NCBI GenBank assembly: GCA_001602415.1
Contig: CP012155.1
Location: 186,001-250,000 of the forward strand
DNA: 64,000 nucleotides
Direction: 5' to 3'
Source: Bacteroidetes bacterium UKL13-3
GTDB taxonomy: Bacteria > Bacteroidota > Bacteroidia > UKL13-3
Shown: positions 1-64,000 of the stretch, in pieces
How positions within the stretch are numbered: position 1 is the stretch's first letter
Layout: each line of letters starts with the position of its first letter
Notes under the pieces: generated by a model
Seen by the model: the letters and a program-made list of their open reading frames with translations, nothing else
Told to the model about the DNA's origin: nothing
The model's database searches: none
Translations under genes and position numbers: made by a program

Positions 1-1251
1 CTGATCACGCGGTTGTTGGTTATCACGCGGTTGCTGCGGACCACGGTTTTGCTGTGGTTTATTGTTGTTATTATTTTCGTTACGAGGTTCTGCCGGTTTT
101 GTATTGGCTGTATTTTCACTCCCACGATTATTGTTTGCGCGGTTTGTAGTGTTTCTGCTTTTATTTTTAGTATTACGATTTTTGTTCTTACTGCGCTCAT
201 CCAATCGGGTTAAGCTCTCCGTTCCCATATCGTTTTTAAACTCAAACTCTACAACCTTTGGTACAATTTTTCTAATTTCAAGTTCTGGTTTTTCGCCACG
301 CTTGTTCGCTTCACGGTATTCTTTTACTTTTTTAACATCAAGGCTTACCCATTCACCACCAATCATATCCAATGGCATAAACCACATCATTTTTTTGAGG
401 ATATCGGTTTTTACCAATTTGTATGCGCCACTTGTAAACTCCAAACGCATATTATCTTCTTCTGGAAACTCTTTCCAAGCTTCCATATAGGTATCTAACT
501 CAAAGTTAAGGCAGCATTTTAAGCGCCCACACTGACCCGAAAGTTTCAACGGATTCAGTGATAAATTTTGGTATCGGGCGGCATTGGTTTGTACCAACTT
601 AAAATCGGTTAACCAAGTTGAACAACATAATTCCCGTCCACACGAACCAATAGCACCCAAACGACCAGCCTCTTGGCGGTAACCTATTTGACGCATTTCT
701 ACACGCACTTTAAACGAGTCGGCTAGTTTGCGAATAAGTTCACGAAAATCAACACGATCCTCGGCAGTGTAATAAAATGTAGCTTTTCGTCTATCACCTT
801 GGTATTCTACATCACTCAACTTCATACTCAAGCCCAGTTCCATCGAAATGCTTCGGGCTTTGTACATGGTTGGTATTTCAAGTTCCTTGTTTTCTTTGTG
901 GCGAGCCACATCAGCATCAGTTGCTCTGCGCATAATCTTCCTAAATTCCCCATCTTCGGCTAAACCTGCTTTGCGCAATTGCAATTTGCACATCTCACCT
1001 TTGGTGGCAACATGGCCAATATCATATCCGTTTTCCATCTCTACCACCACCATGTCGCCAAGGGTAATGTCGAGGTTATTGGTGTTTTTGTAAAACTCTT
1101 TGCGTGTGCCTTTGAATCGGATTTCTACCACGTCAAAAGCTTTCATATATGCAGGCATCTCCATGATGCCCAACCAATCATATGTATTTAATTTGCTGCA
1201 TCCACCGGTACTACATCCGCCCGATGAACAGCCTCCTGATCCACATCCCAT
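1..1251 (-). CDS. ricT: PSP1/RicT family protein (3' end outside window)
   Basis: Reading on the minus strand from an ATG at 1251 gives 417 codons with no stop, so the C-terminus lies beyond the window. Residues 2-20 are a Gly/Ser/Cys tract (MGCGSGGCSSGGCSTGGCSK). The PSP1 domain follows, with conserved cysteines in GSCGRELCC (about 202-210) and LSGQCGRLKCC. The tail (from about residue 330) is low-complexity, rich in Asn, Gln, Arg and Lys. RicT/YaaT proteins of Firmicutes act with RicA and RicF, bind Fe-S clusters and affect RNA maturation; no RicA or RicF is visible here. It lies downstream of holB on the same strand, an order also known from Bacillus. The family call is firm; the role in Bacteroidota is inferred. 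Confidence 0.9.
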   Translation of the reverse strand, partial: MGCGSGGCSSGGCSTGGCSKLNTYDWLGIMEMPAYMKAFDVVEIRFKGTRKEFYKNTNNLDITLGDMVVVEMENGYDIGHVATKGEMCKLQLRKAGLAEDGEFRKIMRRATDADVARHKENKELEIPTMYKARSISMELGLSMKLSDVEYQGDRRKATFYYTAEDRVDFRELIRKLADSFKVRVEMRQIGYRQEAGRLGAIGSCGRELCCSTWLTDFKLVQTNAARYQNLSLNPLKLSGQCGRLKCCLNFELDTYMEAWKEFPEEDNMRLEFTSGAYKLVKTDILKKMMWFMPLDMIGGEWVSLDVKKVKEYREANKRGEKPELEIRKIVPKVVEFEFKNDMGTESLTRLDERSKNKNRNTKNKSRNTTNRANNNRGSENTANTKPAEPRNENNNNNKPQQNRGPQQPRDNQQPRDQ

Positions 1252-1331
1252 CTTTGTTTTTATATATTATTATCACCAGGATACTACCTGAATGATGACG
1301 GTTAAAAAATAGTTATATCGTTTAGGTAAGC

Positions 1332-2450
1332 TTAACGTTGCTTATTCAAACGGGAGCCAATATACAAAGAAAGATTTAAAAAGGTAATTTTAAGGTCGGC
1401 ATTGCGCTCTATATGAAAAGTGGCCTCATTAAGTGCCTTGGTGATATCGGGCAAATTGTCGCCATTCATAGTAAAAGCAAACTTTTGCATGAAGTCTTTT
1501 TCCTCGGCACTCAGTTTAATTAAGGATGGATCGGCATAGTGAAACAAAAATACCGAACGTAACATATGAAGCGAGTAGCCGATAAAACTCTTAATAAATT
1601 CTCTACCTGTTCCGGTAATTTTGGCAAGACATTTATCCAAATCCTCAACTTTATTTCCGTAGCAAGCGCGCATCCACTCGGCAAACAGGTTGTGATAATC
1701 CGACCGGCCGGCTTCAATTAACGTAAGAGCCATGCTCAAATTTCCCTCCGATATTCGGGCAAGGGTGTAAGCTTCCGATTCGGAAACTTGGTAATCTTTG
1801 ATTAAGGCTTGCGCTACATCTACATCTTGTAACTTATGTACCCGTACAATTTGTGTACGTGATAAAATAGTAGCAATTACCTTATCTGCATCCTGAGCTA
1901 CCAATAAAATTAAGGTTTGTGGAGGTGGCTCTTCCAATAATTTAAGGATGATGTTTCCTTCCAAACGCAAATATTCGGGAAGCCAGATAACAACTGTTTT
2001 GTATTTGGCTTCATAAGATTTGAGTCCAAGTTTGCGAATGATGTCTCTACATTCTTCGGCAGTGATGTTGCCTTGTTTTTTGCCCTCACCATCCAGTTTA
2101 AGCAACCATTGCAACTCCGAAATATAAGGATTACTCACGAATGCTTCGCGCCATTCCTGGATAAAATCGTTGCTCAGTTTTTTCTTTTCAACGGCAATGG
2201 TGGGGAAGGTAAAATGTAAATCAGGGTGAATAAGCTTCGCAAATTTTATGCACGAGGAACATTGGCCGCAACTATCCGTTTCGGTGGGTTGGAGGCAATT
2301 AATGTATTGCGAATAGGCAATAGCCAAGGGCAATGTTCCCGAACCCTCAGGGCCCAAAAACAATTGCGCATGACTGATACGCCCGCTATTTGCCGTTTGT
2401 ATCAGCTTTTGTTTGAGCTGTTCTTGTCCGTATATGTCTTTGAATTGCAT
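1332..2450 (-). CDS. holB: DNA polymerase III subunit delta'
   Basis: The 372-residue product belongs to the clamp-loader AAA+ family. It opens with the typical YGQEQLKQKL...RISHAQLFLGPEGSG segment. The P-loop position reads GPEGSGTL, so the catalytic Lys of a Walker A motif is missing, as expected for delta' which does not hydrolyse ATP. A zinc module follows (C-x8-C-x2-C-x2-C, about residues 51-66). The sensor/SRC region is kept as LLEEPPPQTLILLVA...ILSRTQ. It would load the sliding clamp together with DnaX and HolA. The gene ends 80 bases before ricT and is probably co-transcribed with it. Confidence 0.93.
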   Translation of the reverse strand: MQFKDIYGQEQLKQKLIQTANSGRISHAQLFLGPEGSGTLPLAIAYSQYINCLQPTETDSCGQCSSCIKFAKLIHPDLHFTFPTIAVEKKKLSNDFIQEWREAFVSNPYISELQWLLKLDGEGKKQGNITAEECRDIIRKLGLKSYEAKYKTVVIWLPEYLRLEGNIILKLLEEPPPQTLILLVAQDADKVIATILSRTQIVRVHKLQDVDVAQALIKDYQVSESEAYTLARISEGNLSMALTLIEAGRSDYHNLFAEWMRACYGNKVEDLDKCLAKITGTGREFIKSFIGYSLHMLRSVFLFHYADPSLIKLSAEEKDFMQKFAFTMNGDNLPDITKALNEATFHIERNADLKITFLNLSLYIGSRLNKQR

Positions 2451-2473
2451 GAAACCGCTAAAATAGCGTGAAA

Positions 2474-2608
2474 AATTCGAATATTTAATGTAGAAATTCG
2501 AAATTAAAATTCGAAGAAATAGTCAAAATACCCATTCAACATTTCCAATCATTCATCTGAGGGATAGGAGTTGATATTGGATTCGAATTTTGAAATTGAA
2601 AATTAGTT
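2474..2608. repeat. Intergenic cluster of TTCGAA-centred degenerate repeats
   Basis: The gap between holB and the flavin oxidoreductase contains four TTCGAA cores (2476, 2497, 2510 and 2582) in AT-rich surroundings. The last one continues as TTCGAAT TTTGAAA TTGAAAA, a 7-base period. It resembles the arrays inside hisS and hutH. No gene is visible in this stretch. Confidence 0.5.
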
Positions 2609-2611
2609 CAG

Positions 2612-4069
2612 TTATTCATTGCTCAATCCGGCTGCGGTAATGGTTGAACGCTCTTGATAATTATCGTAATCCGTATTGATATCCCACAAGTTGTGGCCTG
2701 CATTGTTTACAATATTATCGGCTGCCAATAATCCCATTAAAATACTATGATCTTGATTGTTGTATTTAAAAGCTCCGTAACGTCCAATTACACTCAATCC
2801 ATTAATACCACTTAAGTAGTTTTCAATGGGTTTAAGTATATCCTTATAATTATTGCTGTAAACAGGATAACAACGCGGGATTTTGTATACATGCCCTTCC
2901 ATAATAGGAGCGCCTTTGTTTAAACCAGTTTTAATTAATTCTTTCTTCCCAAGCTCAATTAACTCTGCATCACTCATATTCCACATTGCATCTTCATCGT
3001 AGCACCAATATTCCATAGCCACAATGGTTGTTTCTTTTCCCATTGTAATTTCGGGAACATAGTTGCGGAAATTGGAGATACGTCCGGTTTCAACATCTGC
3101 CGAGTGAACGTACAACCAGTTATCAGGGAACAAATCTTTCCCATCAATATGCAGGTAAACCAGGATGGTATTGCGGAAGGTAAGTTTGTTTGCAAAGTCA
3201 ACAATTTGTTGCGGAATGCCCGGTAATTGTTTCACCATAACGGTAAATGGCATGGTGGAAACTACATGGTCGTAATGAATTACTTCTCCGCTCATTAATT
3301 CAATAGCGTTTGCTGTGTCACCTTCTTTCAATACACGTTTTACTGGCGAATTGCATAGCACTTTTCCGCCATTCGCATCAACAAATGTTTGCATGCGTTC
3401 GTAAATCATACCTGTTCCACCGGTAGGATATGCAAATTGATCGACCAATGTTTTATGTTTGGTTCCACCTATACCCAATGCACTTTTCATGGCTTCTCCA
3501 AGCGAGAATTTTTTGATGCGTTGAGCGGCAAAATCGGCATCCAACTCATTACACTTTATACCCCACAATTTCTCGGTATAGGTTTTAAAAAATATCTCGT
3601 ACAAACTTTTTCCAAAACGATTGGTTACCCAGCTTTCAAATGTTCCATCTTGTTTGGTGGGAAATAGTTTTTCTTTGAAATAACTCAATACGCAAACTGC
3701 CGAGGTAAACAAGCCCAATTTGCTCAAAGCATCAAAGGCTTTTACGGGGTAGAAGTAAAAATTGTTTTTATAGTAGATACGTGTTAAGCGGTCCACCATA
3801 CGGTAATCCCTACCTGCCACTTCGAGCCACAATTTATTTACACGGGTATCATCGCTAAAAAAACGATGCGGACCTAAATCTACTTTTTGTCCCCACAAAT
3901 CCAGTGTTTTAGCCAATCCACCTACTTGTGGTGCGGCTTCATATAAGTGAACTTCAACGCCTTGCTTGGCTAATTTATAAGCACAGGTAATGCCAGCAGG
4001 TCCTGCACCAATTACAGCTACGCGTTTTGTTTGCTTGGTTGTATTCATAAAATCACGCAAGGATAACAT
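2612..4069 (-). CDS. FAD-dependent oxidoreductase, UDP-galactopyranose mutase/protoporphyrinogen oxidase-like
   Basis: The 485-residue protein starts with a Rossmann dinucleotide motif (AVIGAGPAGITCAYKLAK, about residues 18-35), followed by YEAAPQVGGLAKT, typical of the amine-oxidase/UGM flavoprotein fold. It has no signal peptide and is probably cytosolic. ATG codons at 4069 and 4048 are both possible; the upstream one has the A-rich leader common in this phylum. It is divergent from the membrane glycosyltransferase gene at 4274, with a 204-base shared intergenic region, so a role in surface sugar metabolism is plausible but unproven. The substrate cannot be read from sequence; a UGM-like mutase or an unrelated flavin oxidase are both possible. 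Confidence 0.8.
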   Translation of the reverse strand: MLSLRDFMNTTKQTKRVAVIGAGPAGITCAYKLAKQGVEVHLYEAAPQVGGLAKTLDLWGQKVDLGPHRFFSDDTRVNKLWLEVAGRDYRMVDRLTRIYYKNNFYFYPVKAFDALSKLGLFTSAVCVLSYFKEKLFPTKQDGTFESWVTNRFGKSLYEIFFKTYTEKLWGIKCNELDADFAAQRIKKFSLGEAMKSALGIGGTKHKTLVDQFAYPTGGTGMIYERMQTFVDANGGKVLCNSPVKRVLKEGDTANAIELMSGEVIHYDHVVSTMPFTVMVKQLPGIPQQIVDFANKLTFRNTILVYLHIDGKDLFPDNWLYVHSADVETGRISNFRNYVPEITMGKETTIVAMEYWCYDEDAMWNMSDAELIELGKKELIKTGLNKGAPIMEGHVYKIPRCYPVYSNNYKDILKPIENYLSGINGLSVIGRYGAFKYNNQDHSILMGLLAADNIVNNAGHNLWDINTDYDNYQERSTITAAGLSNE

Positions 4070-4199
4070 AATTTTTCAAATGCATCAACTGTAAACAAAG
4101 AAGGCTATTGGGTGTAATTAACAGTAAAATAGATTATTAGCTAAAATGTGTAGAATTGTATCGGCCAAAGGTTAACAATACCATAAAACAGAAATGGTG

Positions 4200-4226
4200 T
4201 TGCTTACGTCCTTTTTTATAGTTTCG
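4200..4226 (+). promoter_or_regulatory. Candidate Bacteroidota-type promoter for the glycosyltransferase gene
   Basis: TTG at 4200-4202, then 16 bases, then TAGTTTCG at 4219-4226. This is one base off the phylum consensus -7 element TAnnTTTG, with acceptable spacing. It would start transcription about 40 bases before the ATG at 4274. Confidence 0.35.
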
Positions 4227-4273
4227 TTACCAAATTTTAGTTTATCAGCTAAAAGCGAAAAGTTATTTTGAAG

Positions 4274-7231
4274 ATGAAAAAGCAGAAACAACCTAACATC
4301 CAAGCCGAACCCCAAGTTATTTCTTCCAACGATTTATTATGTGTGGTGCATGCTAACGCAAACAACATTGAGTTTATCGGTAAAAATATTGCCTCAGTTA
4401 TAAACCGAGCGAAGGGTGAAGTAGAACTGGTAATTGTGAGTAAACTAAAGATTGCTGGTTTGTTAGAGCAAAAGGATATTGCCGAATTGGTTACAAAAAA
4501 TCGTTGCAATGCAGTGTTGTATGGAGATGAATTATTAGCCACAATAGAAGGCAGTAAAGCACAATGGATATATGTTGCTGGCGAAACGAGTTTGAATATT
4601 TCTTCGGTGATACATTCGTTTCAATTCAATAAAAAAGTAATTACGGAAATAGGTGTGTATGTTGGCGAGTTCAATAAACAATCGGGACCGTTGCAAACAC
4701 CTTTTGCTGTTAAAGCTAAAAAGTGGGGGTATAATTTTTGGGGACAATTATTCATGCCACTTCCTATAAAAGACTACACACATAATTTTGTATTTTTTGA
4801 TAAACAAACGGTAGCGCAATATTTCTCGTCAACATATACCAACCAATTATCTTTGTTGTGTAAGGCAGCATACGAATCCGTTCCGTTTCATAACTATACA
4901 CTCACACAAAAAGAAAATGTACCCACTTTCAATCGGTTAGGAAGCATTGTTAAAACAGGCATAACATCTCGTTACAATTGGTTTGTTGGAGAGGCATTCA
5001 ACAAACCACACACAACCTCCAGCTCGGGCAATCATCCTTTTACACGATTGGCTTTTTTATTGGTTGTATTGGCAGCTTTGATTTTGTTGCCTCGTTTAAG
5101 TTTTGATTACGGTATTAGCTGGGATGCTAAGCGACACAATATTTATGGTTATGATATGCTTAAATATTTTGAAACCGATGGTGAGGATAAAGCTGCGTTA
5201 AGCGAAACATCGAGCATGCAGGAGTTTAGGTATTATGGAGAGCATTTTAATGTTATTTCGGCATGGCTCAATACGCATGTGAAACTTTGGGGGGAATTTG
5301 AAACGCGTCATTTCTTAAACGCTTTATATGGTTTTTTAGCAATGTTGTTTGCCGCATTGGCCGCTAAAGAAATAGGTTCGTGGCGAAGCGGTTTAATCGC
5401 TTTTGTACTCATATTTTTGAGTCCGGTATTTTTTGGGCATAGCATGAACAACCCAACAGATATTCCATTTGCAGCAGGTTGTGCCATGGCATTTTATTAC
5501 CTCATTAAGGTGCTTAAAAATTTACCATCACCTAAATTTACGTATTTGTTATGGTGCGGTGCAGGTATTGGTATGGCTATTGGTTCGCGTATTGGTGGTA
5601 TTGTGTTTTATGCCTACACGGGTTTGTTTATGGCTATCAATTTAATTTGGTATGCGCGTAAAAATAGTTTTGCCGAAGCTACAAAGCTATTGTTCCCTTA
5701 TTTTATTGCAGGAACAACGATTGTATTGGTCGCTCATTTTGTGGGCATATCGTTGTGGCCATTCGGACAAGAAGCCATCATGTCGAATTGGCTTGTGGCC
5801 CTCAAAAAATCAACCAGCGCAGAGTTCTTTACATACAACCATGAGTTGTTTGAAGGTGCGCGAATGTATATGGCCAATGTGCCGTGGTATTATTTACCAA
5901 AGTTTATCATCATCAATGCTCCCTTATCGGTATTGGTTGGTTTTGTGTTGTTGTTGGTATTGTTTTTTACATGGAAGAAAAATTTTGCAACAACCTATCC
6001 ATACTTATTGGCTGTATTGTTCGTATTTATTTTTCCAATTGTGTATGCCGAAGTTCAAAGCATGTATTATTACAATGGATGGCGCCACTATATGTTTACC
6101 TATCCACCAATGATTGTGCTTACGGCATTGGGTTGGGAGTCGTTATTTAGGTTGAGCAAAAACACAATTATACATGTTGTGGTAAGTGTTGTGTTGCTTG
6201 GTTTTGTATCGTTACCTGCCATGTGGATGGTAAAAAACCATCCGAATGAAGTTGTGTATTATAATGAACTTGTTGGTGGAACAAAAGGTGCGTATGGCAA
6301 TTATGAAATGGATTATTATTCCAACTCGTGCAGGGATGCAGCCGAGTGGATTGCCAACCAACACCCAACGGGAAAACTTGTTGTGGCTATAAATAATGAA
6401 CCGCTAACAGGAGCATATTACGCGCAAAAAATTAATCCCGATATTCAATTTCAATGGGTGCGCGAATATGAAGAAGGAAAACCATTTTGGGATTATGCCA
6501 TTTACACCTCACGTACCTATTCAAAAAATGAGTTATTGAATGCAGGTTTCCCGCCAAAAGGAACCGTTTACGAGGTAAAAGCCGATGGTGTTCCAATATG
6601 TGTTGTGGTAAAGCGTGATGAATATTTTATGCCGCTAGGGTATAAAGCCATTGAAGCCAATCAGGCAGATTCAGCTATTTATTATTTTACTAAAGCAAGC
6701 GAGTGGAACCCGATGGATGAAGAAGCTTTTCGGATGAAAGGAATGGCATTGTTTGTTGCCCAAAAGTTTGATTCGGCTATTATTGCCTTAAATGAATCAA
6801 TAAGGATTTTCCCCGAAAATTATGTGGCATACGATAATCTAGGTCAGGTATATAATGCCAAAAAAGAATTGGATAAAGCATTAGCGTGTTTTAAAAAATC
6901 AACGGAGTTTAAATACAATTATACCGATGCTTATTTCCATGCTGCAGGGTTGGAATACACGCGCAATAATTTTGGAGGAGCGATCATTCATTTTGAACAC
7001 GCATTAAAGCGAGGAGGAAGCAATGTTCCTCAGATATATTATTACCTAGGTTTATCATACATGAACAATAACTCGCTTAAAAAAGCAGAAGAAAATTTAA
7101 TACTGGCAGTAACGCTTGATGGTAATAATGCCATGGCATTCCGTGCATTGGCGGAGGTGTTTAACAAAGAAGGAAAAACAGATCAGGCGCAGCAATGCAT
7201 GCAAAAGTACCAATCGTTGGGCGGGCGTTAA
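4274..7231 (+). CDS. Multidomain membrane glycosyltransferase (GT39-like) with C-terminal TPR repeats
   Basis: The product is about 985 residues. Residues 1-235 look like a degenerate soluble GT2-type domain (LLCVVHANANNIEFIGKNIASVI). A membrane domain with about ten hydrophobic segments follows (about 255-660) and carries GT39-like signatures such as ISWDAKRHN and HSMNNPTDIPF. A soluble stretch leads to at least four TPR units (about 790-985). GT39-type enzymes transfer sugars from polyprenyl-phosphate donors outside the inner membrane. I chose the ATG at 4274; a TTG at 4268 would add two residues. Its stop overlaps the stop of the convergent porin gene. Acceptor and sugar are unknown. Confidence 0.82.
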   Translation: MKKQKQPNIQAEPQVISSNDLLCVVHANANNIEFIGKNIASVINRAKGEVELVIVSKLKIAGLLEQKDIAELVTKNRCNAVLYGDELLATIEGSKAQWIYVAGETSLNISSVIHSFQFNKKVITEIGVYVGEFNKQSGPLQTPFAVKAKKWGYNFWGQLFMPLPIKDYTHNFVFFDKQTVAQYFSSTYTNQLSLLCKAAYESVPFHNYTLTQKENVPTFNRLGSIVKTGITSRYNWFVGEAFNKPHTTSSSGNHPFTRLAFLLVVLAALILLPRLSFDYGISWDAKRHNIYGYDMLKYFETDGEDKAALSETSSMQEFRYYGEHFNVISAWLNTHVKLWGEFETRHFLNALYGFLAMLFAALAAKEIGSWRSGLIAFVLIFLSPVFFGHSMNNPTDIPFAAGCAMAFYYLIKVLKNLPSPKFTYLLWCGAGIGMAIGSRIGGIVFYAYTGLFMAINLIWYARKNSFAEATKLLFPYFIAGTTIVLVAHFVGISLWPFGQEAIMSNWLVALKKSTSAEFFTYNHELFEGARMYMANVPWYYLPKFIIINAPLSVLVGFVLLLVLFFTWKKNFATTYPYLLAVLFVFIFPIVYAEVQSMYYYNGWRHYMFTYPPMIVLTALGWESLFRLSKNTIIHVVVSVVLLGFVSLPAMWMVKNHPNEVVYYNELVGGTKGAYGNYEMDYYSNSCRDAAEWIANQHPTGKLVVAINNEPLTGAYYAQKINPDIQFQWVREYEEGKPFWDYAIYTSRTYSKNELLNAGFPPKGTVYEVKADGVPICVVVKRDEYFMPLGYKAIEANQADSAIYYFTKASEWNPMDEEAFRMKGMALFVAQKFDSAIIALNESIRIFPENYVAYDNLGQVYNAKKELDKALACFKKSTEFKYNYTDAYFHAAGLEYTRNNFGGAIIHFEHALKRGGSNVPQIYYYLGLSYMNNNSLKKAEENLILAVTLDGNNAMAFRALAEVFNKEGKTDQAQQCMQKYQSLGGR

Positions 7232-8295
7232 AATGCAAAAGCTACAGCGGCTGTTAGTGCCGAATAAACAGTGGTTGGATTTCCATTTGATTTCGTAAAA
7301 ATTGTTTCTTTGCTATTGTATAGTTTTCCTTCAATGCGAATGATTGTTGATGGAACAGGGAGGTAATCGATATTGAGTGAATAGCCGAACGTTTGAAAAG
7401 GTTGTTGGGTTTGGATAAGAAATTGTTGTTTATCACTGTAATATTCAATGCGCGCAGTTGCGCTCCATTTGTTTGTAAAAGCATATTTGTTTTGCACAAA
7501 TACAGTATACCAAGTACCCCAATTTGTTGATGCTAATTGTTGTTGTTTACCTATATCGAAACAAGCAGCAAGCGTATGTTTAGGTGTGCTTTGATACACA
7601 ATAAATAAATTGTGAAATACGCGCCACGATTCTGTACCACCTCTTTTTTCTAAGCCAACGTATGAGGATGAATTAAGTTGCAGTGCTGATGATGGTTTGA
7701 ATGTGAGTTGCGTTCCCAATGAAGGCATTCTTCCCAATCCTTCGATGCGCTGCCAGCCATTTAAGGCAAGTAGTGCAGTATACCATTTCTGGTTTGCAGA
7801 TGTGTAACTTAAGCGTATTCCCGTTTCGTAGTAAGGAGAGTTTTCGGAAGCTAAACTACGTGTGAGTGTGAAATTATCTTTACCAATAGGTGTTGCCAGT
7901 CCGATATGCGAAGGAAATATTCCTGCATCTAGCCAAAGTGATTTCGTTTTGGAAAGACTAACACCCAAATTCGCTTCATACAAATTACGCAATCCGTCAG
8001 GCTCTGTTGCTAAATTATACTTCACATAATTGCCCGCCATTAAACCCAAATTGGCGCGAATGGCTTTTTTTTGATAACCCACTTTGAGCAACCCAATATT
8101 AATTGAAGGTTGGTTCGTTTGTTTGTAATTGTATATAAACGAGGGTCTTTCGTTGTTAGCTGTTACATTAAAATCATGGGCATAATAAGCTTCAATATAT
8201 CCCGAAAAGGTGATGGCTGATGAGCTATCAGCTTGCGCATACACAGCATACGTTGAAAGTAAAAAAAGGGATAATAAAACGAATGAAAGTTTCAT
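7228..8295 (-). CDS. Outer-membrane beta-barrel porin (BBP2/OmpL-like)
   Basis: The start at 8295 gives a 355-residue protein with a clear signal peptide (MKLSFVLLSLFLLSTYAVYA, cut before Gln). The open frame extends to 8418, but that extension overlaps the TonB receptor gene and would bury the signal peptide. The mature part begins with FSGYIEAYYAHDFN, typical of the BBP2 porin family. It continues with alternating beta-strand patterning and ends in an aromatic residue (VAFAF), as barrels inserted by BAM do. It lies 40 bases downstream of the TonB-dependent receptor and is probably in the same transcript. The permeating solute is unknown. Confidence 0.8.
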   Translation of the reverse strand: MKLSFVLLSLFLLSTYAVYAQADSSSAITFSGYIEAYYAHDFNVTANNERPSFIYNYKQTNQPSINIGLLKVGYQKKAIRANLGLMAGNYVKYNLATEPDGLRNLYEANLGVSLSKTKSLWLDAGIFPSHIGLATPIGKDNFTLTRSLASENSPYYETGIRLSYTSANQKWYTALLALNGWQRIEGLGRMPSLGTQLTFKPSSALQLNSSSYVGLEKRGGTESWRVFHNLFIVYQSTPKHTLAACFDIGKQQQLASTNWGTWYTVFVQNKYAFTNKWSATARIEYYSDKQQFLIQTQQPFQTFGYSLNIDYLPVPSTIIRIEGKLYNSKETIFTKSNGNPTTVYSALTAAVAFAF

Positions 8296-8335
8296 CAAAT
8301 TGCAATTACTGCGCGCAAGATAAACCAAAGCACAA

Positions 8336-10804
8336 TTAAAAATCACCTTCCATGCCACCACCCAGACTTTCACGGTTTGGCTTACGTTTTCTGAAAAGTG
8401 AAGTATCCATTTCTCCAAACCGCCAAGTAATATTTAACCGAAGAAATCTTGTTTCGCGCCTGCGTGATAAGTCTTGTGTAAACGTTTCGCTCTCATAAAA
8501 TGTTCCAAACCTGCGGGTGTTAAACACATCGTTTAAGGTAAGGGTCATCGATACTGTTTTGATCACTTCTTTGTTTAATGATAAATCAATAGAATAAACA
8601 TCCTTGGTGGTTCCTTGTGGAATAATTCGAGGGGCTTCATAACTTCCGTTTGCTTGAAAAGTATATTGTTTCGGAAACTTATATGAGGCAATCGCTTTTG
8701 CGTTCCAACTGATACCGGAATTTTGCAATTGCATATTGTTTGCACTGGCCGAAATGGTAGTGTAAAAAATGGTTCCGTTGAGGGTTATGTCTAATTTTTT
8801 ATTAGCAAACGTACGTTTCACATTATTTTCCCATCCGTATGCTAAACTGTTATTTCCATTAATAAATGTGCTTACTAAAATACTCGAATCGGAAGGTAAT
8901 TGGTACACATAATTGGTAATGGCGCGTTCCGTTTGACGAAGATATACTGACGACAAAATACTTCCGTTGGTGTAAATTTTATTGTAGTTAATCTCAGCAA
9001 TATTAATAAACTCTGGGGAGAGATTAGGATTTCCAATGCGATAGTTTTGTTTATCACTAAACATAATAAACGGCATCATCTGCATAAAATCTGGGCGGTT
9101 TATTTTGCGAGAAAAGTTGAGTTGAAACTCTTGGTTACCTCCGAGTTTTTTGCTCAAATACAAACTAGGAAAAAAGGCTTTCGCTAGGTTTTTTGTGCCA
9201 TCAGGATAATAATACTCAAAGGTTAAATTTTTACCAATCAACTCACCGGTAAAGCGTGTTTGCTCAAACCGAACACCACCTTGGTAACCAATTCCCCACA
9301 CCATGCTTGAGTAGGTTATGTAAGCTGCATTTACCCTATCGGTGATATTGTAGTTGTTGGATAAGATTGAGTCAAATAACCCATTATTTTTAACGTTTAA
9401 AATTGTTTTATCCTCTTTATAATTTGCTTTCACCCCAAATTCAATTTTGGAGGTATCGGTTAGTGGTAAGGTAAAATCAAACTGATAGGTAAGCATGTTG
9501 CTGTTTCCATCTCCTGCATTGAGTTGCTTATCTGTTGACAAATAGGTACTCGTTCTATCATAATTGTTGGTGGTAAACGTTGCATCATTCTCACGCTCAG
9601 ATCGGTTGTAAGTTAAATCGGTTGTCCACTCTTTTCCTTTCTTTGGGTACGCTTGCCTAAACTGAATTTGCGAGGTATAGTTTCTCCACTTCGTGGTTTG
9701 GTTGTTTACCCTATCACCTTTAAACAATACCGTATTGCCTGCGCCTGTTTGTATATAGGTCTGATCATCAACATTGGTCATATCACCACCCATCACGGCT
9801 TGGGAGAGTGTTATGGTTGAACGGTTGGTTATACTGTAATCAAAACCAATTCGGCCATTTTGCATCATGCGCCCCGATACACTGCTATTATCTTGTTTAA
9901 AAGATCCGGTTGGTATTTCGTTGGTTAAATTGGTGCGGTTAGTATACCCTTTCGTTGGGTTTTGGGCGGAGTTGAGGTTATACGATATAAAGAAATTGGT
10001 CTTACCTTCTTTAATATTTAAACTGGCCATTAGGTTATATCGGTTGTTGGTTCCATAACCGGCAGTTATCATTCCATTGTACCCTGGCTTGGTGTTTTTC
10101 TTTAAGAAAATATTTAAAATACCTCCAGTTGCATTAGCATCATATTTTGCCGATGGATTTGTTACCACTTCAATGCGATCAATTTGGTCGGAAGGAATTT
10201 GTTCAAGTGTTAAAGTACTTGGCCTACCATCGATAAAAATCGTGGGTGACGAGTTTCGCAAAGCAACATTTCCATCGCCATCAACCGTTACACCGGGTAT
10301 GTTCTTCATTACATCTAAGGCAGTTCCCCCGCGTGCCGAAAGATCTTTATCTGGACTGTATACACGTTTGTCGATGCCCATGTTCACCGTTTGTTTTTCG
10401 GCATTAATGGTTACCTCATTCAGGGCTTTTGTATCAGCTTCAATTTTAATGTTTCCAATGTCTTGCTCCACATTATTTGGAGTGATGATAATGGGTTGAT
10501 ACAATGTTTTGTAGCCAATAAATTGAACGCGTAACTTATAACGACCCATCGGGAGTTTATCAATTGAAAAATCTCCATTTGCTTTGGCCAATGCTCCTGT
10601 AATAACGCTGTCCTTAGTGCCACTCATAAGTGTGATGGTTGCATATTCAACAGGTTGTTTGCTTCCCGCTTCAACTACTTTTCCATAAACCCTACCAATT
10701 GCAGGCATGCGCGAAAAACCTTCACCTCCCGGTCCTCGTTGGGCATATGCAGTTGTTTGATAAAGAGTTATGAGTATAAGAAAAACGAAAAAACGATATA
10801 TCAT
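8336..10804 (-). CDS. TonB-dependent outer-membrane receptor family protein
   Basis: The 822-residue protein has a signal peptide ending AYA before Gln (about residue 22). A carboxypeptidase-regulatory-like beta-sandwich follows (about 36-110, GRVYGKVVEAGSKQPVEYATITL), then a plug domain (IPGVTVDGDGNVALRNSSPTIFIDGRPSTL) and a long beta-barrel. The barrel matches the OMP_b-brl_3 type common in Bacteroidota. No SusD partner is next to it; the neighbour downstream is a porin. It probably imports a small ligand using TonB energy, but the substrate is not evident. Confidence 0.88.
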   Translation of the reverse strand: MIYRFFVFLILITLYQTTAYAQRGPGGEGFSRMPAIGRVYGKVVEAGSKQPVEYATITLMSGTKDSVITGALAKANGDFSIDKLPMGRYKLRVQFIGYKTLYQPIIITPNNVEQDIGNIKIEADTKALNEVTINAEKQTVNMGIDKRVYSPDKDLSARGGTALDVMKNIPGVTVDGDGNVALRNSSPTIFIDGRPSTLTLEQIPSDQIDRIEVVTNPSAKYDANATGGILNIFLKKNTKPGYNGMITAGYGTNNRYNLMASLNIKEGKTNFFISYNLNSAQNPTKGYTNRTNLTNEIPTGSFKQDNSSVSGRMMQNGRIGFDYSITNRSTITLSQAVMGGDMTNVDDQTYIQTGAGNTVLFKGDRVNNQTTKWRNYTSQIQFRQAYPKKGKEWTTDLTYNRSERENDATFTTNNYDRTSTYLSTDKQLNAGDGNSNMLTYQFDFTLPLTDTSKIEFGVKANYKEDKTILNVKNNGLFDSILSNNYNITDRVNAAYITYSSMVWGIGYQGGVRFEQTRFTGELIGKNLTFEYYYPDGTKNLAKAFFPSLYLSKKLGGNQEFQLNFSRKINRPDFMQMMPFIMFSDKQNYRIGNPNLSPEFINIAEINYNKIYTNGSILSSVYLRQTERAITNYVYQLPSDSSILVSTFINGNNSLAYGWENNVKRTFANKKLDITLNGTIFYTTISASANNMQLQNSGISWNAKAIASYKFPKQYTFQANGSYEAPRIIPQGTTKDVYSIDLSLNKEVIKTVSMTLTLNDVFNTRRFGTFYESETFTQDLSRRRETRFLRLNITWRFGEMDTSLFRKRKPNRESLGGGMEGDF

Positions 10805-10938
10805 GAAGTATAATTGAGTTGCGAAACTAATCTATCTAAAGTATACATAGACAATAAATAGGGTAAATGGTTTAATTAGTAGCTAAATGGCATGTTATGC
10901 ATAGAAACGACCGCACAATAAGTAAAATTTATGAGGTA

Positions 10939-12417
10939 TTACTGTTGCAAAAATGCAATAGATGCTTCAATATCATCGTGTAATAGCCTGTCTTTATCTA
11001 CAAACGAAACTACTTTTCGGTATTGTGTAACTATATCTTCAACGGCTTTCGAGCTTTTCATCGGACGTCTGAACTCCAATGCTTGTGTGGCATTTAACAA
11101 TTCGATGGCCAACACTCGTTCAGTATTTTTCATCACCCGTAAACATTTGGTAGCCGCGTTTGCACCCATGCTCACGTGGTCTTCTTGTCCGTTGCTGCTT
11201 ACAATACTATCAACCGAGGCGGGCGTGCACAATTGTTTGCTTTGGCTTACAATAGATGCTGCGGTGTATTGTGGAATCATCATGCCTGAGTTTAAGCCTG
11301 GATTGGGTGTTAAGAATGTAGGCAATTCACGCAATCCAGAAATTAATTGGTAGGTTCTGCGTTCCGATATGCTTCCCAATTCTGCTGTGGCAATAGCCAA
11401 AAAATCGAGCACCAAGGCAAGAGGTTGTCCGTGGAAATTTCCGCCCGATAAAATCAAATCATCTTCCACAAACACATTTGGATTATCTGTTACAGATACC
11501 ATTTCAGTTGAAACTACAGATGCTACATAATTGAAGGTATCGCGACTGGCACCATGCACCTGGGGAATGCAACGAAAAGCATAGGGATCTTGAACTTGCA
11601 CTTTGGGGCGGTGAGCAATTTCGCTATCGACCAATAAAGTGCGTATGTGTAGAGCTGTTTCTATTTGTCCGGCATGCGGACGAACAGCATGTAATTGCGG
11701 TGAAAACGGTTCGAGCTTTGCGTCAAATGCATCAATGGAAATGGCAGCAATATGGTTGGCATGATTGTATAGTTGTTGCGCTTTTAACACACACCATACA
11801 GCATACGCCAACATAAATTGTGTACCGTTAATTAATGCTAATCCTTCTTTTGATTTAAGTTTTACAGGAGGTAAATGTAGCTCACTTGAACTTTGAATTT
11901 CGAATTTCGAATTTTCTTCTTTCCATATTTTTCCTTCACCAAACAATGGCAAACACAAATGAGCCAATGGAGCTAAATCGCCTGAAGCACCCAACGAACC
12001 TTGCTCGTATACAACCGGCAGAATATCGTTATTGAAAAAATAGATCAATCGTTCTACAGTTTCTACCTGCACACCACTGTTACCGTAACTAAGCGATTGT
12101 ATTTTTAGTAGCAACATCAATTTCACAATTTCCTGCGGCACAAAATCACCTGTTCCACATGCATGCGAGCGTAGTAGGTTGTATTGCAACTGCTCTAATT
12201 CATCGTGCGAAATTTGAGTATTGCACAACGAACCAAACCCTGTATTAATACCATAAAAAACAGCATTTTTATCGACCATTTTGGTATCCAGGTATTGGCG
12301 GCAGTTGGTTATGCGTTGTTTGGCTGCTGCCGATAAGATGAGGGTTTTGTTTTCCTGTATGATGGAAGAAATATCGGAGAGGGTTAACGTTGAGTGTATT
12401 TCGAATATAGCTTTCAT
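10939..12417 (-). CDS. hutH: Histidine ammonia-lyase
   Basis: The 492-residue enzyme converts L-histidine to urocanate and ammonia, the first step of histidine breakdown. The Ala-Ser-Gly triad that cyclises to the MIO electrophile is at residues 144-146 (GSLGASGDLAPLAH). The active-site tyrosine region YGINTGFG is at about 55-62. NGTQ and the FHGQPLA segment of the family are also present. No hutU, hutI or hutG is in the window. It follows hisS by 31 bases on the same strand and may share its transcript. Residues about 169-175 are encoded by a TTCGAAT-type repeat. Confidence 0.95.
   Translation of the reverse strand: MKAIFEIHSTLTLSDISSIIQENKTLILSAAAKQRITNCRQYLDTKMVDKNAVFYGINTGFGSLCNTQISHDELEQLQYNLLRSHACGTGDFVPQEIVKLMLLLKIQSLSYGNSGVQVETVERLIYFFNNDILPVVYEQGSLGASGDLAPLAHLCLPLFGEGKIWKEENSKFEIQSSSELHLPPVKLKSKEGLALINGTQFMLAYAVWCVLKAQQLYNHANHIAAISIDAFDAKLEPFSPQLHAVRPHAGQIETALHIRTLLVDSEIAHRPKVQVQDPYAFRCIPQVHGASRDTFNYVASVVSTEMVSVTDNPNVFVEDDLILSGGNFHGQPLALVLDFLAIATAELGSISERRTYQLISGLRELPTFLTPNPGLNSGMMIPQYTAASIVSQSKQLCTPASVDSIVSSNGQEDHVSMGANAATKCLRVMKNTERVLAIELLNATQALEFRRPMKSSKAVEDIVTQYRKVVSFVDKDRLLHDDIEASIAFLQQ
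11892..11912. repeat. 7-base-period array inside hutH
   Basis: On the plus strand: TTTGAAT TTCGAAT TTCGAAT, three heptamers with the same core as the array in hisS at 13597. It encodes part of a surface-loop segment (NSKFEIQ). The loop length is about normal for HutH, so a clean insertion is not obvious. Confidence 0.55.
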
Positions 12418-12448
12418 ATTTTACAGCAAAGGCGCTAACACGCAAAGA

Positions 12449-13852
12449 TTAGTGTTTAGTAGATAAATGATGAATAATATCGTTGAGGGAAAGAACTGTC
12501 TCTGTTTTTTCGGTCATGTTTTTTAACACGTAGTTTCCATCCGATTTTAAGATAACCGTATACGGAATGTTTAAAGCATCGGCATAATTCATGGGTTTAA
12601 GCATGGGTTTTTCTTTTTCCTTGTTTGATTTGGGTAAGTCGGGATACAACTCCGAAGCTATGCCGGCATCGCGCAGTTGTTTGGTAATGTTTATGCCGGT
12701 TAGTTGGGTGTGTTCATCAAAGGCGCATACCAATACTTTAGTTGAAGTTGCATTTAATGCTTGCGGGAACAATTTCAATTCGTCCATCACATCATAAATG
12801 CGATCCAACCCAAACGAAATACCCACACCCGAAACATTGGTTAACCCAAAAATACCGGTAAGGTTATCGTACCGTCCGCCACCACCAATACTGGATTTGA
12901 GCGAGCCTTCTGTTGATACAACTTCGAAGATACATCCGGTGTAGTAGGATAAGCCGCGTGCTAAACTGAAATCTAGTTTAAGGTTGATGGGTTGATGAGT
13001 TGATTGGTTAATAGGTTGAAGCGATTGGAGGATAAATTTTAGCTCTGCAATTCCTTGAAGTCCTTCTGTTGAGGTTTGCAATTTTGATTGTAGTTGGTTG
13101 AGGATGGCTTCATTTTCACCAGTGATGGTAATAATTTCAAACAAACGATTTAATTCTTCCTCTTTAAATCCTTGTTCGGTTAACTCTTTGCGAACACCTT
13201 CTTCCCCAATTTTATCCAACTTATCAATGGCAACAGCAATGCTGTTAATTACGTCAATCGACTTTACAACTTCTGCAATTCCGGCAAGTACTTTTCTATT
13301 ATTCATCCGCAATTCGTAATTTCCAATCCCCAATTTCCGAAAAGCTTCATCGTAAATCTGAATCAAATCCAATTCATTCAGCAAACTATCACTTCCCACC
13401 ACATCAGCATCACATTGCCAAAACTCACGATAGCGACCTCGTTGCGGACGGTCAGCGCGCCATACCGGTTGCATTTGATACCGTTTGAACGGGAACGTAA
13501 TCTCGTTGCGGTTCATCACCACGTAGCGGGCAAATGGAACGGTGAGGTCGTAGCGTAACCCTTTTTCGGTAATGACTTTATTAAACTCTCCCTGAGTTCG
13601 AATTTCGGATTTCGGATTTCGAATTTGTTCCCACGTTTCTCCACTATTTAATACTCGGAACAACAACTTGTCGCCTTCATCGCCATATTTTCCCTCAAGC
13701 GTTGAAAGGTTTTCCATTGTTGGTGTTTCAATGGGCATGAAGCCATATTTTTTAAATACCGTTTCAATGGTGCTTAAAATGTATTTACGTTTTTGCACTT
13801 CGGCCGGACCGAAATCGCGTGTGCCCTTTGGAATACTTGGTTTTTGTGCCAT
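12449..13852 (-). CDS. hisS: Histidine--tRNA ligase
   Basis: The 467-residue class II synthetase shows motif 2-type residues (RADRPQRGRYREFWQCDAD), the histidine-specific segments RYDLTVPFARYV and ARGLSYYTG, and motif 3 GISFGLDRI. A C-terminal anticodon-binding domain starts near residue 360. It charges tRNA-His. The start at 13852 (MAQKPSIPKGTRDFGP) matches the family. Three short-period repeat arrays lie inside the frame (residues about 77-85, 172-181 and 278-290). The first and third fall in loops. The frame is intact, so the protein is expected to work. Confidence 0.96.
   Translation of the reverse strand: MAQKPSIPKGTRDFGPAEVQKRKYILSTIETVFKKYGFMPIETPTMENLSTLEGKYGDEGDKLLFRVLNSGETWEQIRNPKSEIRTQGEFNKVITEKGLRYDLTVPFARYVVMNRNEITFPFKRYQMQPVWRADRPQRGRYREFWQCDADVVGSDSLLNELDLIQIYDEAFRKLGIGNYELRMNNRKVLAGIAEVVKSIDVINSIAVAIDKLDKIGEEGVRKELTEQGFKEEELNRLFEIITITGENEAILNQLQSKLQTSTEGLQGIAELKFILQSLQPINQSTHQPINLKLDFSLARGLSYYTGCIFEVVSTEGSLKSSIGGGGRYDNLTGIFGLTNVSGVGISFGLDRIYDVMDELKLFPQALNATSTKVLVCAFDEHTQLTGINITKQLRDAGIASELYPDLPKSNKEKEKPMLKPMNYADALNIPYTVILKSDGNYVLKNMTEKTETVLSLNDIIHHLSTKH
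12982..13021. repeat. 8-base-period array inside hisS
   Basis: Plus strand reads as five degenerate octamers: GGTTGATG, GGTTGATG, AGTTGATT, GGTTAATA, GGTTGAAG. On the coding strand it gives the Gln/Pro/Ile/Asn-rich run PINQSTHQPIN in a loop. The 12-mer GATTGGTTAATA (13002-13013) also occurs in the permease gene at 43305-43316. Confidence 0.7.
13311..13338. repeat. 7-base-period array inside hisS
   Basis: Plus strand reads AATTCGT AATTTCC AATCCCC AATTTCC, four heptamers. It encodes GIGNYELRM just before the conserved NNRK. Loop length looks normal, so this may be sequence convergence rather than insertion. Confidence 0.45.
13597..13624. repeat. 7-base-period array inside hisS
   Basis: Plus strand is exactly four heptamers, TTCGAAT TTCGGAT TTCGGAT TTCGAAT, itself nearly palindromic. 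On the coding strand it yields IRNPKSEIR in the variable loop before the EKGLRYDLTVPFARYV segment. This is the cleanest example of the family in the window. Confidence 0.8.
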
Positions 13853-14012
13853 AAGTTTAGGTAAAAAGTTATTGTGTTATTCCCGCAAGGCTTTTGAAAT
13901 GGAGCAGCAATAAATAACCGAATAACTAATAACAATAATTGGTTGGCGAAAATACTTAATATTCCGTTCCTAACACAATGCTATATTGTAAGATACGGCA
14001 ATCTCTTCAAAC

Positions 14013-14043
14013 AAAACAGGCTGCCTTCTGAGCAGCCTGTTTT
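14013..14043 (-). terminator. Intrinsic terminator of sucA
   Basis: Perfect 12-base arms AAAACAGGCTGC (14013-14024) and GCAGCCTGTTTT (14032-14043) with a 7-base loop lie 20 bases after the sucA stop. On the minus strand the stem is followed by TTTTGTTTG. Confidence 0.85.
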
Positions 14044-14063
14044 ATATCGTTTCATAAATGTAA

Positions 14064-16784
14064 TTACGCAAACGCTTCATCAATCAAAGCTAATTGCTCC
14101 GTAGCATGTACTTTGCTGTAACCTGTAGCCGGTGTGGAGCTACTTTCCCGGGAAATGCGCCTTAACATGCGGTTATTGTCCCAACGCAATAAGTACAACC
14201 AAGCTCCCATGTTTTTAGGTTCTTCCTGTACCCAGCAAATTTCGGCTCCTTTATACTTCTCATATAGTTCGGCCAATTTGGTTTCCGGCATCGGGTATAA
14301 TTGTTCAACACGCACAATGGCAATATCTTTTCGGTTGGTAGCTTGTTGGCGCTCCAGTAATTCGTAATAAATTTTACCCGAGCACAACAATACACGTTTT
14401 ACTTTTTTAGCATCGCTGTAAGTATCATCAATTACTTCTTGGAAACCACCTTTGGTAAACTCTTCGAGTTTGCTTACACATAATGGGTGGCGCAATAAAC
14501 TCTTTGGTGTCATTACCACTAGTGGTAAGCGGTAATCACGCTGCAATTGTCTGCGCAATACGTGGAAATAATTAGCAGGTGAGGTAATATTCACTACTTG
14601 CATATTCCAATTGGCACTCAATTGTAAAAAACGCTCCAAACGTGCCGATGAATGCTCTGGTCCTTGTCCTTCGTACCCATGTGGCAACATCAAAATGAGG
14701 TTGCTAAATGTTTTCCATTTGGTTTCGGCACTCGCCAAATATTGGTCGATAATGATTTGTGCACCGTTGGCAAAATCGCCAAATTGAGCTTCCCAAATAG
14801 TTAAATCATTTGGTGCAAACATGCTGTATCCGTATTCAAAACCAAGCACTGCATATTCACTCAATAGCGAGTTGTAAAATTCTACACGTCCTTTTTTATC
14901 TTCTCCTAAACTTTCAAAAATATTGTGTTCTTTTTCGCTGTCCTCTTGCTTAATAATAGCATGGCGGTGCGAGAAGGTGCCGCGCTCACAATCTTGTCCG
15001 CTCATGCGCACGTTGTGGCCTTCATTGCTTAAGGTTGCGTATGCCATTAACTCACCCATTGCCCAATCGTAGTTGTTATTTTTGATCATATTTTTACGAT
15101 CGTTAAACAACTTTTCAATTTTACTGAAGGCTTTAAATCCTTCGGGGATATTGGTAAGTTTTTCGGCTAATTTCAAAAACAGTTCCGTGTTAACAGCAGT
15201 ATCAGGCGAGGTTTCAAAATCAGCAGGTTTGCTGGCACGGAAACCTTCCCAGCGGGCGGCCAAAAAGTTTTTACCTTTTGCGGGTGCTGCTGCTTTTGCT
15301 TGCTCTAATTTATCTTGTAATTGCGAACGGAAATCTTTGTCCATTTCCTTTGCTAAATCGGCCTCAACGCTTCCGGCAGTAGCAAGTTTTTGGTTGTAAA
15401 TTTCGCGTGGGTTTTGGTGTGCACCAATAGCTTTGTATAATAATGGTTGGGTAAATCGGGGTTCATCACCTTCGTTGTGGCCGTATTTACGGTAACCCAA
15501 CATGTCAATAAACACATCAGTATTAAATTCCTGGCGGTATTCCATTGCTAAACGAATGGTAAATACCACAGCTTCTACATCATCTGCATTCACATGGAAT
15601 ACAGGGCATAAAGTTGTTTTAGCAACATCGGTACAATACGTTGATGTGCGGGCATCGGTATAGTTGGTGGTAAAACCAATTTGATTATTGGCAACAATAT
15701 GAATGCAACCACCCACATTGTAGGCTTTTAATCCTGCCATTTGCAGTAGTTCATACATTATTCCCTGACCTGCTACGGAGGCATCTCCGTGAATTAAAAT
15801 TGGTGCAACTTTATCAATATCACCTGCATGTTTTTTATCCAGCTTGGCGCGGGTTAATCCTTTTACAACCGGATTTACAGTTTCCAAATGCGAAGGATTA
15901 GGCGATAAACTCAAATGAACAACTTTGCCCGAGCGAGTGGTTAAATCGCTGCTAAAGCCCAAATGGTATTTCACATCACCTTCAAAAATACCTTCGTCTT
16001 CTGCACTTTTTCCTTCAAACTCTTTAAAAATATCTTCGTAAGATTTTCCTAAAATATTGGCAAGTACATTTAAACGACCGCGGTGAGCCATGCCTAATAC
16101 AAACTCTTGCACACCCAACTCTGCACCGTATTGAATTACCTCATCTAAAGCAGGAATCATGGTCTCCAATCCTTCGAGTGAAAAACGTTTTTGTCCTACA
16201 AATTTGGTATGAATAAAATTTTCGAATACCGTTGCTTGGTTGAGTTTTGAAAGAATATGTCGCTTGGCATCAATAGATAGCTTTGGCGTGTTGCGCGAAG
16301 TTTCCATTTTTTCTTGCAACCATTTAAGTGCCTTTGGTTCGCGCACATAACGGTACTCAGCACCAATGGAACCACAATAGGTTTGCTCCAATAAAGCAAT
16401 AATATCTTTTAGTTTAGCAGGACCTAATCCAACTTCTACACCCGCATTAAAAACCGAATCTAAATCAGCCGATGATAAACCGAAATTTTTAACAGCAAGT
16501 GAGGGTGTATATTTTCTGCGCTCACGCACGGGATTGGTTTTGGTGAATAAATGTCCGCGGGTGCGATACCCCTCAATGAGGTTTAAGACATTTACTTCTT
16601 TGGTAAAATTTTCTGAAATGGCAACTCCTTTGCTGTTACCATTAAATTTTTGTTGGCCCATATCGAAGCCTTCAAAAAATTTCTTCCATCCAAAATCAAC
16701 GGAGTCCTGGTCTTTTAAATACTGCTGATATAAATCGTCAATTACGTTAACATCGGCATTCGAGATATATGAAAATTTATCCAT
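14064..16784 (-). CDS. sucA: 2-oxoglutarate dehydrogenase E1 component
   Basis: The 906-residue thiamine-diphosphate enzyme decarboxylates 2-oxoglutarate in the TCA cycle and passes the succinyl group to the E2 lipoyl protein. The short N-terminal E2-docking peptide is present (DVNVIDDLYQQYLKD). So are the cofactor-site segments LGMAHRGRLNVLAN, HGDASVAGQGIMYE and NNQIGFTT, and the late transketolase-like region MLPHGYEGQGPEHSSARLERFL. Length fits the family. The E2 gene sucB, often adjacent, is not next to it. It is monocistronic by its own terminator at 14013-14043. Confidence 0.96.
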   Translation of the reverse strand: MDKFSYISNADVNVIDDLYQQYLKDQDSVDFGWKKFFEGFDMGQQKFNGNSKGVAISENFTKEVNVLNLIEGYRTRGHLFTKTNPVRERRKYTPSLAVKNFGLSSADLDSVFNAGVEVGLGPAKLKDIIALLEQTYCGSIGAEYRYVREPKALKWLQEKMETSRNTPKLSIDAKRHILSKLNQATVFENFIHTKFVGQKRFSLEGLETMIPALDEVIQYGAELGVQEFVLGMAHRGRLNVLANILGKSYEDIFKEFEGKSAEDEGIFEGDVKYHLGFSSDLTTRSGKVVHLSLSPNPSHLETVNPVVKGLTRAKLDKKHAGDIDKVAPILIHGDASVAGQGIMYELLQMAGLKAYNVGGCIHIVANNQIGFTTNYTDARTSTYCTDVAKTTLCPVFHVNADDVEAVVFTIRLAMEYRQEFNTDVFIDMLGYRKYGHNEGDEPRFTQPLLYKAIGAHQNPREIYNQKLATAGSVEADLAKEMDKDFRSQLQDKLEQAKAAAPAKGKNFLAARWEGFRASKPADFETSPDTAVNTELFLKLAEKLTNIPEGFKAFSKIEKLFNDRKNMIKNNNYDWAMGELMAYATLSNEGHNVRMSGQDCERGTFSHRHAIIKQEDSEKEHNIFESLGEDKKGRVEFYNSLLSEYAVLGFEYGYSMFAPNDLTIWEAQFGDFANGAQIIIDQYLASAETKWKTFSNLILMLPHGYEGQGPEHSSARLERFLQLSANWNMQVVNITSPANYFHVLRRQLQRDYRLPLVVMTPKSLLRHPLCVSKLEEFTKGGFQEVIDDTYSDAKKVKRVLLCSGKIYYELLERQQATNRKDIAIVRVEQLYPMPETKLAELYEKYKGAEICWVQEEPKNMGAWLYLLRWDNNRMLRRISRESSSTPATGYSKVHATEQLALIDEAFA

Positions 16785-16852
16785 GAGAAATAATGTTGCT
16801 TATTGTTTAAAACAAATACCAAACCTTGCTGTGAGGGCAAAAAATGGAGTGG

Positions 16853-16887
16853 CAAAGATATTGTTATTATTGATTTTTTAAAGGCAA
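16853..16887 (-). promoter_or_regulatory. Candidate sucA promoter
   Basis: On the minus strand TATCTTTG (16860-16853) matches the TAnnTTTG -7 consensus exactly. An upstream TTG lies at 16887-16885, with a 24-base spacer that is slightly long. The -7 element is 68 bases before the sucA start codon. Confidence 0.35.
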
Positions 16888-16896
16888 CAGCGGGTA

Positions 16897-18234
16897 TCAT
16901 TTTAGCCCTTCTATCCAGCGTTTAATATCAACAATTACGGTTTCGTCCATATTTCCTTGTTGCTGATATTCAGCCGGAACAGAACGACCTTCGCCTTTAA
17001 TAAACAAGTGGTTGAGTTTAGGATAGGATATAAAATTGGTTTTGGCCTTGCGTTTTGGGGCTGCTTGTTGCCATAAGCGGAAGTCGGTCATGGTTACCTG
17101 ATAATCGCGTTCACCTTGCAGCACAAGCGCATGAGTAGGTGATTTTTCAAACGTTTTAAGCTGATTGTATGTGTTTAAGAAATTCCAGTAAACAGCACTC
17201 ACACCAAAGGGCAAACTATCGGTAGGTGATTTAGGATCCAGTTTTTTCTTTTTGGAGTATGCTGCTTGCTGCTGAATGCGCTTTTTTTCGTAGTAATTTT
17301 TAGCATCCATTACAGCGCTATCTGGATATAAATAATCCATTTGTTCAACTAGCAAATCTTGGATTGGGCGGGCATTTGCTGCTAGCAGAATAATCCCCTT
17401 AAGCTTACCACTTTGTTGCGCAATCATGGGCGCTAACATTCCACCTTGGCTGTGTCCGGCAATAAACATTTGGTTGCTATCAACATGGATATTTGGAGTT
17501 AACAATTTAATGGCAGACAGCACATCATCCACAACTTCATCCTGGGCGGTGTAGGTTTTGCCTTGATAACTTTCCATGTATAATTTGTTACCATGCACAT
17601 TGCTGCGCTTATCGTATCTAAACACTGCAATTCCTTTTGATGCTAGTCCCCAAGCCAAATCGCGGTATATTTTACTGTTACCGGTGGAGCCATCTCTATC
17701 GATGGGACCAGAGCCATGCACAATAATAATTAGTGGATGAGGCTTACCATCTTTGGGATAGGTAAGGGTGCCTTTTACTTTCCATCCTTCGGTGCCAAAC
17801 TCCATTTTCGATTCTAAAAAACTCAATCCATCAACATAATTGGGCATTACATACGAGCCACTTTGTGGGGTGATAAACAATCCGGCAATTTGTTGTTTGG
17901 GGGTAAATGTTACCGACAGCATCATTAGTAATTTTGAAAAAACAATAGGAGTGCGAGCTATCCAATTATCGCCTATTTGTTCAATTACGGGTGTTTTAAA
18001 ACTACCCATTTCGCCATATACCGATTCCAATCCAACTAAGGTTTGCTCCAACGCTTGGGCGCTTAATCCTTTGCTCATAATGCTATCAAATTCCAAGGCT
18101 ATTTTGTCAAACTCGCGGTTGGCAAATTGCGTGTTAACCGTTTCTGCCAAACGTGTAAACACTTCTTTGTCTTGTTGCGCAAATGCTGCAAATTGGCCGA
18201 TGATGATGCTGAGAAGCAAGAAAACTCTTTTCAT
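16897..18234 (-). CDS. Secreted alpha/beta hydrolase with N-terminal DUF3887-like domain
   Basis: The 445-residue protein has a signal peptide ending AFA before Gln (about residue 20). A DUF3887-like domain covers roughly 25-130. The alpha/beta hydrolase fold follows: oxyanion region IIVHGSGPIDRDG, nucleophile elbow GHSQGG, an acid in LQGERDYQVT and a late His in PKLNHLFIKGEG. It should be a periplasmic or surface esterase or peptidase; the substrate is unknown. It lies between the sucA promoter region and a hairpin terminator, so it is probably transcribed alone. Confidence 0.85.
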   Translation of the reverse strand: MKRVFLLLSIIIGQFAAFAQQDKEVFTRLAETVNTQFANREFDKIALEFDSIMSKGLSAQALEQTLVGLESVYGEMGSFKTPVIEQIGDNWIARTPIVFSKLLMMLSVTFTPKQQIAGLFITPQSGSYVMPNYVDGLSFLESKMEFGTEGWKVKGTLTYPKDGKPHPLIIIVHGSGPIDRDGSTGNSKIYRDLAWGLASKGIAVFRYDKRSNVHGNKLYMESYQGKTYTAQDEVVDDVLSAIKLLTPNIHVDSNQMFIAGHSQGGMLAPMIAQQSGKLKGIILLAANARPIQDLLVEQMDYLYPDSAVMDAKNYYEKKRIQQQAAYSKKKKLDPKSPTDSLPFGVSAVYWNFLNTYNQLKTFEKSPTHALVLQGERDYQVTMTDFRLWQQAAPKRKAKTNFISYPKLNHLFIKGEGRSVPAEYQQQGNMDETVIVDIKRWIEGLK

Positions 18235-18250
18235 AGTTGAATGTAAACAT

Positions 18251-18276
18251 AAAGGCGATTCCGTAGAATCGCCTTT
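18251..18276 (-). terminator. Hairpin terminator after the PNGase F-like gene
   Basis: Perfect 11-base arms AAAGGCGATTC and GAATCGCCTTT with a 4-base loop, in the gap between two minus-strand genes. The T-run on the minus strand is short, so termination may be partial. Confidence 0.65.
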
Positions 18277-18334
18277 GTAAATATTGTTAAAAAATGGACT
18301 TATCTAAACGGTTACGATCCGTATAAACCATCTT

Positions 18335-20554
18335 TTAGTAGTTGTTTAGCACAACCTTTTTAACCACTGTTTCTCCCATTGTTCCAGTAAGAGAAAGGAA
18401 ATACACACCTGTTTTTAACTCGCCAATAGGTAAATCTCCGCTTTCTACTTCTTGCGCTGAAAACACTTTTGCCAAGCGACCATCAATAGTATAAATACTG
18501 GCCTTAGCTAAGCTGATTCTATTAGATGTAAGGTGAATAACATCACTGGCTGGTTGCGGATAAACGTTAATGGTAGACGATAAATTTTCAATTGTTTCGG
18601 ATACTCCCACGGGCGCACCTGTTCTAAAATTGAGGTTTAAAAAGCTGCCAAAATCAGTTGGGAATGTTCTAATAACGGATGTTGAACTTCCATAATTGCG
18701 AAGCGAAAGTGTGCCACTGCCTTGTGAGGATGCAGCCCACCAAGCCAATCCATTGCCAGCTTCATCTGTAAAATTAAGTGTGTAACAACCATGCCCCAAT
18801 GTAATAGTATCGGTATGGAGTGTATTGGCTTTGGTAAACGTTTTAGCATACAACACAACACCCTGCTCGTTTTTAATGGTGTAGGCATTTTCGGAAGGAT
18901 TGTTATTGGTTCGGGTTGCAACAATAAATGAAAGTGGCAATACAGCTGGCAAATCAATATCGCTTGTTAACATATTATTCAAACCGTTTTCATCAGCAAC
19001 ACCATTGGTACGATCAATCCATACCTTAAATTTTTTATTGGTTAAATCGCCATCCCAACTTATCCATGGCATGGTAACATCTTGAGACTCGTCTGTGCCT
19101 ATGTTTCCGGTCCAATTAAAAGTTTGCACACCTCCATTACTTACTTGGTATTTGATTATTGCAGATGTGAGCGCAGCCCCTCCTTTATTGGTTAATTTAA
19201 TGATGGAATTATCACATACCGGATTGTAACGGCTGTACCAAAAGTTTTTGGTTGGAGCCATAATATCTTCGATAGCAGCATCATTTTGGTAAGCATAATC
19301 TTTGTAAAAAAATACTTGTGTTGCAAGATTGTAACTGGCGCTGCCATTGGCTGTAAATGGCTCCATATCTAAATCAAGGCTGTAGGTATTACCGGCAGTC
19401 ATACTTTTCATTTCATAATCGAAAACACGAACTTTTTCACCAGGACACCAATTGGAACGATTGTACACCCATGTTCCTGGTTGCGCAATAATGGCATTGC
19501 TTCCACAATCATCTTTCCAAACGAGTTGTTGTGCAAACTGTGTCCCATTTAATTTTAAGTAATAATTTTTAGGGCAAAACTCGGCACAGTTTTGATTCGC
19601 TTCACCACCATGCCCTGTGATCAATACACGAACCTTAACCGATTTAGTATTGTTATCAACCACAACTTGTTTAGCAGTTAAGGCATTTTCAATAGAAGTT
19701 GCACCTCCGTAATTAAAACCTCCGTTGTAAATATTCATCACCTTATAGGCTTCGCGTGCTGGTGTTCCTTCGGTAAATAGTACATCAACGGTGGCTGTAA
19801 ATCCAAACGAGTATCCTTGGTATTGAATGCGTAGCTCAGTTGAATCGTGCAAAATGGATGAATAGTCGGTTACGTCATACACATAATCGTAGGCAAAACT
19901 TTTCGGGAAATTTTTAGCGTAGGGCGATATAAAACGGCCTACTTCAATATCATTTATTACTTCAAATACGTTGTAGTAAGGAGTATAAGAAACATATAAT
20001 GTTTGCTCAGGCGCTACTTTGAGAGAGTCTATTTTTTTTCCGGTTGAGTCAAATGAATACCTGTAAAAATCAACTGGCCATATCTTTAGAGTATCAATGA
20101 TAGTTGTAGGGCGGGTTATGTCCGAAAAGCGAATAATATTCAACTTTGTTGTTTCAACCGAATCGGTTTGTTTGGTTGTTGCATTAAACACATTATTGTA
20201 GGTAGGTAAAGTTGAAAACCTTACCGAATCCCTTGTTGTTCCATTAACTGTAAATGAAGGAGCTTGTTTTAAAGTGGAATCTTTTACTCCCGTTCGTTGA
20301 CGAGCAAAAATCTTAATGGTATAATCCCATTCACACTGTCCGTTTGCAGTACAACCTATGGTAAACTTCAATTTTATATTTTGTTTTGATACAGCCTTAC
20401 CAGGGAAAACTGCCCATTTGTCAAAATTTCCGTAACGCGTCATTTCCATTCTGTTCCAAACTCTTACCGAAGAAGTATCGCCATTTACAGCTATACAAGA
20501 TAAGCTTGCTAAAAAGAAGATGGAAAATAATAGGTTTGTAAAAGATTGCTTCAT
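18335..20554 (-). CDS. PNGase F N-domain-like secreted protein with T9SS sorting domain
   Basis: The 739-residue protein has a signal peptide. A peptide-N-glycosidase F-like beta-sandwich follows, with TIGCTANGQCEWDYTIKIF and a later cysteine-rich NCAEFCPKNYYLKLNG. A CARDB-like beta domain with STRYNPVCDNSIIKLTNKG-type sequence lies near 440-540. The last 80 residues (NVYPQPASDVIHL ... KTGVYFLSL ... KKVVLNNY) are a type A T9SS C-terminal signal. It is therefore exported and anchored to or released from the surface. PNGase F cleaves N-glycans, but the catalytic residues cannot be confirmed by eye, so activity is uncertain. Confidence 0.82.
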   Translation of the reverse strand: MKQSFTNLLFSIFFLASLSCIAVNGDTSSVRVWNRMEMTRYGNFDKWAVFPGKAVSKQNIKLKFTIGCTANGQCEWDYTIKIFARQRTGVKDSTLKQAPSFTVNGTTRDSVRFSTLPTYNNVFNATTKQTDSVETTKLNIIRFSDITRPTTIIDTLKIWPVDFYRYSFDSTGKKIDSLKVAPEQTLYVSYTPYYNVFEVINDIEVGRFISPYAKNFPKSFAYDYVYDVTDYSSILHDSTELRIQYQGYSFGFTATVDVLFTEGTPAREAYKVMNIYNGGFNYGGATSIENALTAKQVVVDNNTKSVKVRVLITGHGGEANQNCAEFCPKNYYLKLNGTQFAQQLVWKDDCGSNAIIAQPGTWVYNRSNWCPGEKVRVFDYEMKSMTAGNTYSLDLDMEPFTANGSASYNLATQVFFYKDYAYQNDAAIEDIMAPTKNFWYSRYNPVCDNSIIKLTNKGGAALTSAIIKYQVSNGGVQTFNWTGNIGTDESQDVTMPWISWDGDLTNKKFKVWIDRTNGVADENGLNNMLTSDIDLPAVLPLSFIVATRTNNNPSENAYTIKNEQGVVLYAKTFTKANTLHTDTITLGHGCYTLNFTDEAGNGLAWWAASSQGSGTLSLRNYGSSTSVIRTFPTDFGSFLNLNFRTGAPVGVSETIENLSSTINVYPQPASDVIHLTSNRISLAKASIYTIDGRLAKVFSAQEVESGDLPIGELKTGVYFLSLTGTMGETVVKKVVLNNY

Positions 20555-20658
20555 GTATTATTGTATATTAGTATTTGTGCAATGTAATAAAAATAAGAAA
20601 ATTACCGTGTCAAAATTTCGCACGCAGTTAGGTAAGATGAGTAATTATATTATTTTAA

Positions 20659-22002
20659 ATGAATGATTTACAAGTAAGGCTGGAAGCCATTATTGATAAT
20701 GCAATTGATGGTATCATAACCATTGATGAACGTGGAACAATTGAAACAATAAATCCGGCAGGAGTGAGTTTGTTTGGTTACCACAAATCAGAAGTTGTTG
20801 GCCGAAACATCAATATGCTTATGCCCGAACCCTACCACAGTCAGCATGATGGCTACATGCACAATTACAAGACAACAGGTGAGCGAAAAATTATTGGAAT
20901 AGGGAGGGAGGTTTCGGCCAAACGAAAGGACGGGAGTGTGTTTCCTTGTTTTTTAAGTGTGAGTGAAGTACTACTCGAAAACAAGAGAATTTTTACGGGT
21001 ATTATTCATGATATCACTCCGCTAAAAGCTGCCGAATTAGGCTTGCGCGACTATGCCTCAAAACTGGAAGAAACGAACAGTAGTTTGCAAACACTTTCTA
21101 AGGAACACGAAAAAAATTTACATCGTATTTCCGAACTAAACCAACAATTGGAACAACGCGTTGATTTGCGCACACGTGAATTAGCAGGTGCTGTCAGAGC
21201 TTTGGAACTTACCAACCAATCACTCGAAAACCAAATTATTGAAAATAAAGAAGTAGAAGAGGAATTGCGTAAACGTGAGCAATTGCTAATGGAAGCAAAT
21301 GCAAAAGCCAATGAATTGAACGAACTAAAATCGCGTTTTATCTCAATGGCTTCTCACGAGTTTCGCACACCATTGAGTACCGTTCTTTCGTCACTTTCGT
21401 TGTTAAGTAGGTATCATCAAATGGGTGATGAGGAGAAGTATACAAGGCATACACAAAAAATAAAGTCGGCTGTGGCTAATCTTACCGAGTTACTCGATTA
21501 TTTTTTGTCGGTTGAAAAACTTGAAGAAGGCAAGGTTCAGTTAGAGTCCGAGCATTTTGATTTTTTTCAGCAAATAAATGATCAAATAAATGATATGCGT
21601 GAGATTGTTAAAAGTGGTCAAACCATTTTTTTCGATACTGAATTAACGCAGCTGCCCGTTTACATGGATCATAAAATTGCCCGCACCATTGTTCAAAATT
21701 TGCTTTCAAATGCCATTAAATATTCAACCGAAGCTAAGCCAATTAGGATTACGCTGCGGGCAGATGAACAGATGGTTAAGCTGGTTGTGAAGGATGAAGG
21801 AATGGGCATTCCTCCAGATGAACAAGCAAAGTTATTTGAACGTTTTTACCGCGCCCGTAACGCAGGTAACATTCAAGGAACGGGATTAGGATTAAATATT
21901 ATAAAAAAATATATTGAGCTCATGGGTGGCTCTATTACATTTGAAAGCAAACTTGATAAAGGAACTACTTTTTACGTATCAATACCAATTAACCAAATAT
22001 GA
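20659..22002 (+). CDS. FixL-like PAS sensor histidine kinase, probable haem oxygen sensor
   Basis: The 447-residue soluble kinase has no membrane segment. The PAS domain (about 5-120) carries LMPEPYHSQHDGYM and RKIIGIGREVSAKRKDG, very close to FixL. His63 and Arg83 match the haem-binding His200 and O2-contacting Arg220 of Bradyrhizobium FixL, with the same 20-residue spacing. A coiled coil follows (about 125-220), then HisKA with phospho-acceptor His233 (SMASHEFRTPLS), and HATPase motifs NLLSNAIKYS and GTGLGLNII. It overlaps the next gene by ATGA, implying translational coupling. Haem binding is inferred; the kinase call is firm. Confidence 0.88.
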   Translation: MNDLQVRLEAIIDNAIDGIITIDERGTIETINPAGVSLFGYHKSEVVGRNINMLMPEPYHSQHDGYMHNYKTTGERKIIGIGREVSAKRKDGSVFPCFLSVSEVLLENKRIFTGIIHDITPLKAAELGLRDYASKLEETNSSLQTLSKEHEKNLHRISELNQQLEQRVDLRTRELAGAVRALELTNQSLENQIIENKEVEEELRKREQLLMEANAKANELNELKSRFISMASHEFRTPLSTVLSSLSLLSRYHQMGDEEKYTRHTQKIKSAVANLTELLDYFLSVEKLEEGKVQLESEHFDFFQQINDQINDMREIVKSGQTIFFDTELTQLPVYMDHKIARTIVQNLLSNAIKYSTEAKPIRITLRADEQMVKLVVKDEGMGIPPDEQAKLFERFYRARNAGNIQGTGLGLNIIKKYIELMGGSITFESKLDKGTTFYVSIPINQI

Positions 22003-23057
22003 CAATAATACTAATCATAGAAGACAATAAAGACGTACGTGAAAATACAGCCGAAATTTTGGAGTTGGCAAATTACAAAGTGCTTACTGCAATTAATGGG
22101 AAAGAGGGTGTTGAAAAGGCCCAACAACACAAACCCGATTTGATTATTTGTGATATTATGATGCCGGAATTGGATGGTTACGGAGTGCTACATGTGCTCA
22201 GTAAACATAGTGCCACGGCTACTATTCCATTTATTTTTTTAACTGCAAAAACGGAGAAACAAGATGTACGTAGAGGAATGGGAATGGGTGCGGATGATTA
22301 TATAACCAAGCCCTTTGATGAAGCCGATTTACTAAACGCAATTGAAGCACGTCTTAAAAAAAGCAGTTTGATAAAGCAAGAATTTCAGCGAACAGCTGCA
22401 GGGGTTGAAGATTTTATTGAGCAGGCAAAAACATTAAGCGACCTAAAAGATATTTCTAAAAGTAGAACACTTCATCATTACAAAAAGAAGGAACTTATAT
22501 TCGCAGAAGGCAACCACCCTCGCGGTATTTTTTTACTTCAAAAAGGGAAAGTAAAAACCTTTAAATCAAATGAAGATGGTAAAGATTACATTATTGGATT
22601 ATACAATGAAGGCGATTTTTTTGGGTATGTCTCTTTGTTAGAAAATACCGTTTATACCGAAAATGCTGAAGCTTTAGAGAATAGTGAGGTGTATTTTATT
22701 CCTCGCGAAGATTTTTTTACATTGGTGAGCAATAACCACGAAGTTGCCAACAGCTTCATTAAAATGCTGTCTAACAATTTGGTTGAGATGGAAGAGCGAA
22801 TGCTCAAGCTGGCCTACAATTCGGTGCGCAAACGTGTTGCCGATAGTTTGCTAAAACTTGAAAAAACATATAATACAACCGGGCAACAACCGTTTACCAT
22901 TAGCATCAATCGTGAGGATATGGCAAATATGGCAGGTACTTCAACCGAAACCGTTATACGTACCTTATCTGATTTTAAGGACGAAAAGCTGATCGAAGTA
23001 AAAGCAAGTCATGTAACATTGCTCAACTTGGAGAAGCTTCAAAAAATGCGAAATTAA
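21999..23057 (+). CDS. Response regulator fused to a CRP/FNR-type transcription factor
   Basis: The 352-residue protein combines a receiver domain (residues 1-125; acidic pocket E8-D9, phospho-acceptor Asp52 in ICDIMMPELDG, and the conserved Lys in TKPFDEADL) with a cyclic-nucleotide-binding-like beta-roll (about 150-265) and a CRP-type helix-turn-helix (MAGTSTETVIRTLSDFKDEKLI). FNR-type N-terminal iron-sulfur cysteines are absent, so redox or oxygen input most likely arrives by phosphorylation from the upstream kinase. Its ATG lies inside the kinase stop region (4-base overlap). It probably binds a TGA-N6-TCA-type palindrome such as that at 23077. Confidence 0.9.
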   Translation: MTIILIIEDNKDVRENTAEILELANYKVLTAINGKEGVEKAQQHKPDLIICDIMMPELDGYGVLHVLSKHSATATIPFIFLTAKTEKQDVRRGMGMGADDYITKPFDEADLLNAIEARLKKSSLIKQEFQRTAAGVEDFIEQAKTLSDLKDISKSRTLHHYKKKELIFAEGNHPRGIFLLQKGKVKTFKSNEDGKDYIIGLYNEGDFFGYVSLLENTVYTENAEALENSEVYFIPREDFFTLVSNNHEVANSFIKMLSNNLVEMEERMLKLAYNSVRKRVADSLLKLEKTYNTTGQQPFTISINREDMANMAGTSTETVIRTLSDFKDEKLIEVKASHVTLLNLEKLQKMRN

Positions 23058-23076
23058 CCACCATCATGCTGGCTGT

Positions 23077-23120
23077 ATGACGGGTATCATGTTTTGATAA
23101 AATACCACTATTTAATTTTG
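23077..23120 (+). promoter_or_regulatory. FNR/CRP-like box plus promoter of the stress-protein gene
   Basis: ATGACGGGTATCAT at 23077-23090 is an inverted repeat (ATGA-N6-TCAT) resembling the FNR site TTGAT-N4-ATCAA. TTTG at 23093-23096 and TAATTTTG at 23113-23120 form a TAnnTTTG-type promoter with a 16-base spacer. The box centre lies about 40-42 bases before the likely start point, the class II activator position. It sits between the regulator gene and the stress-protein gene. Confidence 0.5.
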
Positions 23121-23149
23121 GACCGACTAACCTCTCTAAAATTAGATAC

Positions 23150-23986
23150 ATGTTAAGGGTATTACTGCCAACTGATTTTTCAAAAGCATCTCTCAATGCC
23201 ATTGTTTATGCCTTCAAATTATTTGAAGGTAAACAGGTGTGGTTTGATGTGTTGCATATAATACCGGAGCATGAAGGAGAAGGCACGGAAAATATAACCG
23301 AACAAATCCACGAAGCAAAATTACATTTTGAGGCGATGAAACATAAAGTGGTTACTTGCCATAAATTATCACTCCCCTCACAATTGCACCTTCACATTAT
23401 CTCTGATGTTTCAGTAAGCGCAAAAATTGGCAAGTATGCTTTAGCGCAACAAATGGATATGGTAGTTATGGGATCTACCGGTATTGGTAATCATGAAGAT
23501 CACTTGTTTGGTAGTGTTACACTCTCGGTTATTGCCGAACTGGAAAAGCCGGTCTTGTCTATTCCTAAACAATCTCAATATAAAAAATTGCAGAAAATCG
23601 TTTACGCTACAGATTTAAATGACATTGATTTTGAAGCCAAAGAATTGATGGCCTTTGCCAAATTATTTAATGTAGCAGTTCATTTTGTTCATGTATTCCC
23701 GGAAGTAATAAGTGCTACTCGATTTAATCCTGCGCATATTAGCCACGATTTAACTCGCAAGTATAATTACCCGCATATTACGTTTGATGCCATAATGAAC
23801 AACGATGTGGAGAATGGTTTGCTACAATTTATTGAAACCCACCAACCTGACATCGTGGCCATGTTTACCCGCAAACGTAATACTTACGAGCAATTGGTTG
23901 ACAAAAGCATAACCCGCAAAGTTGCATTGGGTTCGGCTGCTCCCATATTTGCTTTTCGCAAAAACGAGGAGTTGATAGATGCTTAG
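23150..23986 (+). CDS. Universal stress protein, tandem UspA domains
   Basis: The 278-residue cytosolic protein holds two Usp domains. The first begins RVLLPTDFSKASLNAIVYAF and ends with a GSTGIGN...GSVT nucleotide-binding-like loop. The second begins KIVYATDLNDIDFEAKELMAFA and lacks a full nucleotide loop (VAMFTRKRNTYEQLVDKSITRKV). Tandem UspA proteins are common targets of FNR-type regulators in low oxygen. It is the third gene of the sensor-regulator cluster, with its own promoter region. A role in the hypoxic or stationary response is inferred from context. Confidence 0.88.
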   Translation: MLRVLLPTDFSKASLNAIVYAFKLFEGKQVWFDVLHIIPEHEGEGTENITEQIHEAKLHFEAMKHKVVTCHKLSLPSQLHLHIISDVSVSAKIGKYALAQQMDMVVMGSTGIGNHEDHLFGSVTLSVIAELEKPVLSIPKQSQYKKLQKIVYATDLNDIDFEAKELMAFAKLFNVAVHFVHVFPEVISATRFNPAHISHDLTRKYNYPHITFDAIMNNDVENGLLQFIETHQPDIVAMFTRKRNTYEQLVDKSITRKVALGSAAPIFAFRKNEELIDA

Positions 23987-24141
23987 TTGCGTTCTATGTT
24001 ATGATTGATTTGTGTTTAAGTATGCAATAGTCAGATTAAGTGGGCGTTTGGGATAATCTATAGAAGAAACAACTGAATGGTTTTCAAAACAGAAAGTACT
24101 TCACACAAATTGTGCATGTTGGAACTTAGAAGTAAGGCTGT

Positions 24142-24848
24142 TTAGTTGAGCTTGTAGTTAATTCCGAATGAGGTAAAAGAATATGCATCAGTAAAACTAC
24201 CTTTACCTACAATAGCATCAAGTTTGCTTGAATTGGAGATGCGATAACTATGCTCCATTACCAATTCGAAATTACGATGTAGGCCGTATGATATATATCC
24301 TCCTAAAATTCCAACTAAATCTGCTGCCATATTACTTGCATCTAATTCTCGAGAATCATGTTTCTGATCCGCATATCCAACTGCGCTAATAAGCCTATCT
24401 GTTAGCAATGAACGTAAAACCGAACGGTATTTTATCACCCCTAACCCTACCATACCTGAGATGGTTAAATTGTTAAATTCCTTATTATTCTTGAAAATAT
24501 CAAATGCTGTTGTCACGTCTACTTCCTGAAAGGTGTTCACAAAATAACGTTGGTAGCAACCTCGCTCATCATACCTTATGCCATTAAGGGTTCCTGTGAG
24601 CACAGAGATACGTGTATCAATTCCATTGCTGCCATTTATTTGAACAGAAAATGACGATGCTGCACCGAAGTCTTTTTTGTTCTTTCTGTTTTCGGGAAGT
24701 AATGCACGCCTCGAAATTTCTCCGTAAAAATAGTTCCACCTGTTTGGACATTAAAAACTATTCCACTTTGAGTATTTACACTTTTGCGTTGTTGTCCATT
24801 TGCACAGTAAACACTCAATATAGAAAGTAAAGCAAGTATCGTTTTCAT
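24142..24848 (-). pseudogene. Frameshifted small outer-membrane beta-barrel protein
   Basis: The minus strand starts at 24848 with a signal peptide (MKTILALLSILSVYCANG, cut before Gln) and runs in one frame to about 24730. It then continues in another frame down to the stop at 24142. Adding one T in the T5 run (A5 at 24726-24730 on the plus strand) joins TGGTIF to YGEISRRALLPENRKNKKDF. That makes one protein of about 235 residues ending in a barrel-type strand pattern (TSFGINYKLN). The family is not recognised beyond porin-like outer-membrane protein. It is either a genuine inactivating slip or a homopolymer sequencing error. Confidence 0.65.
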
Positions 24849-25270
24849 GTGTATGTAATTTTTATATTCTTTATCACAAATTATTATTCAATTTCCAGCG
24901 TTTTTGTAATCCTGTTGACTTCATACATTTTTATATTTTTATTCATGAAGTAAAAATACTACTGTGAGTAGCAGTTTTACAGTACAAGTAATAATTTTTC
25001 ATAATGCTAAGGTGTTGTTTCATATATAAAAAACAACTGTTTACATAAAAATATTATGTATAATGATGATTTACAGTATTTAATTATTAAAGAAATAATT
25101 GTTGGTGTTTTGTTGTATAGTTAAATGGCTCACCCCAACCATTAAAGTAGAAATATGGATTTGCAGAGCTGCCTTCTGAGCCTCAATACGCATACAAACA
25201 AGCCATTGGGCGAAAGTGTTGGTTTACATCATTAATTGAAACGGAATCAGTTGTGAAACCCACTGACATA
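24849..25270. other. AT-rich intergenic region
   Basis: No open frame with coding character on either strand and no tRNA-like structure was seen in these 422 bases. The first part presumably carries the promoter of the frameshifted gene at 24848. Confidence 0.5.
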
Positions 25271-25306
25271 AAAAATGCCTAATAGTATTTACTATCAGGC
25301 ATTTTT
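25271..25306 (-). terminator. Intrinsic terminator of the glutaminyl cyclase gene
   Basis: Arms of 17 bases, AAAAATGCCTAATAGTA (25271-25287) and TACTATCAGGCATTTTT (25290-25306), pair with one mismatch around a 2-base loop. They start 22 bases after the stop at 25328. The pattern is bidirectional, ending in A and T runs. Confidence 0.85.
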
Positions 25307-25327
25307 TAAGATGGTAAGAGGAAGTGT

Positions 25328-26305
25328 TTATTTTTCATTGTATAACACCTCAAGCACGGTTTGGCCAACCGCTTTTAGGGTGTTCCGATCAATTACATTC
25401 ATATTGTCTTTGTGGGTATGATGATGATCTGGGAAACTTCCTGTAGCGTCAAAATGAATAATATCAATGGTAGGAATGCCTGCACGATTCACATATAAAT
25501 GATCGTCATCAATGCCCCCAACTTGTGTGTAATTGAAATATTTTCCGCTTCCGATATTGTGTGCGGTACCCCAAACTTTTTCTAAAATGGGTTTTGCATA
25601 TTGAAGTGAGTTGCCTTCCCAGCCAAAAAACGCATTGGAAGCACCAACCATATCGAGGTTTATTCCATATTCGGCTTTGTAGCCCTGACGGTGCAAATTT
25701 GCAGCCCAATACTGTGAGCCTAAACAATAGGTATTCGGTTGGTTGTTTCCTAAATCTTCGGCATCAAACAGCACAATATCAATTCCAATAGTTATGGGAT
25801 TTGATTTGATGATTCGTGCAATTTCTATTAAAACACCCACGCCACTAGCGCCATCATTCGCACCTAAAATGGCTTTGTTTACATCTACATTGTCTTTATC
25901 TGCTCTATCACGCGAATCCCAATGTGCACTAAGTAAGATACGTTTACTTGCCTTAGGATTAATCTCTGCAATAATGTTTCGAGCATTCAATTTGTTTCCA
26001 TCAAAATTGGTAATGACTGTTTTTTGTTCGATAACATTATCGGTATACTTTTTTAGTTCTTTCACTAGCCAATCGCCACACTTTTTGCTAGCTTCACTAT
26101 TGGTTACGCGCGGACCAAAATCAACTTGGGTTTTCACAAAATAGTAAGCGGAGTCTGCATTAAAATTTGGCGAAACCGGAGTATAAATTTCTGATTTCGG
26201 ATCTGATATTTCGGTTTTGGGAGACGGTTTGGGGTCATTTGTACAAGATACAATTGACATTGCCGTCAATGCCGAAATGAAGAATACGCGAACGTGCTTT
26301 ATCAT
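25328..26305 (-). CDS. Glutaminyl-peptide cyclotransferase-like (M28 fold) lipoprotein
   Basis: From the ATG at 26305 the product is 325 residues with a lipobox ending at Cys21 (SIVSC). A second ATG at 26320 would add five residues. The M28 fold is clear: SAHWDS, then GANDGASG (Asp151), FDAEDLG (Glu183-Asp184), INLDMVGASN (Asp218), GGIDDDHLY (Asp267/268) and FPDHHHTHKDN (His296). Aligned by eye with human QC these match zinc ligands and catalytic acids, including the FPxxxHT and QDDH segments. It would cyclise N-terminal Gln of exported proteins in the periplasm. A plain aminopeptidase is the alternative. Residues about 31-40 come from a 7-base repeat. Confidence 0.78.
   Translation of the reverse strand: MIKHVRVFFISALTAMSIVSCTNDPKPSPKTEISDPKSEIYTPVSPNFNADSAYYFVKTQVDFGPRVTNSEASKKCGDWLVKELKKYTDNVIEQKTVITNFDGNKLNARNIIAEINPKASKRILLSAHWDSRDRADKDNVDVNKAILGANDGASGVGVLIEIARIIKSNPITIGIDIVLFDAEDLGNNQPNTYCLGSQYWAANLHRQGYKAEYGINLDMVGASNAFFGWEGNSLQYAKPILEKVWGTAHNIGSGKYFNYTQVGGIDDDHLYVNRAGIPTIDIIHFDATGSFPDHHHTHKDNMNVIDRNTLKAVGQTVLEVLYNEK
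26187..26214. repeat. 7-base-period array inside the cyclase gene
   Basis: Plus strand ATTTCTG ATTTCGG ATCTGAT ATTTCGG. It encodes EISDPKSEI in the linker after the lipid-anchored Cys. This is the same peptide theme as NPKSEI in HisS, read on the same strand and in the same phase. Confidence 0.65.
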
Positions 26306-26323
26306 CAAAAAGTTATTCATAAG

Positions 26324-26351
26324 TTCTCAATTCCTAAATCTCAAATCTTAA
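26324..26351. repeat. 7-base-period array at the cysS 3' end
   Basis: Plus strand TTCTCAA TTCCTAA ATCTCAA ATCTTAA, four degenerate heptamers in the short gap between cysS and the cyclase gene, reaching into the cysS stop codon. Confidence 0.45.
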
Positions 26352-27814
26352 TTAATTGTATAAGATGTTCCTTCCTTACCATCTTTAATTTCAAACCCAA
26401 TTTCTTTGAGTTTATCTCTAATTAAATCGCTGGTTGTAAAATCCTTTTTAGCTTTCGCATCAGTGCGCACATCCAATATCATATTCATCAACCCATCAAT
26501 CTTATCGGTGTTCACTTCGTTTTCTTCTTTCAATCCTAGGATATCAAAAACAAAGTCGTTAAAGAGTTTTGTCAATAGCGTTTTATCATCTTGGGATAGT
26601 GTTTCTTTTTTATCATTCACACTGTTAATGATACGAACACCTTCAAACAAATGAGAAAGTGCAATTGGAGTGTTAAAATCATCATTCATGGCTGCGTATA
26701 CATTAGCTACCAATGTTGGAATATCGGATGTTGAACTATTCGATACAGGCACGCCATCCATCAATTTCACCGCATTCATCAAACGTGTAAAACCTTTTTC
26801 GGCAGCTTGCAGCGCTTCGTTACCAAAATCAAGTGTACTGCGGTAATGCGCTTGCAATACAAAAAAGCGAACGGTCATCGGGCTGTATCCTTTTTCCAAC
26901 AATTTATGATTGCCTGTAAACAGTTCGTGCGGCAAAAAGGAGTTACCCAAACTCTTACTCATTTTTTGCCCATTTACTGTAAGCATATTGGTATGAATCC
27001 AATAGCGAGCAGGATTTTTGTGAGAGCATGCTAAGTTCTGGGCAATTTCATTGGTGTGGTGCGTTGGTGCCAGGTCCATTCCACCACCATGAATATCAAA
27101 TTGGTCGCCTAAATATTTTGAGCTCATTGCCGAACATTCCAAATGCCATCCCGGGAAACCCACTCCCCATGGACTTGGCCATTTCATCAAATGCTCGGGT
27201 TTGGCTTTAATCCATAATGCAAAATCTAAGCGGCCACGCTTCTCATCTTGCCCGCCTAATTCACGTGTTCCATTCATCAGGTCTTCTAACTTTCGTCCTG
27301 TTAGTATAGTATAGTTATGTTCTTTCGAAAATTTCTCAACATCAAAATAAATAGATCCTTCAGCTTCATAAGCATATCCGTTATCTATTATCTTTTTTGT
27401 CATTTCAATTTGCTCAATGATATGACCAGTTGCTGTTGGTTCAATACTTGGCGGTAATGCATTAAATAGTTGCATCATATTGTGAAAGTCGATGGTGTAG
27501 CGTTGCACAATTTCCATCGGCTCCAACTGCTCGAGTTTTGCTTTTTTGCTAATTTTATCTTCACCTTCATCCGCATCACTTTCCAGATGTCCTGCATCCG
27601 TAATATTGCGAACGTACCTAACTTTATAACCCAAATGTGTGAGGTACCGAAATATCACATCAAACGACATAAACGTTCGAGCGTTACCCAAATGTGCATT
27701 GCTGTATACGGTTGGTCCGCAAACATACATGCCCACATGGCCTGTGTGTAATGGCTCAAATTTTTCGGTAGTGCGGGTAAGGGTATTATATATTTTAAGA
27801 TTGTTAGGAATCAT
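26348..27814 (-). CDS. cysS: Cysteine--tRNA ligase
   Basis: The 488-residue class I synthetase has the HIGH-type motif as HLGN (residues 41-44) following the zinc-region VCGPTVY. HLECSAMSSKYLG provides further zinc ligands, and the KMSKSLGN loop lies near residue 285. A C-terminal DALR-type helical domain follows. It activates cysteine and charges tRNA-Cys. The start MIPNNLKIYNTLTR agrees with family alignments. The cyclase gene follows after 42 bases on the same strand. Confidence 0.96.
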   Translation of the reverse strand: MIPNNLKIYNTLTRTTEKFEPLHTGHVGMYVCGPTVYSNAHLGNARTFMSFDVIFRYLTHLGYKVRYVRNITDAGHLESDADEGEDKISKKAKLEQLEPMEIVQRYTIDFHNMMQLFNALPPSIEPTATGHIIEQIEMTKKIIDNGYAYEAEGSIYFDVEKFSKEHNYTILTGRKLEDLMNGTRELGGQDEKRGRLDFALWIKAKPEHLMKWPSPWGVGFPGWHLECSAMSSKYLGDQFDIHGGGMDLAPTHHTNEIAQNLACSHKNPARYWIHTNMLTVNGQKMSKSLGNSFLPHELFTGNHKLLEKGYSPMTVRFFVLQAHYRSTLDFGNEALQAAEKGFTRLMNAVKLMDGVPVSNSSTSDIPTLVANVYAAMNDDFNTPIALSHLFEGVRIINSVNDKKETLSQDDKTLLTKLFNDFVFDILGLKEENEVNTDKIDGLMNMILDVRTDAKAKKDFTTSDLIRDKLKEIGFEIKDGKEGTSYTIN

Positions 27815-27851
27815 TTTTTCAAAAAAAGTACGGTTATCAATGGGGTATTAC

Positions 27852-27879
27852 AATAAAAGCGCTGGAAAGCGCTTTTATT
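27852..27879 (-). terminator. Intrinsic terminator of the DUF3127 gene
   Basis: Perfect 12-base arms AATAAAAGCGCT and AGCGCTTTTATT close a GGAA tetraloop, 12 bases after the DUF3127 stop and upstream of the cysS start. Confidence 0.85.
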
Positions 27880-27891
27880 AAACTGGATTTC

Positions 27892-28263
27892 TTAAAACGG
27901 CAAATCATCGGTTGATGAATCACCACCGTTAAAGCTTGGCTCATTATCCGGATGGAAAGGGTCTTCTTGCTGGTCCGATGCAGCAGAGGCATTTCCTTCT
28001 AGTTTCCAGGCACGAACATCCGTGTACCATCTGCCATTGTATTCGCGTGATTCAATGTTTAAAGATGCTTTTATCTCATTACCCACAGCAAATCTTTTCA
28101 GTTCATTTACTTTATCGCCCATTACGCTCATCATCACTTTGCGCGGGTATTGATCTTTTGTTTCAATTACAAATTCTTGTTTGGTCCATTCTTTACCTGC
28201 TTTGCTCATTCCTGAGGTTGACGGCATAATTTGAATGATTTTTCCTTCGATGTCGAGTGCCAT
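27892..28263 (-). CDS. DUF3127 domain protein, OB-fold-like
   Basis: The 123-residue protein matches the DUF3127 family of Bacteroidota: MALDIEGKIIQIMPSTSG, WTKQEFVIETKDQYPRKV and ESREYNGRWYTDVRAWKLE. The beta-rich pattern and an acidic disordered tail ending DDLPF recall single-stranded DNA-binding proteins, whose acidic tips also end in Pro-Phe. This suggests, but does not show, nucleic-acid binding and partner recruitment by the tail. It is transcribed alone. Confidence 0.85.
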   Translation of the reverse strand: MALDIEGKIIQIMPSTSGMSKAGKEWTKQEFVIETKDQYPRKVMMSVMGDKVNELKRFAVGNEIKASLNIESREYNGRWYTDVRAWKLEGNASAASDQQEDPFHPDNEPSFNGGDSSTDDLPF

Positions 28264-28442
28264 AGTATATATTATTTAATTGTTTATTGCGTAAATATGG
28301 GAAATGCAAAATTATCAGAAAAACTAATCTGTTTTACAGTAGTTGATAAATTTTGTCACTGTGGGTGATGAATAGTCGATTGCGTTGACAAAGTAATTGG
28401 TTGATAGCAGGTTGAAAGTTTGAGTTAGGAACTAAAAGTTTG

Positions 28443-29876
28443 CTAAAAGTAGATTTTGCATACAAAGATGGCAGTGATAACACATACTAAATCTACCAGT
28501 AGCATTATTCCCAGTGTATATCGGGTTTCTTTCACATTTACCGAACCAAAATAAAGGGCAATAACATAAAAGGTAGTTTCCGCAGCTCCCTGAAATAAGC
28601 AAGAAAGTTGTCCTGCCAAACTATCCGGACCATAGGTTTTCATAGCATCTAACATAAACCCGCGCGAACCTCCTGCACTGAATGGGCGCATAATGGCAAC
28701 CGGAATGGCTTGTATAATTTGAGGGTCAACCCCAAAAGCATTTAATGCGGTTGATAATCCACTCATGATAATGCGCATTAAATCCGAATTGCGGAAAATG
28801 CTTAAGGCAACCAACATGGCAATCATATAAGGTAATACGCGAACCCCTGTAGTGAAACCATCTTTAGCACCGTTTACAAACGAGTCAAAAATATTGGTTT
28901 GGTTGTTTTTAAAAATGTTCTCTTGCCAAATGCTGTAAGCAACAATGGCTAGGATGATGAACAACAAAACGCCATTACTCAGGTTTCCAGTAAAATGAAA
29001 CTTTTCGATACCACTAAGTTTGTTTACGTAAAATAACAAGAAACCGATAATTGCACTTACACCTGTAACAAATCCCAGAACGACTATATTTAATAAATTG
29101 ATACGTTGTTTGATACTCACAAAAATGAGTGCCGCCAACGTTCCGATAAAGGAAGTAATGATACAAGGCAACATAATATCAGCAGGGTTAGTAGCATTTT
29201 GGGCAGCACGATACCCGATGATGGATGTAGGAATAAGTGTTAATCCGGCCGCATGCAAGCACAAAAACATAATCTGACTGTTGCTTGCGCGTTCCTTGGT
29301 TTCATTCACTTCCTGCATGCTCTCCATGGCTTTTAGTCCAAATGGGGTAGCAGCATTATCTAATCCTAAAAAGTTAGCGGCAAAGTTCATGGTCATAAAT
29401 CCATAAGCCGGGTGGCCTTTGGGTAATTCGGGAAATACGCGTACAAAAAAGGGTGATAATACTCTCGCCAATTTGGTAATGGCATTCGAGTCGTTTAATA
29501 AGTTGAGCAATCCACAAAAGAAGGTAAGGTAACCAATGAGTGGCAACCAAATATCCATGATTGTATTTTTGCACGTTGGAAAAATACCATCCGCTGCTTG
29601 TTTGCCTGCACATATTTGTACAATACCATTATCGAGTAAATTGTAGAGTGTATCACCTGTTGCGCTGTTTGCCGTTTTATTGGCCATTAAAGCAGCATAC
29701 AAAGCGGTATCCGATTGTTGAATGGTGGAGGATGATAACTCAGCAATAATGGTTGGATCATTTTGTTTTCCATTTACTAAACTACTCAACGTGTAGAGCC
29801 TTCCGGTACCCAACATAAAAAAAATGTACACAACGCTGCATACAATGATATACGACCAAAATCTACTTAATGCCAT
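28443..29876 (-). CDS. Fused SpmA/SpmB-like nucleoside-recognition (Gate) membrane protein
   Basis: The 477-residue protein has about ten hydrophobic segments and two Gate domains. The first holds MNFAANFLGLDNAATPFGLKAMESMQE, typical of SpmA. The second has VLPYMIAMLVALSIF and RPFSAGGSRGFMLDAM, typical of SpmB. In Firmicutes the two halves are separate spore-maturation genes; here they are one reading frame, as often in non-sporulating Bacteroidota. The substrate is unknown; the Gate family includes nucleoside transporters. It is flanked downstream by a 179-base gap and upstream by the palindrome-bracketed cassette. Confidence 0.85.
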   Translation of the reverse strand: MALSRFWSYIIVCSVVYIFFMLGTGRLYTLSSLVNGKQNDPTIIAELSSSTIQQSDTALYAALMANKTANSATGDTLYNLLDNGIVQICAGKQAADGIFPTCKNTIMDIWLPLIGYLTFFCGLLNLLNDSNAITKLARVLSPFFVRVFPELPKGHPAYGFMTMNFAANFLGLDNAATPFGLKAMESMQEVNETKERASNSQIMFLCLHAAGLTLIPTSIIGYRAAQNATNPADIMLPCIITSFIGTLAALIFVSIKQRINLLNIVVLGFVTGVSAIIGFLLFYVNKLSGIEKFHFTGNLSNGVLLFIILAIVAYSIWQENIFKNNQTNIFDSFVNGAKDGFTTGVRVLPYMIAMLVALSIFRNSDLMRIIMSGLSTALNAFGVDPQIIQAIPVAIMRPFSAGGSRGFMLDAMKTYGPDSLAGQLSCLFQGAAETTFYVIALYFGSVNVKETRYTLGIMLLVDLVCVITAIFVCKIYF

Positions 29877-30007
29877 AATAAAAAAGATTACCCAAAACTC
29901 TCAAATAAATACAGAAGAAATGCAATCTTAAAATGAGCGAATTGTGGATATACTATTGATATGTAAATAAAAATTAGACACTTTTAGATGAATAGTTTGG
30001 AGGTAAT

Positions 30008-30048
30008 AATTTGACAAATACGGAATCAGATTCCGTATTTGTCAAATT
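30008..30048. repeat. Left 41-base palindrome
   Basis: Arms 30008-30027 and 30029-30048 around A30028 are perfectly complementary. It begins 21 bases beyond the stop of the ATPase gene and could also fold as a hairpin terminator. Confidence 0.9.
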
Positions 30049-30069
30049 ATTTTATGGTTTAAAGAGAAG

Positions 30070-31230
30070 TTAAAATTTGATGTTATTAATCTCTTTCCAG
30101 TTTAGAATATCAATATTATCTATGGCTGAGGATTTGCCAGTATAAATGACATAAGCGTTTTTAGTTGTCGATTTTATTTTTTTCCAATAATTAATACCTT
30201 TTATATAATCGCTATTAAATGTGGTGGCAGTTTTAATTTCAATTGGAATAACCTGCGAAGATTGTTCTATTAAAACGTCAATCTCGTTTCCGGTTCTATC
30301 GCGCCAAAAAAACAAGTTAGTTCGTTGGCCATTGTTAAATCTTTTTTTGAGCAACTCGAGAATGATAAGATTTTCAAACAAAGATCCTCTGAGTGGATGG
30401 GTGTTTACATGGGATTCTGATTCCAATTCCAACAAAGAGCAACACAACCCTGTATCATAAAAATAGAGTTTAGGCATTTGGGTGAGTCTTTTTCCTAGGT
30501 TATTATAGAATGGGTGCAGTCTAAACGCAATAAAACTTGCTTCTAAAATACCGAACCAACTAATAATTGTTTTTTGATCTACACCAGTATCATTGCTAAT
30601 GGAGGTGTAATTTACCTCTTGCCCCACACGAGTGGCACAAATTTTCAGGAAACGCTGAAACAGCCCTAGGTTTGCTATGTTTTTTATTTGTCTTACATCA
30701 CGTTCAACATAAGTAAGCAGGTAGTTAGGGTAATAATCGGTGGGGTTTATTTTGCGATCATATAAACGAGGATAACCTCCATTTAGAAGTAATTTATTCA
30801 AACTCTGTTTGGCATATTTACTCGTTTCCAACTCTTCGAAGCTAAACGGTAGGAGGTGAATAAAAGCAATACGACCAGCCAATGTTTGCGATACACTTTT
30901 GAGTAACAATAAGTTTTGAGAGCCCGTTATTATAAACAATCCTACTTTTTTGGGTTGATCATCAATAACTCCTTGCATGTAGGAAAGGAGTTGCGGAACA
31001 CGCTGTATTTCATCAAAAATAGCTCCTGTTTTATACCTACTTAAAAATGCACGAGGGTCTTTAGTAGCCAATAAAACATTGTCTTGGTTTTCGAAACTGA
31101 TATAGGGCTTTTTAGGAAACAGTTCTTTTGCAAGGGTAGTTTTTCCCGATTGGCGAGGTCCCAATAAACCGATTGCCGGAAACTTTTTGGCAAGTTGTTT
31201 TATTTTAACTGTGGCAGCTCTTTGTATCAT
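30070..31230 (-). CDS. AAA_14/DUF4143 ATPase with PD-(D/E)XK nuclease-like C-terminus
   Basis: The 386-residue protein has a Walker A motif GPRQSGKT (residues 24-31), Walker B with IFDEIQ (Asp73-Glu74) and a sensor-like IITGSQN. The C-terminal DUF4143 part contains GNEIDVLIE (Glu316, Asp318) followed by IPIEIK (Glu331, Lys333), the core pattern of PD-(D/E)XK nucleases. Proteins of this architecture are widespread, vary greatly between strains and have no settled function. The gene stands between two exact inverted palindromes 16 bases before its start and 21 bases after its stop, and interrupts a housekeeping neighbourhood. It looks horizontally acquired. Confidence 0.88.
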   Translation of the reverse strand: MIQRAATVKIKQLAKKFPAIGLLGPRQSGKTTLAKELFPKKPYISFENQDNVLLATKDPRAFLSRYKTGAIFDEIQRVPQLLSYMQGVIDDQPKKVGLFIITGSQNLLLLKSVSQTLAGRIAFIHLLPFSFEELETSKYAKQSLNKLLLNGGYPRLYDRKINPTDYYPNYLLTYVERDVRQIKNIANLGLFQRFLKICATRVGQEVNYTSISNDTGVDQKTIISWFGILEASFIAFRLHPFYNNLGKRLTQMPKLYFYDTGLCCSLLELESESHVNTHPLRGSLFENLIILELLKKRFNNGQRTNLFFWRDRTGNEIDVLIEQSSQVIPIEIKTATTFNSDYIKGINYWKKIKSTTKNAYVIYTGKSSAIDNIDILNWKEINNIKF

Positions 31231-31246
31231 ATTTCAAATATACAAC

Positions 31247-31287
31247 AATTTGACAAATACGGAATCTGATTCCGTATTTGTCAAATT
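31247..31287. repeat. Right 41-base palindrome
   Basis: Arms 31247-31266 and 31268-31287 around T31267 are perfectly complementary. It is the exact reverse complement of the left copy. Its edge is 16 bases upstream of the ATPase start codon, overlapping where a promoter or leader would be. Confidence 0.9.
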
Positions 31288-31309
31288 TTTTACATCCGGA
31301 TAGACAAAA

Positions 31310-31336
31310 AAAAGTCGAGTGATTAGCTCGACTTTT
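31310..31336 (-). terminator. Intrinsic terminator of aspS
   Basis: Arms AAAAGTCGAG and CTCGACTTTT with a 7-base loop. On the minus strand the stem runs straight into eight T residues, starting 22 bases after the aspS stop. Confidence 0.88.
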
Positions 31337-31357
31337 ATCTATTTAATAAGTATATCG

Positions 31358-33112
31358 TTACATTATATTTAATTTGATATTCAACTCCTTTAATTGCTTA
31401 TCATCAATAGTGCTTGGAGCATCAATCATTACATCGCGTCCGCTGTTATTTTTAGGGAAAGCGATAAAATCACGTATTGAATCGGCACCGCCAAACAGTG
31501 AGCACAAGCGGTCGAAACCAAAGGCAATACCTGCATGTGGAGGCGCTCCAAATTCAAAGGCATTCATCAAAAAGCCAAATTGGTGCTGCGCCTCTTCGCT
31601 GGTAAATCCTAATACTTCAAACATGCGTGCTTGCATGGTTTTATCGTATATACGAACACTTCCACCACCCACTTCCACTCCATTAATTACCATATCATAG
31701 GCGTTGGCTCTTACATTTGCTAAGGTTGCAAAATCATTCAACAAATGAATATCCTCTGGTTTAGGGGCAGTAAACGGATGGTGCATGGCAAAGTAGCGGT
31801 TTTCGTCTTCGTTAAATTCCAACAAGGGAAAATCAACCACCCATAAACAAGAGAAGGTGTTTTTATCACGCAAACCTAATCGCGTTCCCATTTCCAAGCG
31901 CAACTCATTTAAAGCTTTGCGTGTTTTATCGGCTTGTCCGGCTAATAGTAAAATTAAATCTCCGGGTTGCGCTTTAAATGCTTCGGCCCATTGTTTCAAT
32001 GCCGCTTCATCATAAAATTTATCTACCGATGATTTGATGGTTCCATCTGCATTTAAGCGTGCATAAACCAATCCGGTAGCACCTACCTGTGGGCGTTTCA
32101 CGAAATCGGTTAATTCATCCAATTGCTTGCGGGTATATTCTGCACAACCTTTTGCACAAATTCCTACAACCAATTCTGCATTGTCGAATACTGGGAAATT
32201 TTTGCCTTTTACAATTTCATTCAGTTCCACAAACCGCATATCAAATCGTGTATCGGGTTTGTCGCAACCATAATATTTCATGGCATCGGCATAGGTCATG
32301 CGCGGCAAGCTATCAATATCAATTCCTTTTACTTGTTTAAAGAGGTGTTTTACCAATCCTTCAAACATGTTTAATATATCTTCCTGCTCTACAAAGCTCA
32401 TTTCACAATCAATCTGTGTGAACTCAGGTTGGCGGTCAGCTCGCAAATCCTCATCTCTAAAACATTTTACAATTTGGTAGTAGCGGTCAAATCCACTAAC
32501 CATCAACAATTGTTTAAAGGTTTGTGGCGATTGAGGGAGGGCATAAAATTCGCCTGGATTCATTCTGCTTGGAACCACAAAATCACGAGCTCCTTCTGGA
32601 GTTGATTTAATCAAAACAGGTGTTTCTACTTCAATAAAAGATTGGTTGTCGAGAAAGGTACGGGTTTGTTGGGAAACCTTGTGACGTAGTTCCAAGTTAG
32701 CTCTCACATTGGCTCTGCGCAAATCGAGGTAACGGTATTTCATGCGAATATCATCTCCTCCATCCGTGTTTTCTTCAATGGTAAACGGTGGGGTGATTGC
32801 TTGATTTAATATGTTGAGTGTTGTAACTTCAATCTCAATTTCTCCGGTTGGAATATTGGAATTTTTACTGCTACGTTCAATTACTTTACCAGTAACTTGT
32901 AGTACAAACTCGCGACCACATTTTCGGGCTTGCTCGCACAAAGTTCCGTTGGTTTCCATATTAAAAGCCAATTGCGTAATGCCATATCTATCGCGCAAAT
33001 CAATAAAAGTCATTCCTCCCAAATCACGACTTTTTTGCACCCATCCACTTAGGGTTACTGTTTTATGAGCATCTGTTAATCTTAATTCTCCGCAGGTATG
33101 TGTTCGTAGCAT
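31358..33112 (-). CDS. aspS: Aspartate--tRNA ligase
   Basis: The 584-residue class II synthetase has an N-terminal OB-fold anticodon domain ([24 protein letters not shown]). Motif 2 is [18 protein letters not shown]. The bacterial GAD insertion lies in the middle and motif 3 is GIAFGFDRL. The start [11 protein letters not shown] is the standard bacterial one. It charges tRNA-Asp and is transcribed alone, ending at the terminator at 31310-31336. Confidence 0.96.
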
Positions 33113-33420
33113 GGTTGTATTGGTTATTCAAAATATAAGAGGCGAAAATAAGCAAAGCCGTTCTTATAGAATAGATTTACCTTAAATCATTTTGATAAAT
33201 GAATCTGTTTTAAATATATTTAGTTGATTTTTATCAAGGTACTGTCGCTATAGTGTTGAAATTAAAGGGTTAATTGAAATTTAATGGCTTTGTGGTTAAA
33301 CAACTACAAATTTGACAATTGTAATTATTTACAATTGTACTGTTTTAACAGTTTAATACGAACTTTAATGAAACGTACAACTACTTAGTGGTGTTTGTAG
33401 TTGTTCTTTTCATAGCATAC
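33113..33420. other. Intergenic region with several hairpins, possible small RNA
   Basis: Between divergent aspS and tadA lie a perfect 10-base hairpin (ACAATTGTAA/TTACAATTGT, 33315-33338) and an 8-base pair ACAACTAC/GTAGTTGT (33377-33404), followed by the terminator-like stem at 33421. No protein-coding frame is seen. A short plus-strand transcript is possible. The aspS promoter must also lie here. Confidence 0.35.
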
Positions 33421-33454
33421 AAAAGGCCTTCCCGATTAGTCGGGAGGGCTTTTT
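33421..33454 (+). terminator. Terminator-like hairpin upstream of tadA
   Basis: Arms of 15 bases, AAAAGGCCTTCCCGA and TCGGGAGGGCTTTTT, pair with two G-T wobbles around TTAG and end in a T run. No plus-strand gene precedes it. It may end a small RNA or act in the tadA leader. Its core TCCCGA...TCGGGA resembles the palindrome at 44277. Confidence 0.7.
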
Positions 33455-33488
33455 ACTTTTAGTGGCAATAGTGTATGTTGCGCAAAGT

Positions 33489-33929
33489 ATGGCAGAACTC
33501 TTTTCGCACGAGTATTTTATGAATATGGCTTTGAAAGAAGCTCAAAAGGCCTATGAATTAGGTGAAATTCCGGTGGGCGCTGTTGTGGTAAGCAACAATA
33601 CCATTATTGGTAAAGGGCACAATTTAACCGAACAATTAAATGATGTAACAGCTCATGCCGAAATGCAGGCTATTACTGCTGCAGCCAATCATTTAGGGGC
33701 GAAATACCTTATTGATTGTACGTTGTATGTTACCCTTGAGCCTTGTATTATGTGCGGAGGTGCTTTGTTTTGGAGTCAAATAAGCAGGGTTGTGTATGGT
33801 GCATCTGATGAAAAACGAGGCTATACCAAAGCGGGCAATACACTGCATCCTAAAACTGATATTATTTCGGGAATATTGGCCGATGAGTGTTCTGCAATGA
33901 TGAAAGAATTTTTTAAAAAACTGCGCTGA
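33489..33929 (+). CDS. tadA: tRNA adenosine(34) deaminase
   Basis: The 146-residue zinc deaminase makes inosine at the wobble position of tRNA-Arg. The catalytic HAE motif (HAEMQAI) and the zinc-binding PCIMC are in standard order and spacing. I chose the ATG at 33489 (MAELFSHEYFMNMALKEA); an upstream ATG at 33462 would add nine non-conserved residues. A terminator-like stem ends 34 bases before the start, so the tadA promoter is either inside or downstream of it. Confidence 0.93.
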   Translation: MAELFSHEYFMNMALKEAQKAYELGEIPVGAVVVSNNTIIGKGHNLTEQLNDVTAHAEMQAITAAANHLGAKYLIDCTLYVTLEPCIMCGGALFWSQISRVVYGASDEKRGYTKAGNTLHPKTDIISGILADECSAMMKEFFKKLR

Positions 33930-34407
33930 AACTGCGCATGTATTTGAGGCATATTGCACTCAATCTAAAAGCTAAGCTTCTGGGCAGGAAAAATAGCCTC
34001 CACCTTTTACTGGTTTTACAACTTGGGTAATTCATAGTGGGGGGTATACCTCCACCAAACAATATGTAAATGATTAAAATGCATCATGAGCACATTCATT
34101 TGATTTTTAGTAAATGATTAAAACCAAATAGGAATCATGTATTACCTATAATAAATGGGTTAACAGCTATGATTTTGGATTTGAAACTTATGAAGTTGTT
34201 GGCTACAAAGGAAACGTAACTCTGCATCTCCTTAATGTTCTTTTTATATAACGAGTTAAGGCTTTCGGATTTGTTATAATCAAGAACTTTTATTTTAAAA
34301 ATATCTACAATTAGGTACTTTTTATAAATTTACATTAAAACGACATATGTATTCTTAAAATTGTCTTAAAATTCCTAATATTGCTAACTTCAAACAATAT
34401 GCGACTC
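33930..34407. other. Intergenic region before the sugar-amidination island
   Basis: No intact gene is seen. Bases 34190-34225 are 28/36 identical to 36987-37022, beyond the other end of the three-gene island. In one frame this stretch reads FETYEVVGYKGNVTL before a stop, and looks like a decayed coding fragment. A TATAATAAAT element precedes both copies (34147 and 36962). Confidence 0.45.
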
Positions 34408-35007
34408 ATGGTTTCTTTACTTAATTGTGGTATAGGTAATATTTCTTCAGTACATGAGTGTTTGTCTGACTTAGGAATGACCATTAATATGGTTCAAACA
34501 AAAGAGGATATTGCACCCAATTCAGTTTTAGTTATTTGCGGTGTCGGCAGTTTTGATGAATGTATTGAAAGACTTGAGGTGTTAGGTTTATTAAACACCA
34601 TTCATGAAATAGTGAATGTCGGATCTCAAAAAGTTTTGGGCATCTGTTTAGGTATGCAAATACTCACCTTATCTAGCGAGGAAGGAAATAAAACTGGAAT
34701 AGGATATTTTCCAGTAAGAGTAAAACGCTTAACCGCGAAAAAAGGACTGCCAGTGCCTCATATTGGTTGGAACACTATTCAAGAGAAATTAAAATCACCT
34801 TTAATTTCATTGTCTGAAGCCGACAGGTATTATTTTTCTCATCAATATGCAGTAGTTGACAGTTGCGCCTATACTGCTGGGGTTACACAATATGGAGAAA
34901 TTTTTAGTAGTATGTTATTTAAAGACAAAACGCTTGGTGTTCAATTTCATCCTGAAAAAAGTTACGGAGCTGGAAAAAAGTTATTGTATGAATTTTTGTC
35001 AAACTAA
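34408..35007 (+). CDS. hisH: HisH-type glutamine amidotransferase of sugar amidination
   Basis: The roughly 199-residue class I glutaminase has the nucleophile Cys in GICLGMQIL and the His-Glu pair in GVQFHPEKS. It starts MVSLLNCGIGN, aligning with the usual HisH start; ATG 34399 and TTG 34381 are alternatives. It would release ammonia from glutamine. No other histidine-biosynthesis gene is nearby. The neighbours are a HisF-like protein and a sugar amidotransferase, so it most likely serves acetamidino-sugar synthesis, as HisH2 does in the Pseudomonas O-antigen pathway, not histidine synthesis. Confidence 0.85.
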   Translation: MVSLLNCGIGNISSVHECLSDLGMTINMVQTKEDIAPNSVLVICGVGSFDECIERLEVLGLLNTIHEIVNVGSQKVLGICLGMQILTLSSEEGNKTGIGYFPVRVKRLTAKKGLPVPHIGWNTIQEKLKSPLISLSEADRYYFSHQYAVVDSCAYTAGVTQYGEIFSSMLFKDKTLGVQFHPEKSYGAGKKLLYEFLSN

Positions 35008-35014
35008 ATAATTT

Positions 35015-35746
35015 ATGATTCTAAAAAGGCGGATTCCAATCATACTTGTATTAAACGAAAGAGCGGTTGTTACAACAAACTTTAAAAATCCTTATTATGT
35101 TTCTGACCCTGAAAATTTGATAAAAATATATAGTGAGAAGGAGGTGGATGAGCTTATGGTATTGCAGATTAATGAACGATTTGGATTGTCGAATAATTTT
35201 GTCTATCTGCGTAAATTGGCGAAACTGTGTAAAAGTCCTTTATTGATGGGCGGAGGTATAAACAGTATAAAACAGATAGAAATGCTTATTGAGGCAGGAG
35301 TGGAGCGAGTTCTTTTGGGTAAACATGCCATACAATCTCCTCAATTTTTGAAAGAATCGGCTAAAAAATTTGGCAGTTCAAGTCTTACCGTGAATATTGA
35401 TTATACAGGCGGTATTGATTTGAAAACACGTCAGTGTAAATATAGTACAGGTAGCAATTTACTTCAAATGGCAATTCAAATGCAGGATGCAGGTGCCGGA
35501 GAAATTGTTTTTACCTCTGTTGACCGCAATGGAACCCGATATGGATATGATAGGCAATTGATTGATGATATTTCTACCCATCTCAACGTTCCAGTTATAT
35601 TAAATGGAGGTTGTGCCAGCAAACAATCAATGAATGATATTTTGTTTCATCCGGATATTGCTGGAGCAGGGGCATCAACAGCGATTTTTATAAGGGAGCC
35701 AAATCAAGCAGTTTTACCTGTTTATCCAACCAATGTTTCTAAATGA
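35015..35746 (+). CDS. hisF: HisF-like ammonia-channel subunit of sugar amidination
   Basis: The 243-residue (beta-alpha)8 protein keeps HisF landmarks such as LMGGGIN, the ligand loop VNIDYTGG and VILNGGC. The first catalytic Asp of true HisF (CLDVKDGRVVKG) is replaced: the strand reads IILVLNERAVVT. It therefore probably does not cyclise imidazole glycerol phosphate but passes ammonia to the next enzyme, as proposed for HisF2 proteins of O-antigen clusters. It begins 7 bases after hisH and overlaps the next gene by 4 bases. Confidence 0.85.
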   Translation: MILKRRIPIILVLNERAVVTTNFKNPYYVSDPENLIKIYSEKEVDELMVLQINERFGLSNNFVYLRKLAKLCKSPLLMGGGINSIKQIEMLIEAGVERVLLGKHAIQSPQFLKESAKKFGSSSLTVNIDYTGGIDLKTRQCKYSTGSNLLQMAIQMQDAGAGEIVFTSVDRNGTRYGYDRQLIDDISTHLNVPVILNGGCASKQSMNDILFHPDIAGAGASTAIFIREPNQAVLPVYPTNVSK

Positions 35747-36939
35747 AAGCAGAGCAAGTTTATAATCAGTATGCAGCATTGTTTCCCTTAAACGGTTCAA
35801 AAAACAATTTCCCTTATCAGCAGTGTAGCATCAGTGTAATGGATAATATTGCAGATAGTAATATTCGATTTGATAAAGATGGAATGTGTAATTATTACCA
35901 CGAATATCAACGCGCAGCAAAAAAGTTATTGCTTAAAGGCGAGGCTGGTAATTTAAGATGGAAACAAACTGTCGAAAAAATAAAACGGGATAAAGGTGGA
36001 AATAAATATGATTGTCTAATTGGGTTAAGCGGGGGAATTGATAGCTCTTACGTTTGTTTATTGGCTAAAGAGGAAGGACTTAATCCTCTCATATTACATT
36101 TTGATAATACATGGAACTCTGAACAATCTATTCGTAATGTAGAGAGTTTATTAGATACGCTAACATTCGACTATGAAACACACGTAGTAGATAATAAAAC
36201 ATTTGAAGCTTTGCAAAAGGCTTACATTAAAAGTTCAGTTGTTGATTTGGATATTATTACAGATCATGCAATTTGGATATTGCAATACAGGATTGCTTTG
36301 AAAAAAAACATTAAGCATGTTATTAGCGGTTCAAATTTCTCAACTGAAATGGTGCTACCTCCTGATTGGTATTTTAATTGGAAGGATCAGAAAAATATGT
36401 TGTCCATAATAAAGCATACCTACCCCAATTCTATTGATTTATCAACGTTCCCAACAGCTTCTTTTAAAGAGATTAATCAATTTGCTAAAATTACCAATCT
36501 CGCAATACACAGTCCTATTGATTGGTTGGATTTTGACAAGGGTAAAGTACAATCGGAGATTGAGCGGAAGTTAAATTGGAAAGCATTTCAGGGAAAACAC
36601 TATGAATCCATTTGGACTCGATTTTATCAATGTTATATACTTCCTGTAAAATACAATATTGATAAACGAAAAGCACATTTATCAAACCTTATTTATTCAA
36701 ATCAACTTACAAAGGAAGAAGCAATTGAGATATTAAAGGAACCATCTTACTCGCGGGAATTACTAAAAGCAGATATGGATTTGATTTTAAGCAGATTGGA
36801 ATGGACACATGATGAGTTTGAACATATAATGAAAATGCCGGTGCGAAAACACACGGATTTTGCCTATCAGCGAACGCTCAGAAATCAATTCAAACCAATC
36901 TTTAACCTTGCACGAGCGATCAAAAATAGTTGTTATTAG
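35743..36939 (+). CDS. N-acetyl sugar amidotransferase (WbpG/PseA type)
   Basis: The 398-residue PP-loop enzyme has the ATP-pyrophosphatase motif in LIGLSGGIDSSYVCLLA (about residues 90-105). An early Cys-containing segment (QQCSISVMDN) and a later GSNFSTE are typical of the N-acetyl sugar amidotransferase family. It converts an acetamido to an acetamidino group on a nucleotide-linked sugar, using ammonia made by HisH and passed through HisF. ATGA overlap with hisF shows coupling. No other surface-sugar genes adjoin it, so the sugar scaffold is made elsewhere. Confidence 0.85.
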   Translation: MKAEQVYNQYAALFPLNGSKNNFPYQQCSISVMDNIADSNIRFDKDGMCNYYHEYQRAAKKLLLKGEAGNLRWKQTVEKIKRDKGGNKYDCLIGLSGGIDSSYVCLLAKEEGLNPLILHFDNTWNSEQSIRNVESLLDTLTFDYETHVVDNKTFEALQKAYIKSSVVDLDIITDHAIWILQYRIALKKNIKHVISGSNFSTEMVLPPDWYFNWKDQKNMLSIIKHTYPNSIDLSTFPTASFKEINQFAKITNLAIHSPIDWLDFDKGKVQSEIERKLNWKAFQGKHYESIWTRFYQCYILPVKYNIDKRKAHLSNLIYSNQLTKEEAIEILKEPSYSRELLKADMDLILSRLEWTHDEFEHIMKMPVRKHTDFAYQRTLRNQFKPIFNLARAIKNSCY

Positions 36940-36986
36940 GAAAGATTAAAGAACGATTAGGTATAATAAATACTACAAGCAAATTA

Positions 36987-37022
36987 ACGAAGTTGTCGGC
37001 TATTAAGTAAACTTAACCCTCC
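36987..37022 (+). repeat. Downstream copy of imperfect direct repeat flanking the island
   Basis: 28 of 36 bases match 34190-34225 in the same orientation, with TATAATAAAT a short distance upstream in both. In the corresponding frame it reads NEVVGY, stop, VNLTL, so it is a decayed version of the same fragment. Confidence 0.5.
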
Positions 37023-37138
37023 TTCGGCTGTTTGAATGATTAAACATGTATATTTGTGCTGCAAATGAATAGGAGATTATTCATTTTGTGATTCATGTAA
37101 ATTTCATTTTTTCACAACCAATTAATTATAGAAAAATC

Positions 37139-37744
37139 ATGTCATTCGAACTACCAAAATTGCCTTATGAGTACACTGCACTAGAGCCTCATATGGATGC
37201 TCGTACTATGGAAATTCATCATAGCAAACACCATAATGCATACGTTACCAATTTAAACAATGCTATTGCCGGAACAGATGCCGAGAAGCTAACCATTGAA
37301 GAGATTTGTAAACACATCAGTAAATACCCTGCTGCAGTGCGCAACAACGGTGGTGGTCATTACAACCATTCATTTTTTTGGACCATATTAAGCGGAACGC
37401 CATCGTCTCCTTCAGCTAAACTAGAGGCTGCCATTAATGCTGATTTAGGTGGAATGGATAAGTTCAAGGAAGAGTTTAACAAAGCGGCAACAACACGTTT
37501 TGGTTCGGGATGGGCTTGGTTATGTGTTGAAAATGGAAAGTTGAAAGTATGTTCAACACCCAACCAGGATAATCCGTTAATGGATGTTGTAACAGATTGT
37601 AATGGAACACCTGTTTTAGGATTAGATGTTTGGGAGCATGCATATTATTTGCACTACCAAAACCGCAGACCAGATTATTGTACAGCATTTTGGAATGTTG
37701 TGAATTGGGCAGAAGTAAGCCGCAGATTTGAGGCCGCATTGTAA
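37139..37744 (+). CDS. Superoxide dismutase, Mn-type
   Basis: The 201-residue product starts at [17 protein letters not shown]; an upstream in-frame ATG at 37088 would add an unconserved stretch. Metal ligands are visible as the first His in [11 protein letters not shown], the His in [11 protein letters not shown] and Asp/His in [11 protein letters not shown]. Gly in GGGHYNH together with Gln in TPNQDNPLM points to the manganese rather than the iron type. It removes superoxide in the cytosol. A small gene follows after 10 bases and probably shares its transcript. Confidence 0.94.
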
Positions 37745-37754
37745 TTAATAACAA

Positions 37755-38057
37755 ATGGATACTGCATTAAATTTAAGAGATATTCCTGCTATTACTTCAA
37801 TAGAGTTGGCTTCTTGCACCTTTGCACAAAATGAAATTTACACACGTGTTGAAGATATGCGCGTGCGTTTAACTTCATTGGATAAGGCAGTTGTTATGTG
37901 TAGAAGTGAAAAAGTTAATACACTGTTGGTTGTAAATACGGTTAATGGTTTTCGTTCAATCAAAACCAATATACTGATGTTAAATCCGAAGGGAATTATT
38001 ATTGAAGGGAATATTTCGATTCCCATGCACGCTATATACAGTGTGAATATTGAATGA
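37755..38057 (+). CDS. Hypothetical 100-residue protein
   Basis: I do not recognise the family. The protein is soluble, mixed alpha/beta, without signal peptide (MDTALNLRDIPAITSIELAS). It ends in a beta-rich part (IIIEGNISIPMHAIYSVNIE). The 10-base gap to the superoxide dismutase gene and the shared terminator at 38079 indicate co-transcription. Confidence 0.7.
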   Translation: MDTALNLRDIPAITSIELASCTFAQNEIYTRVEDMRVRLTSLDKAVVMCRSEKVNTLLVVNTVNGFRSIKTNILMLNPKGIIIEGNISIPMHAIYSVNIE

Positions 38058-38078
38058 GAAAATCAATTCCTATTTTCG

Positions 38079-38108
38079 AAAATGCCCGCTCATTGTAGTG
38101 GGCATTTT
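38079..38108 (+). terminator. Terminator of the sod transcript
   Basis: Arms AAAATGCCCGCT and AGTGGGCATTTT with one G-T wobble and a 6-base loop, followed by T residues, 22 bases after the stop of the small gene. Confidence 0.88.
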
Positions 38109-38170
38109 TATTTATGCTACTTGTACCGTTATTTTTTTACCTTACATTCATAAATCATCAAATTTTACTT

Positions 38171-38608
38171 ATGAAAAGTTTATTGTTTTCGCTGCTGTTT
38201 TTACTTGCATCAGCAGCCTTTGCGCAAAAACAAATTATGCCCGATAAAACCATGATTATGCGTGTGCTTTCCAATCAGCAAAAAGCATGGAATGACGGAA
38301 GAATAGAAGATTTTATGAACGGTTATTGGCAGAGTGATTCGCTTGTGTTTATTGGCAAAAAGGGTATTACCAAAGGGTGGCAACAAACGCTTGATAATTA
38401 TAAAAAATCATACCCCGATAAAGTGTCAATGGGCAAACTTGAGTTTACGATTATAGCTGTTGCACTACTCTCAAAAACCAGCGCGCATGTTGTTGGCAAG
38501 TGGCATTTGAAAAGAGAGCTATCAAAAGGAGACTTGGAAGGACATTTTACCTTGTTGTTTAAAAAGATGAATAAACGTTGGGTGATAGTTAGCGACCATT
38601 CCAGTTAG
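38171..38608 (+). CDS. Secreted SnoaL/DUF4440-like protein
   Basis: The 145-residue protein has a signal peptide (MKSLLFSLLFLLASAAFA, cut before Gln). An NTF2-like fold of the DUF4440 type follows: QQKAWNDGRIEDFMNGYWQSDSL near the start and GHFTLLFKKMNKRWVIVSDHSS at the end. Earlier in-frame ATGs (from 38114) would bury the signal peptide. Members are small periplasmic ligand-binding or isomerase-like proteins; the ligand is unknown. Confidence 0.85.
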   Translation: MKSLLFSLLFLLASAAFAQKQIMPDKTMIMRVLSNQQKAWNDGRIEDFMNGYWQSDSLVFIGKKGITKGWQQTLDNYKKSYPDKVSMGKLEFTIIAVALLSKTSAHVVGKWHLKRELSKGDLEGHFTLLFKKMNKRWVIVSDHSS

Positions 38609-38680
38609 GTTGCAAAACTTCTGTAAACGTTACAAACCAATGTGGTTTACTCATCGCTTTTTAATTTAATGAGTATGCTA

Positions 38681-39484
38681 TCATCGAACAGTGTATCGTT
38701 TTCTAACCAAATCATACGTGGCAAAATAGCCAACGGCTCCACCTTTTATGTTTGTAGGTAAATTTGCAGGGGGCACCTGAAATGGCCCTGGTGCACCTGA
38801 TGCTTGTTCGTTATATGAGGCAATAAAATCATTCATATCTTTGGTAACAGAGCGGAAAATAAGTATTACTTCTTCACCCTTCTGAAACCGTGTAAAAGGA
38901 AGTTCGAATGGATAACGAACGTTAATTGGGGTTTCATCGCTATTAAATAAAATTCGGTTATCAAACATTGAATCGCGTTGAACAATCGTATCAAAATAGC
39001 CTAAACGAAAATAGGTGTATTTGATTTTTGGACGATCGTCAAAACCAATGTAGTTAATTGAATATCCTTCATCAAAGAAACCTTCGGCTGGTTTGAACAC
39101 CTGGAAAACAGTATCGATGCGGAACATTGGTTCAAGTATTGATGATGCAGTATAAGTATTGCCATCTGCAACAACACTTAAGTTATAATTCTGCCCAATA
39201 ATTCCTTTATAAGGACTTGCAGGCCTGTAAATACCATTGTTTACGTGCGTGAAAGTTGTTCCATTAACTGTAACCGTTGCATTTGTAATAGGCTCATTTT
39301 TATTGGCAGAATAATAATCAGCTGTTCGTGTTACCTTTACAAATGAGCTATCCATTTCGGTAGTAACTTCGGATTCAATTACTACTTTTTGTGTACCTCC
39401 GGGTATATCTAAATCTATTTCTTCCTGGCATGATTGCAAGGTGAATAAAACCAAAACTAAGCTAAATAAAAATGGATGTTTCAT
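38681..39484 (-). CDS. DUF4249 lipoprotein
   Basis: The 267-residue protein has a lipobox (LFTLQSC, Cys19) followed by acidic residues (QEEIDLD), which favour surface export of lipoproteins in this phylum. DUF4249 features include KVVIESEVT, ITNATVTVNG and the final GGAVGYFATYDL. DUF4249 genes are usually paired with a TonB-dependent receptor, as here (23 bases downstream of it). It may act as the lid or substrate-binding partner, by analogy with SusD. Confidence 0.88.
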   Translation of the reverse strand: MKHPFLFSLVLVLFTLQSCQEEIDLDIPGGTQKVVIESEVTTEMDSSFVKVTRTADYYSANKNEPITNATVTVNGTTFTHVNNGIYRPASPYKGIIGQNYNLSVVADGNTYTASSILEPMFRIDTVFQVFKPAEGFFDEGYSINYIGFDDRPKIKYTYFRLGYFDTIVQRDSMFDNRILFNSDETPINVRYPFELPFTRFQKGEEVILIFRSVTKDMNDFIASYNEQASGAPGPFQVPPANLPTNIKGGAVGYFATYDLVRKRYTVR

Positions 39485-39507
39485 AATATAGAAGTAAGAG
39501 GTGGTTT

Positions 39508-41916
39508 TTAGAATTTGAAGTTATAGGTTACTGCAGGAACAAAAGTAAATAGGTACGACTTATAAGCAGTAGGAACGCCTTGGTCGTTGTTCTTATATGT
39601 AATAGTGTAGGCATTTTTTCTGCCATACGCATTGTATAACGAAAATACCCAACTTCCTTCGTAAGGTCGCTTTTTCAGCAGCCAAAGTGGATTTGCTTCT
39701 GTTTTTTTCTGATTGATGGTGAGTGACAAATCTAAACGGTGGTATGCGGGGAATCTTGCTCCATTACGTTTACTGTAATCAATACTTACCTCATTTCCTT
39801 CAAAAAGTGAATAGCGCTGTGATGCAATGGTAAAGGCTTCTCCCGTTGCATAAATAAAGCTACCGCCAAAACTTACACGTTTGGAAAGTTCCTGGTTTAC
39901 CACAACTGTTAAATAATGTCTTCTATCAAAACGGAAAGCGTACCACTCTCCATTGTTTACATTATCGGCTTGGCGTTCTGATTTTGCTAAAGTATAACCT
40001 ACCCAACCAGTAGTTGTTCCACGTTGTTTACGCACAAAAAATTCAACTCCGTAGGCTCTTCCTTGGCCCGAAACAACTTGCGCTTCAGTGGCTTCGTTAA
40101 ATTGCAAATCGGCAGCATCTCTAATCTCTACGGTGTTTTTTATCTGTTTATAGTATACCTCAACCGAAGCCTCAATGATGTTGTTATTAAAGTTTTTAAA
40201 ATAACCGGCAGCTACTTGATCGGCCATTTGTGGTTTAATATATTTATCGGAAGGAGTCCAAAACTCTTGTCCGGTAGATGCAGAAATATTTTGTATGAGA
40301 TGCATGTACTGAAACATTCTGTTGTATGATAATTTTACCGAACTTGAAGCATCTAATAAGTATGTAAGGTTAAATCGAGGCTCAAAACCTACAAAGGTAT
40401 TGTAAACTTCGCCACTGCTGTAATTGGTGTATTTATTATTGGTATCCTTTGGCGCTTCTTTGATAAAACCATTATCAATAATTGTGGGATTGCCACCAAT
40501 ATAATTGATGCTGCGACCATCGCCAATGTTTGAAAATACCGAAATCCGTCCGCCATACTCCACCGTTGCACGCGAACCAATTTTTAAGATATGACTAACA
40601 TAATAGGCTTGTTCAAACGCCTTCTTTTGTGGCAGTGTGGCAGCACTTACAATTGATTCACTGGTTATTGGTACGCGCCTTCCTGGTTCGAAAATAAAGT
40701 ACGTTTGTTTGGTTCCGAATTTCAAGCTGCTTTTTGGAGAGATGAAATAACTTCCATCAACTTTGATATTGGCATCGTTGATGAAATTGCTTCGTCTAAA
40801 GTTTAGGTTTTTTGCGATATTAAAATCCAAATCGTAATCGTATCGGCTGTATACTAAACTTGTGTTGATGAATAAACGGTTGCTAAAAATATGGTTCCAG
40901 CGAGCCGTTGTTGTTAGGTTGCCCCATCCAAATCCAAATACGCCACCAAATCCTAACTTATCTCTACCGTAGTAGGTAGATAAAAACAATTTATCCTTAT
41001 CACTTATTGTGTAATTCAGTTTCACGTTTAAATCGCCAAAGTATGCCGAAACGCCATCTAATTGGTTACTAAAAGGGAAGAAAATATCAAAATAACTTCT
41101 TCTTCCCGAAACCATAAACGATGATTTATCTTTAATGAGCGGACCTTCTACCGTTAAACGTGATGATAAAACGCCAATACCTCCTGATACATTGTAGTTT
41201 TTTGAATTTCCATCTTTCATTCGCACATCTAAAACGGATGCTAATCTACCCCCATATTGAGCAGGAATCCCTCCTTTGTAAATTTCAAAGTCCTTAATCG
41301 CATCACCGTTAAACGTGGAGAAAAAGCCTAAAACATGGGATGGGTTGTATACCACAGCTTCATCAAGTAAAACAAGGTTGTGATCTATATTTCCGCCACG
41401 AACAATGAGGTTGGAACTTCCATCTCCGGCAGCTTGCACTCCAGGTAATAACTGAACAGCTTTAATGATATCAACTTCACCTAACAATAAAGGAATTTTT
41501 TTCACTTCCTTGATGTCTACTTTTACCACACTCATTTTGTTTTGTTCAACATTACGAGCGTCTGCTTTATCTGTGCTGATAACAACTTCTTTTAATTCAG
41601 TTTTATCTTCTAAAAGTTCCGTATTCACTTTTTGGTCGGTATCCACGAGGTCTATTTCTTTGTGTTGGGTAACATAACCAAGGTAAGAAATAGATAGTTT
41701 GTATTTTCCGGGAGGTACGCTCAGGGCATAAAATCCATAGCTGTTGGTTGCAACCCCAGTTTTAAGTTCTTCAATAAAAACATTAACACCAATAAGTACT
41801 TCACCATTTCGAGCATCTTTAATGGTTCCACTAACGGTATGGCGGGTTACTTTTTTTTGAGCAAAAGTAGCTGTTGCTACAAACAAGAATAGGTGTAAAA
41901 ATATGTATTTTTTCAT
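39508..41916 (-). CDS. TonB-dependent receptor with carboxypeptidase-regulatory domain
   Basis: The 802-residue protein has a signal peptide (ends TFA before Gln). A CarboxypepD_reg-like domain follows (about 25-105, HTVSGTIKDARNGEVLIGVNVFI), then a plug with NLIVRGGNIDHNLVLLDEAVV and GGIPAQYGGRLASVLDV, and a 22-strand-type barrel ending in Phe. It is upstream of the DUF4249 lipoprotein in the same operon. The cargo is not evident. Confidence 0.92.
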   Translation of the reverse strand: MKKYIFLHLFLFVATATFAQKKVTRHTVSGTIKDARNGEVLIGVNVFIEELKTGVATNSYGFYALSVPPGKYKLSISYLGYVTQHKEIDLVDTDQKVNTELLEDKTELKEVVISTDKADARNVEQNKMSVVKVDIKEVKKIPLLLGEVDIIKAVQLLPGVQAAGDGSSNLIVRGGNIDHNLVLLDEAVVYNPSHVLGFFSTFNGDAIKDFEIYKGGIPAQYGGRLASVLDVRMKDGNSKNYNVSGGIGVLSSRLTVEGPLIKDKSSFMVSGRRSYFDIFFPFSNQLDGVSAYFGDLNVKLNYTISDKDKLFLSTYYGRDKLGFGGVFGFGWGNLTTTARWNHIFSNRLFINTSLVYSRYDYDLDFNIAKNLNFRRSNFINDANIKVDGSYFISPKSSLKFGTKQTYFIFEPGRRVPITSESIVSAATLPQKKAFEQAYYVSHILKIGSRATVEYGGRISVFSNIGDGRSINYIGGNPTIIDNGFIKEAPKDTNNKYTNYSSGEVYNTFVGFEPRFNLTYLLDASSSVKLSYNRMFQYMHLIQNISASTGQEFWTPSDKYIKPQMADQVAAGYFKNFNNNIIEASVEVYYKQIKNTVEIRDAADLQFNEATEAQVVSGQGRAYGVEFFVRKQRGTTTGWVGYTLAKSERQADNVNNGEWYAFRFDRRHYLTVVVNQELSKRVSFGGSFIYATGEAFTIASQRYSLFEGNEVSIDYSKRNGARFPAYHRLDLSLTINQKKTEANPLWLLKKRPYEGSWVFSLYNAYGRKNAYTITYKNNDQGVPTAYKSYLFTFVPAVTYNFKF

Positions 41917-42094
41917 AGTAGTTAAACGGCCCGCAAAAGTATGCTAACTTTTGTAAAAAACACAGGTTATTCAACTAAAGGTTGAATATTATCGGTGAGC
42001 GGAATGAATAACGACTTGAACGGTAAAATAGATTTTCATCTCTGTTTTGCTTATTAACATTAACAGTTAAAGGTTGTTAGGTGAGTTTGATAAG

Positions 42095-43837
42095 CTATGT
42101 GGTTACAGTTTTATGAGCTGAAGCTAATTTACTCTTGTGTTTACCGTAGGCAAAATAGATAATTAACCCAAATATCAGCCATATAATGAAGGCTGCCCAA
42201 TTGGTAAAATTTAGCTGCGCCATGAGGTAAAAATTAGTGACCATTCCTAATACGGGAATGGTTGAATATCTTTTCAAGAATGTAAGAATACTCAGTATTA
42301 CAAACAATAGCCAAAAAGCTACCAGCGACCAATTATTTGAATCTGTTAGGTTGAGGAAAATATTCTCATCATCAAACACAATGAAGCTAAATAACGAAAC
42401 CAAACACAATAACGGAACCAGTATACGTCCGTTAATGTAGGGAACGCGAAAACCAACATGAAATTCATTGCGGTGACTTTCCATTCGAATGACTCCAGCA
42501 TTTACAATTACAAAGGCAAACAACGTTCCGATGCTCGATAGGTCGGTTACTTCTTTTAGGTTTAAAAACAACGCGGGCACTGCAACAAATAAACCAGTGA
42601 TTAAGGTAGAGAATGCAGGTGTTTTAAATTTGGGATGAATGGTGCTAAATTTTTTGGGAAGTAAACCATCACGGCTCATGCTCATCCATATTCGTGGCTG
42701 GCCGTTTTGAAAAACGAGAAGCACGCTAGCCATTGCTACAACTGCACTCACAGCCACAATACTGCTCATCCATTTTACATGAATTAAATCAAATGCATGT
42801 GCTAATGGATCGCCAACTGCTAGTTCTTTGTAACTCACCAAACCTGTTAGCGTTAATGCAATTAAAATATATAGAACCGTGCAAATAGCAAGTGAAGCAA
42901 TCATGGCCTTGGGTAAATCACGCTTGGGGTCTTTACATTCTTCGGCAGTTGTGGCCAATGCATCAAAACCTATATATGCAAAGAATACGGAAGCTACTCC
43001 TTGCAAAACGCCTTTCATTCCGTTGGGCGAGAAAGGACTCCAGTTTTCGGGCTGCACATAAAACGCACCCACAATGATGACTAAAACAATTACAATCAAT
43101 TTGAGTGCTACAAAATAATTGCCAACGGTTTTTGTTTCGTGCACACCACGATAAATGAGTGCTGTAATAGCAAATACAATTCCGAGTGCGGGCAAATCAC
43201 AAATCAGTTTTATTCCAAACAGTTCGGGTGCTGTTTGCCAAGCTATTATTTGTTCTTGCAAATAATGGTTCATCTCGACTCCGCTCGATGAGCCGGATTG
43301 AGTGGATTGGTTAATAAGGTTGGATGCTTCTATGGAGCCATTTTTGGCACTTAAATAATCCATACACAAATACTCGGGAATATGCCAACCAATACCTTGC
43401 ATTAAGCCAGTAAAATAATCGCTCCACGAAATAGCTACTACAATATTTCCGATTGCATATTCTACAATTAATGCCCAGCCAATAATCCAAGCTATAATTT
43501 CACCAAATGAGGCATACGCATAGGTATAAGCACTACCCGAAATAGGAATGCTAGAGGCAAATTCGGCATAACTCATTGCAGAAAATGAACAGGCAAAAGC
43601 GATGAAAATAAACAGAAAAACAACAGCGGGTCCACCGGCTGCACTCGCATTGCCAATGGTACTAAAAATTCCGGCACCAATAATGGCAGCAATACCTAAG
43701 GAGGTGATATCGCGCAACGATAATGTTTTGTTCAGTTTGTGTTCGCTGAGCTGGTGAGCATCGGCTTCACCCTGAATTTGTGCAATGGTTTTTTTTCGAA
43801 AAAGAGAATTGCTCACAGGTTTTGATTTGAGAAGCAA
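42095..43837 (-). CDS. APC-family amino-acid permease (cationic amino-acid transporter type)
   Basis: The 580-residue inner-membrane protein has about 12-14 hydrophobic segments. It starts with the family's LSLRDITSLGIAAIIGAGIFSTIG ligand loop and later shows FFAYIGFDALATTAEECKDPKRDLP. It imports amino acids, probably with proton coupling. An unusually long polar loop at about residues 165-200 (SAKNGSIEASNLINQS...SGVEMNHYL) lies between membrane segments and is partly encoded by repeat-like DNA at 43271-43320. Confidence 0.92.
   Translation of the reverse strand: MLLKSKPVSNSLFRKKTIAQIQGEADAHQLSEHKLNKTLSLRDITSLGIAAIIGAGIFSTIGNASAAGGPAVVFLFIFIAFACSFSAMSYAEFASSIPISGSAYTYAYASFGEIIAWIIGWALIVEYAIGNIVVAISWSDYFTGLMQGIGWHIPEYLCMDYLSAKNGSIEASNLINQSTQSGSSSGVEMNHYLQEQIIAWQTAPELFGIKLICDLPALGIVFAITALIYRGVHETKTVGNYFVALKLIVIVLVIIVGAFYVQPENWSPFSPNGMKGVLQGVASVFFAYIGFDALATTAEECKDPKRDLPKAMIASLAICTVLYILIALTLTGLVSYKELAVGDPLAHAFDLIHVKWMSSIVAVSAVVAMASVLLVFQNGQPRIWMSMSRDGLLPKKFSTIHPKFKTPAFSTLITGLFVAVPALFLNLKEVTDLSSIGTLFAFVIVNAGVIRMESHRNEFHVGFRVPYINGRILVPLLCLVSLFSFIVFDDENIFLNLTDSNNWSLVAFWLLFVILSILTFLKRYSTIPVLGMVTNFYLMAQLNFTNWAAFIIWLIFGLIIYFAYGKHKSKLASAHKTVTT
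43271..43320. repeat. Repeat-derived insertion in the permease loop
   Basis: Plus strand CATCTCGACTCCGCTCGATG (43271-43290) is followed by a segment containing GATTGGTTAATA (43305-43316). The latter matches the hisS array at 13002-13013 and is followed by a similar GGTTG. It encodes NLINQSTQSGSSSGVEM in a periplasmic loop. Confidence 0.55.
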
Positions 43838-44011
43838 TATATAGTTTTTTCAAAATACTCGATACTGGATACTTGATGAGAGTGATGGAAGGCGGAGGAT
43901 AAACAAACGGTATTAACTATTGAAGTAGTTGTCGGTTCTGTATTTATTCACAAAGAAGTCTGTATGCAAGAGATGTATTAAGCCTTATGTTGTTTGAGTG
44001 ATAAAGTGGAT

Positions 44012-44173
44012 TTACTTAATGAACGAATCAACTTTATCAACTGTAACAGGTTTAGCGCATCCACAATTACCGGTTTCGCATGCATTACCCTTTGCACTTT
44101 TATAGATGCTTCGGGCAACATACACAATTGCAGCTATAAGAATCAGTGTTACGATGGCGACTTGAATATCCAT
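44012..44173 (-). CDS. FeoB-associated Cys-rich membrane protein
   Basis: A 53-residue frame starts with ATG at 44173. One membrane helix covers residues 3-20 (IQVAIVTLILIAAIVYVA). A basic turn (RSIYKSAKG) and a cysteine cluster NACETGNCGC (Cys32, 37, 39) follow. This is the layout of the FeoB-associated Cys-rich membrane protein family. Those proteins usually lie beside feoB, a ferrous-iron transporter; none is in this window. It stands alone between the permease and the metH fragment. Confidence 0.8.
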   Translation of the reverse strand: MDIQVAIVTLILIAAIVYVARSIYKSAKGNACETGNCGCAKPVTVDKVDSFIK

Positions 44174-44263
44174 TTGTGGTTGTTGAGTTATTTATTACTA
44201 TTTATTGTTGGATGTTTCGTTCTTCCTTAAAGCGAAGCGAAGGTTTCGAATAGTTGAATTTCT

Positions 44264-44309
44264 TTGCCTACTGTCTCCCGATAGCTATCGGGATCTTTTT
44301 TGCCTACTT
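44264..44309. repeat. Palindromic mini-element with 10-base direct repeats
   Basis: A perfect 18-base palindrome TCCCGATAGCTATCGGGA (44277-44294) sits in a 26-base segment. That segment is flanked by identical TTTGCCTACT at 44264-44273 and 44300-44309, in the same orientation. The pattern resembles an insertion with target duplication. It lies 7 bases after the metH stop, so it could also affect transcript ends. Confidence 0.7.
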
Positions 44310-44316
44310 ATTTTCA

Positions 44317-45321
44317 CTAATTACTCATAGCCATGTGCAACTTTCTTGGTTCATACTTCGCTGCCATGTCGGCAATAGCTTTAATATGATCAGGTGTGGT
44401 TCCGCAGCATCCCCCGAGTATGTTCACCAATCCTTCTTTGCAAAACTCTTCCACTTGTTTCATCATCGCATTCGGACTTTGGTCATACTGTCCCATTTCG
44501 TTTGGTAAGCCAGCATTAGGGTATGCACTTACAAAGAAATTTGATTTTGAAGCCAATACTTGTAAGTAGGGGCGAAGAGCCTCGGCACCCAATGCACAAT
44601 TTAAACCAATACTAAGTAATGGAATATGCTCCATTGAGATCAGAAATGCCTCTGTTGTTTGTCCTGATAAAGTTCTACCCGATGCATCAGTAATCGTTCC
44701 CGAAATCATGATGGGATATTTTTTACCCATTTCATCAAACAATTCCTGAGCCGCATACAAAGCAGCTTTTGCATTTAAGGTATCAATAATGGTTTCGAAC
44801 AAGAGTATATCTACACCACCCTCAATGAGAGCTTTGCATTGTTGTTTGAATGCAACCACTAATTCATCAAAAGTAATACCTCTAAAACCTGGATCATTTA
44901 CATCAGGCGAAATGGAAGCTGTTTTATTTGTTGGTCCCATAGAGCCAGCTACAAAACGTGGCTTGTCGGGATTTTTAGCCGTATACTCATCGGCAACTTC
45001 ACGTGCAATTTTTGCCGATTGAAAATTGATTTCATACACCCAATCTTCCAACCCGTAATCGGCTTGTGCAATGGTGGTTCCACTAAAGGTATTTGTTTCT
45101 ATAATATCTGCACCCGCATCAAAATATTGAGCATGTATGGCTTTAATGATTTCAGGGCGTGTGATAGATAATAAATCGTTGTTTCCTTTTAAGGGTTTAG
45201 GATGGTTTTTAAGCTGCTCATTTCTGAAATCGTTTTCATCCAACTGGTAGCGTTGTATCATAGTGCCCATTGCACCATCTAATATTAAAATGCGTTTGTG
45301 AAGTTGATCTGTTATTAACAT
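44317..45321 (-). CDS. metH: Homocysteine S-methyltransferase domain of methionine synthase (split MetH)
   Basis: The 334-residue protein covers only the N-terminal module of Met[16 protein letters not shown] at the start and zinc-binding cysteines in GLNCALGA and [12 protein letters not shown]. It transfers a methyl group to homocysteine. The folate-, cobalamin- and activation domains are missing. Split MetH genes are known in Bacteroidota with the second part adjacent; here no such part follows. It may be encoded elsewhere, or this is a stand-alone methyltransferase using another donor. Confidence 0.85.
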
Positions 45322-45860
45322 GCTTTAACTTTTATAAATAAAATTCAAATTTAGGTAAATTACGCATTGGGCGGACTGCCAATTTTAGCTCGTTGCTAAT
45401 TTTGTTCTTTTTTTGGTACAATGCAATATGCTAAATTTCCAAAATTGCAATCAAATATTGTTTTAGTGCCTTATACATTTGTTATAACTTGAGGCATAAA
45501 GGATATTGCAAGAGTATGGAGTTCTGCGTATTGTTTTTAATAACTATAGTGTTTTTGAAAAAAAGGTCATTTTTTTAGCAAAAATTTGTTTTTAAGAAAA
45601 AATTAATAATTTAGTAAATTCAAAAATGTATAAAAATCAAATGATACATGTCACTTGGCAAACACATTTTGATGTAGTTAGATACGAAATTTAATAGTAA
45701 TTAAACACCATATGATGAAAAGAACTAAATACTTAATTGACGGTTGTCATCTCCCGGAAAACACAGCATATAGGTATAGGCATGATGTTGATTAGGTAGC
45801 ATGAGAAGCTATCTTAAGAGTCTTTTTTAACACAAAAACAAAACTAAAAACTAAATATAT
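45322..45860. other. Intergenic region upstream of the giant surface-protein gene
   Basis: These 539 AT-rich bases separate metH and the divergent giant gene and must contain both promoters. A TAATTTTG (45397-45404, plus strand) fits the -7 consensus, but no well-spaced upstream TTG was found. A 27-codon open frame at 45712-45795 (MMKRTKYLIDG) is present, but nothing supports its translation. Confidence 0.4.
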
Positions 45861-48800
45861 ATGAATCGAACATTTACAACGCTTGGCAAATTGCCGAACA
45901 CATTCACAAGGGCATTAACGCTACTACTCGTGAGCGCAATCATGTCACTATCGTCCCTTTATGGACAAACATACCTTTCGCAAGATTTTGAATCGGCATG
46001 GGTTGGTAATAACCCTTCTGCACCCGGAGCGGGTTCCATTCCTGCCGGGCAAAATTGGACACAAAACAGAACCCAGCTTGTAAATAACGGAACACCAAGG
46101 GCACTAACTGATGGTAGCGGTGGGGTAGACGTTGACTGGGTCACGTCAACTTGGGATGCCAACCTAAATAGGTGGTCGTCATTTTCATATACAGCTGGCA
46201 ATTTTGGGCCTGCAGGTGCTCCAATTGGTGCTGCTTCTGGGAATAGCGCTATGATGATTGATGATGGGAATTGGGGAGGTTTACAGTCATCTCGGAGAGT
46301 TGAATCTCCAATCATTAATTTAACTACGAGTACTTCACCATACTTGCGTTTTGCTTTTCATTATCCTGTAACCAACACAAACACCAATTTTAGAGCGGTA
46401 ATTTCAACAGATGGAGGAACTACATGGAGAACACTAAGCCAAATTATTTCAGGTGGAGAGTTTCTTGGTGCGATGATAAGCGCAAGCCCATGGCAACGTA
46501 TCGCCATCCCCATTCATTCATCATTAAGAACTGCTAATGTAAAAATAGGCTTAGAAGCAGTAGGTACTTATGGACTTGGAACTCCATGTCTTTGGATTGA
46601 TGCCTTAACTGTTCAGGAGTTCACTCCTGTTACCATCACTTCTGCTGGTTCGGGTTATTGGAGTAGTCCATCAACCTGGGTTGGAGGTGTTGCACCAACA
46701 TGTGAAAACAATGTGGTGATTGCTGCAGGACATAGAGTAACCTATGATTACAATATGACACGCGCACAAAATATTACGGTTGCAGGTACATTAACTGGTA
46801 ATAATGCTATTAGTACAGCAATGCAAATTTTTGGTGATTTAACTGTAAACTCCGGAGGGTTGTATAATTCTTTTTGCGCTAACGGACTAGCTGCAGTTAG
46901 AACGTATTTAGGTGGTAATTTAGTAAACAATGGTACGGTAGATTTGTCAAGATCCGCAGGATTGTTGGCTTGGTTTGGTAGTAAACCTTCGGCATATAGT
47001 GGAACAGGGACTTTGGCCAACGGATTTATTGCCAATGTATCGCACGCAAATTCGGGTGGCGTTACCTACAATGCTCCAGTAGAAGTAAGGAATACCTGTG
47101 GATTGTATACCGGAACAGTAAACCCTAATGGTAATTTAACGTTGGGTAATGTAAATTTTGTAACCGCTCAAATCATTGAACGTAGTCAAGGCTCGTTTAC
47201 AGCCGCACCCATTTATGGAGCAAATGTGGTTAGATCTGTTACCTACACAACCACAAATTTTGAGGTTTTGCCGGCTAATGGATTAACCCTCACAACAGGA
47301 TTTGAAATCCCAACAGTTTCGGGAGCTCGTTTATTAAATGGTACCTTAAGTATGAACACCTATTATAATGTACAGTTAGGCTTTCCAATGACAGTAGGAA
47401 CAGGTGATATTAACAATACGGGTGGATTAACACTCTCAAGAGGGATTTTGATTTCGAGTCAAGCCAATATGCTTACCATCAATTTGCCTCCAGGTACCGG
47501 TATATCAACAGGTTCCGCACCTAGTACTGCCTCACCATCAACAACAGCAGGTTCTTATGTAACGGCTCCTTTTAGGGTTCAAATGCCCTTTAGCGGAACT
47601 ACTGCTAGAGCATTCCCGCTTGGTGTGGGAACTCAAACCAATGATTTAACGGGTATACCAACTAAGAATGTATTACTTAATTTTTCAATCTCTCCAGGAA
47701 CAACTCCTTGGCAAGGTCAATTGGTAACAGTAAATGTATACGGTTCGCCTTCAGGAAAGGGTAACGCTCCGATTAATGCCGTAATGGGTAAACGTACTTT
47801 TGGACTTACCTATAATGGTGGTCCAACGCTACCAACCACAGCAACACTTACGTTAAATGCTGTATTGGATGACGGTTTATTTAACAACGCAGGAGATTTA
47901 TTAATTGCACAAGGAAGCTCCCTCAATGGACCATGGACATCACGCATGGTAAATGGAACAGGAACGGGTATTATAACGGGTACATCGAGTAGAACAACAA
48001 CGATAGCCTTAAGTACTGATTCGTTGTTTTGCTGGGCAACTTCAGGTCCTACTGGTAAATTATGGGTAGGTGGAGCAACCGGTAACTGGGGTGTGGCTGG
48101 CAATTGGATCCCAAGTGGCGTGCCAACAGCAACAGATAATGTTAGAATAAACAGCGCATCCGTAACTTTAGCAGGTGGCACACCTCCGTATGCTTGTAAT
48201 AATTTGTATATAGATGTACCTTCAACTTTGACTGCAAGTGCCAATACATTAAATGTAAATGGTTTGGCTTTTGTAAATGGAAATTTAACCGTTTCGGGCG
48301 GTACTGTTAATGTTAATGGCGTGCCAAGTAATATTACTACGAGTTTAGTTATTGCACAAACAGGGCAACTAAATATAAGCTCAGGAACGGTAAATGTAGC
48401 CGCTACTAGCGGTGATAACAATCGTTTTATGAGTGGTGCTGGTACCTTAAACCTAACAGGAACGGGAATACTCAATGTAAATGGCGGTTTAGCGCTTAAT
48501 GCAGGTGTATTTAACATGAACGGTACTTCTCAATTAAATATGAATCCACAAGGAACAGGGTTAAACTTGGTTTCGAACTCGGTGTTAAATATTGGCATAA
48601 GTGTATTTGTAAATGCAACTGGCGGAACCATCACAATGGTGAACCCGAGTGCGAATAATCCCTCAGGAACCAATGATGTGTTTATCGGTGGTATTATTGA
48701 TTACAATAATAAAAATTTCACGGGTTCAACCCTTCGTTTTGGCAATGGAACAGCAAACGCATCTGCCACAATCAGTGCAGGTGGCTTTCAAGCAAGTTTT

Positions 48801-51800
48801 GGGTCATTCCCAACTATGCGAATGGGTAATTTGGTTATCAATAACCCTTCAGGCATAACACGCGAGGTAAGACTTACTACATCAGCAGTGTTCAATAATG
48901 TTACCATTACAGCCGGAGCATTAAACTTAAATGGATTTACGTTGAATGTGAATGGAAACATCGTGAATGATGGAACAATCAATACAAACACATCAGCAGC
49001 ATCCACCATTCATTTTACCGGTAGTGTTGCGCAAACGTTGAGTGGAAAGGGAAATTATACAGGCAACGTTATCAGAAATTTAATTGTAACTAATTTTGGA
49101 GGAGGTGTGAATTTAAACCAAAATGTTACGGTTACCAATCAGCTTACCTTAAATGGAGGTAACCTTACAGGAACAGGAACATTAACATTGGGTAATAGCG
49201 CCATTTCCAACACTTTAGCTATCAACAGAAATGGTGGAACCTTGGGTTTAACCCCAGTATGGAATATTGCTAATCCCAATCTTGTAAGTGTAAATTTGGC
49301 TTATAACACTCCATCTCTTTCGCCAATTAGCTACGAATATCCATTGATTCCATCTGTGGCTTACGTGGCAGGTAATGAATTACCAGTAACAGATACATTG
49401 AATACGTTAACGATTAATGCTCAATTTGGGGTAACGTTTAACAGATCAGTATGGTCAAGGGCGGCAAGTCCATTAACTTTAACAAATGGTATTGCAACCT
49501 TTAGTGGAGTAAATGCATTTAATGCTACTTTAATAACAGCTACCCTTCCAGCACCAGCAGTTACGGCTGCATCATGGGTAAATGGAACAGTGAGTGTTAA
49601 TATTAATACGGCAACCAATATTAGCCGCTCGTTTCCTGTTGGAGGCTCAACAGCCGGTTCTGCGCGTACGTTCACTATCAACAATATGCAAAATGGAGGA
49701 GCGGGAATCACAACAATTTCAGTAACTCCGGTTACAGGTGTGGGTAATACACCGGGAGCAGGATTAACTGCAGTTTCAACAACTCGTGCATTTAATGCTC
49801 AGGTTTCAGGCTTTGCCTTAACAGCAGTTGGTACTGTTGCTATTAATTATGGATTAGATGATAATCTTACAACCAACACTGCTCTTGTTTTGGCGGAGAG
49901 TAGAATTGCATACAGTGCAACTGCACCTCCAACATCTTTCTCATCTTTAAGAGCGGCAGCAAATACGGTTGCAGGTTCTGTAACTTCAGATGCTCCAGTT
50001 ACTACCACGTTAGGATTTTTCAATTTGGGATTATCAACTGGAACAACAACTGTGGTGTATACCGGACCGAATAATGGTAGCTGGAATACTCCTACTAACT
50101 GGGATGGTGGAGCCCTTCCAACTGCTTCTAATGATGTAAGAATAGATGGTAACCTTACCGTTAATATTCCTTCCGGATCAACAGCTAATGCAAGAAGTTT
50201 AATTGTTAATAGGGGTTCAACGCTAAACGACAGTGCCAGTACATTTACGGTAGATAGTAACCTAATTGTTAATGGTACCTTAAATATTCGTGCCGGCAAT
50301 ATGTTGGTTGGTGGTGTATTTAGTGCCACCCCTAATCATATTGATATGGGTGCATTTGCTACCATTAACCTCTCTGGTGGAATGTTAACATTGGGTAATG
50401 TTGGTGGTTGGGCCAACAGGAAGATGCGTGTTGTTAACAACTTTAATATGACCGGTGGTAATTTTAATTTGTATGGTCAGATAACATTTGCCGCCAACGC
50501 TAATCCTACAGTAGTTAATCCTCCATTATGGACTAACTTTACTATGACCTCAGGTAACTTTAATATTTATCAGCAAGGTACTATTAACCTGGGAGCTGTA
50601 ACAGCTTTTAATGCCAGTGTTAATGCAAATTTATATTTGAACGGAGGGACAATTACAATTGTAGATCCAAATGTGAATGCCACAACTGATATTAACATTG
50701 CAAACAATGGAACAAGGGTTATCACTGGAACTACACTGGCATTTGGCGATGGCGTTTCTAGCTTAGCTGGTAATGCCACTAACCTAGGATTTTCAATAAA
50801 TATTGCTGTTCCATTTGGTAATGTAGTAGTAAACAACCCTGCTGGAACCAATCGTATTGTAAGGTTAGCTGCAGCAGCAACCTTTAATAATTTAACAGTT
50901 ACAGCAGGTACATTTAATAGCAATGCATTAGGTGTGACTTTACTTGGTAATATTGTGAACAATGGAACGCTTAATTTTGATAACACCTCAATCGTAAGTT
51001 TTATCGGAACATCACCGCAAACGGTAAGTGGAACAGGTTCGTTAACCAATAACAGGATTGCTACCTTAACAATATCCAACAGTTCAGATGCAACACCAGG
51101 AGTTGAATTCAATGTGAATGCTACTGTAACCAATGCGTTAAATTTAAGATTAGGCCGCTTGGGCGGTACAGGAACGCTTACTCTTGGTAATTCGGTTGCT
51201 TCAACGGCTTTCACTTTAACAAGAACAACAGGTTCTTTGATTGTTGCACCAACTTTTAACTTTACAGGAGTAACAACAACATATGCATACAATGCACCAA
51301 CCCCGGCAGCATTGGTTATTACTACAGGACTTGAACTACCAGCAGCTGTGAATACGTTAACTTTTAGCAATGCAGGTATCGCATTAGGTTCAACAGCATT
51401 TATTGTGGGAAGTCCAGTTACGGTAAACACCACGCTAAATTTATCTGGTGGAATTGTGCAAACTACTGCAACCAACCTAATCACTTTAGCTACTACTGTT
51501 ACCACACCACCAGCAGGTGGAATCAATGCATTTATCAATGGACCATTGGCTATTCAGCTCAATACGGGTACGAATACATCAAGAACATTTGCATTGGGTA
51601 AAGGAACTCAATACAGACCGTTAACTATTGATGCTTTCCACTCGAATACAACATTGCAAACCTACACTGCAGAAGTTATTACAGGGTCTACTACGGGATC
51701 TCCTTTAGCACCTTTGAACGCATTAACGAGTGCTCGTTACTGGAAGGTACTCAATACTTCATCTATCTTCAGTACCACTACACCAACAATCGCAATTACA

Positions 51801-54800
51801 ACCGGTGCAGATGATAATATAGGAATGCCATACTTAGCTAGGGTATCTCAAGGAAACTTTGGTAGTTCGTTTGCCTCAAGAGGCGGATCTGCAACTGGAT
51901 TTGTAGTAACTTCCGCTCTAGCGTTTACTGGTGATAGTATCTTTACTATTGGTACCGAAGACGCATCCTTGCCAATTATTTGGACGGGTGGTGCAGGTAC
52001 GAGCAATTGGGGCGATGCCCTAAATTGGAGCAATAACGCAGTGCCTACTTCTTCTAATATTGTGAATGTAGCAGCAACAATTGCTCCGGTTGGAGCATTC
52101 CCAACCACTATTAATGTGAATGTACCAACAGCTAACGTTGGAACGTTGATTGTTGGTCCAAATATTGTTTTGGACATGAGAAATTCAACCTTTAATGTTT
52201 CAAATAAATATACGCAGATTACTGGTGCAGGAACTGTTTTTGCCAATGGCGCTACCATCAATATGCTAGGAGGCGACTCTTTCTTGGTTGCTGGTGGTAT
52301 ATTCAATGGTGGAAACAGTACATTGAACTTTAGTTCTAGTTCACTTCAATACATCAGACCAACTGCAGGAACATTCACCTTCTTCAACATGAATTTAACC
52401 AATGGAGATAAGAATTTCTTTGCAGGTTCTATCTATACTATTGGCGGAAATCTTACAACAGATGCTACAAGTACCATAAGCTTATCAGCAGCTACGAACA
52501 CAACATTTAACGTTGGTGCTAGCTTTACCAATAATGCAACAGGTGCAGGAACAAATGTTGCAAATGTGATCGTAAATATGAATGGATTACAATCTGTGAT
52601 TAACTCACCGAATGCACTTTCAACACCATCTATCACAGTTGCAAATGGCTTCTTAACTTCATTAGCATCTCCAATTACCTTTAATACAGGTAGAACGTTT
52701 ACCGTAAATGGAAGATTAAATGCGGGTAATAACTTGGTTAATGGTACTGGTACATTTCTTTTAGAAAATACAGGGACACTAGGAACAACTCAAGCTACTG
52801 GTGGTTTAGCCGCAACCATAGATCCAGGTTTAACAAGAACCTACACCTTAGGATGCCAAATAGATTACAATGCAAATGGTGCACAAGTGATTGATGCACT
52901 TTCGCATAATACCAATTGTGGTATTCGTGTTTCTAATGTTGGAACCAAAACCTTGAATGGTAATTTAACGATAGCTACAACTGGAGGCGATATTCAAAGA
53001 GGAGCCATTTATGCTCAAAATCCTGCAGTTTTTGCCGATGGCGGTTTTGTAACAACCATAACTGGTTTAACTTCCCCATCAGTGAATGTTGAAAAAGGTG
53101 CTGGATACCTATCTAGCGCTGGAGGAGGATTAACATTTGGTCCAACAGCATCAACTGGTTCTATTATTCGTGTTCCAGACGAAACCAATATAGGTAACTT
53201 AGAGTTAAATATGACTACTGTTTCAAACACAGTAAACTTGCAATCTTCTGAGCCTTTATTGGTTTCAAACATTACCGTAAATAACTTAAATGTTGGTGTT
53301 ACAACACCTGCAAATGGTGGAGAATTAAATGTTAGCAATGGAGGTACTATTACCCCGCTATTGATTACAGGTAACTACACAATTGGCAATACTGGCGCCA
53401 CAGCAACAGGAACAATTAATGGAACGGCAAACATTTATACCAATATTACTTTAAATGGTAACTTTAGCAGTGCCAATACCAATGCTACACAAACCATTAT
53501 TGGTAATACTGGATTTAATACCTTAATTATGAATGGAACACCTGGTCAAAGCTTTGTATTCTCAGGTGCAGCTGCTGTGAGTTATTTAGCAGCTCCGGGA
53601 GCTCAAGGAACAACAGGTTCGTCAATTATTAGAATCAACAATCCGGCAAACGTAACTTTTGGAGATGGTGTCATTCGTACCTACACTAACCTTGGCGTTA
53701 TTGAATTAACGGGTAATGGTACAGTTGCTCCTACCGGCTCAACTACATTTGCTTATAGCAATGTTTCAGGTACTCTTAGGTATGCTAATTCAGCACCTAT
53801 TACCACTACTGATGCTGAATATCCTGCAACCAATTCACCATTCAATTTACAGATTTTTGCTACTGGAGCAGGAAGTGTAACACTACATGCTCCTCGAGTT
53901 GTGAATGGAACATTGTTCTTACAATCTGGATTGGTAAACACAACTTCAACCAACAGGTTGTCTCTTGGTTCATCAAATTCAATAGCTGGAACATTGGCTA
54001 GAACTGCTGGTTGGGTTAACGGTCCTTTAACAAGATGGGTTTCAAATGCAATTGGTTTAAGAGATTGGACAGTTGGAACAGCTACATTGTTTAGACCAGC
54101 TTCTATTACCTTTAATACTGCTCCTTCTGTAGGAGGATATGTTACAGCTACCTATGTGGATGGGGTGAATAGCACTCCTTTGGTTCCAACATTAACAGAT
54201 GTAATTACACTTGATACCAGAAGTAATGCTTACTGGCAAATAGATACATTACCTGCTGGTATTGGTGCATCAAATTATAATATTTCATTGAATACAAGTT
54301 TATTTAATGGAATAACTGATCCTGCTTCGGTAAGATTGATTCGCTCGGATGATGCTGGATCTACATTTAATGTAACAGGAACTCATTTTGATGGCGCAAT
54401 CGGATATTACAACCGAAATGTCGTAACGAATGGTTTTGGCAGATATTACCTTGGTGCGAATGCAACCACTAATCCTTTACCTGTTAATTTAGTAAGTCTT
54501 ACCGCCACTGTGAATGAAGAAGATGTAGTTGTGTCGTGGAGAACTGCTTCGGAAACAGATAACAAAGGATTTGAAGTAGAGCGCTCAGCTGATGGTCGCA
54601 CGTTCGAATTTGCTGGATTTGTAGAAGGAGTTGGTAACAGCAATATTGCTACAGATTATGCATTAACTGACGAGCAAGCGTTTGCTAAAACAAATAGTGC
54701 AGTATTGTACTATCGCTTAAAACAAATTGATTTTGATGGTACCGTTAATTACTCAAAAGTGATTAAAGTATCGAAAGAAAGTGATAATGTAAATGCATTA

Positions 54801-55043
54801 TCAGCATATCCGAATCCATTTGCTTCAAACTATCAGGTATCGTTTAATGCAAAGCAAGCAGGAGCGGTAACCATTGAAATGGTAGACATTCAAGGTAAGT
54901 TGGTATTATTACAAACAGCATCAATAAGCAAAGGAGTTAATACTGTAACCATTAACAATGTTTCGAATCTTCAAGTGGGTGTTTACTTTGTAAAAGCAAC
55001 AGTAGATGGCGAAACACAAGTAATGAAGTTGGTGAAGAACTAA
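45861..55043 (+). CDS. Giant T9SS-exported repeat surface protein (3060 residues)
   Basis: A signal peptide (ends SLYG before Gln) is followed by a MAM/cleaved-adhesin-like domain (about 37-255). Four large units follow, each opening with a Trp-rich module (YWSSPSTWVGGVAP near residue 260, NWGVAGNWIPSGVPT near 732, WNTPTNWDGGALPT near 1398, NWGDALNWSNNAVPT near 2038). They continue as long Asn/Thr/Gly-rich beta-solenoid sequence. Units 2 and 3 are clearly homologous. A fibronectin-like domain (about 2875-2975) and a T9SS type A sorting signal (YPNPFASNYQV ... VYFVKATVDG) end the protein. It is probably an adhesin or structural surface filament. No catalytic domain is recognised. Confidence 0.85.
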   Translation: MNRTFTTLGKLPNTFTRALTLLLVSAIMSLSSLYGQTYLSQDFESAWVGNNPSAPGAGSIPAGQNWTQNRTQLVNNGTPRALTDGSGGVDVDWVTSTWDANLNRWSSFSYTAGNFGPAGAPIGAASGNSAMMIDDGNWGGLQSSRRVESPIINLTTSTSPYLRFAFHYPVTNTNTNFRAVISTDGGTTWRTLSQIISGGEFLGAMISASPWQRIAIPIHSSLRTANVKIGLEAVGTYGLGTPCLWIDALTVQEFTPVTITSAGSGYWSSPSTWVGGVAPTCENNVVIAAGHRVTYDYNMTRAQNITVAGTLTGNNAISTAMQIFGDLTVNSGGLYNSFCANGLAAVRTYLGGNLVNNGTVDLSRSAGLLAWFGSKPSAYSGTGTLANGFIANVSHANSGGVTYNAPVEVRNTCGLYTGTVNPNGNLTLGNVNFVTAQIIERSQGSFTAAPIYGANVVRSVTYTTTNFEVLPANGLTLTTGFEIPTVSGARLLNGTLSMNTYYNVQLGFPMTVGTGDINNTGGLTLSRGILISSQANMLTINLPPGTGISTGSAPSTASPSTTAGSYVTAPFRVQMPFSGTTARAFPLGVGTQTNDLTGIPTKNVLLNFSISPGTTPWQGQLVTVNVYGSPSGKGNAPINAVMGKRTFGLTYNGGPTLPTTATLTLNAVLDDGLFNNAGDLLIAQGSSLNGPWTSRMVNGTGTGIITGTSSRTTTIALSTDSLFCWATSGPTGKLWVGGATGNWGVAGNWIPSGVPTATDNVRINSASVTLAGGTPPYACNNLYIDVPSTLTASANTLNVNGLAFVNGNLTVSGGTVNVNGVPSNITTSLVIAQTGQLNISSGTVNVAATSGDNNRFMSGAGTLNLTGTGILNVNGGLALNAGVFNMNGTSQLNMNPQGTGLNLVSNSVLNIGISVFVNATGGTITMVNPSANNPSGTNDVFIGGIIDYNNKNFTGSTLRFGNGTANASATISAGGFQASFGSFPTMRMGNLVINNPSGITREVRLTTSAVFNNVTITAGALNLNGFTLNVNGNIVNDGTINTNTSAASTIHFTGSVAQTLSGKGNYTGNVIRNLIVTNFGGGVNLNQNVTVTNQLTLNGGNLTGTGTLTLGNSAISNTLAINRNGGTLGLTPVWNIANPNLVSVNLAYNTPSLSPISYEYPLIPSVAYVAGNELPVTDTLNTLTINAQFGVTFNRSVWSRAASPLTLTNGIATFSGVNAFNATLITATLPAPAVTAASWVNGTVSVNINTATNISRSFPVGGSTAGSARTFTINNMQNGGAGITTISVTPVTGVGNTPGAGLTAVSTTRAFNAQVSGFALTAVGTVAINYGLDDNLTTNTALVLAESRIAYSATAPPTSFSSLRAAANTVAGSVTSDAPVTTTLGFFNLGLSTGTTTVVYTGPNNGSWNTPTNWDGGALPTASNDVRIDGNLTVNIPSGSTANARSLIVNRGSTLNDSASTFTVDSNLIVNGTLNIRAGNMLVGGVFSATPNHIDMGAFATINLSGGMLTLGNVGGWANRKMRVVNNFNMTGGNFNLYGQITFAANANPTVVNPPLWTNFTMTSGNFNIYQQGTINLGAVTAFNASVNANLYLNGGTITIVDPNVNATTDINIANNGTRVITGTTLAFGDGVSSLAGNATNLGFSINIAVPFGNVVVNNPAGTNRIVRLAAAATFNNLTVTAGTFNSNALGVTLLGNIVNNGTLNFDNTSIVSFIGTSPQTVSGTGSLTNNRIATLTISNSSDATPGVEFNVNATVTNALNLRLGRLGGTGTLTLGNSVASTAFTLTRTTGSLIVAPTFNFTGVTTTYAYNAPTPAALVITTGLELPAAVNTLTFSNAGIALGSTAFIVGSPVTVNTTLNLSGGIVQTTATNLITLATTVTTPPAGGINAFINGPLAIQLNTGTNTSRTFALGKGTQYRPLTIDAFHSNTTLQTYTAEVITGSTTGSPLAPLNALTSARYWKVLNTSSIFSTTTPTIAITTGADDNIGMPYLARVSQGNFGSSFASRGGSATGFVVTSALAFTGDSIFTIGTEDASLPIIWTGGAGTSNWGDALNWSNNAVPTSSNIVNVAATIAPVGAFPTTINVNVPTANVGTLIVGPNIVLDMRNSTFNVSNKYTQITGAGTVFANGATINMLGGDSFLVAGGIFNGGNSTLNFSSSSLQYIRPTAGTFTFFNMNLTNGDKNFFAGSIYTIGGNLTTDATSTISLSAATNTTFNVGASFTNNATGAGTNVANVIVNMNGLQSVINSPNALSTPSITVANGFLTSLASPITFNTGRTFTVNGRLNAGNNLVNGTGTFLLENTGTLGTTQATGGLAATIDPGLTRTYTLGCQIDYNANGAQVIDALSHNTNCGIRVSNVGTKTLNGNLTIATTGGDIQRGAIYAQNPAVFADGGFVTTITGLTSPSVNVEKGAGYLSSAGGGLTFGPTASTGSIIRVPDETNIGNLELNMTTVSNTVNLQSSEPLLVSNITVNNLNVGVTTPANGGELNVSNGGTITPLLITGNYTIGNTGATATGTINGTANIYTNITLNGNFSSANTNATQTIIGNTGFNTLIMNGTPGQSFVFSGAAAVSYLAAPGAQGTTGSSIIRINNPANVTFGDGVIRTYTNLGVIELTGNGTVAPTGSTTFAYSNVSGTLRYANSAPITTTDAEYPATNSPFNLQIFATGAGSVTLHAPRVVNGTLFLQSGLVNTTSTNRLSLGSSNSIAGTLARTAGWVNGPLTRWVSNAIGLRDWTVGTATLFRPASITFNTAPSVGGYVTATYVDGVNSTPLVPTLTDVITLDTRSNAYWQIDTLPAGIGASNYNISLNTSLFNGITDPASVRLIRSDDAGSTFNVTGTHFDGAIGYYNRNVVTNGFGRYYLGANATTNPLPVNLVSLTATVNEEDVVVSWRTASETDNKGFEVERSADGRTFEFAGFVEGVGNSNIATDYALTDEQAFAKTNSAVLYYRLKQIDFDGTVNYSKVIKVSKESDNVNALSAYPNPFASNYQVSFNAKQAGAVTIEMVDIQGKLVLLQTASISKGVNTVTINNVSNLQVGVYFVKATVDGETQVMKLVKN

Positions 55044-55080
55044 TAAGAGTTCTAAACTCAATTCTAAATAGCTAATTATG

Positions 55081-55122
55081 ACCGAGCCGCTCCTCCCAAT
55101 CATTTGGGATGGGCGGCTCGGT
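55081..55122 (+). terminator. Strong hairpin after the giant gene
   Basis: Perfect outer arms ACCGAGCCGC and GCGGCTCGGT enclose a further CCCAA/TTGGG stem and a 4-base loop, 38 bases after the stop. The T-run is weak. Confidence 0.75.
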
Positions 55123-55214
55123 TCGTTAAGGGAATTTTGAAGTAAATTTGTTTTTTAGATATTTAGTGTTACTTTTATAGCTCATTTCAATTAATCATCT
55201 TTAATTAATCTAAT

Positions 55215-58200
55215 ATGAAAACACCACTACAAGGAATAACTAAAGCAAGCAGTTTATTCAATTTACTTGTACTTACAATCTTTATGCTATGCGGCATAAA
55301 AGGAAATGCTCAAAACATTTCGAATTACGCAGTTTCACGTAATACGGGTATAACATACTCAAGTATCTCTGGAACGGGAACATCCGTAACTGCATGGAGA
55401 AATGGAACAAGCACGGATGATAACCTCTCTGAAAACCAGCCTATAGGTTTCCCATTTATTTATATGGGACAGGTATTAACCGGATTCAGAATTTCTACGA
55501 ATGGGTTTCTAACATTTAATACCACCACTACTGCTGTAGGAGGTGGAATGGGAGCCTATGGGTATGCAAATCTTCAATTTAATACTACGGCTGGAACCGT
55601 AAACACATTGGCACCCTTTCATGATGATCTGCAAACAGCAGCCAATTCATCAACCTTAACTGATTTGAACAATAGCATGAAATACCAAACCACAGGCACG
55701 GCTGGAACACGCATTTTGACTGTGGAATGGATTAACATGCAGGATTTCAGTGGAACATCAACCTCTTCTTTCAATTGGCAAATAAAATTGTATGAAGCAA
55801 CCGGAGTGATTGAATTCATATATTCAACATTTACGCTAGCAAACTCGGGTCCTCTTACTTTCATGTCGTATAGTTTAGGTATAAATGGCCCAACACTTTC
55901 TGCTACACCAACCGCATCTGAGTTATTGAATCAGCAAACTGTAAACACCGCTACTTTTAGCAATGTTGCATCTAACGCATTAGGTGGTGCAAACCCCGCT
56001 AACATGCCAACTGCATTATCTAGTATCACATTTACACCTCCAACAACTACAACTACATTAACTGCCCCAACAAACATTCTCTTTTCAAATATTACAGGTT
56101 CGTCAATGAAAGTTGATTGGACAGATAATGCAACCGGAGAGTTCGGTTACGCAGTTCTTGTGTCTTCAAATGGAGGTACCACCTATAATTTAGCCGCAAA
56201 CTTGCCGGCAAATACTCAAACAGCTACAATCTCCGGATTATTGCCTGGTATCTCATACATGGTTCAGGTGGTTGCTGTTGATTTGGCAGCTACTTCATCC
56301 CCATTAATAGGTACACAATCAACACTACCTCCCGCAAATGTTTTAACTACTGCTACCGGTGGATTATGGAGTAATCCATTAACTTGGGCAGGAGGAGGAA
56401 TTCCAACTGTTTTCGACACGGTAATTGTAGCATCTGGAGCTACATTAACTATTGATATTGCAGCAACGATTGCTAAAGTGCAATTGAACAATAATTCAAC
56501 ATTGTTTCTAAATAATACATTGGTTGATAGTTCGGATTTAATTATCGGAACAGGTGCTGTATTCAATGGTTTTTTTGGAACAACTGGCCGTCAACTAACC
56601 GTGAGAGGAAGTATTACCAATAATGGAACTTTGAATATGGCAATGCCGGGAGGTATTTTGTTGTTGAATGGTGTTATAGCTCAAACTATGAGTGGAGCGG
56701 GTACGTATGGTATTATACCAACACTAACCCTCAATAATTTAAACGGTTTAACCCTCAATAATAATATTACAGTGGGTGCGGCATTAAATTTAACCAATGG
56801 AGTCATTGGTGGCTCAGGAACGCTTACAATGGGTAATGCTACCTTCAGTCCAACTTTTACCATGACGAGCACAGGTGGAAGAATTACATCAACTGTGGTA
56901 TCAGGGTTAACTGGAATTTTGCCCGGAAATGCAACGTTCACTTATAATGCGCCCACTCCTGTTGCATCTATCACTACCGGAAACGAATTGAATATTACTG
57001 CACCCACTAATATGAATATTGTTTTTAATGCCATTGGCGGAGGCAATTATACATTAGGTAGCAATATAAGTGCTAATAACATTACGTTTAATGATACTGT
57101 TGATGTAGACGCATTTAACGCAACAGTAAATGGTATCGCAACATTTAATGCCACTGCCTTTGTTACAGGTACAAATACATTTACCATGGGACCCAATGCT
57201 ACGTTGGTAACCTCCAATTTATTGGGTATTAACGCATTAGCGCTCACTGGATCGGTGAGAACCGGAATAAGAAATTACAGTTCAACGGGAAATTATACGT
57301 TTAACGGAGCAACTGGTCAAGTAACAGGTGATGGATTACCTGCAACCTTAACGGGAGGTACCGTAACCATCAGTACAACTGGAGGAACCCTTTTAAGCCA
57401 GTCAACCGTATTTAATAACCTTACACTCACCACTAATTTATTGTTGGGAACAAACACGGTAACCATAAACGGTAACGGAATTTTTGGTACGCTAGCAATA
57501 ACAGGCGCAGGATTATTTAATGCTGGTCCTGGTTCCAGATTATTTTTAAGCAGCACAGCCGCAGGAGGTGTGCTTCAGGCAACTGGAACAAATGGAAATA
57601 TTCAAAACACTGGAGGTAGAACCTATAATCCTGGTTTGGACATCGTGTTAGGGGGATCAGCAGTTGCTACTGGAAATGATTTTCCAGCAACGGGTATTGA
57701 TTCCTTGGTATTAAACCAAACCACAGCAGCAGTTCTTACAGCTGCCACTTCAGCAAATACTTTACTCATTAGCAGCACGGGTCGTTTGACCACAACAGCA
57801 ATTAATAGTTTAACCATATTGGGTACTCAAGCATCAAACGTTGCACGCACCAGCACAGGATATATTGATGGACCATTTACCAGAACAATTGGCGTGGGTG
57901 CGGCAGGTAGTTTTATGTTTCCTTTAGGTGTTGGAGCAACGGGTAATTTAGGAATGGATATTATAAATCCAGTGGTAACAGGATCGCCAGTTACCTTAAC
58001 TGCAATTGCAAGAAGTTTGGCAACTGGAGGATCGGCAGGAACAGGGCTAACTGCGCTTACCAACACCCGTTATTGGGCAATCACCCCTGTAAGTGGAGGA
58101 ACATTAACCTCTGTTGGAAACATCAGATTATTTGAATCAACTGCAACAACACTGGGAAATACCTCCAAGAAAATAGGCTTCTCCATTGGAGCTACTGCTT

Positions 58201-61200
58201 CAACTTACAACAGTATAGGTGGTCAATTGGACTCAGCCAATGTGAATATTTTAAGCTCATTAACCGTTCCGGCTTTTGGAACTGGCTCAGATAGTACGTT
58301 TTTGGTATTAGGCAATGGAACTGCTTCAGGCGTATTTACGGGTGGAACATATACAGTAGGACCAACAGGAACTTACAGTAGTTTAACAGCAGCTATTGCT
58401 GCTATTAATGAGAGAACTTCTTTAAGTTCCCCCGTTGTTTTAGAATTTCAAGCAACGTATAACCCAAATGTGGAGGCATATCCAATTGTGTTGAGAGCTA
58501 CGTTACCTACTACGTCTACAAATAGAATTACTATACGCCCATCTTCGGGAGTATCAAGCGCTATTAATTTCGATGGCTCTATATTCACAAGTACTGCATT
58601 AATTGACTTTAATGGTGCCAAAAATGTGATTATTGATGGTCGCCCAGGAGGTACCGGAACCAATCGTTTCATTGCATTTAACCAACGAAATATTGGTACA
58701 TTCCCAACTATTCGTTTTATCAATGACGCTCAAAACGATACGCTGAGATTTATTTCGGTATCGGGTCAAAATACTTCTACCGCCAGTGGAGTTATCTTCA
58801 TAAGCAATACAACCACTACAACCCCAGCAGGTGGAAATAATAATTTAGCCATTAGTAATTGTAACATCAATGGGTTGTCGAATACGGCCAATTGTATTTT
58901 TGGATCAGGATCAGCATTACCTGCCGATAACAAGAATGTTACCATTAGCAATAACAATATATTCGACTTCTTTTTAAATGGAAGCTCTCCAACAGGATTG
59001 ATTGCTGGAGCAGGATCTTCAAATTGGACAATTGATGCCAACAACTTTTACCAAACTGCTACTCGGAATAGTTTATCTATTCCAGCAATGACCATTGCTA
59101 CTAATTTCAGAGCAATTCAGTTAAACAACACAGCAACAAATGCAAACTTTACTGTTACCAATAATAGAGTAGGTGGTAATATACCAGGTATTGCAGGTTC
59201 AGTATTTATTTTGGGTGATAGTGTTTCTAACTTAGGACATTTATTCCGCCCATTTGATTTCGCAAATGCCGGAACCACATCCACACCAAACTCTGTTCAA
59301 GGAAATGTAATATCCGATATCACATTGTACACAAATGGAACAGATAACTTTACAGGTATTGGTGCATTGCAAACAGGTATTTACAATGTCGGAAATATCT
59401 CACCCAATATAGTTGGCTCAACAACCACCAATGGATCCATCAAAATTTTCCAGAGAACATCAAGTGCTGGAACAGCAAGAGGTTTCCATTTCACGGCCAC
59501 CGGTGGAGGTAGCATGAATAACAATGTGGTTAGTGGTATTGATTTAATGATTCAAGGTGCCCAGGCAACGGGTGGTTCTATTTCCTTCAATGGTATTGTG
59601 GTTGGAGCTACTTTTTTAAATTCTGTAACCATTTCAGGTAATACTTTTGGTAGCACTACACTTGCCAATAGCATCCAAGGTTTAGCTGCATCGTTGGGTG
59701 CGGTGGGTATCAATGGTGTTCAATTAACAGGTGCAACCGGAGCAGCCATTACTGCATCGAATAATACTATTCAAAATTTAAGTTCATTCAGTACCGCATT
59801 TACCTCAGCAAATACGGTGAAAGGGATTTTTGTCACGGGAGCTTCAAGCATATCTACAACCGTATCAGGAAATACCATTCGTGACTTACGCTGTGATGCT
59901 GCAAATAATTTGACAGACGCTACTGCATCTGTTGTTGGAATTGCCAATACAACGTCAGGCACAGGAACTCAAACGACATCAAACAATACCATTCATTCTT
60001 TACGTTCAACCTACAACGGTCCTGTGGCAAATGTTGCTCAAGGTATCTTCTATAATTCAACTAATACAAGTGGGTTGAGTCGTGTTGAACGCAATGTGAT
60101 TCATTCATTAGAAACGGGGGCTAGTAACAACTTCACTATTCAAGCCGGATTAAACTTAGGAGCTTCAGCAACTACAGTGCAAGTAGTTAATAACTTTGTA
60201 CGTTTGGGTGTGAATGTAAATGGCACCACTAATAATGCCAATGCAACGTTCAATGGAATTTGGAAACAAAACACCACGAATACAACGATTGTTCACAATA
60301 CAGTATACATAGCAGGAAACCCTGCGGCAACAGATACATTCGGACTTTCAGCAGCCTTCAATAAAACAGCTTCTGCAACAGTTGATACCGTAATGAATAA
60401 TATCTTTATGAATGCCAGAAGCAATGCATCCGGAACAGGACAGCATTATGCGATGTGGTTAAACAATACAACAGGATACAGAGGAGATGCAAACCTTACG
60501 TTTGTGAATGGAACGGGTGGTGTGTTGTTTAGAAATGGGTTTACACGTGTAACAAGTTTACAAACCTGGAGAAACTTGCAAAAACCATTTGGTATTAGCT
60601 CTGCAGTTGCCAATCCATTATTCAATGCTGGTATTACTAATGGGGCTGCAACGATTAACTTTTCCTTAAATGCAAGCAGTCCTGCTTCTACTGCCGCGAT
60701 AACATTATCGTATATTACAGTTGATCAAGGTGGAAATACAAGACCTGCTAATAGAGCAATAGGTTCTTTTGATGTTGGGCTGTCGGCATTAACTGCTGCG
60801 AATGACGTGTATGTTCCTCGTTTTACGTTTACACCTACAGGAAATAGAGCAGCTGCAAACGCAGTATTTGCAAATATCAATGTTACGGATATTGGTTCAG
60901 GAGTTCCTACATCGGGCGCTAACGCACCAAGATTATGGTATCGCAATGCAACTACTGCAAGTCCTTGGACAAGTGTTGCACCAACTTCCTTTACTGGCAC
61001 TGGAAACAATGCAACCTTCTCTTACACATTTAACTATACGCCTATTGGTGGAACTCCAGCACCAGGAAATGTAATATATTATTACTTTACAGCACAAGAT
61101 TTGGCTACAGCGCCTAATATCTGGTACTCTCAATATTCGGCAATTGACCCAATTCATTCCGATGTAAATACTCAAACTACACCACCAACTTTGGTAGATA

Positions 61201-64000
61201 GTTTTTTAATTGTAACCCCACTTCCTACAACTATTAATATTCCAGTTGATTATCCTAATTTAACAGGAACAACGGGTTTGTTCAATGCATTAAACAATAG
61301 TGCTTTGGTAGGAAATACAACTGTAACTATTACTGCTGACGTAAATGAAACTGGAGCAAACCAACTTAATAATGCTGGTTTAGGTGGATTCAGATTGACA
61401 ATTCAACCTGATGCTACGCTTAGAACATTATGGGGTAACTCTACAACAAGTTTAATTCGTTTAAATGGTGTATCCAATGTAATAATTGATGGCGGGCCTT
61501 CTAAAAATCTGAGAATTCTTGATTCAATTGGAGCCACAACCTCGGCTACCGTTGGTGCAACAATTGAGTTTTTAGGTGGCTGTACCAATGATACCTTGGT
61601 AAATTGTATCATAGAAGGAAATGGATCGGCTACAGCAAGAGGTACCATTACTTTTGGTGCAGGTAATAACTCCAATATTCTAATTGCTAACAATGAAATT
61701 AGAGCGGCTAATAATGACACCTTAAGGAGACCAGCAATTGGTATATTTTCAAACAATGTCAATAACTCAAACATCACGATTGGTGGTACTGCAAATAGGC
61801 CAGGTGGTAATAATATTTATGATTTTACTTCTAATGGAATTAATCTTAGCAATGTTGGAAACAATATAACTATCGGCTCTTTAACAGCGAGTTCTAACGG
61901 AAATTCAGTATACAATACAGATACTATTACTGGAAGTATTACCTATGTGAGCATTGGAGTTGGTAATAATCATATAGTAGCAAATAACAAGGTTTATCAA
62001 ACATCTGGTATTCACACATCAACTGTTGTGGGTTTCTCTATTACGGGAAGTGGAACGGGTCACACGATTACAAGAAATCATTTTGGGGGAGCGGCTATGG
62101 ATAGAAGTGGTAGGCCACTTATGAGCACAGGAGGTCAAGTAACTGGATTTTCTGTGGCTTCAGGAAACATAGTAGTAACAACTATTGATAGTAATTATGC
62201 ATCCAATTTTGGCAGTACTACTTCAGGTGTATTTGGAATTTCTTCTTCTTCTGGGTTAGTTAACATAACCAAGAATATGCTTGGTTTTGGCGTAAATGTT
62301 TATGATACAATAAGAAATGGCTCAGACAATGGTATTATTAATGTTTCTGGCGGTACGAATGTTTTAATTGAAGACAATCGAATTGGTAATATAAGTTACA
62401 TTAATGCTGCTGGAGATAGAACTTCAGGAATTACTATAAACGGAACCATTACTTCACTAGCTATTAGAAATAATATTATAAAAGACATAAATGGTAATAG
62501 CACAACAACTTCACTAACCTCAACCTTCAGAAATGCAGGGATTGCGTTAATAGCAGTAAACAATAACATATTAGTTGAAGGGAATTCTATTTTTAATATT
62601 AATAACACCAATACCGGTACAACAGCACTTCTTAGTTCTGGAATTTTTGCTACATCGGATATTAGAAATTCTACTTTCAGAAGAAATAGGATATTTAATA
62701 TTGGGTCTTCAGGAACAGGTACTGCTGCTAGTGCTCCCCTTGTATCGGGTGTTCACCTAGCAAGTTCAACTGCCAATGGAAACACTTTTATTAACAATCA
62801 GATTTCTGTTGGAAATGGAACAACGGGAGAGACTGTAGTTATGGGAATTAGAGACGATATCACATCTGGTACCAATAATTATATTAATAACAGTATATTT
62901 ATCAATGGAAGAATAATTTCAGGAAGCAATAATTCGTTCGGAGTTTTCCGCTCAGCTGCTGGCACAATAAATGTTACAAACAATCTTATATACAACAAAC
63001 GGATTGCTAATGGAACAGGTAGAAGTTTTGCAGTTGGTTCGACCAACGCTATTACAAGTGCTAACCTAAATTACAATACCTTAATTGTAAACGATACATC
63101 GGCAATTGCTCAGCTTTTAACCGTAAATCAAGGATGGGCAGCCATGAATACTTTATATACTACTACCTACAATACCAACTGGGCTGAGCGCACATCTTTG
63201 GTGGCTGCTGAAGCCTTATTTACAGATACCTTAGTAGGTAATTTGGGAATTAATTCGGCTAACCCTGAAGCTTGGTATGTGCATGGAAAAGGTATTCGCA
63301 TTATTGGGCAAACGGGTGATTTCAATACTGCAACGGGTGTTCGTTCGGGAGCAATTAATACAGGTGCGGTGGATATTGGATCAGTTGAGTTTATACCAAC
63401 ATCATTACCTCCAATTGCCTTTGCAGATAAAGCACCTGCTGCAACTGATAGCACACAATTCTTTTTTGCAAGCAGAATGATTGGAAAAGCTGTTTGGGGT
63501 GGTGTAGGTTCTTTACCTTCTTCTGTGGATGTAAGATACTATTCAGGGGTTAATCCTTCTAACACACTTGTTGGAAGTACCTTTATGAATGCATACTGGG
63601 ATATTGCTCAAACAGGTGGTAGTGGATTTACTTATGATCTAACCTTGATGCAAGACTCAGCTGTATTAGGTACGGTGGTAAATCCGAGTAATTTAGGTAT
63701 TGCAAGGTATGCCGGAACTGGCACCAATTGGTCGCGCTTTAATCCAACAGTTTCAAATAATATAACTGGATTTATGAATGCTTTATCTGTAAATGCTGTT
63801 GGTATTTTTACGGGAACAGATATAACAAACAATCCATTACCTGTTAAACTCATTTCATTCACTGCAAATGTTGAATCAACTGATGTGCTGGTTAGCTGGA
63901 CAACAGCCTCTGAACAAAACAACAAGGGATTTGAAGTAGAGCGCTCTGTTGATGGTCGCACGTTCGAATTTGCTGGATTTGTAGAAGGTGCAGGTAACAG
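55215..64000 (+). CDS. Second giant T9SS surface protein (3' end outside window)
   Basis: From the ATG at 55215 the frame stays open to the window end, more than 2,925 codons. The signal peptide ends GNA before Gln. An N-terminal beta domain (FRISTNGFLTF), a fibronectin III domain (about 290-365) and a Trp module (LWSNPLTWAGGGIPT, near 380) come first. Solenoid repeats follow, then two right-handed parallel beta-helix regions, each marked by NVIIDG (near residues 1135 and 2090). It ends inside a C-terminal module almost identical to that of the previous gene, so a T9SS sorting signal is expected just past the edge. Adhesion or polysaccharide binding is likely; the function is unproven. Confidence 0.85.
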   Translation, partial: MKTPLQGITKASSLFNLLVLTIFMLCGIKGNAQNISNYAVSRNTGITYSSISGTGTSVTAWRNGTSTDDNLSENQPIGFPFIYMGQVLTGFRISTNGFLTFNTTTTAVGGGMGAYGYANLQFNTTAGTVNTLAPFHDDLQTAANSSTLTDLNNSMKYQTTGTAGTRILTVEWINMQDFSGTSTSSFNWQIKLYEATGVIEFIYSTFTLANSGPLTFMSYSLGINGPTLSATPTASELLNQQTVNTATFSNVASNALGGANPANMPTALSSITFTPPTTTTTLTAPTNILFSNITGSSMKVDWTDNATGEFGYAVLVSSNGGTTYNLAANLPANTQTATISGLLPGISYMVQVVAVDLAATSSPLIGTQSTLPPANVLTTATGGLWSNPLTWAGGGIPTVFDTVIVASGATLTIDIAATIAKVQLNNNSTLFLNNTLVDSSDLIIGTGAVFNGFFGTTGRQLTVRGSITNNGTLNMAMPGGILLLNGVIAQTMSGAGTYGIIPTLTLNNLNGLTLNNNITVGAALNLTNGVIGGSGTLTMGNATFSPTFTMTSTGGRITSTVVSGLTGILPGNATFTYNAPTPVASITTGNELNITAPTNMNIVFNAIGGGNYTLGSNISANNITFNDTVDVDAFNATVNGIATFNATAFVTGTNTFTMGPNATLVTSNLLGINALALTGSVRTGIRNYSSTGNYTFNGATGQVTGDGLPATLTGGTVTISTTGGTLLSQSTVFNNLTLTTNLLLGTNTVTINGNGIFGTLAITGAGLFNAGPGSRLFLSSTAAGGVLQATGTNGNIQNTGGRTYNPGLDIVLGGSAVATGNDFPATGIDSLVLNQTTAAVLTAATSANTLLISSTGRLTTTAINSLTILGTQASNVARTSTGYIDGPFTRTIGVGAAGSFMFPLGVGATGNLGMDIINPVVTGSPVTLTAIARSLATGGSAGTGLTALTNTRYWAITPVSGGTLTSVGNIRLFESTATTLGNTSKKIGFSIGATASTYNSIGGQLDSANVNILSSLTVPAFGTGSDSTFLVLGNGTASGVFTGGTYTVGPTGTYSSLTAAIAAINERTSLSSPVVLEFQATYNPNVEAYPIVLRATLPTTSTNRITIRPSSGVSSAINFDGSIFTSTALIDFNGAKNVIIDGRPGGTGTNRFIAFNQRNIGTFPTIRFINDAQNDTLRFISVSGQNTSTASGVIFISNTTTTTPAGGNNNLAISNCNINGLSNTANCIFGSGSALPADNKNVTISNNNIFDFFLNGSSPTGLIAGAGSSNWTIDANNFYQTATRNSLSIPAMTIATNFRAIQLNNTATNANFTVTNNRVGGNIPGIAGSVFILGDSVSNLGHLFRPFDFANAGTTSTPNSVQGNVISDITLYTNGTDNFTGIGALQTGIYNVGNISPNIVGSTTTNGSIKIFQRTSSAGTARGFHFTATGGGSMNNNVVSGIDLMIQGAQATGGSISFNGIVVGATFLNSVTISGNTFGSTTLANSIQGLAASLGAVGINGVQLTGATGAAITASNNTIQNLSSFSTAFTSANTVKGIFVTGASSISTTVSGNTIRDLRCDAANNLTDATASVVGIANTTSGTGTQTTSNNTIHSLRSTYNGPVANVAQGIFYNSTNTSGLSRVERNVIHSLETGASNNFTIQAGLNLGASATTVQVVNNFVRLGVNVNGTTNNANATFNGIWKQNTTNTTIVHNTVYIAGNPAATDTFGLSAAFNKTASATVDTVMNNIFMNARSNASGTGQHYAMWLNNTTGYRGDANLTFVNGTGGVLFRNGFTRVTSLQTWRNLQKPFGISSAVANPLFNAGITNGAATINFSLNASSPASTAAITLSYITVDQGGNTRPANRAIGSFDVGLSALTAANDVYVPRFTFTPTGNRAAANAVFANINVTDIGSGVPTSGANAPRLWYRNATTASPWTSVAPTSFTGTGNNATFSYTFNYTPIGGTPAPGNVIYYYFTAQDLATAPNIWYSQYSAIDPIHSDVNTQTTPPTLVDSFLIVTPLPTTINIPVDYPNLTGTTGLFNALNNSALVGNTTVTITADVNETGANQLNNAGLGGFRLTIQPDATLRTLWGNSTTSLIRLNGVSNVIIDGGPSKNLRILDSIGATTSATVGATIEFLGGCTNDTLVNCIIEGNGSATARGTITFGAGNNSNILIANNEIRAANNDTLRRPAIGIFSNNVNNSNITIGGTANRPGGNNIYDFTSNGINLSNVGNNITIGSLTASSNGNSVYNTDTITGSITYVSIGVGNNHIVANNKVYQTSGIHTSTVVGFSITGSGTGHTITRNHFGGAAMDRSGRPLMSTGGQVTGFSVASGNIVVTTIDSNYASNFGSTTSGVFGISSSSGLVNITKNMLGFGVNVYDTIRNGSDNGIINVSGGTNVLIEDNRIGNISYINAAGDRTSGITINGTITSLAIRNNIIKDINGNSTTTSLTSTFRNAGIALIAVNNNILVEGNSIFNINNTNTGTTALLSSGIFATSDIRNSTFRRNRIFNIGSSGTGTAASAPLVSGVHLASSTANGNTFINNQISVGNGTTGETVVMGIRDDITSGTNNYINNSIFINGRIISGSNNSFGVFRSAAGTINVTNNLIYNKRIANGTGRSFAVGSTNAITSANLNYNTLIVNDTSAIAQLLTVNQGWAAMNTLYTTTYNTNWAERTSLVAAEALFTDTLVGNLGINSANPEAWYVHGKGIRIIGQTGDFNTATGVRSGAINTGAVDIGSVEFIPTSLPPIAFADKAPAATDSTQFFFASRMIGKAVWGGVGSLPSSVDVRYYSGVNPSNTLVGSTFMNAYWDIAQTGGSGFTYDLTLMQDSAVLGTVVNPSNLGIARYAGTGTNWSRFNPTVSNNITGFMNALSVNAVGIFTGTDITNNPLPVKLISFTANVESTDVLVSWTTASEQNNKGFEVERSVDGRTFEFAGFVEGAGN

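Follow-up and report, generated by a model that had tools for sequence, protein, structure and literature searches.

FixJ carries a LuxR-type output domain and acts via a separate fixK gene. The FixL–FixJ–FixK cascade of Sinorhizobium and Bradyrhizobium is described in PMC9104804, and the FixK2 of B. diazoefficiens controls the cbb3 operon and has targets that include Hsp20, a universal stress protein, and DnaJ (PMC9104804). FNR/CRP family signalling is defined as one-component, without response-regulator domains, by a 2026 review (PMC12937710). In Myxococcus xanthus, NmpRSTU provides two-component control of cbb3, hemN, and related oxygen-use genes, headed by a haem-dependent kinase (PMC11841059). 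The literature searched has little on how Bacteroidota control their response to oxygen. A paper describing a receiver–FNR fusion family was not found in the open-access literature; most subscription journals lie outside this search, and a response-regulator census may list the family.

Here, we analyse a three-gene locus in a 64-kb window (the whole stretch of DNA analysed). The locus probably encodes a two-component low-oxygen switch, the output of which is a receiver-controlled FNR/FixK-type regulator (rough probability 0.7). The initial annotation had placed three open reading frames here, the first two overlapping by ATGA and the third encoding a tandem universal stress protein. We find all three at the same coordinates on the forward strand. 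The kinase gene (20659..22002; 447 aa) is assigned by its open reading frame, Pfam, and PDB alignment. It overlaps by ATGA at 21999–22002 with the gene of a receiver–CRP/FNR fusion (REC-CRP; 21999..23057; 352 aa; open reading frame and Pfam). The tandem universal stress protein gene (usp; 23150..23986; 278 aa; open reading frame and Pfam Usp) follows and is a predicted target of REC-CRP.

The kinase is composed of PAS, HisKA, and HATPase_c domains, as assigned by Pfam. The PAS domain (residues 7–121) is followed by a long coiled helix (residues 120–255), on which the predicted phospho-acceptor His233 lies, and by HATPase_c (residues 338–445). No transmembrane-like stretch is seen in the kinase (maximum 19-residue hydropathy 1.0). 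Therefore, the kinase is probably cytoplasmic and soluble. The AF2 models have good per-domain confidence and pTM values of only 0.51 and 0.48; because of the low pTM, the relative placing of the domains is left out of the analysis.

The best relative of the kinase PAS domain in the PDB is S. meliloti FixL (1d06; E 1.3e-31), followed by B. japonicum FixL (E 3.3e-28) and, in third place, by the haem sensor DosP (E about 1e-16 to 6e-16). The alignments to both FixL proteins span 114–116 residues without a gap, and the homology to FixL extends over the full length of the domain (114 residues). As the initial annotation had noticed, His63 (codon 20845..20847, + strand) aligns with FixL His200, the haem iron ligand on the F-alpha helix, and Arg83 (codon 20905..20907, + strand) aligns with FixL Arg220, the distal O2-binding arginine. 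In the AF2 model of the kinase, His63 is within a helix (residues 59–73) and Arg83 is at the start of a beta strand, so that the proximal histidine on F-alpha and the distal arginine on the next strand are arranged as in FixL. Both residues are invariant across 21 FixL-type kinases from REC-CRP loci. The kinase scores 170 bits against the NCBIfam FixL equivalog of Rhizobiales (NF041777), the curated cut-off of which is 850. Therefore, it is FixL-like, not an orthologue of rhizobial FixL.

FixL and DosP fall in one PAS cluster, in which the F-alpha histidine is the chief determinant of haem binding and the members that bear it have been suggested to bind haem (PMC10468136). We infer that the kinase PAS domain binds haem and responds to O2. 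Alternatively, this could be an ordinary two-component system whose PAS domain has lost its haem, the FixL motifs being a mark of ancestry and the gene order a local coincidence. FixL-like PAS domains are common, and the histidine is missing in 40% of the cluster (PMC10468136), but His63 and Arg83 are both present here and invariant in the FixL-type group, and a coincidental gene order is very unlikely given the survey of loci below. We regard this alternative as very improbable.

REC-CRP is composed of Response_reg (residues 4–116), cNMP_binding (residues 159–246), and HTH_Crp_2 (residues 278–350), which bears out the initial description of a receiver joined to a CRP/FNR module that lacks the FNR cysteines. 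The receiver is complete and has the features of a response regulator, with an acidic pocket (E8/D9), D52, T82, and K104. D52, T82, and K104 are conserved in the alignment of REC-CRP homologues, and Asp52 (codon 22152..22154, + strand), the predicted phosphorylation site, is invariant in 14 homologues. The cNMP_binding and HTH_Crp domains place the protein in the CRP/FNR superfamily, and it is related to 2gau and to A. fischeri FNR. Its output is thus not the LuxR/GerE-type output that goes with the receiver in FixJ. The sole cysteine, C51, is inside the receiver; the four cluster-ligand cysteines of Fe–S-sensing FNR are lacking, and Fe–S sensing of the FNR type by REC-CRP itself is rejected because there are no cysteines for a cluster. 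Control of REC-CRP by a cyclic nucleotide is also unlikely. As we read the alignment, the phosphate-binding residues of CRP are not kept in GYVSLLENTVYTENAEA.

Far from being confined to one genome, REC-CRP forms a family that is widespread in Bacteroidota. Of the 345 genomes sampled from the same class, 166 encode a full-length homologue (E <= 1e-75). In a phylum-wide sample, 55 of 395 genomes have a homologue, all in the same class among the matches listed. Carriers include Chitinophaga, Jiulongibacter, Mucilaginibacter, Arcticibacter, Sphingobacterium, Aquimarina, and Salinimicrobium. REC-CRP is also found on plasmids of Runella, Hymenobacter, and Spirosoma, where it is annotated merely as 'response regulator' or 'transcriptional regulator'.

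To survey the surroundings, about 5 kb on either side of 140 REC-CRP genes was taken, and 151 loci were analysed overall. A kinase gene on the same strand lies directly upstream of REC-CRP in 142 of the 151 loci, with a median gap of 2 nt; 66 pairs overlap, 38 of them by 4 nt. The kinase and REC-CRP are a stable two-gene unit. The initial annotation had proposed to survey how often the three-gene order recurs. The exact order of kinase, REC-CRP, and Usp is found in 19 of the 151 loci.

The sensor of the pair is variable. A strict FixL-type PAS domain (HDxY ... IIGxGRE or close) occurs in 24 loci, the window included, and 118 of the 142 upstream kinases have a PAS domain outside this type. These are mostly related PAS domains in which the histidine position is still His and the arginine position is Met, Leu, Ile, or Arg, usually not Arg. 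Because so many partner PAS domains are outside the strict FixL type, the signal of the REC-CRP family may not always be O2. On the REC-CRP tree, FixL-type PAS domains do not form one clade and require 9 changes. Therefore, sensors of one PAS type or the other have repeatedly been exchanged, acquired, or lost, and the output protein REC-CRP has been retained.

The genes near REC-CRP belong to classes found in FixK/FNR regulons. In 71 of the 151 loci, a Usp gene lies no more than about 5 kb away, and a 130-aa family without a Pfam or NCBIfam match is near REC-CRP in 43. The other recurring neighbours are the FixI copper ATPase (28 loci), HemN (22), a DsbD_2/SafE-type membrane protein (17), FixH (15), FixG (14), CcoN (12), Hsp20 (11), and RIC/ScdA (7). 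Any of nine oxygen/stress families is found in 108 of 151 loci and in 0 of 40 regions drawn at random from these genomes (p 3e-18; the loci are related, not independent, so that the p-values given here overstate independence). Together with the pairing in 142 of 151 loci, this control rejects coincidence as the explanation of the gene order. No nitrogen-fixation gene is seen among the recurring neighbours. In the window's genome, the HemN query finds no homologue at E <= 1e-40; therefore, hemN is not a likely target there.

These neighbours also bear on the nature of the signal. Haem PAS domains are able to bind NO and CO. The kinase PAS domain could therefore sense NO, CO, redox state, or another ligand, the REC-CRP regulon being one of respiratory or energy stress that merely overlaps low-oxygen genes. 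The equivalent of Arg220 is missing from most partner PAS domains, and RIC (ScdA), an Fe–S repair protein often linked to NO stress, is present in 7 of the 151 loci, as this explanation would have it. However, both the histidine and the arginine are kept in the window and in the FixL-type group, the linked respiratory genes are mainly cbb3 and hemN, and nitrite or NO reductases are not among the recurring neighbours. A signal other than O2 is thus unlikely for this locus.

When the sequences upstream of the linked genes are searched for spaced palindromes, the top motif is TGAT-N4-ATCA, which we generalise to TGAY-N4-RTCA. By its sequence, this box corresponds to the FNR/FixK half-site, except that the outer T is not fixed. 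It is found upstream of usp in 44 of 65 cases (68%), of the kinase gene in 64 of 111 (58%), of fixI in 15 of 24, of the 130-aa gene in 19 of 23, of hsp20 in 7 of 9, and of ccoN in 6 of 7. The same box is found in 1 of 189 control promoters from the random regions (p from 1e-9 to 1e-33 for usp, kinase, fixI, and ccoN), and shuffled usp and kinase promoters yield about one box. The centre of the box is typically 60–90 bp upstream of the start codon. A box of the TGA-N6-TCA class, a predicted binding site, thus precedes the predicted targets, as in an FNR/FixK-type regulon. Boxes occur in 29% of the promoter regions in FixL-type loci versus 42% in other loci.

In the window, the predicted operator TGACGGGTATCA (TGAY-N4-RTCA; 23078..23089, no strand assigned) is centred 66 bp before the start of usp and is the best site in the 64 kb. 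No box is present in the promoter of the window's kinase gene, which, like the sparser boxes of FixL-type loci, counts against the reading of the locus as a low-oxygen switch. Three other loci (L009, L172, and L173) have a box in the same place between REC-CRP and usp, with a different spacer sequence, and the TGA of the box doubles as the stop codon of the regulator in L172 and L173. Genome-wide, no excess of the strict box ATGAYN4RTCAT is found (16 matches versus 14 for the reversed control), so that only its placement is informative, not its count. Three of the 16 exact matches precede the usp of the window, fixI, and ccoN.

Besides REC-CRP, the window's genome has a stand-alone CRP/FNR protein (G000:2497622-2498248), which is 41% identical to the CRP part of REC-CRP. 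Where REC-CRP has its receiver, this paralogue has four N-terminal cysteines (CxxC-x10-C-x13-C), and it is probably Fe–S-dependent. Its recognition helix, GTATETIIRLLS, is nearly identical to that of REC-CRP, GTSTETVIRTLS. Because the recognition helices are so similar, the two inputs probably share one box. The simplest reading is that two paralogues probably use the same box, one with a probable Fe–S input and the other with a receiver input.

The similarity of the helices raises the possibility that the four-cysteine paralogue, not REC-CRP, uses TGAY-N4-RTCA, with REC-CRP acting elsewhere or only modulating, e.g., as a heterodimer. In same-family genomes without REC-CRP, the stand-alone paralogue is beside fixI, and the box is before fixI or before the gene preceding it. 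Because the box precedes fixI without REC-CRP too, the box alone is no proof of binding by REC-CRP here. However, among nine REC-CRP loci from same-family genomes in which no stand-alone paralogue is detected (counted absent by a search at E <= 1e-30), eight have the box, which is present in 22 of their 49 regions, including those upstream of the kinase gene, of usp, and of the 130-aa gene. In addition, the interval that separates REC-CRP from usp itself contains the box, both in the window and in three relatives. We therefore consider exclusive use of the box by the paralogue improbable, and keep to the reading in which REC-CRP is the receiver-controlled output that would bind it.

By far the best reading of the locus is an oxygen circuit, as the initial annotation had it, and the FixL-type PAS domain, the cbb3, hemN, Usp, and hsp20 neighbours, and the presence of the box upstream of usp, fixI, and ccoN are all in accordance with this. 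Its further proposal, that the FixJ and FixK steps are united in one protein, agrees with the domain anatomy and the predicted regulon, but the four-cysteine FNR-like paralogue indicates that the function is shared, not wholly collapsed.

We infer a mechanism that includes haem binding, inhibition by O2, phosphotransfer between His233 and Asp52, activation of DNA binding, and induction of Usp and cbb3 genes. His63 would anchor haem in the PAS domain, and O2 bound to this haem and held there by Arg83 would keep the kinase inactive. When O2 is low, autophosphorylation of the kinase at His233 would be followed by transfer of the phosphate to Asp52 of REC-CRP. Once its receiver is phosphorylated, REC-CRP would be able to bind TGAY-N4-RTCA with the FNR-type module and activate the Usp and cbb3 oxidase genes. 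The stand-alone FNR paralogue, probably Fe–S-dependent, likely reads the same box in parallel.

The analysis gives a concrete circuit for Bacteroidota, with a sensor kinase, a receiver–FNR regulator, a defined predicted operator, and likely targets, and the receiver–FNR fusion is conserved in about half of the sampled class genomes. If the reading is true, FNR regulators have a two-component form besides the one-component form, and the system is a natural case of haem kinase and Fe–S FNR sensors converging on one box. A wider proposal is tentative, and we put it at somewhat less than even odds. Receiver–FNR fusions may provide Bacteroidota in general with a two-component arm of low-oxygen control, and may have arisen as FNR paralogues whose Fe–S sensor gave way to a receiver. 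They would be driven by haem-PAS kinases of the FixL type and of the related F-alpha-His type, and would use the same box as Fe–S FNR, the signals of two oxygen sensors thus meeting at a single promoter.

Compared with the known systems, the locus resembles FixL–FixJ–FixK in its predicted FixL-type haem-PAS domain with both His and Arg, in its two-component output, and in its FNR/FixK-like box. As for FixK2 of B. diazoefficiens, whose box is similar, the predicted targets include cbb3 oxidase, Usp, and Hsp20 (PMC9104804). Here, however, it is the FNR/FixK-type module that is joined to the receiver, and the box is NTGAY-N4-RTCAN, without a fixed outer T, whereas the FixK box is TTGA/C-N6-T/GCAA. 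REC-CRP shares with FNR, a one-component [4Fe-4S] regulator, the CRP/FNR fold, a related half-site, and the same target classes, but it lacks the cluster cysteines, and its input would be receiver phosphorylation. Like NmpRSTU, the system is a two-component system headed by a kinase that is haem-dependent there and predicted to bind haem here, whereas NmpRSTU has a globin-type sensor, an NtrC-type regulator, and a multi-component relay. Judged by its domains, the system would work like FixL–FixJ–FixK and like FNR, with a regulator that is neither a FixJ, given its output domain, nor an Fe–S FNR, given its lack of cysteines.

A family of ~130-aa proteins (MVITINDTTRIQHIKEEFNLLFPYLKIEFFSKP...) is encoded near 43 of the 151 REC-CRP genes (locus L218 and 42 other loci), mostly directly after the REC-CRP gene, as in loci L182, L184, L188, and L189. 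The family is uncharacterised, with no match in Pfam or NCBIfam, and a TGAY-N4-RTCA box is positioned 5' of its gene in 19 of 23 testable cases. The family is a candidate new low-oxygen protein. By eye, a 143-aa gene product of the genome containing the window is similar to the 131-aa family encoded near other REC-CRP genes; an intergenic strict box is located 5' of its gene (G000:1757816, region L385). Another intergenic strict box (G000:2728275, region L391) separates a 358-aa gene, which on inspection may encode a fatty-acid desaturase, from a gene judged by eye to be formate-tetrahydrofolate ligase-like.

Within the window, two boxes (45642-45653 and 45738-45749) share a single intergenic region, bounded on one side by a homocysteine S-methyltransferase gene (44317-45321, minus strand) and on the other by a 3060-aa ORF (45861-55043, plus strand) that weakly matches the G8 domain. 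The box at 33225-33236 (TGATTTTTATCA), flanked by an aspartyl-tRNA-synthetase-like gene (31358-33112, minus strand) and a deaminase gene (33462-33929, plus strand), may be a chance occurrence.

In variant clusters at four loci (L174, L175, L185, and L192), the FixL-type PAS kinase is followed by a single-domain receiver, a second kinase, and finally REC-CRP, suggesting a branched or relay version of the circuit.

The genome also encodes a stand-alone CRP/FNR paralogue (G000:2497622-2498248, L002), relatives of which adjoin fixI in several genomes of the same family. The paralogue carries four N-terminal cysteines, whose spacing (CxxC-x10-C-x13-C) differs from that of E. coli FNR.

What the first reader, a model, noticed from the sequence alone, without database searches (positions are those of the whole stretch)
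30008..31287. ATPase/nuclease gene bracketed by two exact 41-base palindromes
Seen: two perfect 41-base palindromes (arm AATTTGACAAATACGGAATC) lie 16 bases before and 21 bases after a single AAA_14/DUF4143 gene. Their centre bases (A and T) make them exact inverted copies, with no similarity beyond the edges. Known: DUF4143 ATPases are patchy in distribution and functionally unexplained. The C-terminus here has a PD-(D/E)XK core (Glu316, Asp318, Glu331, Lys333). Inference: this could be a one-gene mobile element that recognises and cuts its own hairpin ends, or a selfish or toxin-like cassette controlled by paired palindromic operators.
Basis: partly seen in the sequence, partly recalled or inferred. 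Interest (0 to 1): 0.85.

Follow-up and report, generated by a model that had tools for sequence, protein, structure and literature searches.

The report
Nuclease gene bracketed by its own palindromes
A single ATPase-nuclease gene of unknown function sits between two copies of a DNA palindrome that relatives of the same protein also carry, at a fixed spot in their promoters and often behind the gene too; it looks like a small travelling, self-regulated cassette of the toxin or defence type, and the palindrome gives a testable clue to what this very common protein family binds.

Summary
Two perfect palindromes (41 bp; the left one extends to 47) bracket one AAA_14/DUF4143 gene and occur nowhere else in the genome. 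The link is general. A palindrome scan of about 85,000 species gave 68 loci: 52 with a DUF4143 gene beside the palindrome, 16 with the palindrome alone. Two other DUF4143 genes of the same genome (about 28% identical) are bracketed by different palindromes of their own. The upstream copy has fixed promoter geometry (centre 38 bp before ATG, a Bacteroidota -7 box between), and its symmetry is kept by compensatory changes. The downstream copy is lineage-specific. Gene plus palindromes comes and goes as a unit: empty sites, solo palindromes, at least six locations in one family. Other members are flanked by duplicated ends of neighbouring genes (16/134 against 2/164 control ORFs), and relatives hold AbiEii, nucleotidyltransferase or VapBC genes in the same slots. 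Best reading: a mobile, self-regulated nuclease cassette (PADLOC candidate PDC-S01) whose protein probably recognises the palindrome. Binding, cutting and self-mobilisation are not shown. I found no report linking this family to palindromes.

The parts
30070..31230 (-). AAA_14/DUF4143 gene, 386 aa: AAA+ ATPase, winged-helix region, C-terminal PD-(D/E)XK-type domain; PADLOC PDC-S01
   Evidence: Pfam PF13173 E 5e-27 and PF13635 E 2.8e-52; PDC-S01 E 5e-98; AlphaFold2 models pLDDT 92.8 and 93.7; fold matches; invariant Walker and E-x-D...E-x-K residues
31247..31287 (.). upstream palindrome, 41 bp, probable operator; centre 37 bp before the ATG
   Evidence: symmetry kept by compensatory change in relatives
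31235..31242 (-). TATATTTG, match to the Bacteroidota -7 promoter consensus TAnnTTTG, between palindrome and ATG
   Evidence: sequence; the box sits at the same place, about 12 bp before the ATG, in 19 relatives; consensus from own knowledge
30005..30051 (.). downstream palindrome, perfect 47 bp with the same 20-base arm, 18 bp after the stop
   Evidence: paired copy present around orthologues at other sites

Best explanation
This is a horizontally mobile, one-gene cassette of the restriction-modification / toxin-antitoxin / defence type. Its product is an AAA+ ATPase joined to a winged helix and a PD-(D/E)XK nuclease, and the product most likely binds the cassette's own palindrome. The upstream copy lies in the promoter and most likely works as an autorepressor operator. 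The downstream copy is a second cognate site at the other border; in this clade it travels with the gene and can remain as a solo palindrome when the gene is lost. Shown: association, symmetry, promoter geometry, gain and loss of the unit, nuclease residues and predicted fold. Inferred: binding, autoregulation, nuclease activity, and the biological role (self-maintenance or anti-phage defence). How the cassette enters new sites is unknown; in relatives entry is sometimes accompanied by duplication of a neighbouring gene end.
For: Palindrome with DUF4143 at 52 of 68 loci across phyla. Free position 8 paired in 81 of 85 against 28.5 expected, with three pair types; same letter up- and downstream in 18 of 19. 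Palindrome centre 38 bp (IQR 37-39) before ATG with a -7 box between. Two paralogues with their own, different palindromes on both sides; another type in a random draw. Strong upstream palindromes in 10 of 38 randomly drawn genes against 0 of 37 control ORFs. Similarity between eight sites ends at the palindrome's outer edge. Empty sites, solo palindromes, at least six locations. Gene-end duplications 16/134 against 2/164, p = 1.1e-4. Slots shared with AbiEii, nucleotidyltransferase and VapBC genes. Nuclease and ATPase folds.
Against: No binding, cleavage or expression data. Many DUF4143 genes, notably those of 425 aa or more, have no strong palindrome. No target duplication at the window locus. 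The aspS-linked sites could be one old association with later rearrangement rather than repeated insertion. Shared slots with toxin-like genes rest on a few cases. The defence role of PDC-S01 is itself a prediction.
Confidence: 0.55

Rival explanations
1. A self-mobilising one-gene transposon. The AAA+ ring pairs the two palindromic ends and the PD-(D/E)XK domain cuts them, or their extruded hairpins, moving the unit to new sites.
For: Two-sided palindromes move with the gene; empty sites without palindrome; solo palindromes; nuclease and AAA+ domains in one protein.
Against: Upstream-only palindromes in many relatives; one copy of each type in the genome; duplications beside relatives are irregular in length, 28-447 bp, and most sites have none; upstream position explained by the promoter.
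Confidence: 0.22
2. An ordinary autoregulated gene. Only the upstream palindrome matters, as operator; the downstream copy is a by-product of local duplication, and movement is done by other agents.
For: Fixed upstream geometry; upstream-only arrangement in plasmid relatives; integrase next to the gene in Agrobacterium/Rhizobium plasmids.
Against: Downstream copies recur in unrelated subfamilies with different palindromes and stay symmetric and matched to the upstream copy.
Confidence: 0.15
3. The palindromes are ordinary transcription terminators that insulate the gene.
For: Both fold as strong RNA hairpins, -27 and -30.4 kcal/mol, and score in a terminator pattern scan.
Against: Only 5 G-C pairs in a stem of about 20; the upstream copy lies at a fixed distance in the promoter; its sequence is conserved across phyla with one gene family; aspS already has its own terminator-like hairpin at 31310-31336.
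Confidence: 0.05

Closest known systems
PDC-S01 (PADLOC phage-defence candidate), AAA_14/DUF4143, COG1373
   Same: The window protein matches this family from end to end; single-gene unit, ATPase fused to a PD-(D/E)XK domain (PMC12988326)
   Different: The cognate palindromes, their promoter geometry and the flanking gene-end duplications are not described in anything I could find; a defence role is not demonstrated here or, by the cited paper, for most such candidates
Restriction-modification units that insert with long target duplication (Nobusato et al. 2000, cited in PMC3874152)
   Same: Small nuclease-bearing units inserted at gene borders with duplicated gene ends
   Different: Single gene, no methyltransferase; palindromes at the borders; the window locus itself has no duplication
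Archaeal ATPase PABY2304 (PDB 2qen) and STAND ATPases
   Same: ATPase plus winged-helix part superposes, Z 15.3, rmsd 3.2 over 244 residues
   Different: Only residues 1-268 align; the C-terminal nuclease-like domain is extra
Can2/Cdn1 CRISPR ancillary nucleases and McrC (C-terminal domain only)
   Same: Nuclease-like fold, Can2 Z 10.0, rmsd 2.6 over 115 residues
   Different: No CARF sensor domain was found in the Pfam scan; low sequence identity
Palindrome-ended mobile units such as IS200/IS605 and RAYT-REP (from own knowledge)
   Same: Single-gene units with hairpin-forming palindromes near both ends
   Different: The only gene between the palindromes is AAA_14/DUF4143, not a HUH/Y1 transposase; the palindrome has not multiplied in the genome

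Membership tests
AAA_14/DUF4143 (PF13173 + PF13635) | Match over the curated cut-offs for both domains | tested here: met
   94.9 bits (cut-off 27) and 177.1 bits (cut-off 28.1)
PDC-S01 defence candidate | Match to the PADLOC model | tested here: met
   E 5e-98 over residues 1-368
PDC-S01 defence candidate | Protects the cell against phage | not testable with these tools
   needs phage challenge
PD-(D/E)XK nuclease superfamily | E-x-D...E-x-K core in the right fold | tested here: met
   E316, D318, E331, K333 invariant in 34 relatives; fold match of the domain alone
PD-(D/E)XK nuclease superfamily | Nuclease activity | not testable with these tools
   needs purified protein
Autoregulatory operator | Dyad-symmetric site at a fixed place in the gene's own promoter | tested here: met
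   centre to ATG median 38, IQR 37-39, -7 box between; symmetry test
Autoregulatory operator | Bound by the gene's own product | not testable with these tools
   needs gel shift or footprinting
Unit inserted with long target duplication (restriction-modification style) | Duplicated target sequence flanking the unit | tested here: not met
   not found at the window locus; present at 16 of 134 other DUF4143 genes against 2 of 164 controls
DNA transposon / insertion sequence | Known transposase (DDE, HUH, serine or tyrosine type) | tested here: not met
   the only gene between the palindromes matches AAA_14 and DUF4143 only
DNA transposon / insertion sequence | Target-site duplication of constant length | tested here: not met
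   none at this locus; irregular 28-447 bp at relatives
Type II toxin-antitoxin module | Two adjacent genes, toxin and antitoxin | tested here: not met
   single ORF between the palindromes
Intrinsic terminator | G+C-rich stem followed by a T run | tested here: inconclusive
   pattern hits, but 5 G-C pairs only

The most novel reading that the evidence does not exclude
A new kind of minimal mobile element: one AAA+/winged-helix/PD-(D/E)XK protein recognises palindromic sites on both sides of its own gene, brings them together and cuts them, and inserts the unit at gene borders with variable-length target duplication, leaving a solo palindrome on exit. Many genes now listed as defence candidates would then be mobile elements.
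Probability: 0.2. Interest if true: 0.92.

Novelty: new variant of a known kind. Interest (0 to 1): 0.72.

Why it matters
DUF4143/PDC-S01 genes are among the commonest candidate defence genes of prokaryotes: about 29,500 found in bacteria and 10,000 in archaea, described as the fourth most common system (PMC12988326). Their function and ligand are unknown. A cognate palindrome that varies by subfamily, sits at a fixed promoter position and moves with the gene gives a specific DNA to test for binding, cutting and autoregulation. Gene-end duplications and slots shared with AbiEii, nucleotidyltransferase and VapBC genes suggest that these genes spread like restriction-modification units, which bears on whether they defend the cell or themselves.

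Tried and rejected
Terminator reading: weak, see rivals. Known RNA family: only sub-threshold microRNA-like chance hits. Viral vehicle: no exact match of the palindrome pattern in IMG/VR; 13 phage records carry distant DUF4143 relatives. Palindrome as a pre-existing target that insertion duplicates: empty sites of the second cassette have no palindrome. Empty site for the third cassette (L027): its flanking genes are not adjacent in relatives, so no test. Empty site at rpsU (G008/G015): flanks 45 kb apart in G007, no clean test. Methylobacterium and Algoriphagus solo palindromes: each shared with one relative and decaying; other relatives too diverged to date the arrival. Moraxella plasmids: the gene is carried on different backbones, but no gene-less counterpart with both flanks was found. 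A first control run for direct repeats had an indexing fault (46 false hits at locus ends) and was repeated correctly. Literature searches returned nothing linking DUF4143 with palindromes or inverted repeats; Furuta et al. 2010 is not held. In the structure search of the full-length model the nuclease part was hardly tested, so it was modelled and searched alone.

Full report
What is there. Window 30070-31230 (minus strand) encodes a 386-aa AAA_14 + DUF4143 protein, also a strong match to PADLOC PDC-S01. A perfect 41-bp palindrome lies 16 bp upstream of the ATG (31247-31287), and a perfect 47-bp palindrome with the same 20-base arm (30005-30051) lies 18 bp after the stop. The arm occurs exactly nowhere else in the 3.24-Mb genome.

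Is it a property of the gene? In 64 genomes of the same family, 18 carry the palindrome. Every palindrome retrieved there lies beside a DUF4143 orthologue; where both sides of the gene were in the retrieved stretch, both had it, with one exception (L012). A scan of about 85,000 species for the half-fixed pattern CAAATNCGGAATNNNATTCCGNATTTG found 68 loci in many phyla; 52 have a DUF4143 relative at the palindrome, some only about 30% identical to the window protein. The other 16 are solo palindromes with no detectable gene remnant apart from marginal hits; for a few of them the flank held on one side is short. Some of the 68 loci are the two ends of one element.

Selection on symmetry. Among 85 distinct palindromes, position 8 from the centre was left free by the pattern. 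It is paired in 81 (28.5 expected), with A-T, T-A and C-G all common. Pairing at the free outer positions continues to about 19 bp and then falls to chance. In two-sided elements the letter at position 8 is the same upstream and downstream in 18 of 19. The dyad is maintained and the two copies stay matched, although shared descent explains part of the second figure.

Generality. The genome has three further DUF4143 genes. Two of them (L025, L027; 27-28% identical to the window protein) are bracketed by palindromes of quite different sequence; the L025 palindrome occurs only at that gene. In a random draw of Bacteroidota, 10 of 38 DUF4143 genes under 425 aa have a strong palindrome within 130 bp of the start, against 0 of 37 control ORFs; five have matching up/down pairs against one control, and the longer class has no strong palindrome (0 of 10). 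One drawn gene (L255) has yet another 41-bp palindrome abutting the ATG, with a 40/41 copy 13 bp after the stop. Alphaproteobacterial and Moraxella plasmid relatives have only the upstream copy, abutting or close to the start codon. The upstream site is therefore the commoner feature; the downstream copy is lineage-specific.

Promoter geometry. The centre of the upstream palindrome is 38 bp before the ATG (median, IQR 37-39). A TAnnTTTG box (Bacteroidota -7 consensus, own knowledge) lies in the 45 bp before the ATG in 20 of 35, against 21 of 115 other ORFs, and a TAnnTTTA variant is visible in several of the rest. Downstream distances vary from 20 to 134. This is the arrangement of an operator over the upstream promoter element. 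Autoregulation is inferred, not shown.

The protein. AlphaFold2 (pLDDT 92.8, pTM 0.91) gives an ATPase, a helical region that I read as a winged helix (helices 188-200, 208-215, 219-231, strands 235-238 and 254-257) and a C-terminal alpha/beta domain. The first two match Pyrococcus PABY2304 (2qen, Z 15.3, 244 residues, rmsd 3.2) and STAND ATPases. The C-terminal domain alone (pLDDT 93.7) matches Can2 (Z 10.0, 115 residues, rmsd 2.6), Cdn1 and McrC. E316, D318, E331 and K333 are invariant in 34 relatives, as are the Walker residues. A DNA-binding nuclease is the natural reading; activity is untested.

Mobility. Related cassettes (80-93% identical proteins) occupy at least six places: aspS-spmAB, aspS-pth, aspS with other neighbours, rpsU, and others. 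The aspS cases may be one old association with later rearrangement. Between eight sites, similarity falls from about 0.9 in the palindrome to about 0.3-0.45 outside it. The aspS-spmAB slot is empty in G030, with 120 bp between the genes. At aspS-pth, G056 has the full cassette, G060 a single decayed palindrome, G059 a half arm, and G062 nothing of it. For the second cassette (L025), seven relatives have the two flanking genes adjoining with no palindrome, so insertion brought both palindromes with it.

Target duplication. Outside the upstream palindrome, 16 of 134 DUF4143 genes are flanked by direct repeats of 28-447 bp, most of them copies of a neighbouring gene's end; 2 of 164 control ORFs show this (p = 1.1e-4). 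One of the 16 (L066) is the palindrome itself. Examples: a serB-like 5' end of 447 bp at 94% (L283), an HTH gene of 374 bp at 94% (L072), a priA-like 3' end (L089) and an FAD-oxidoreductase 5' end (L258); these gene names are my reading of the translations. Restriction-modification units are known for 'insertion with long target duplication' (Nobusato et al. 2000, cited in PMC3874152). The window cassette itself shows no such repeat.

Company. The slot of the second cassette holds AbiEii with DUF6922 in G055; aspS-spmAB holds a nucleotidyltransferase in G047 (DUF6036, E 6e-5, just under the cut-off); in Agrobacterium/Rhizobium plasmids the place behind a tyrosine integrase holds the ATPase in some and VapC with VapB or Phd in others. 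This suggests, without proving it, that these cassettes belong with the toxin/defence class.

Verdict. A self-regulated, horizontally mobile nuclease cassette with cognate palindromes explains the data best. Operator function upstream is well supported by geometry. Why a second copy sits behind the gene, and how the unit moves, are open. Self-mobilisation by the protein remains possible but is weakened by the many one-sided relatives, by single copies per genome and by the irregular duplications.

Noticed in passing
L137 (G062), 3602-3664 and 3721-3846 (minus strand): At the cassette-free aspS-pth site the 3' end of aspS is present twice (a 21-residue second copy), possibly the scar of a lost insertion.
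   Followed up: partly
L152 (G037), 4371-6159: A second copy of the last 41 codons of aspS stands about 1.7 kb beyond aspS, with an acetyltransferase-like and a lipoprotein-like ORF between the copies, so another small insertion seems to have duplicated the same gene end.
   Followed up: partly
L080, 170-320 and 1550-1790: Three successive, diverged copies of a histidine-kinase-like C-terminus, one before and two after a DUF4143 cassette, as if the site had been duplicated repeatedly.
   Followed up: partly
L184 1979-2023 and L185 1981-2021 (Methylobacterium): Solo palindrome of the DUF4143 type near secA in a genome with no DUF4143 match; a decayed copy stands at the same place in a related species.
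   Followed up: yes
L064 2236-2272 and L084 7846-7878: Solo palindromes beside the same TerC-like and neighbouring genes in two relatives, in genomes with two and no DUF4143 matches.
   Followed up: partly
own genome 2185838-2186980 (L026) and 2187178-2187408: The fourth DUF4143 gene of this genome stands next to rpsU, where the window-type cassette sits in G008 and G015; it has tandem 'TTGACGGAATTTAATATAATTCAGTCA' repeats upstream instead of one palindrome.
   Followed up: no
L097, L102, L119, L122, L126, L128: Some DUF4143 genes have doubled palindromes (two dyads in tandem or in mirror order) by the gene.
   Followed up: no
genome G075 (genome of L076): 40 DUF4143 matches in one 4.2-Mb Bacteroidales genome, an unusual load.
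   Followed up: partly
window 34381-36939: A HisH-like, a HisF-like and an ATP-dependent amidotransferase-type gene in a row, perhaps a surface-sugar locus; judged from the translations only.
   Followed up: no
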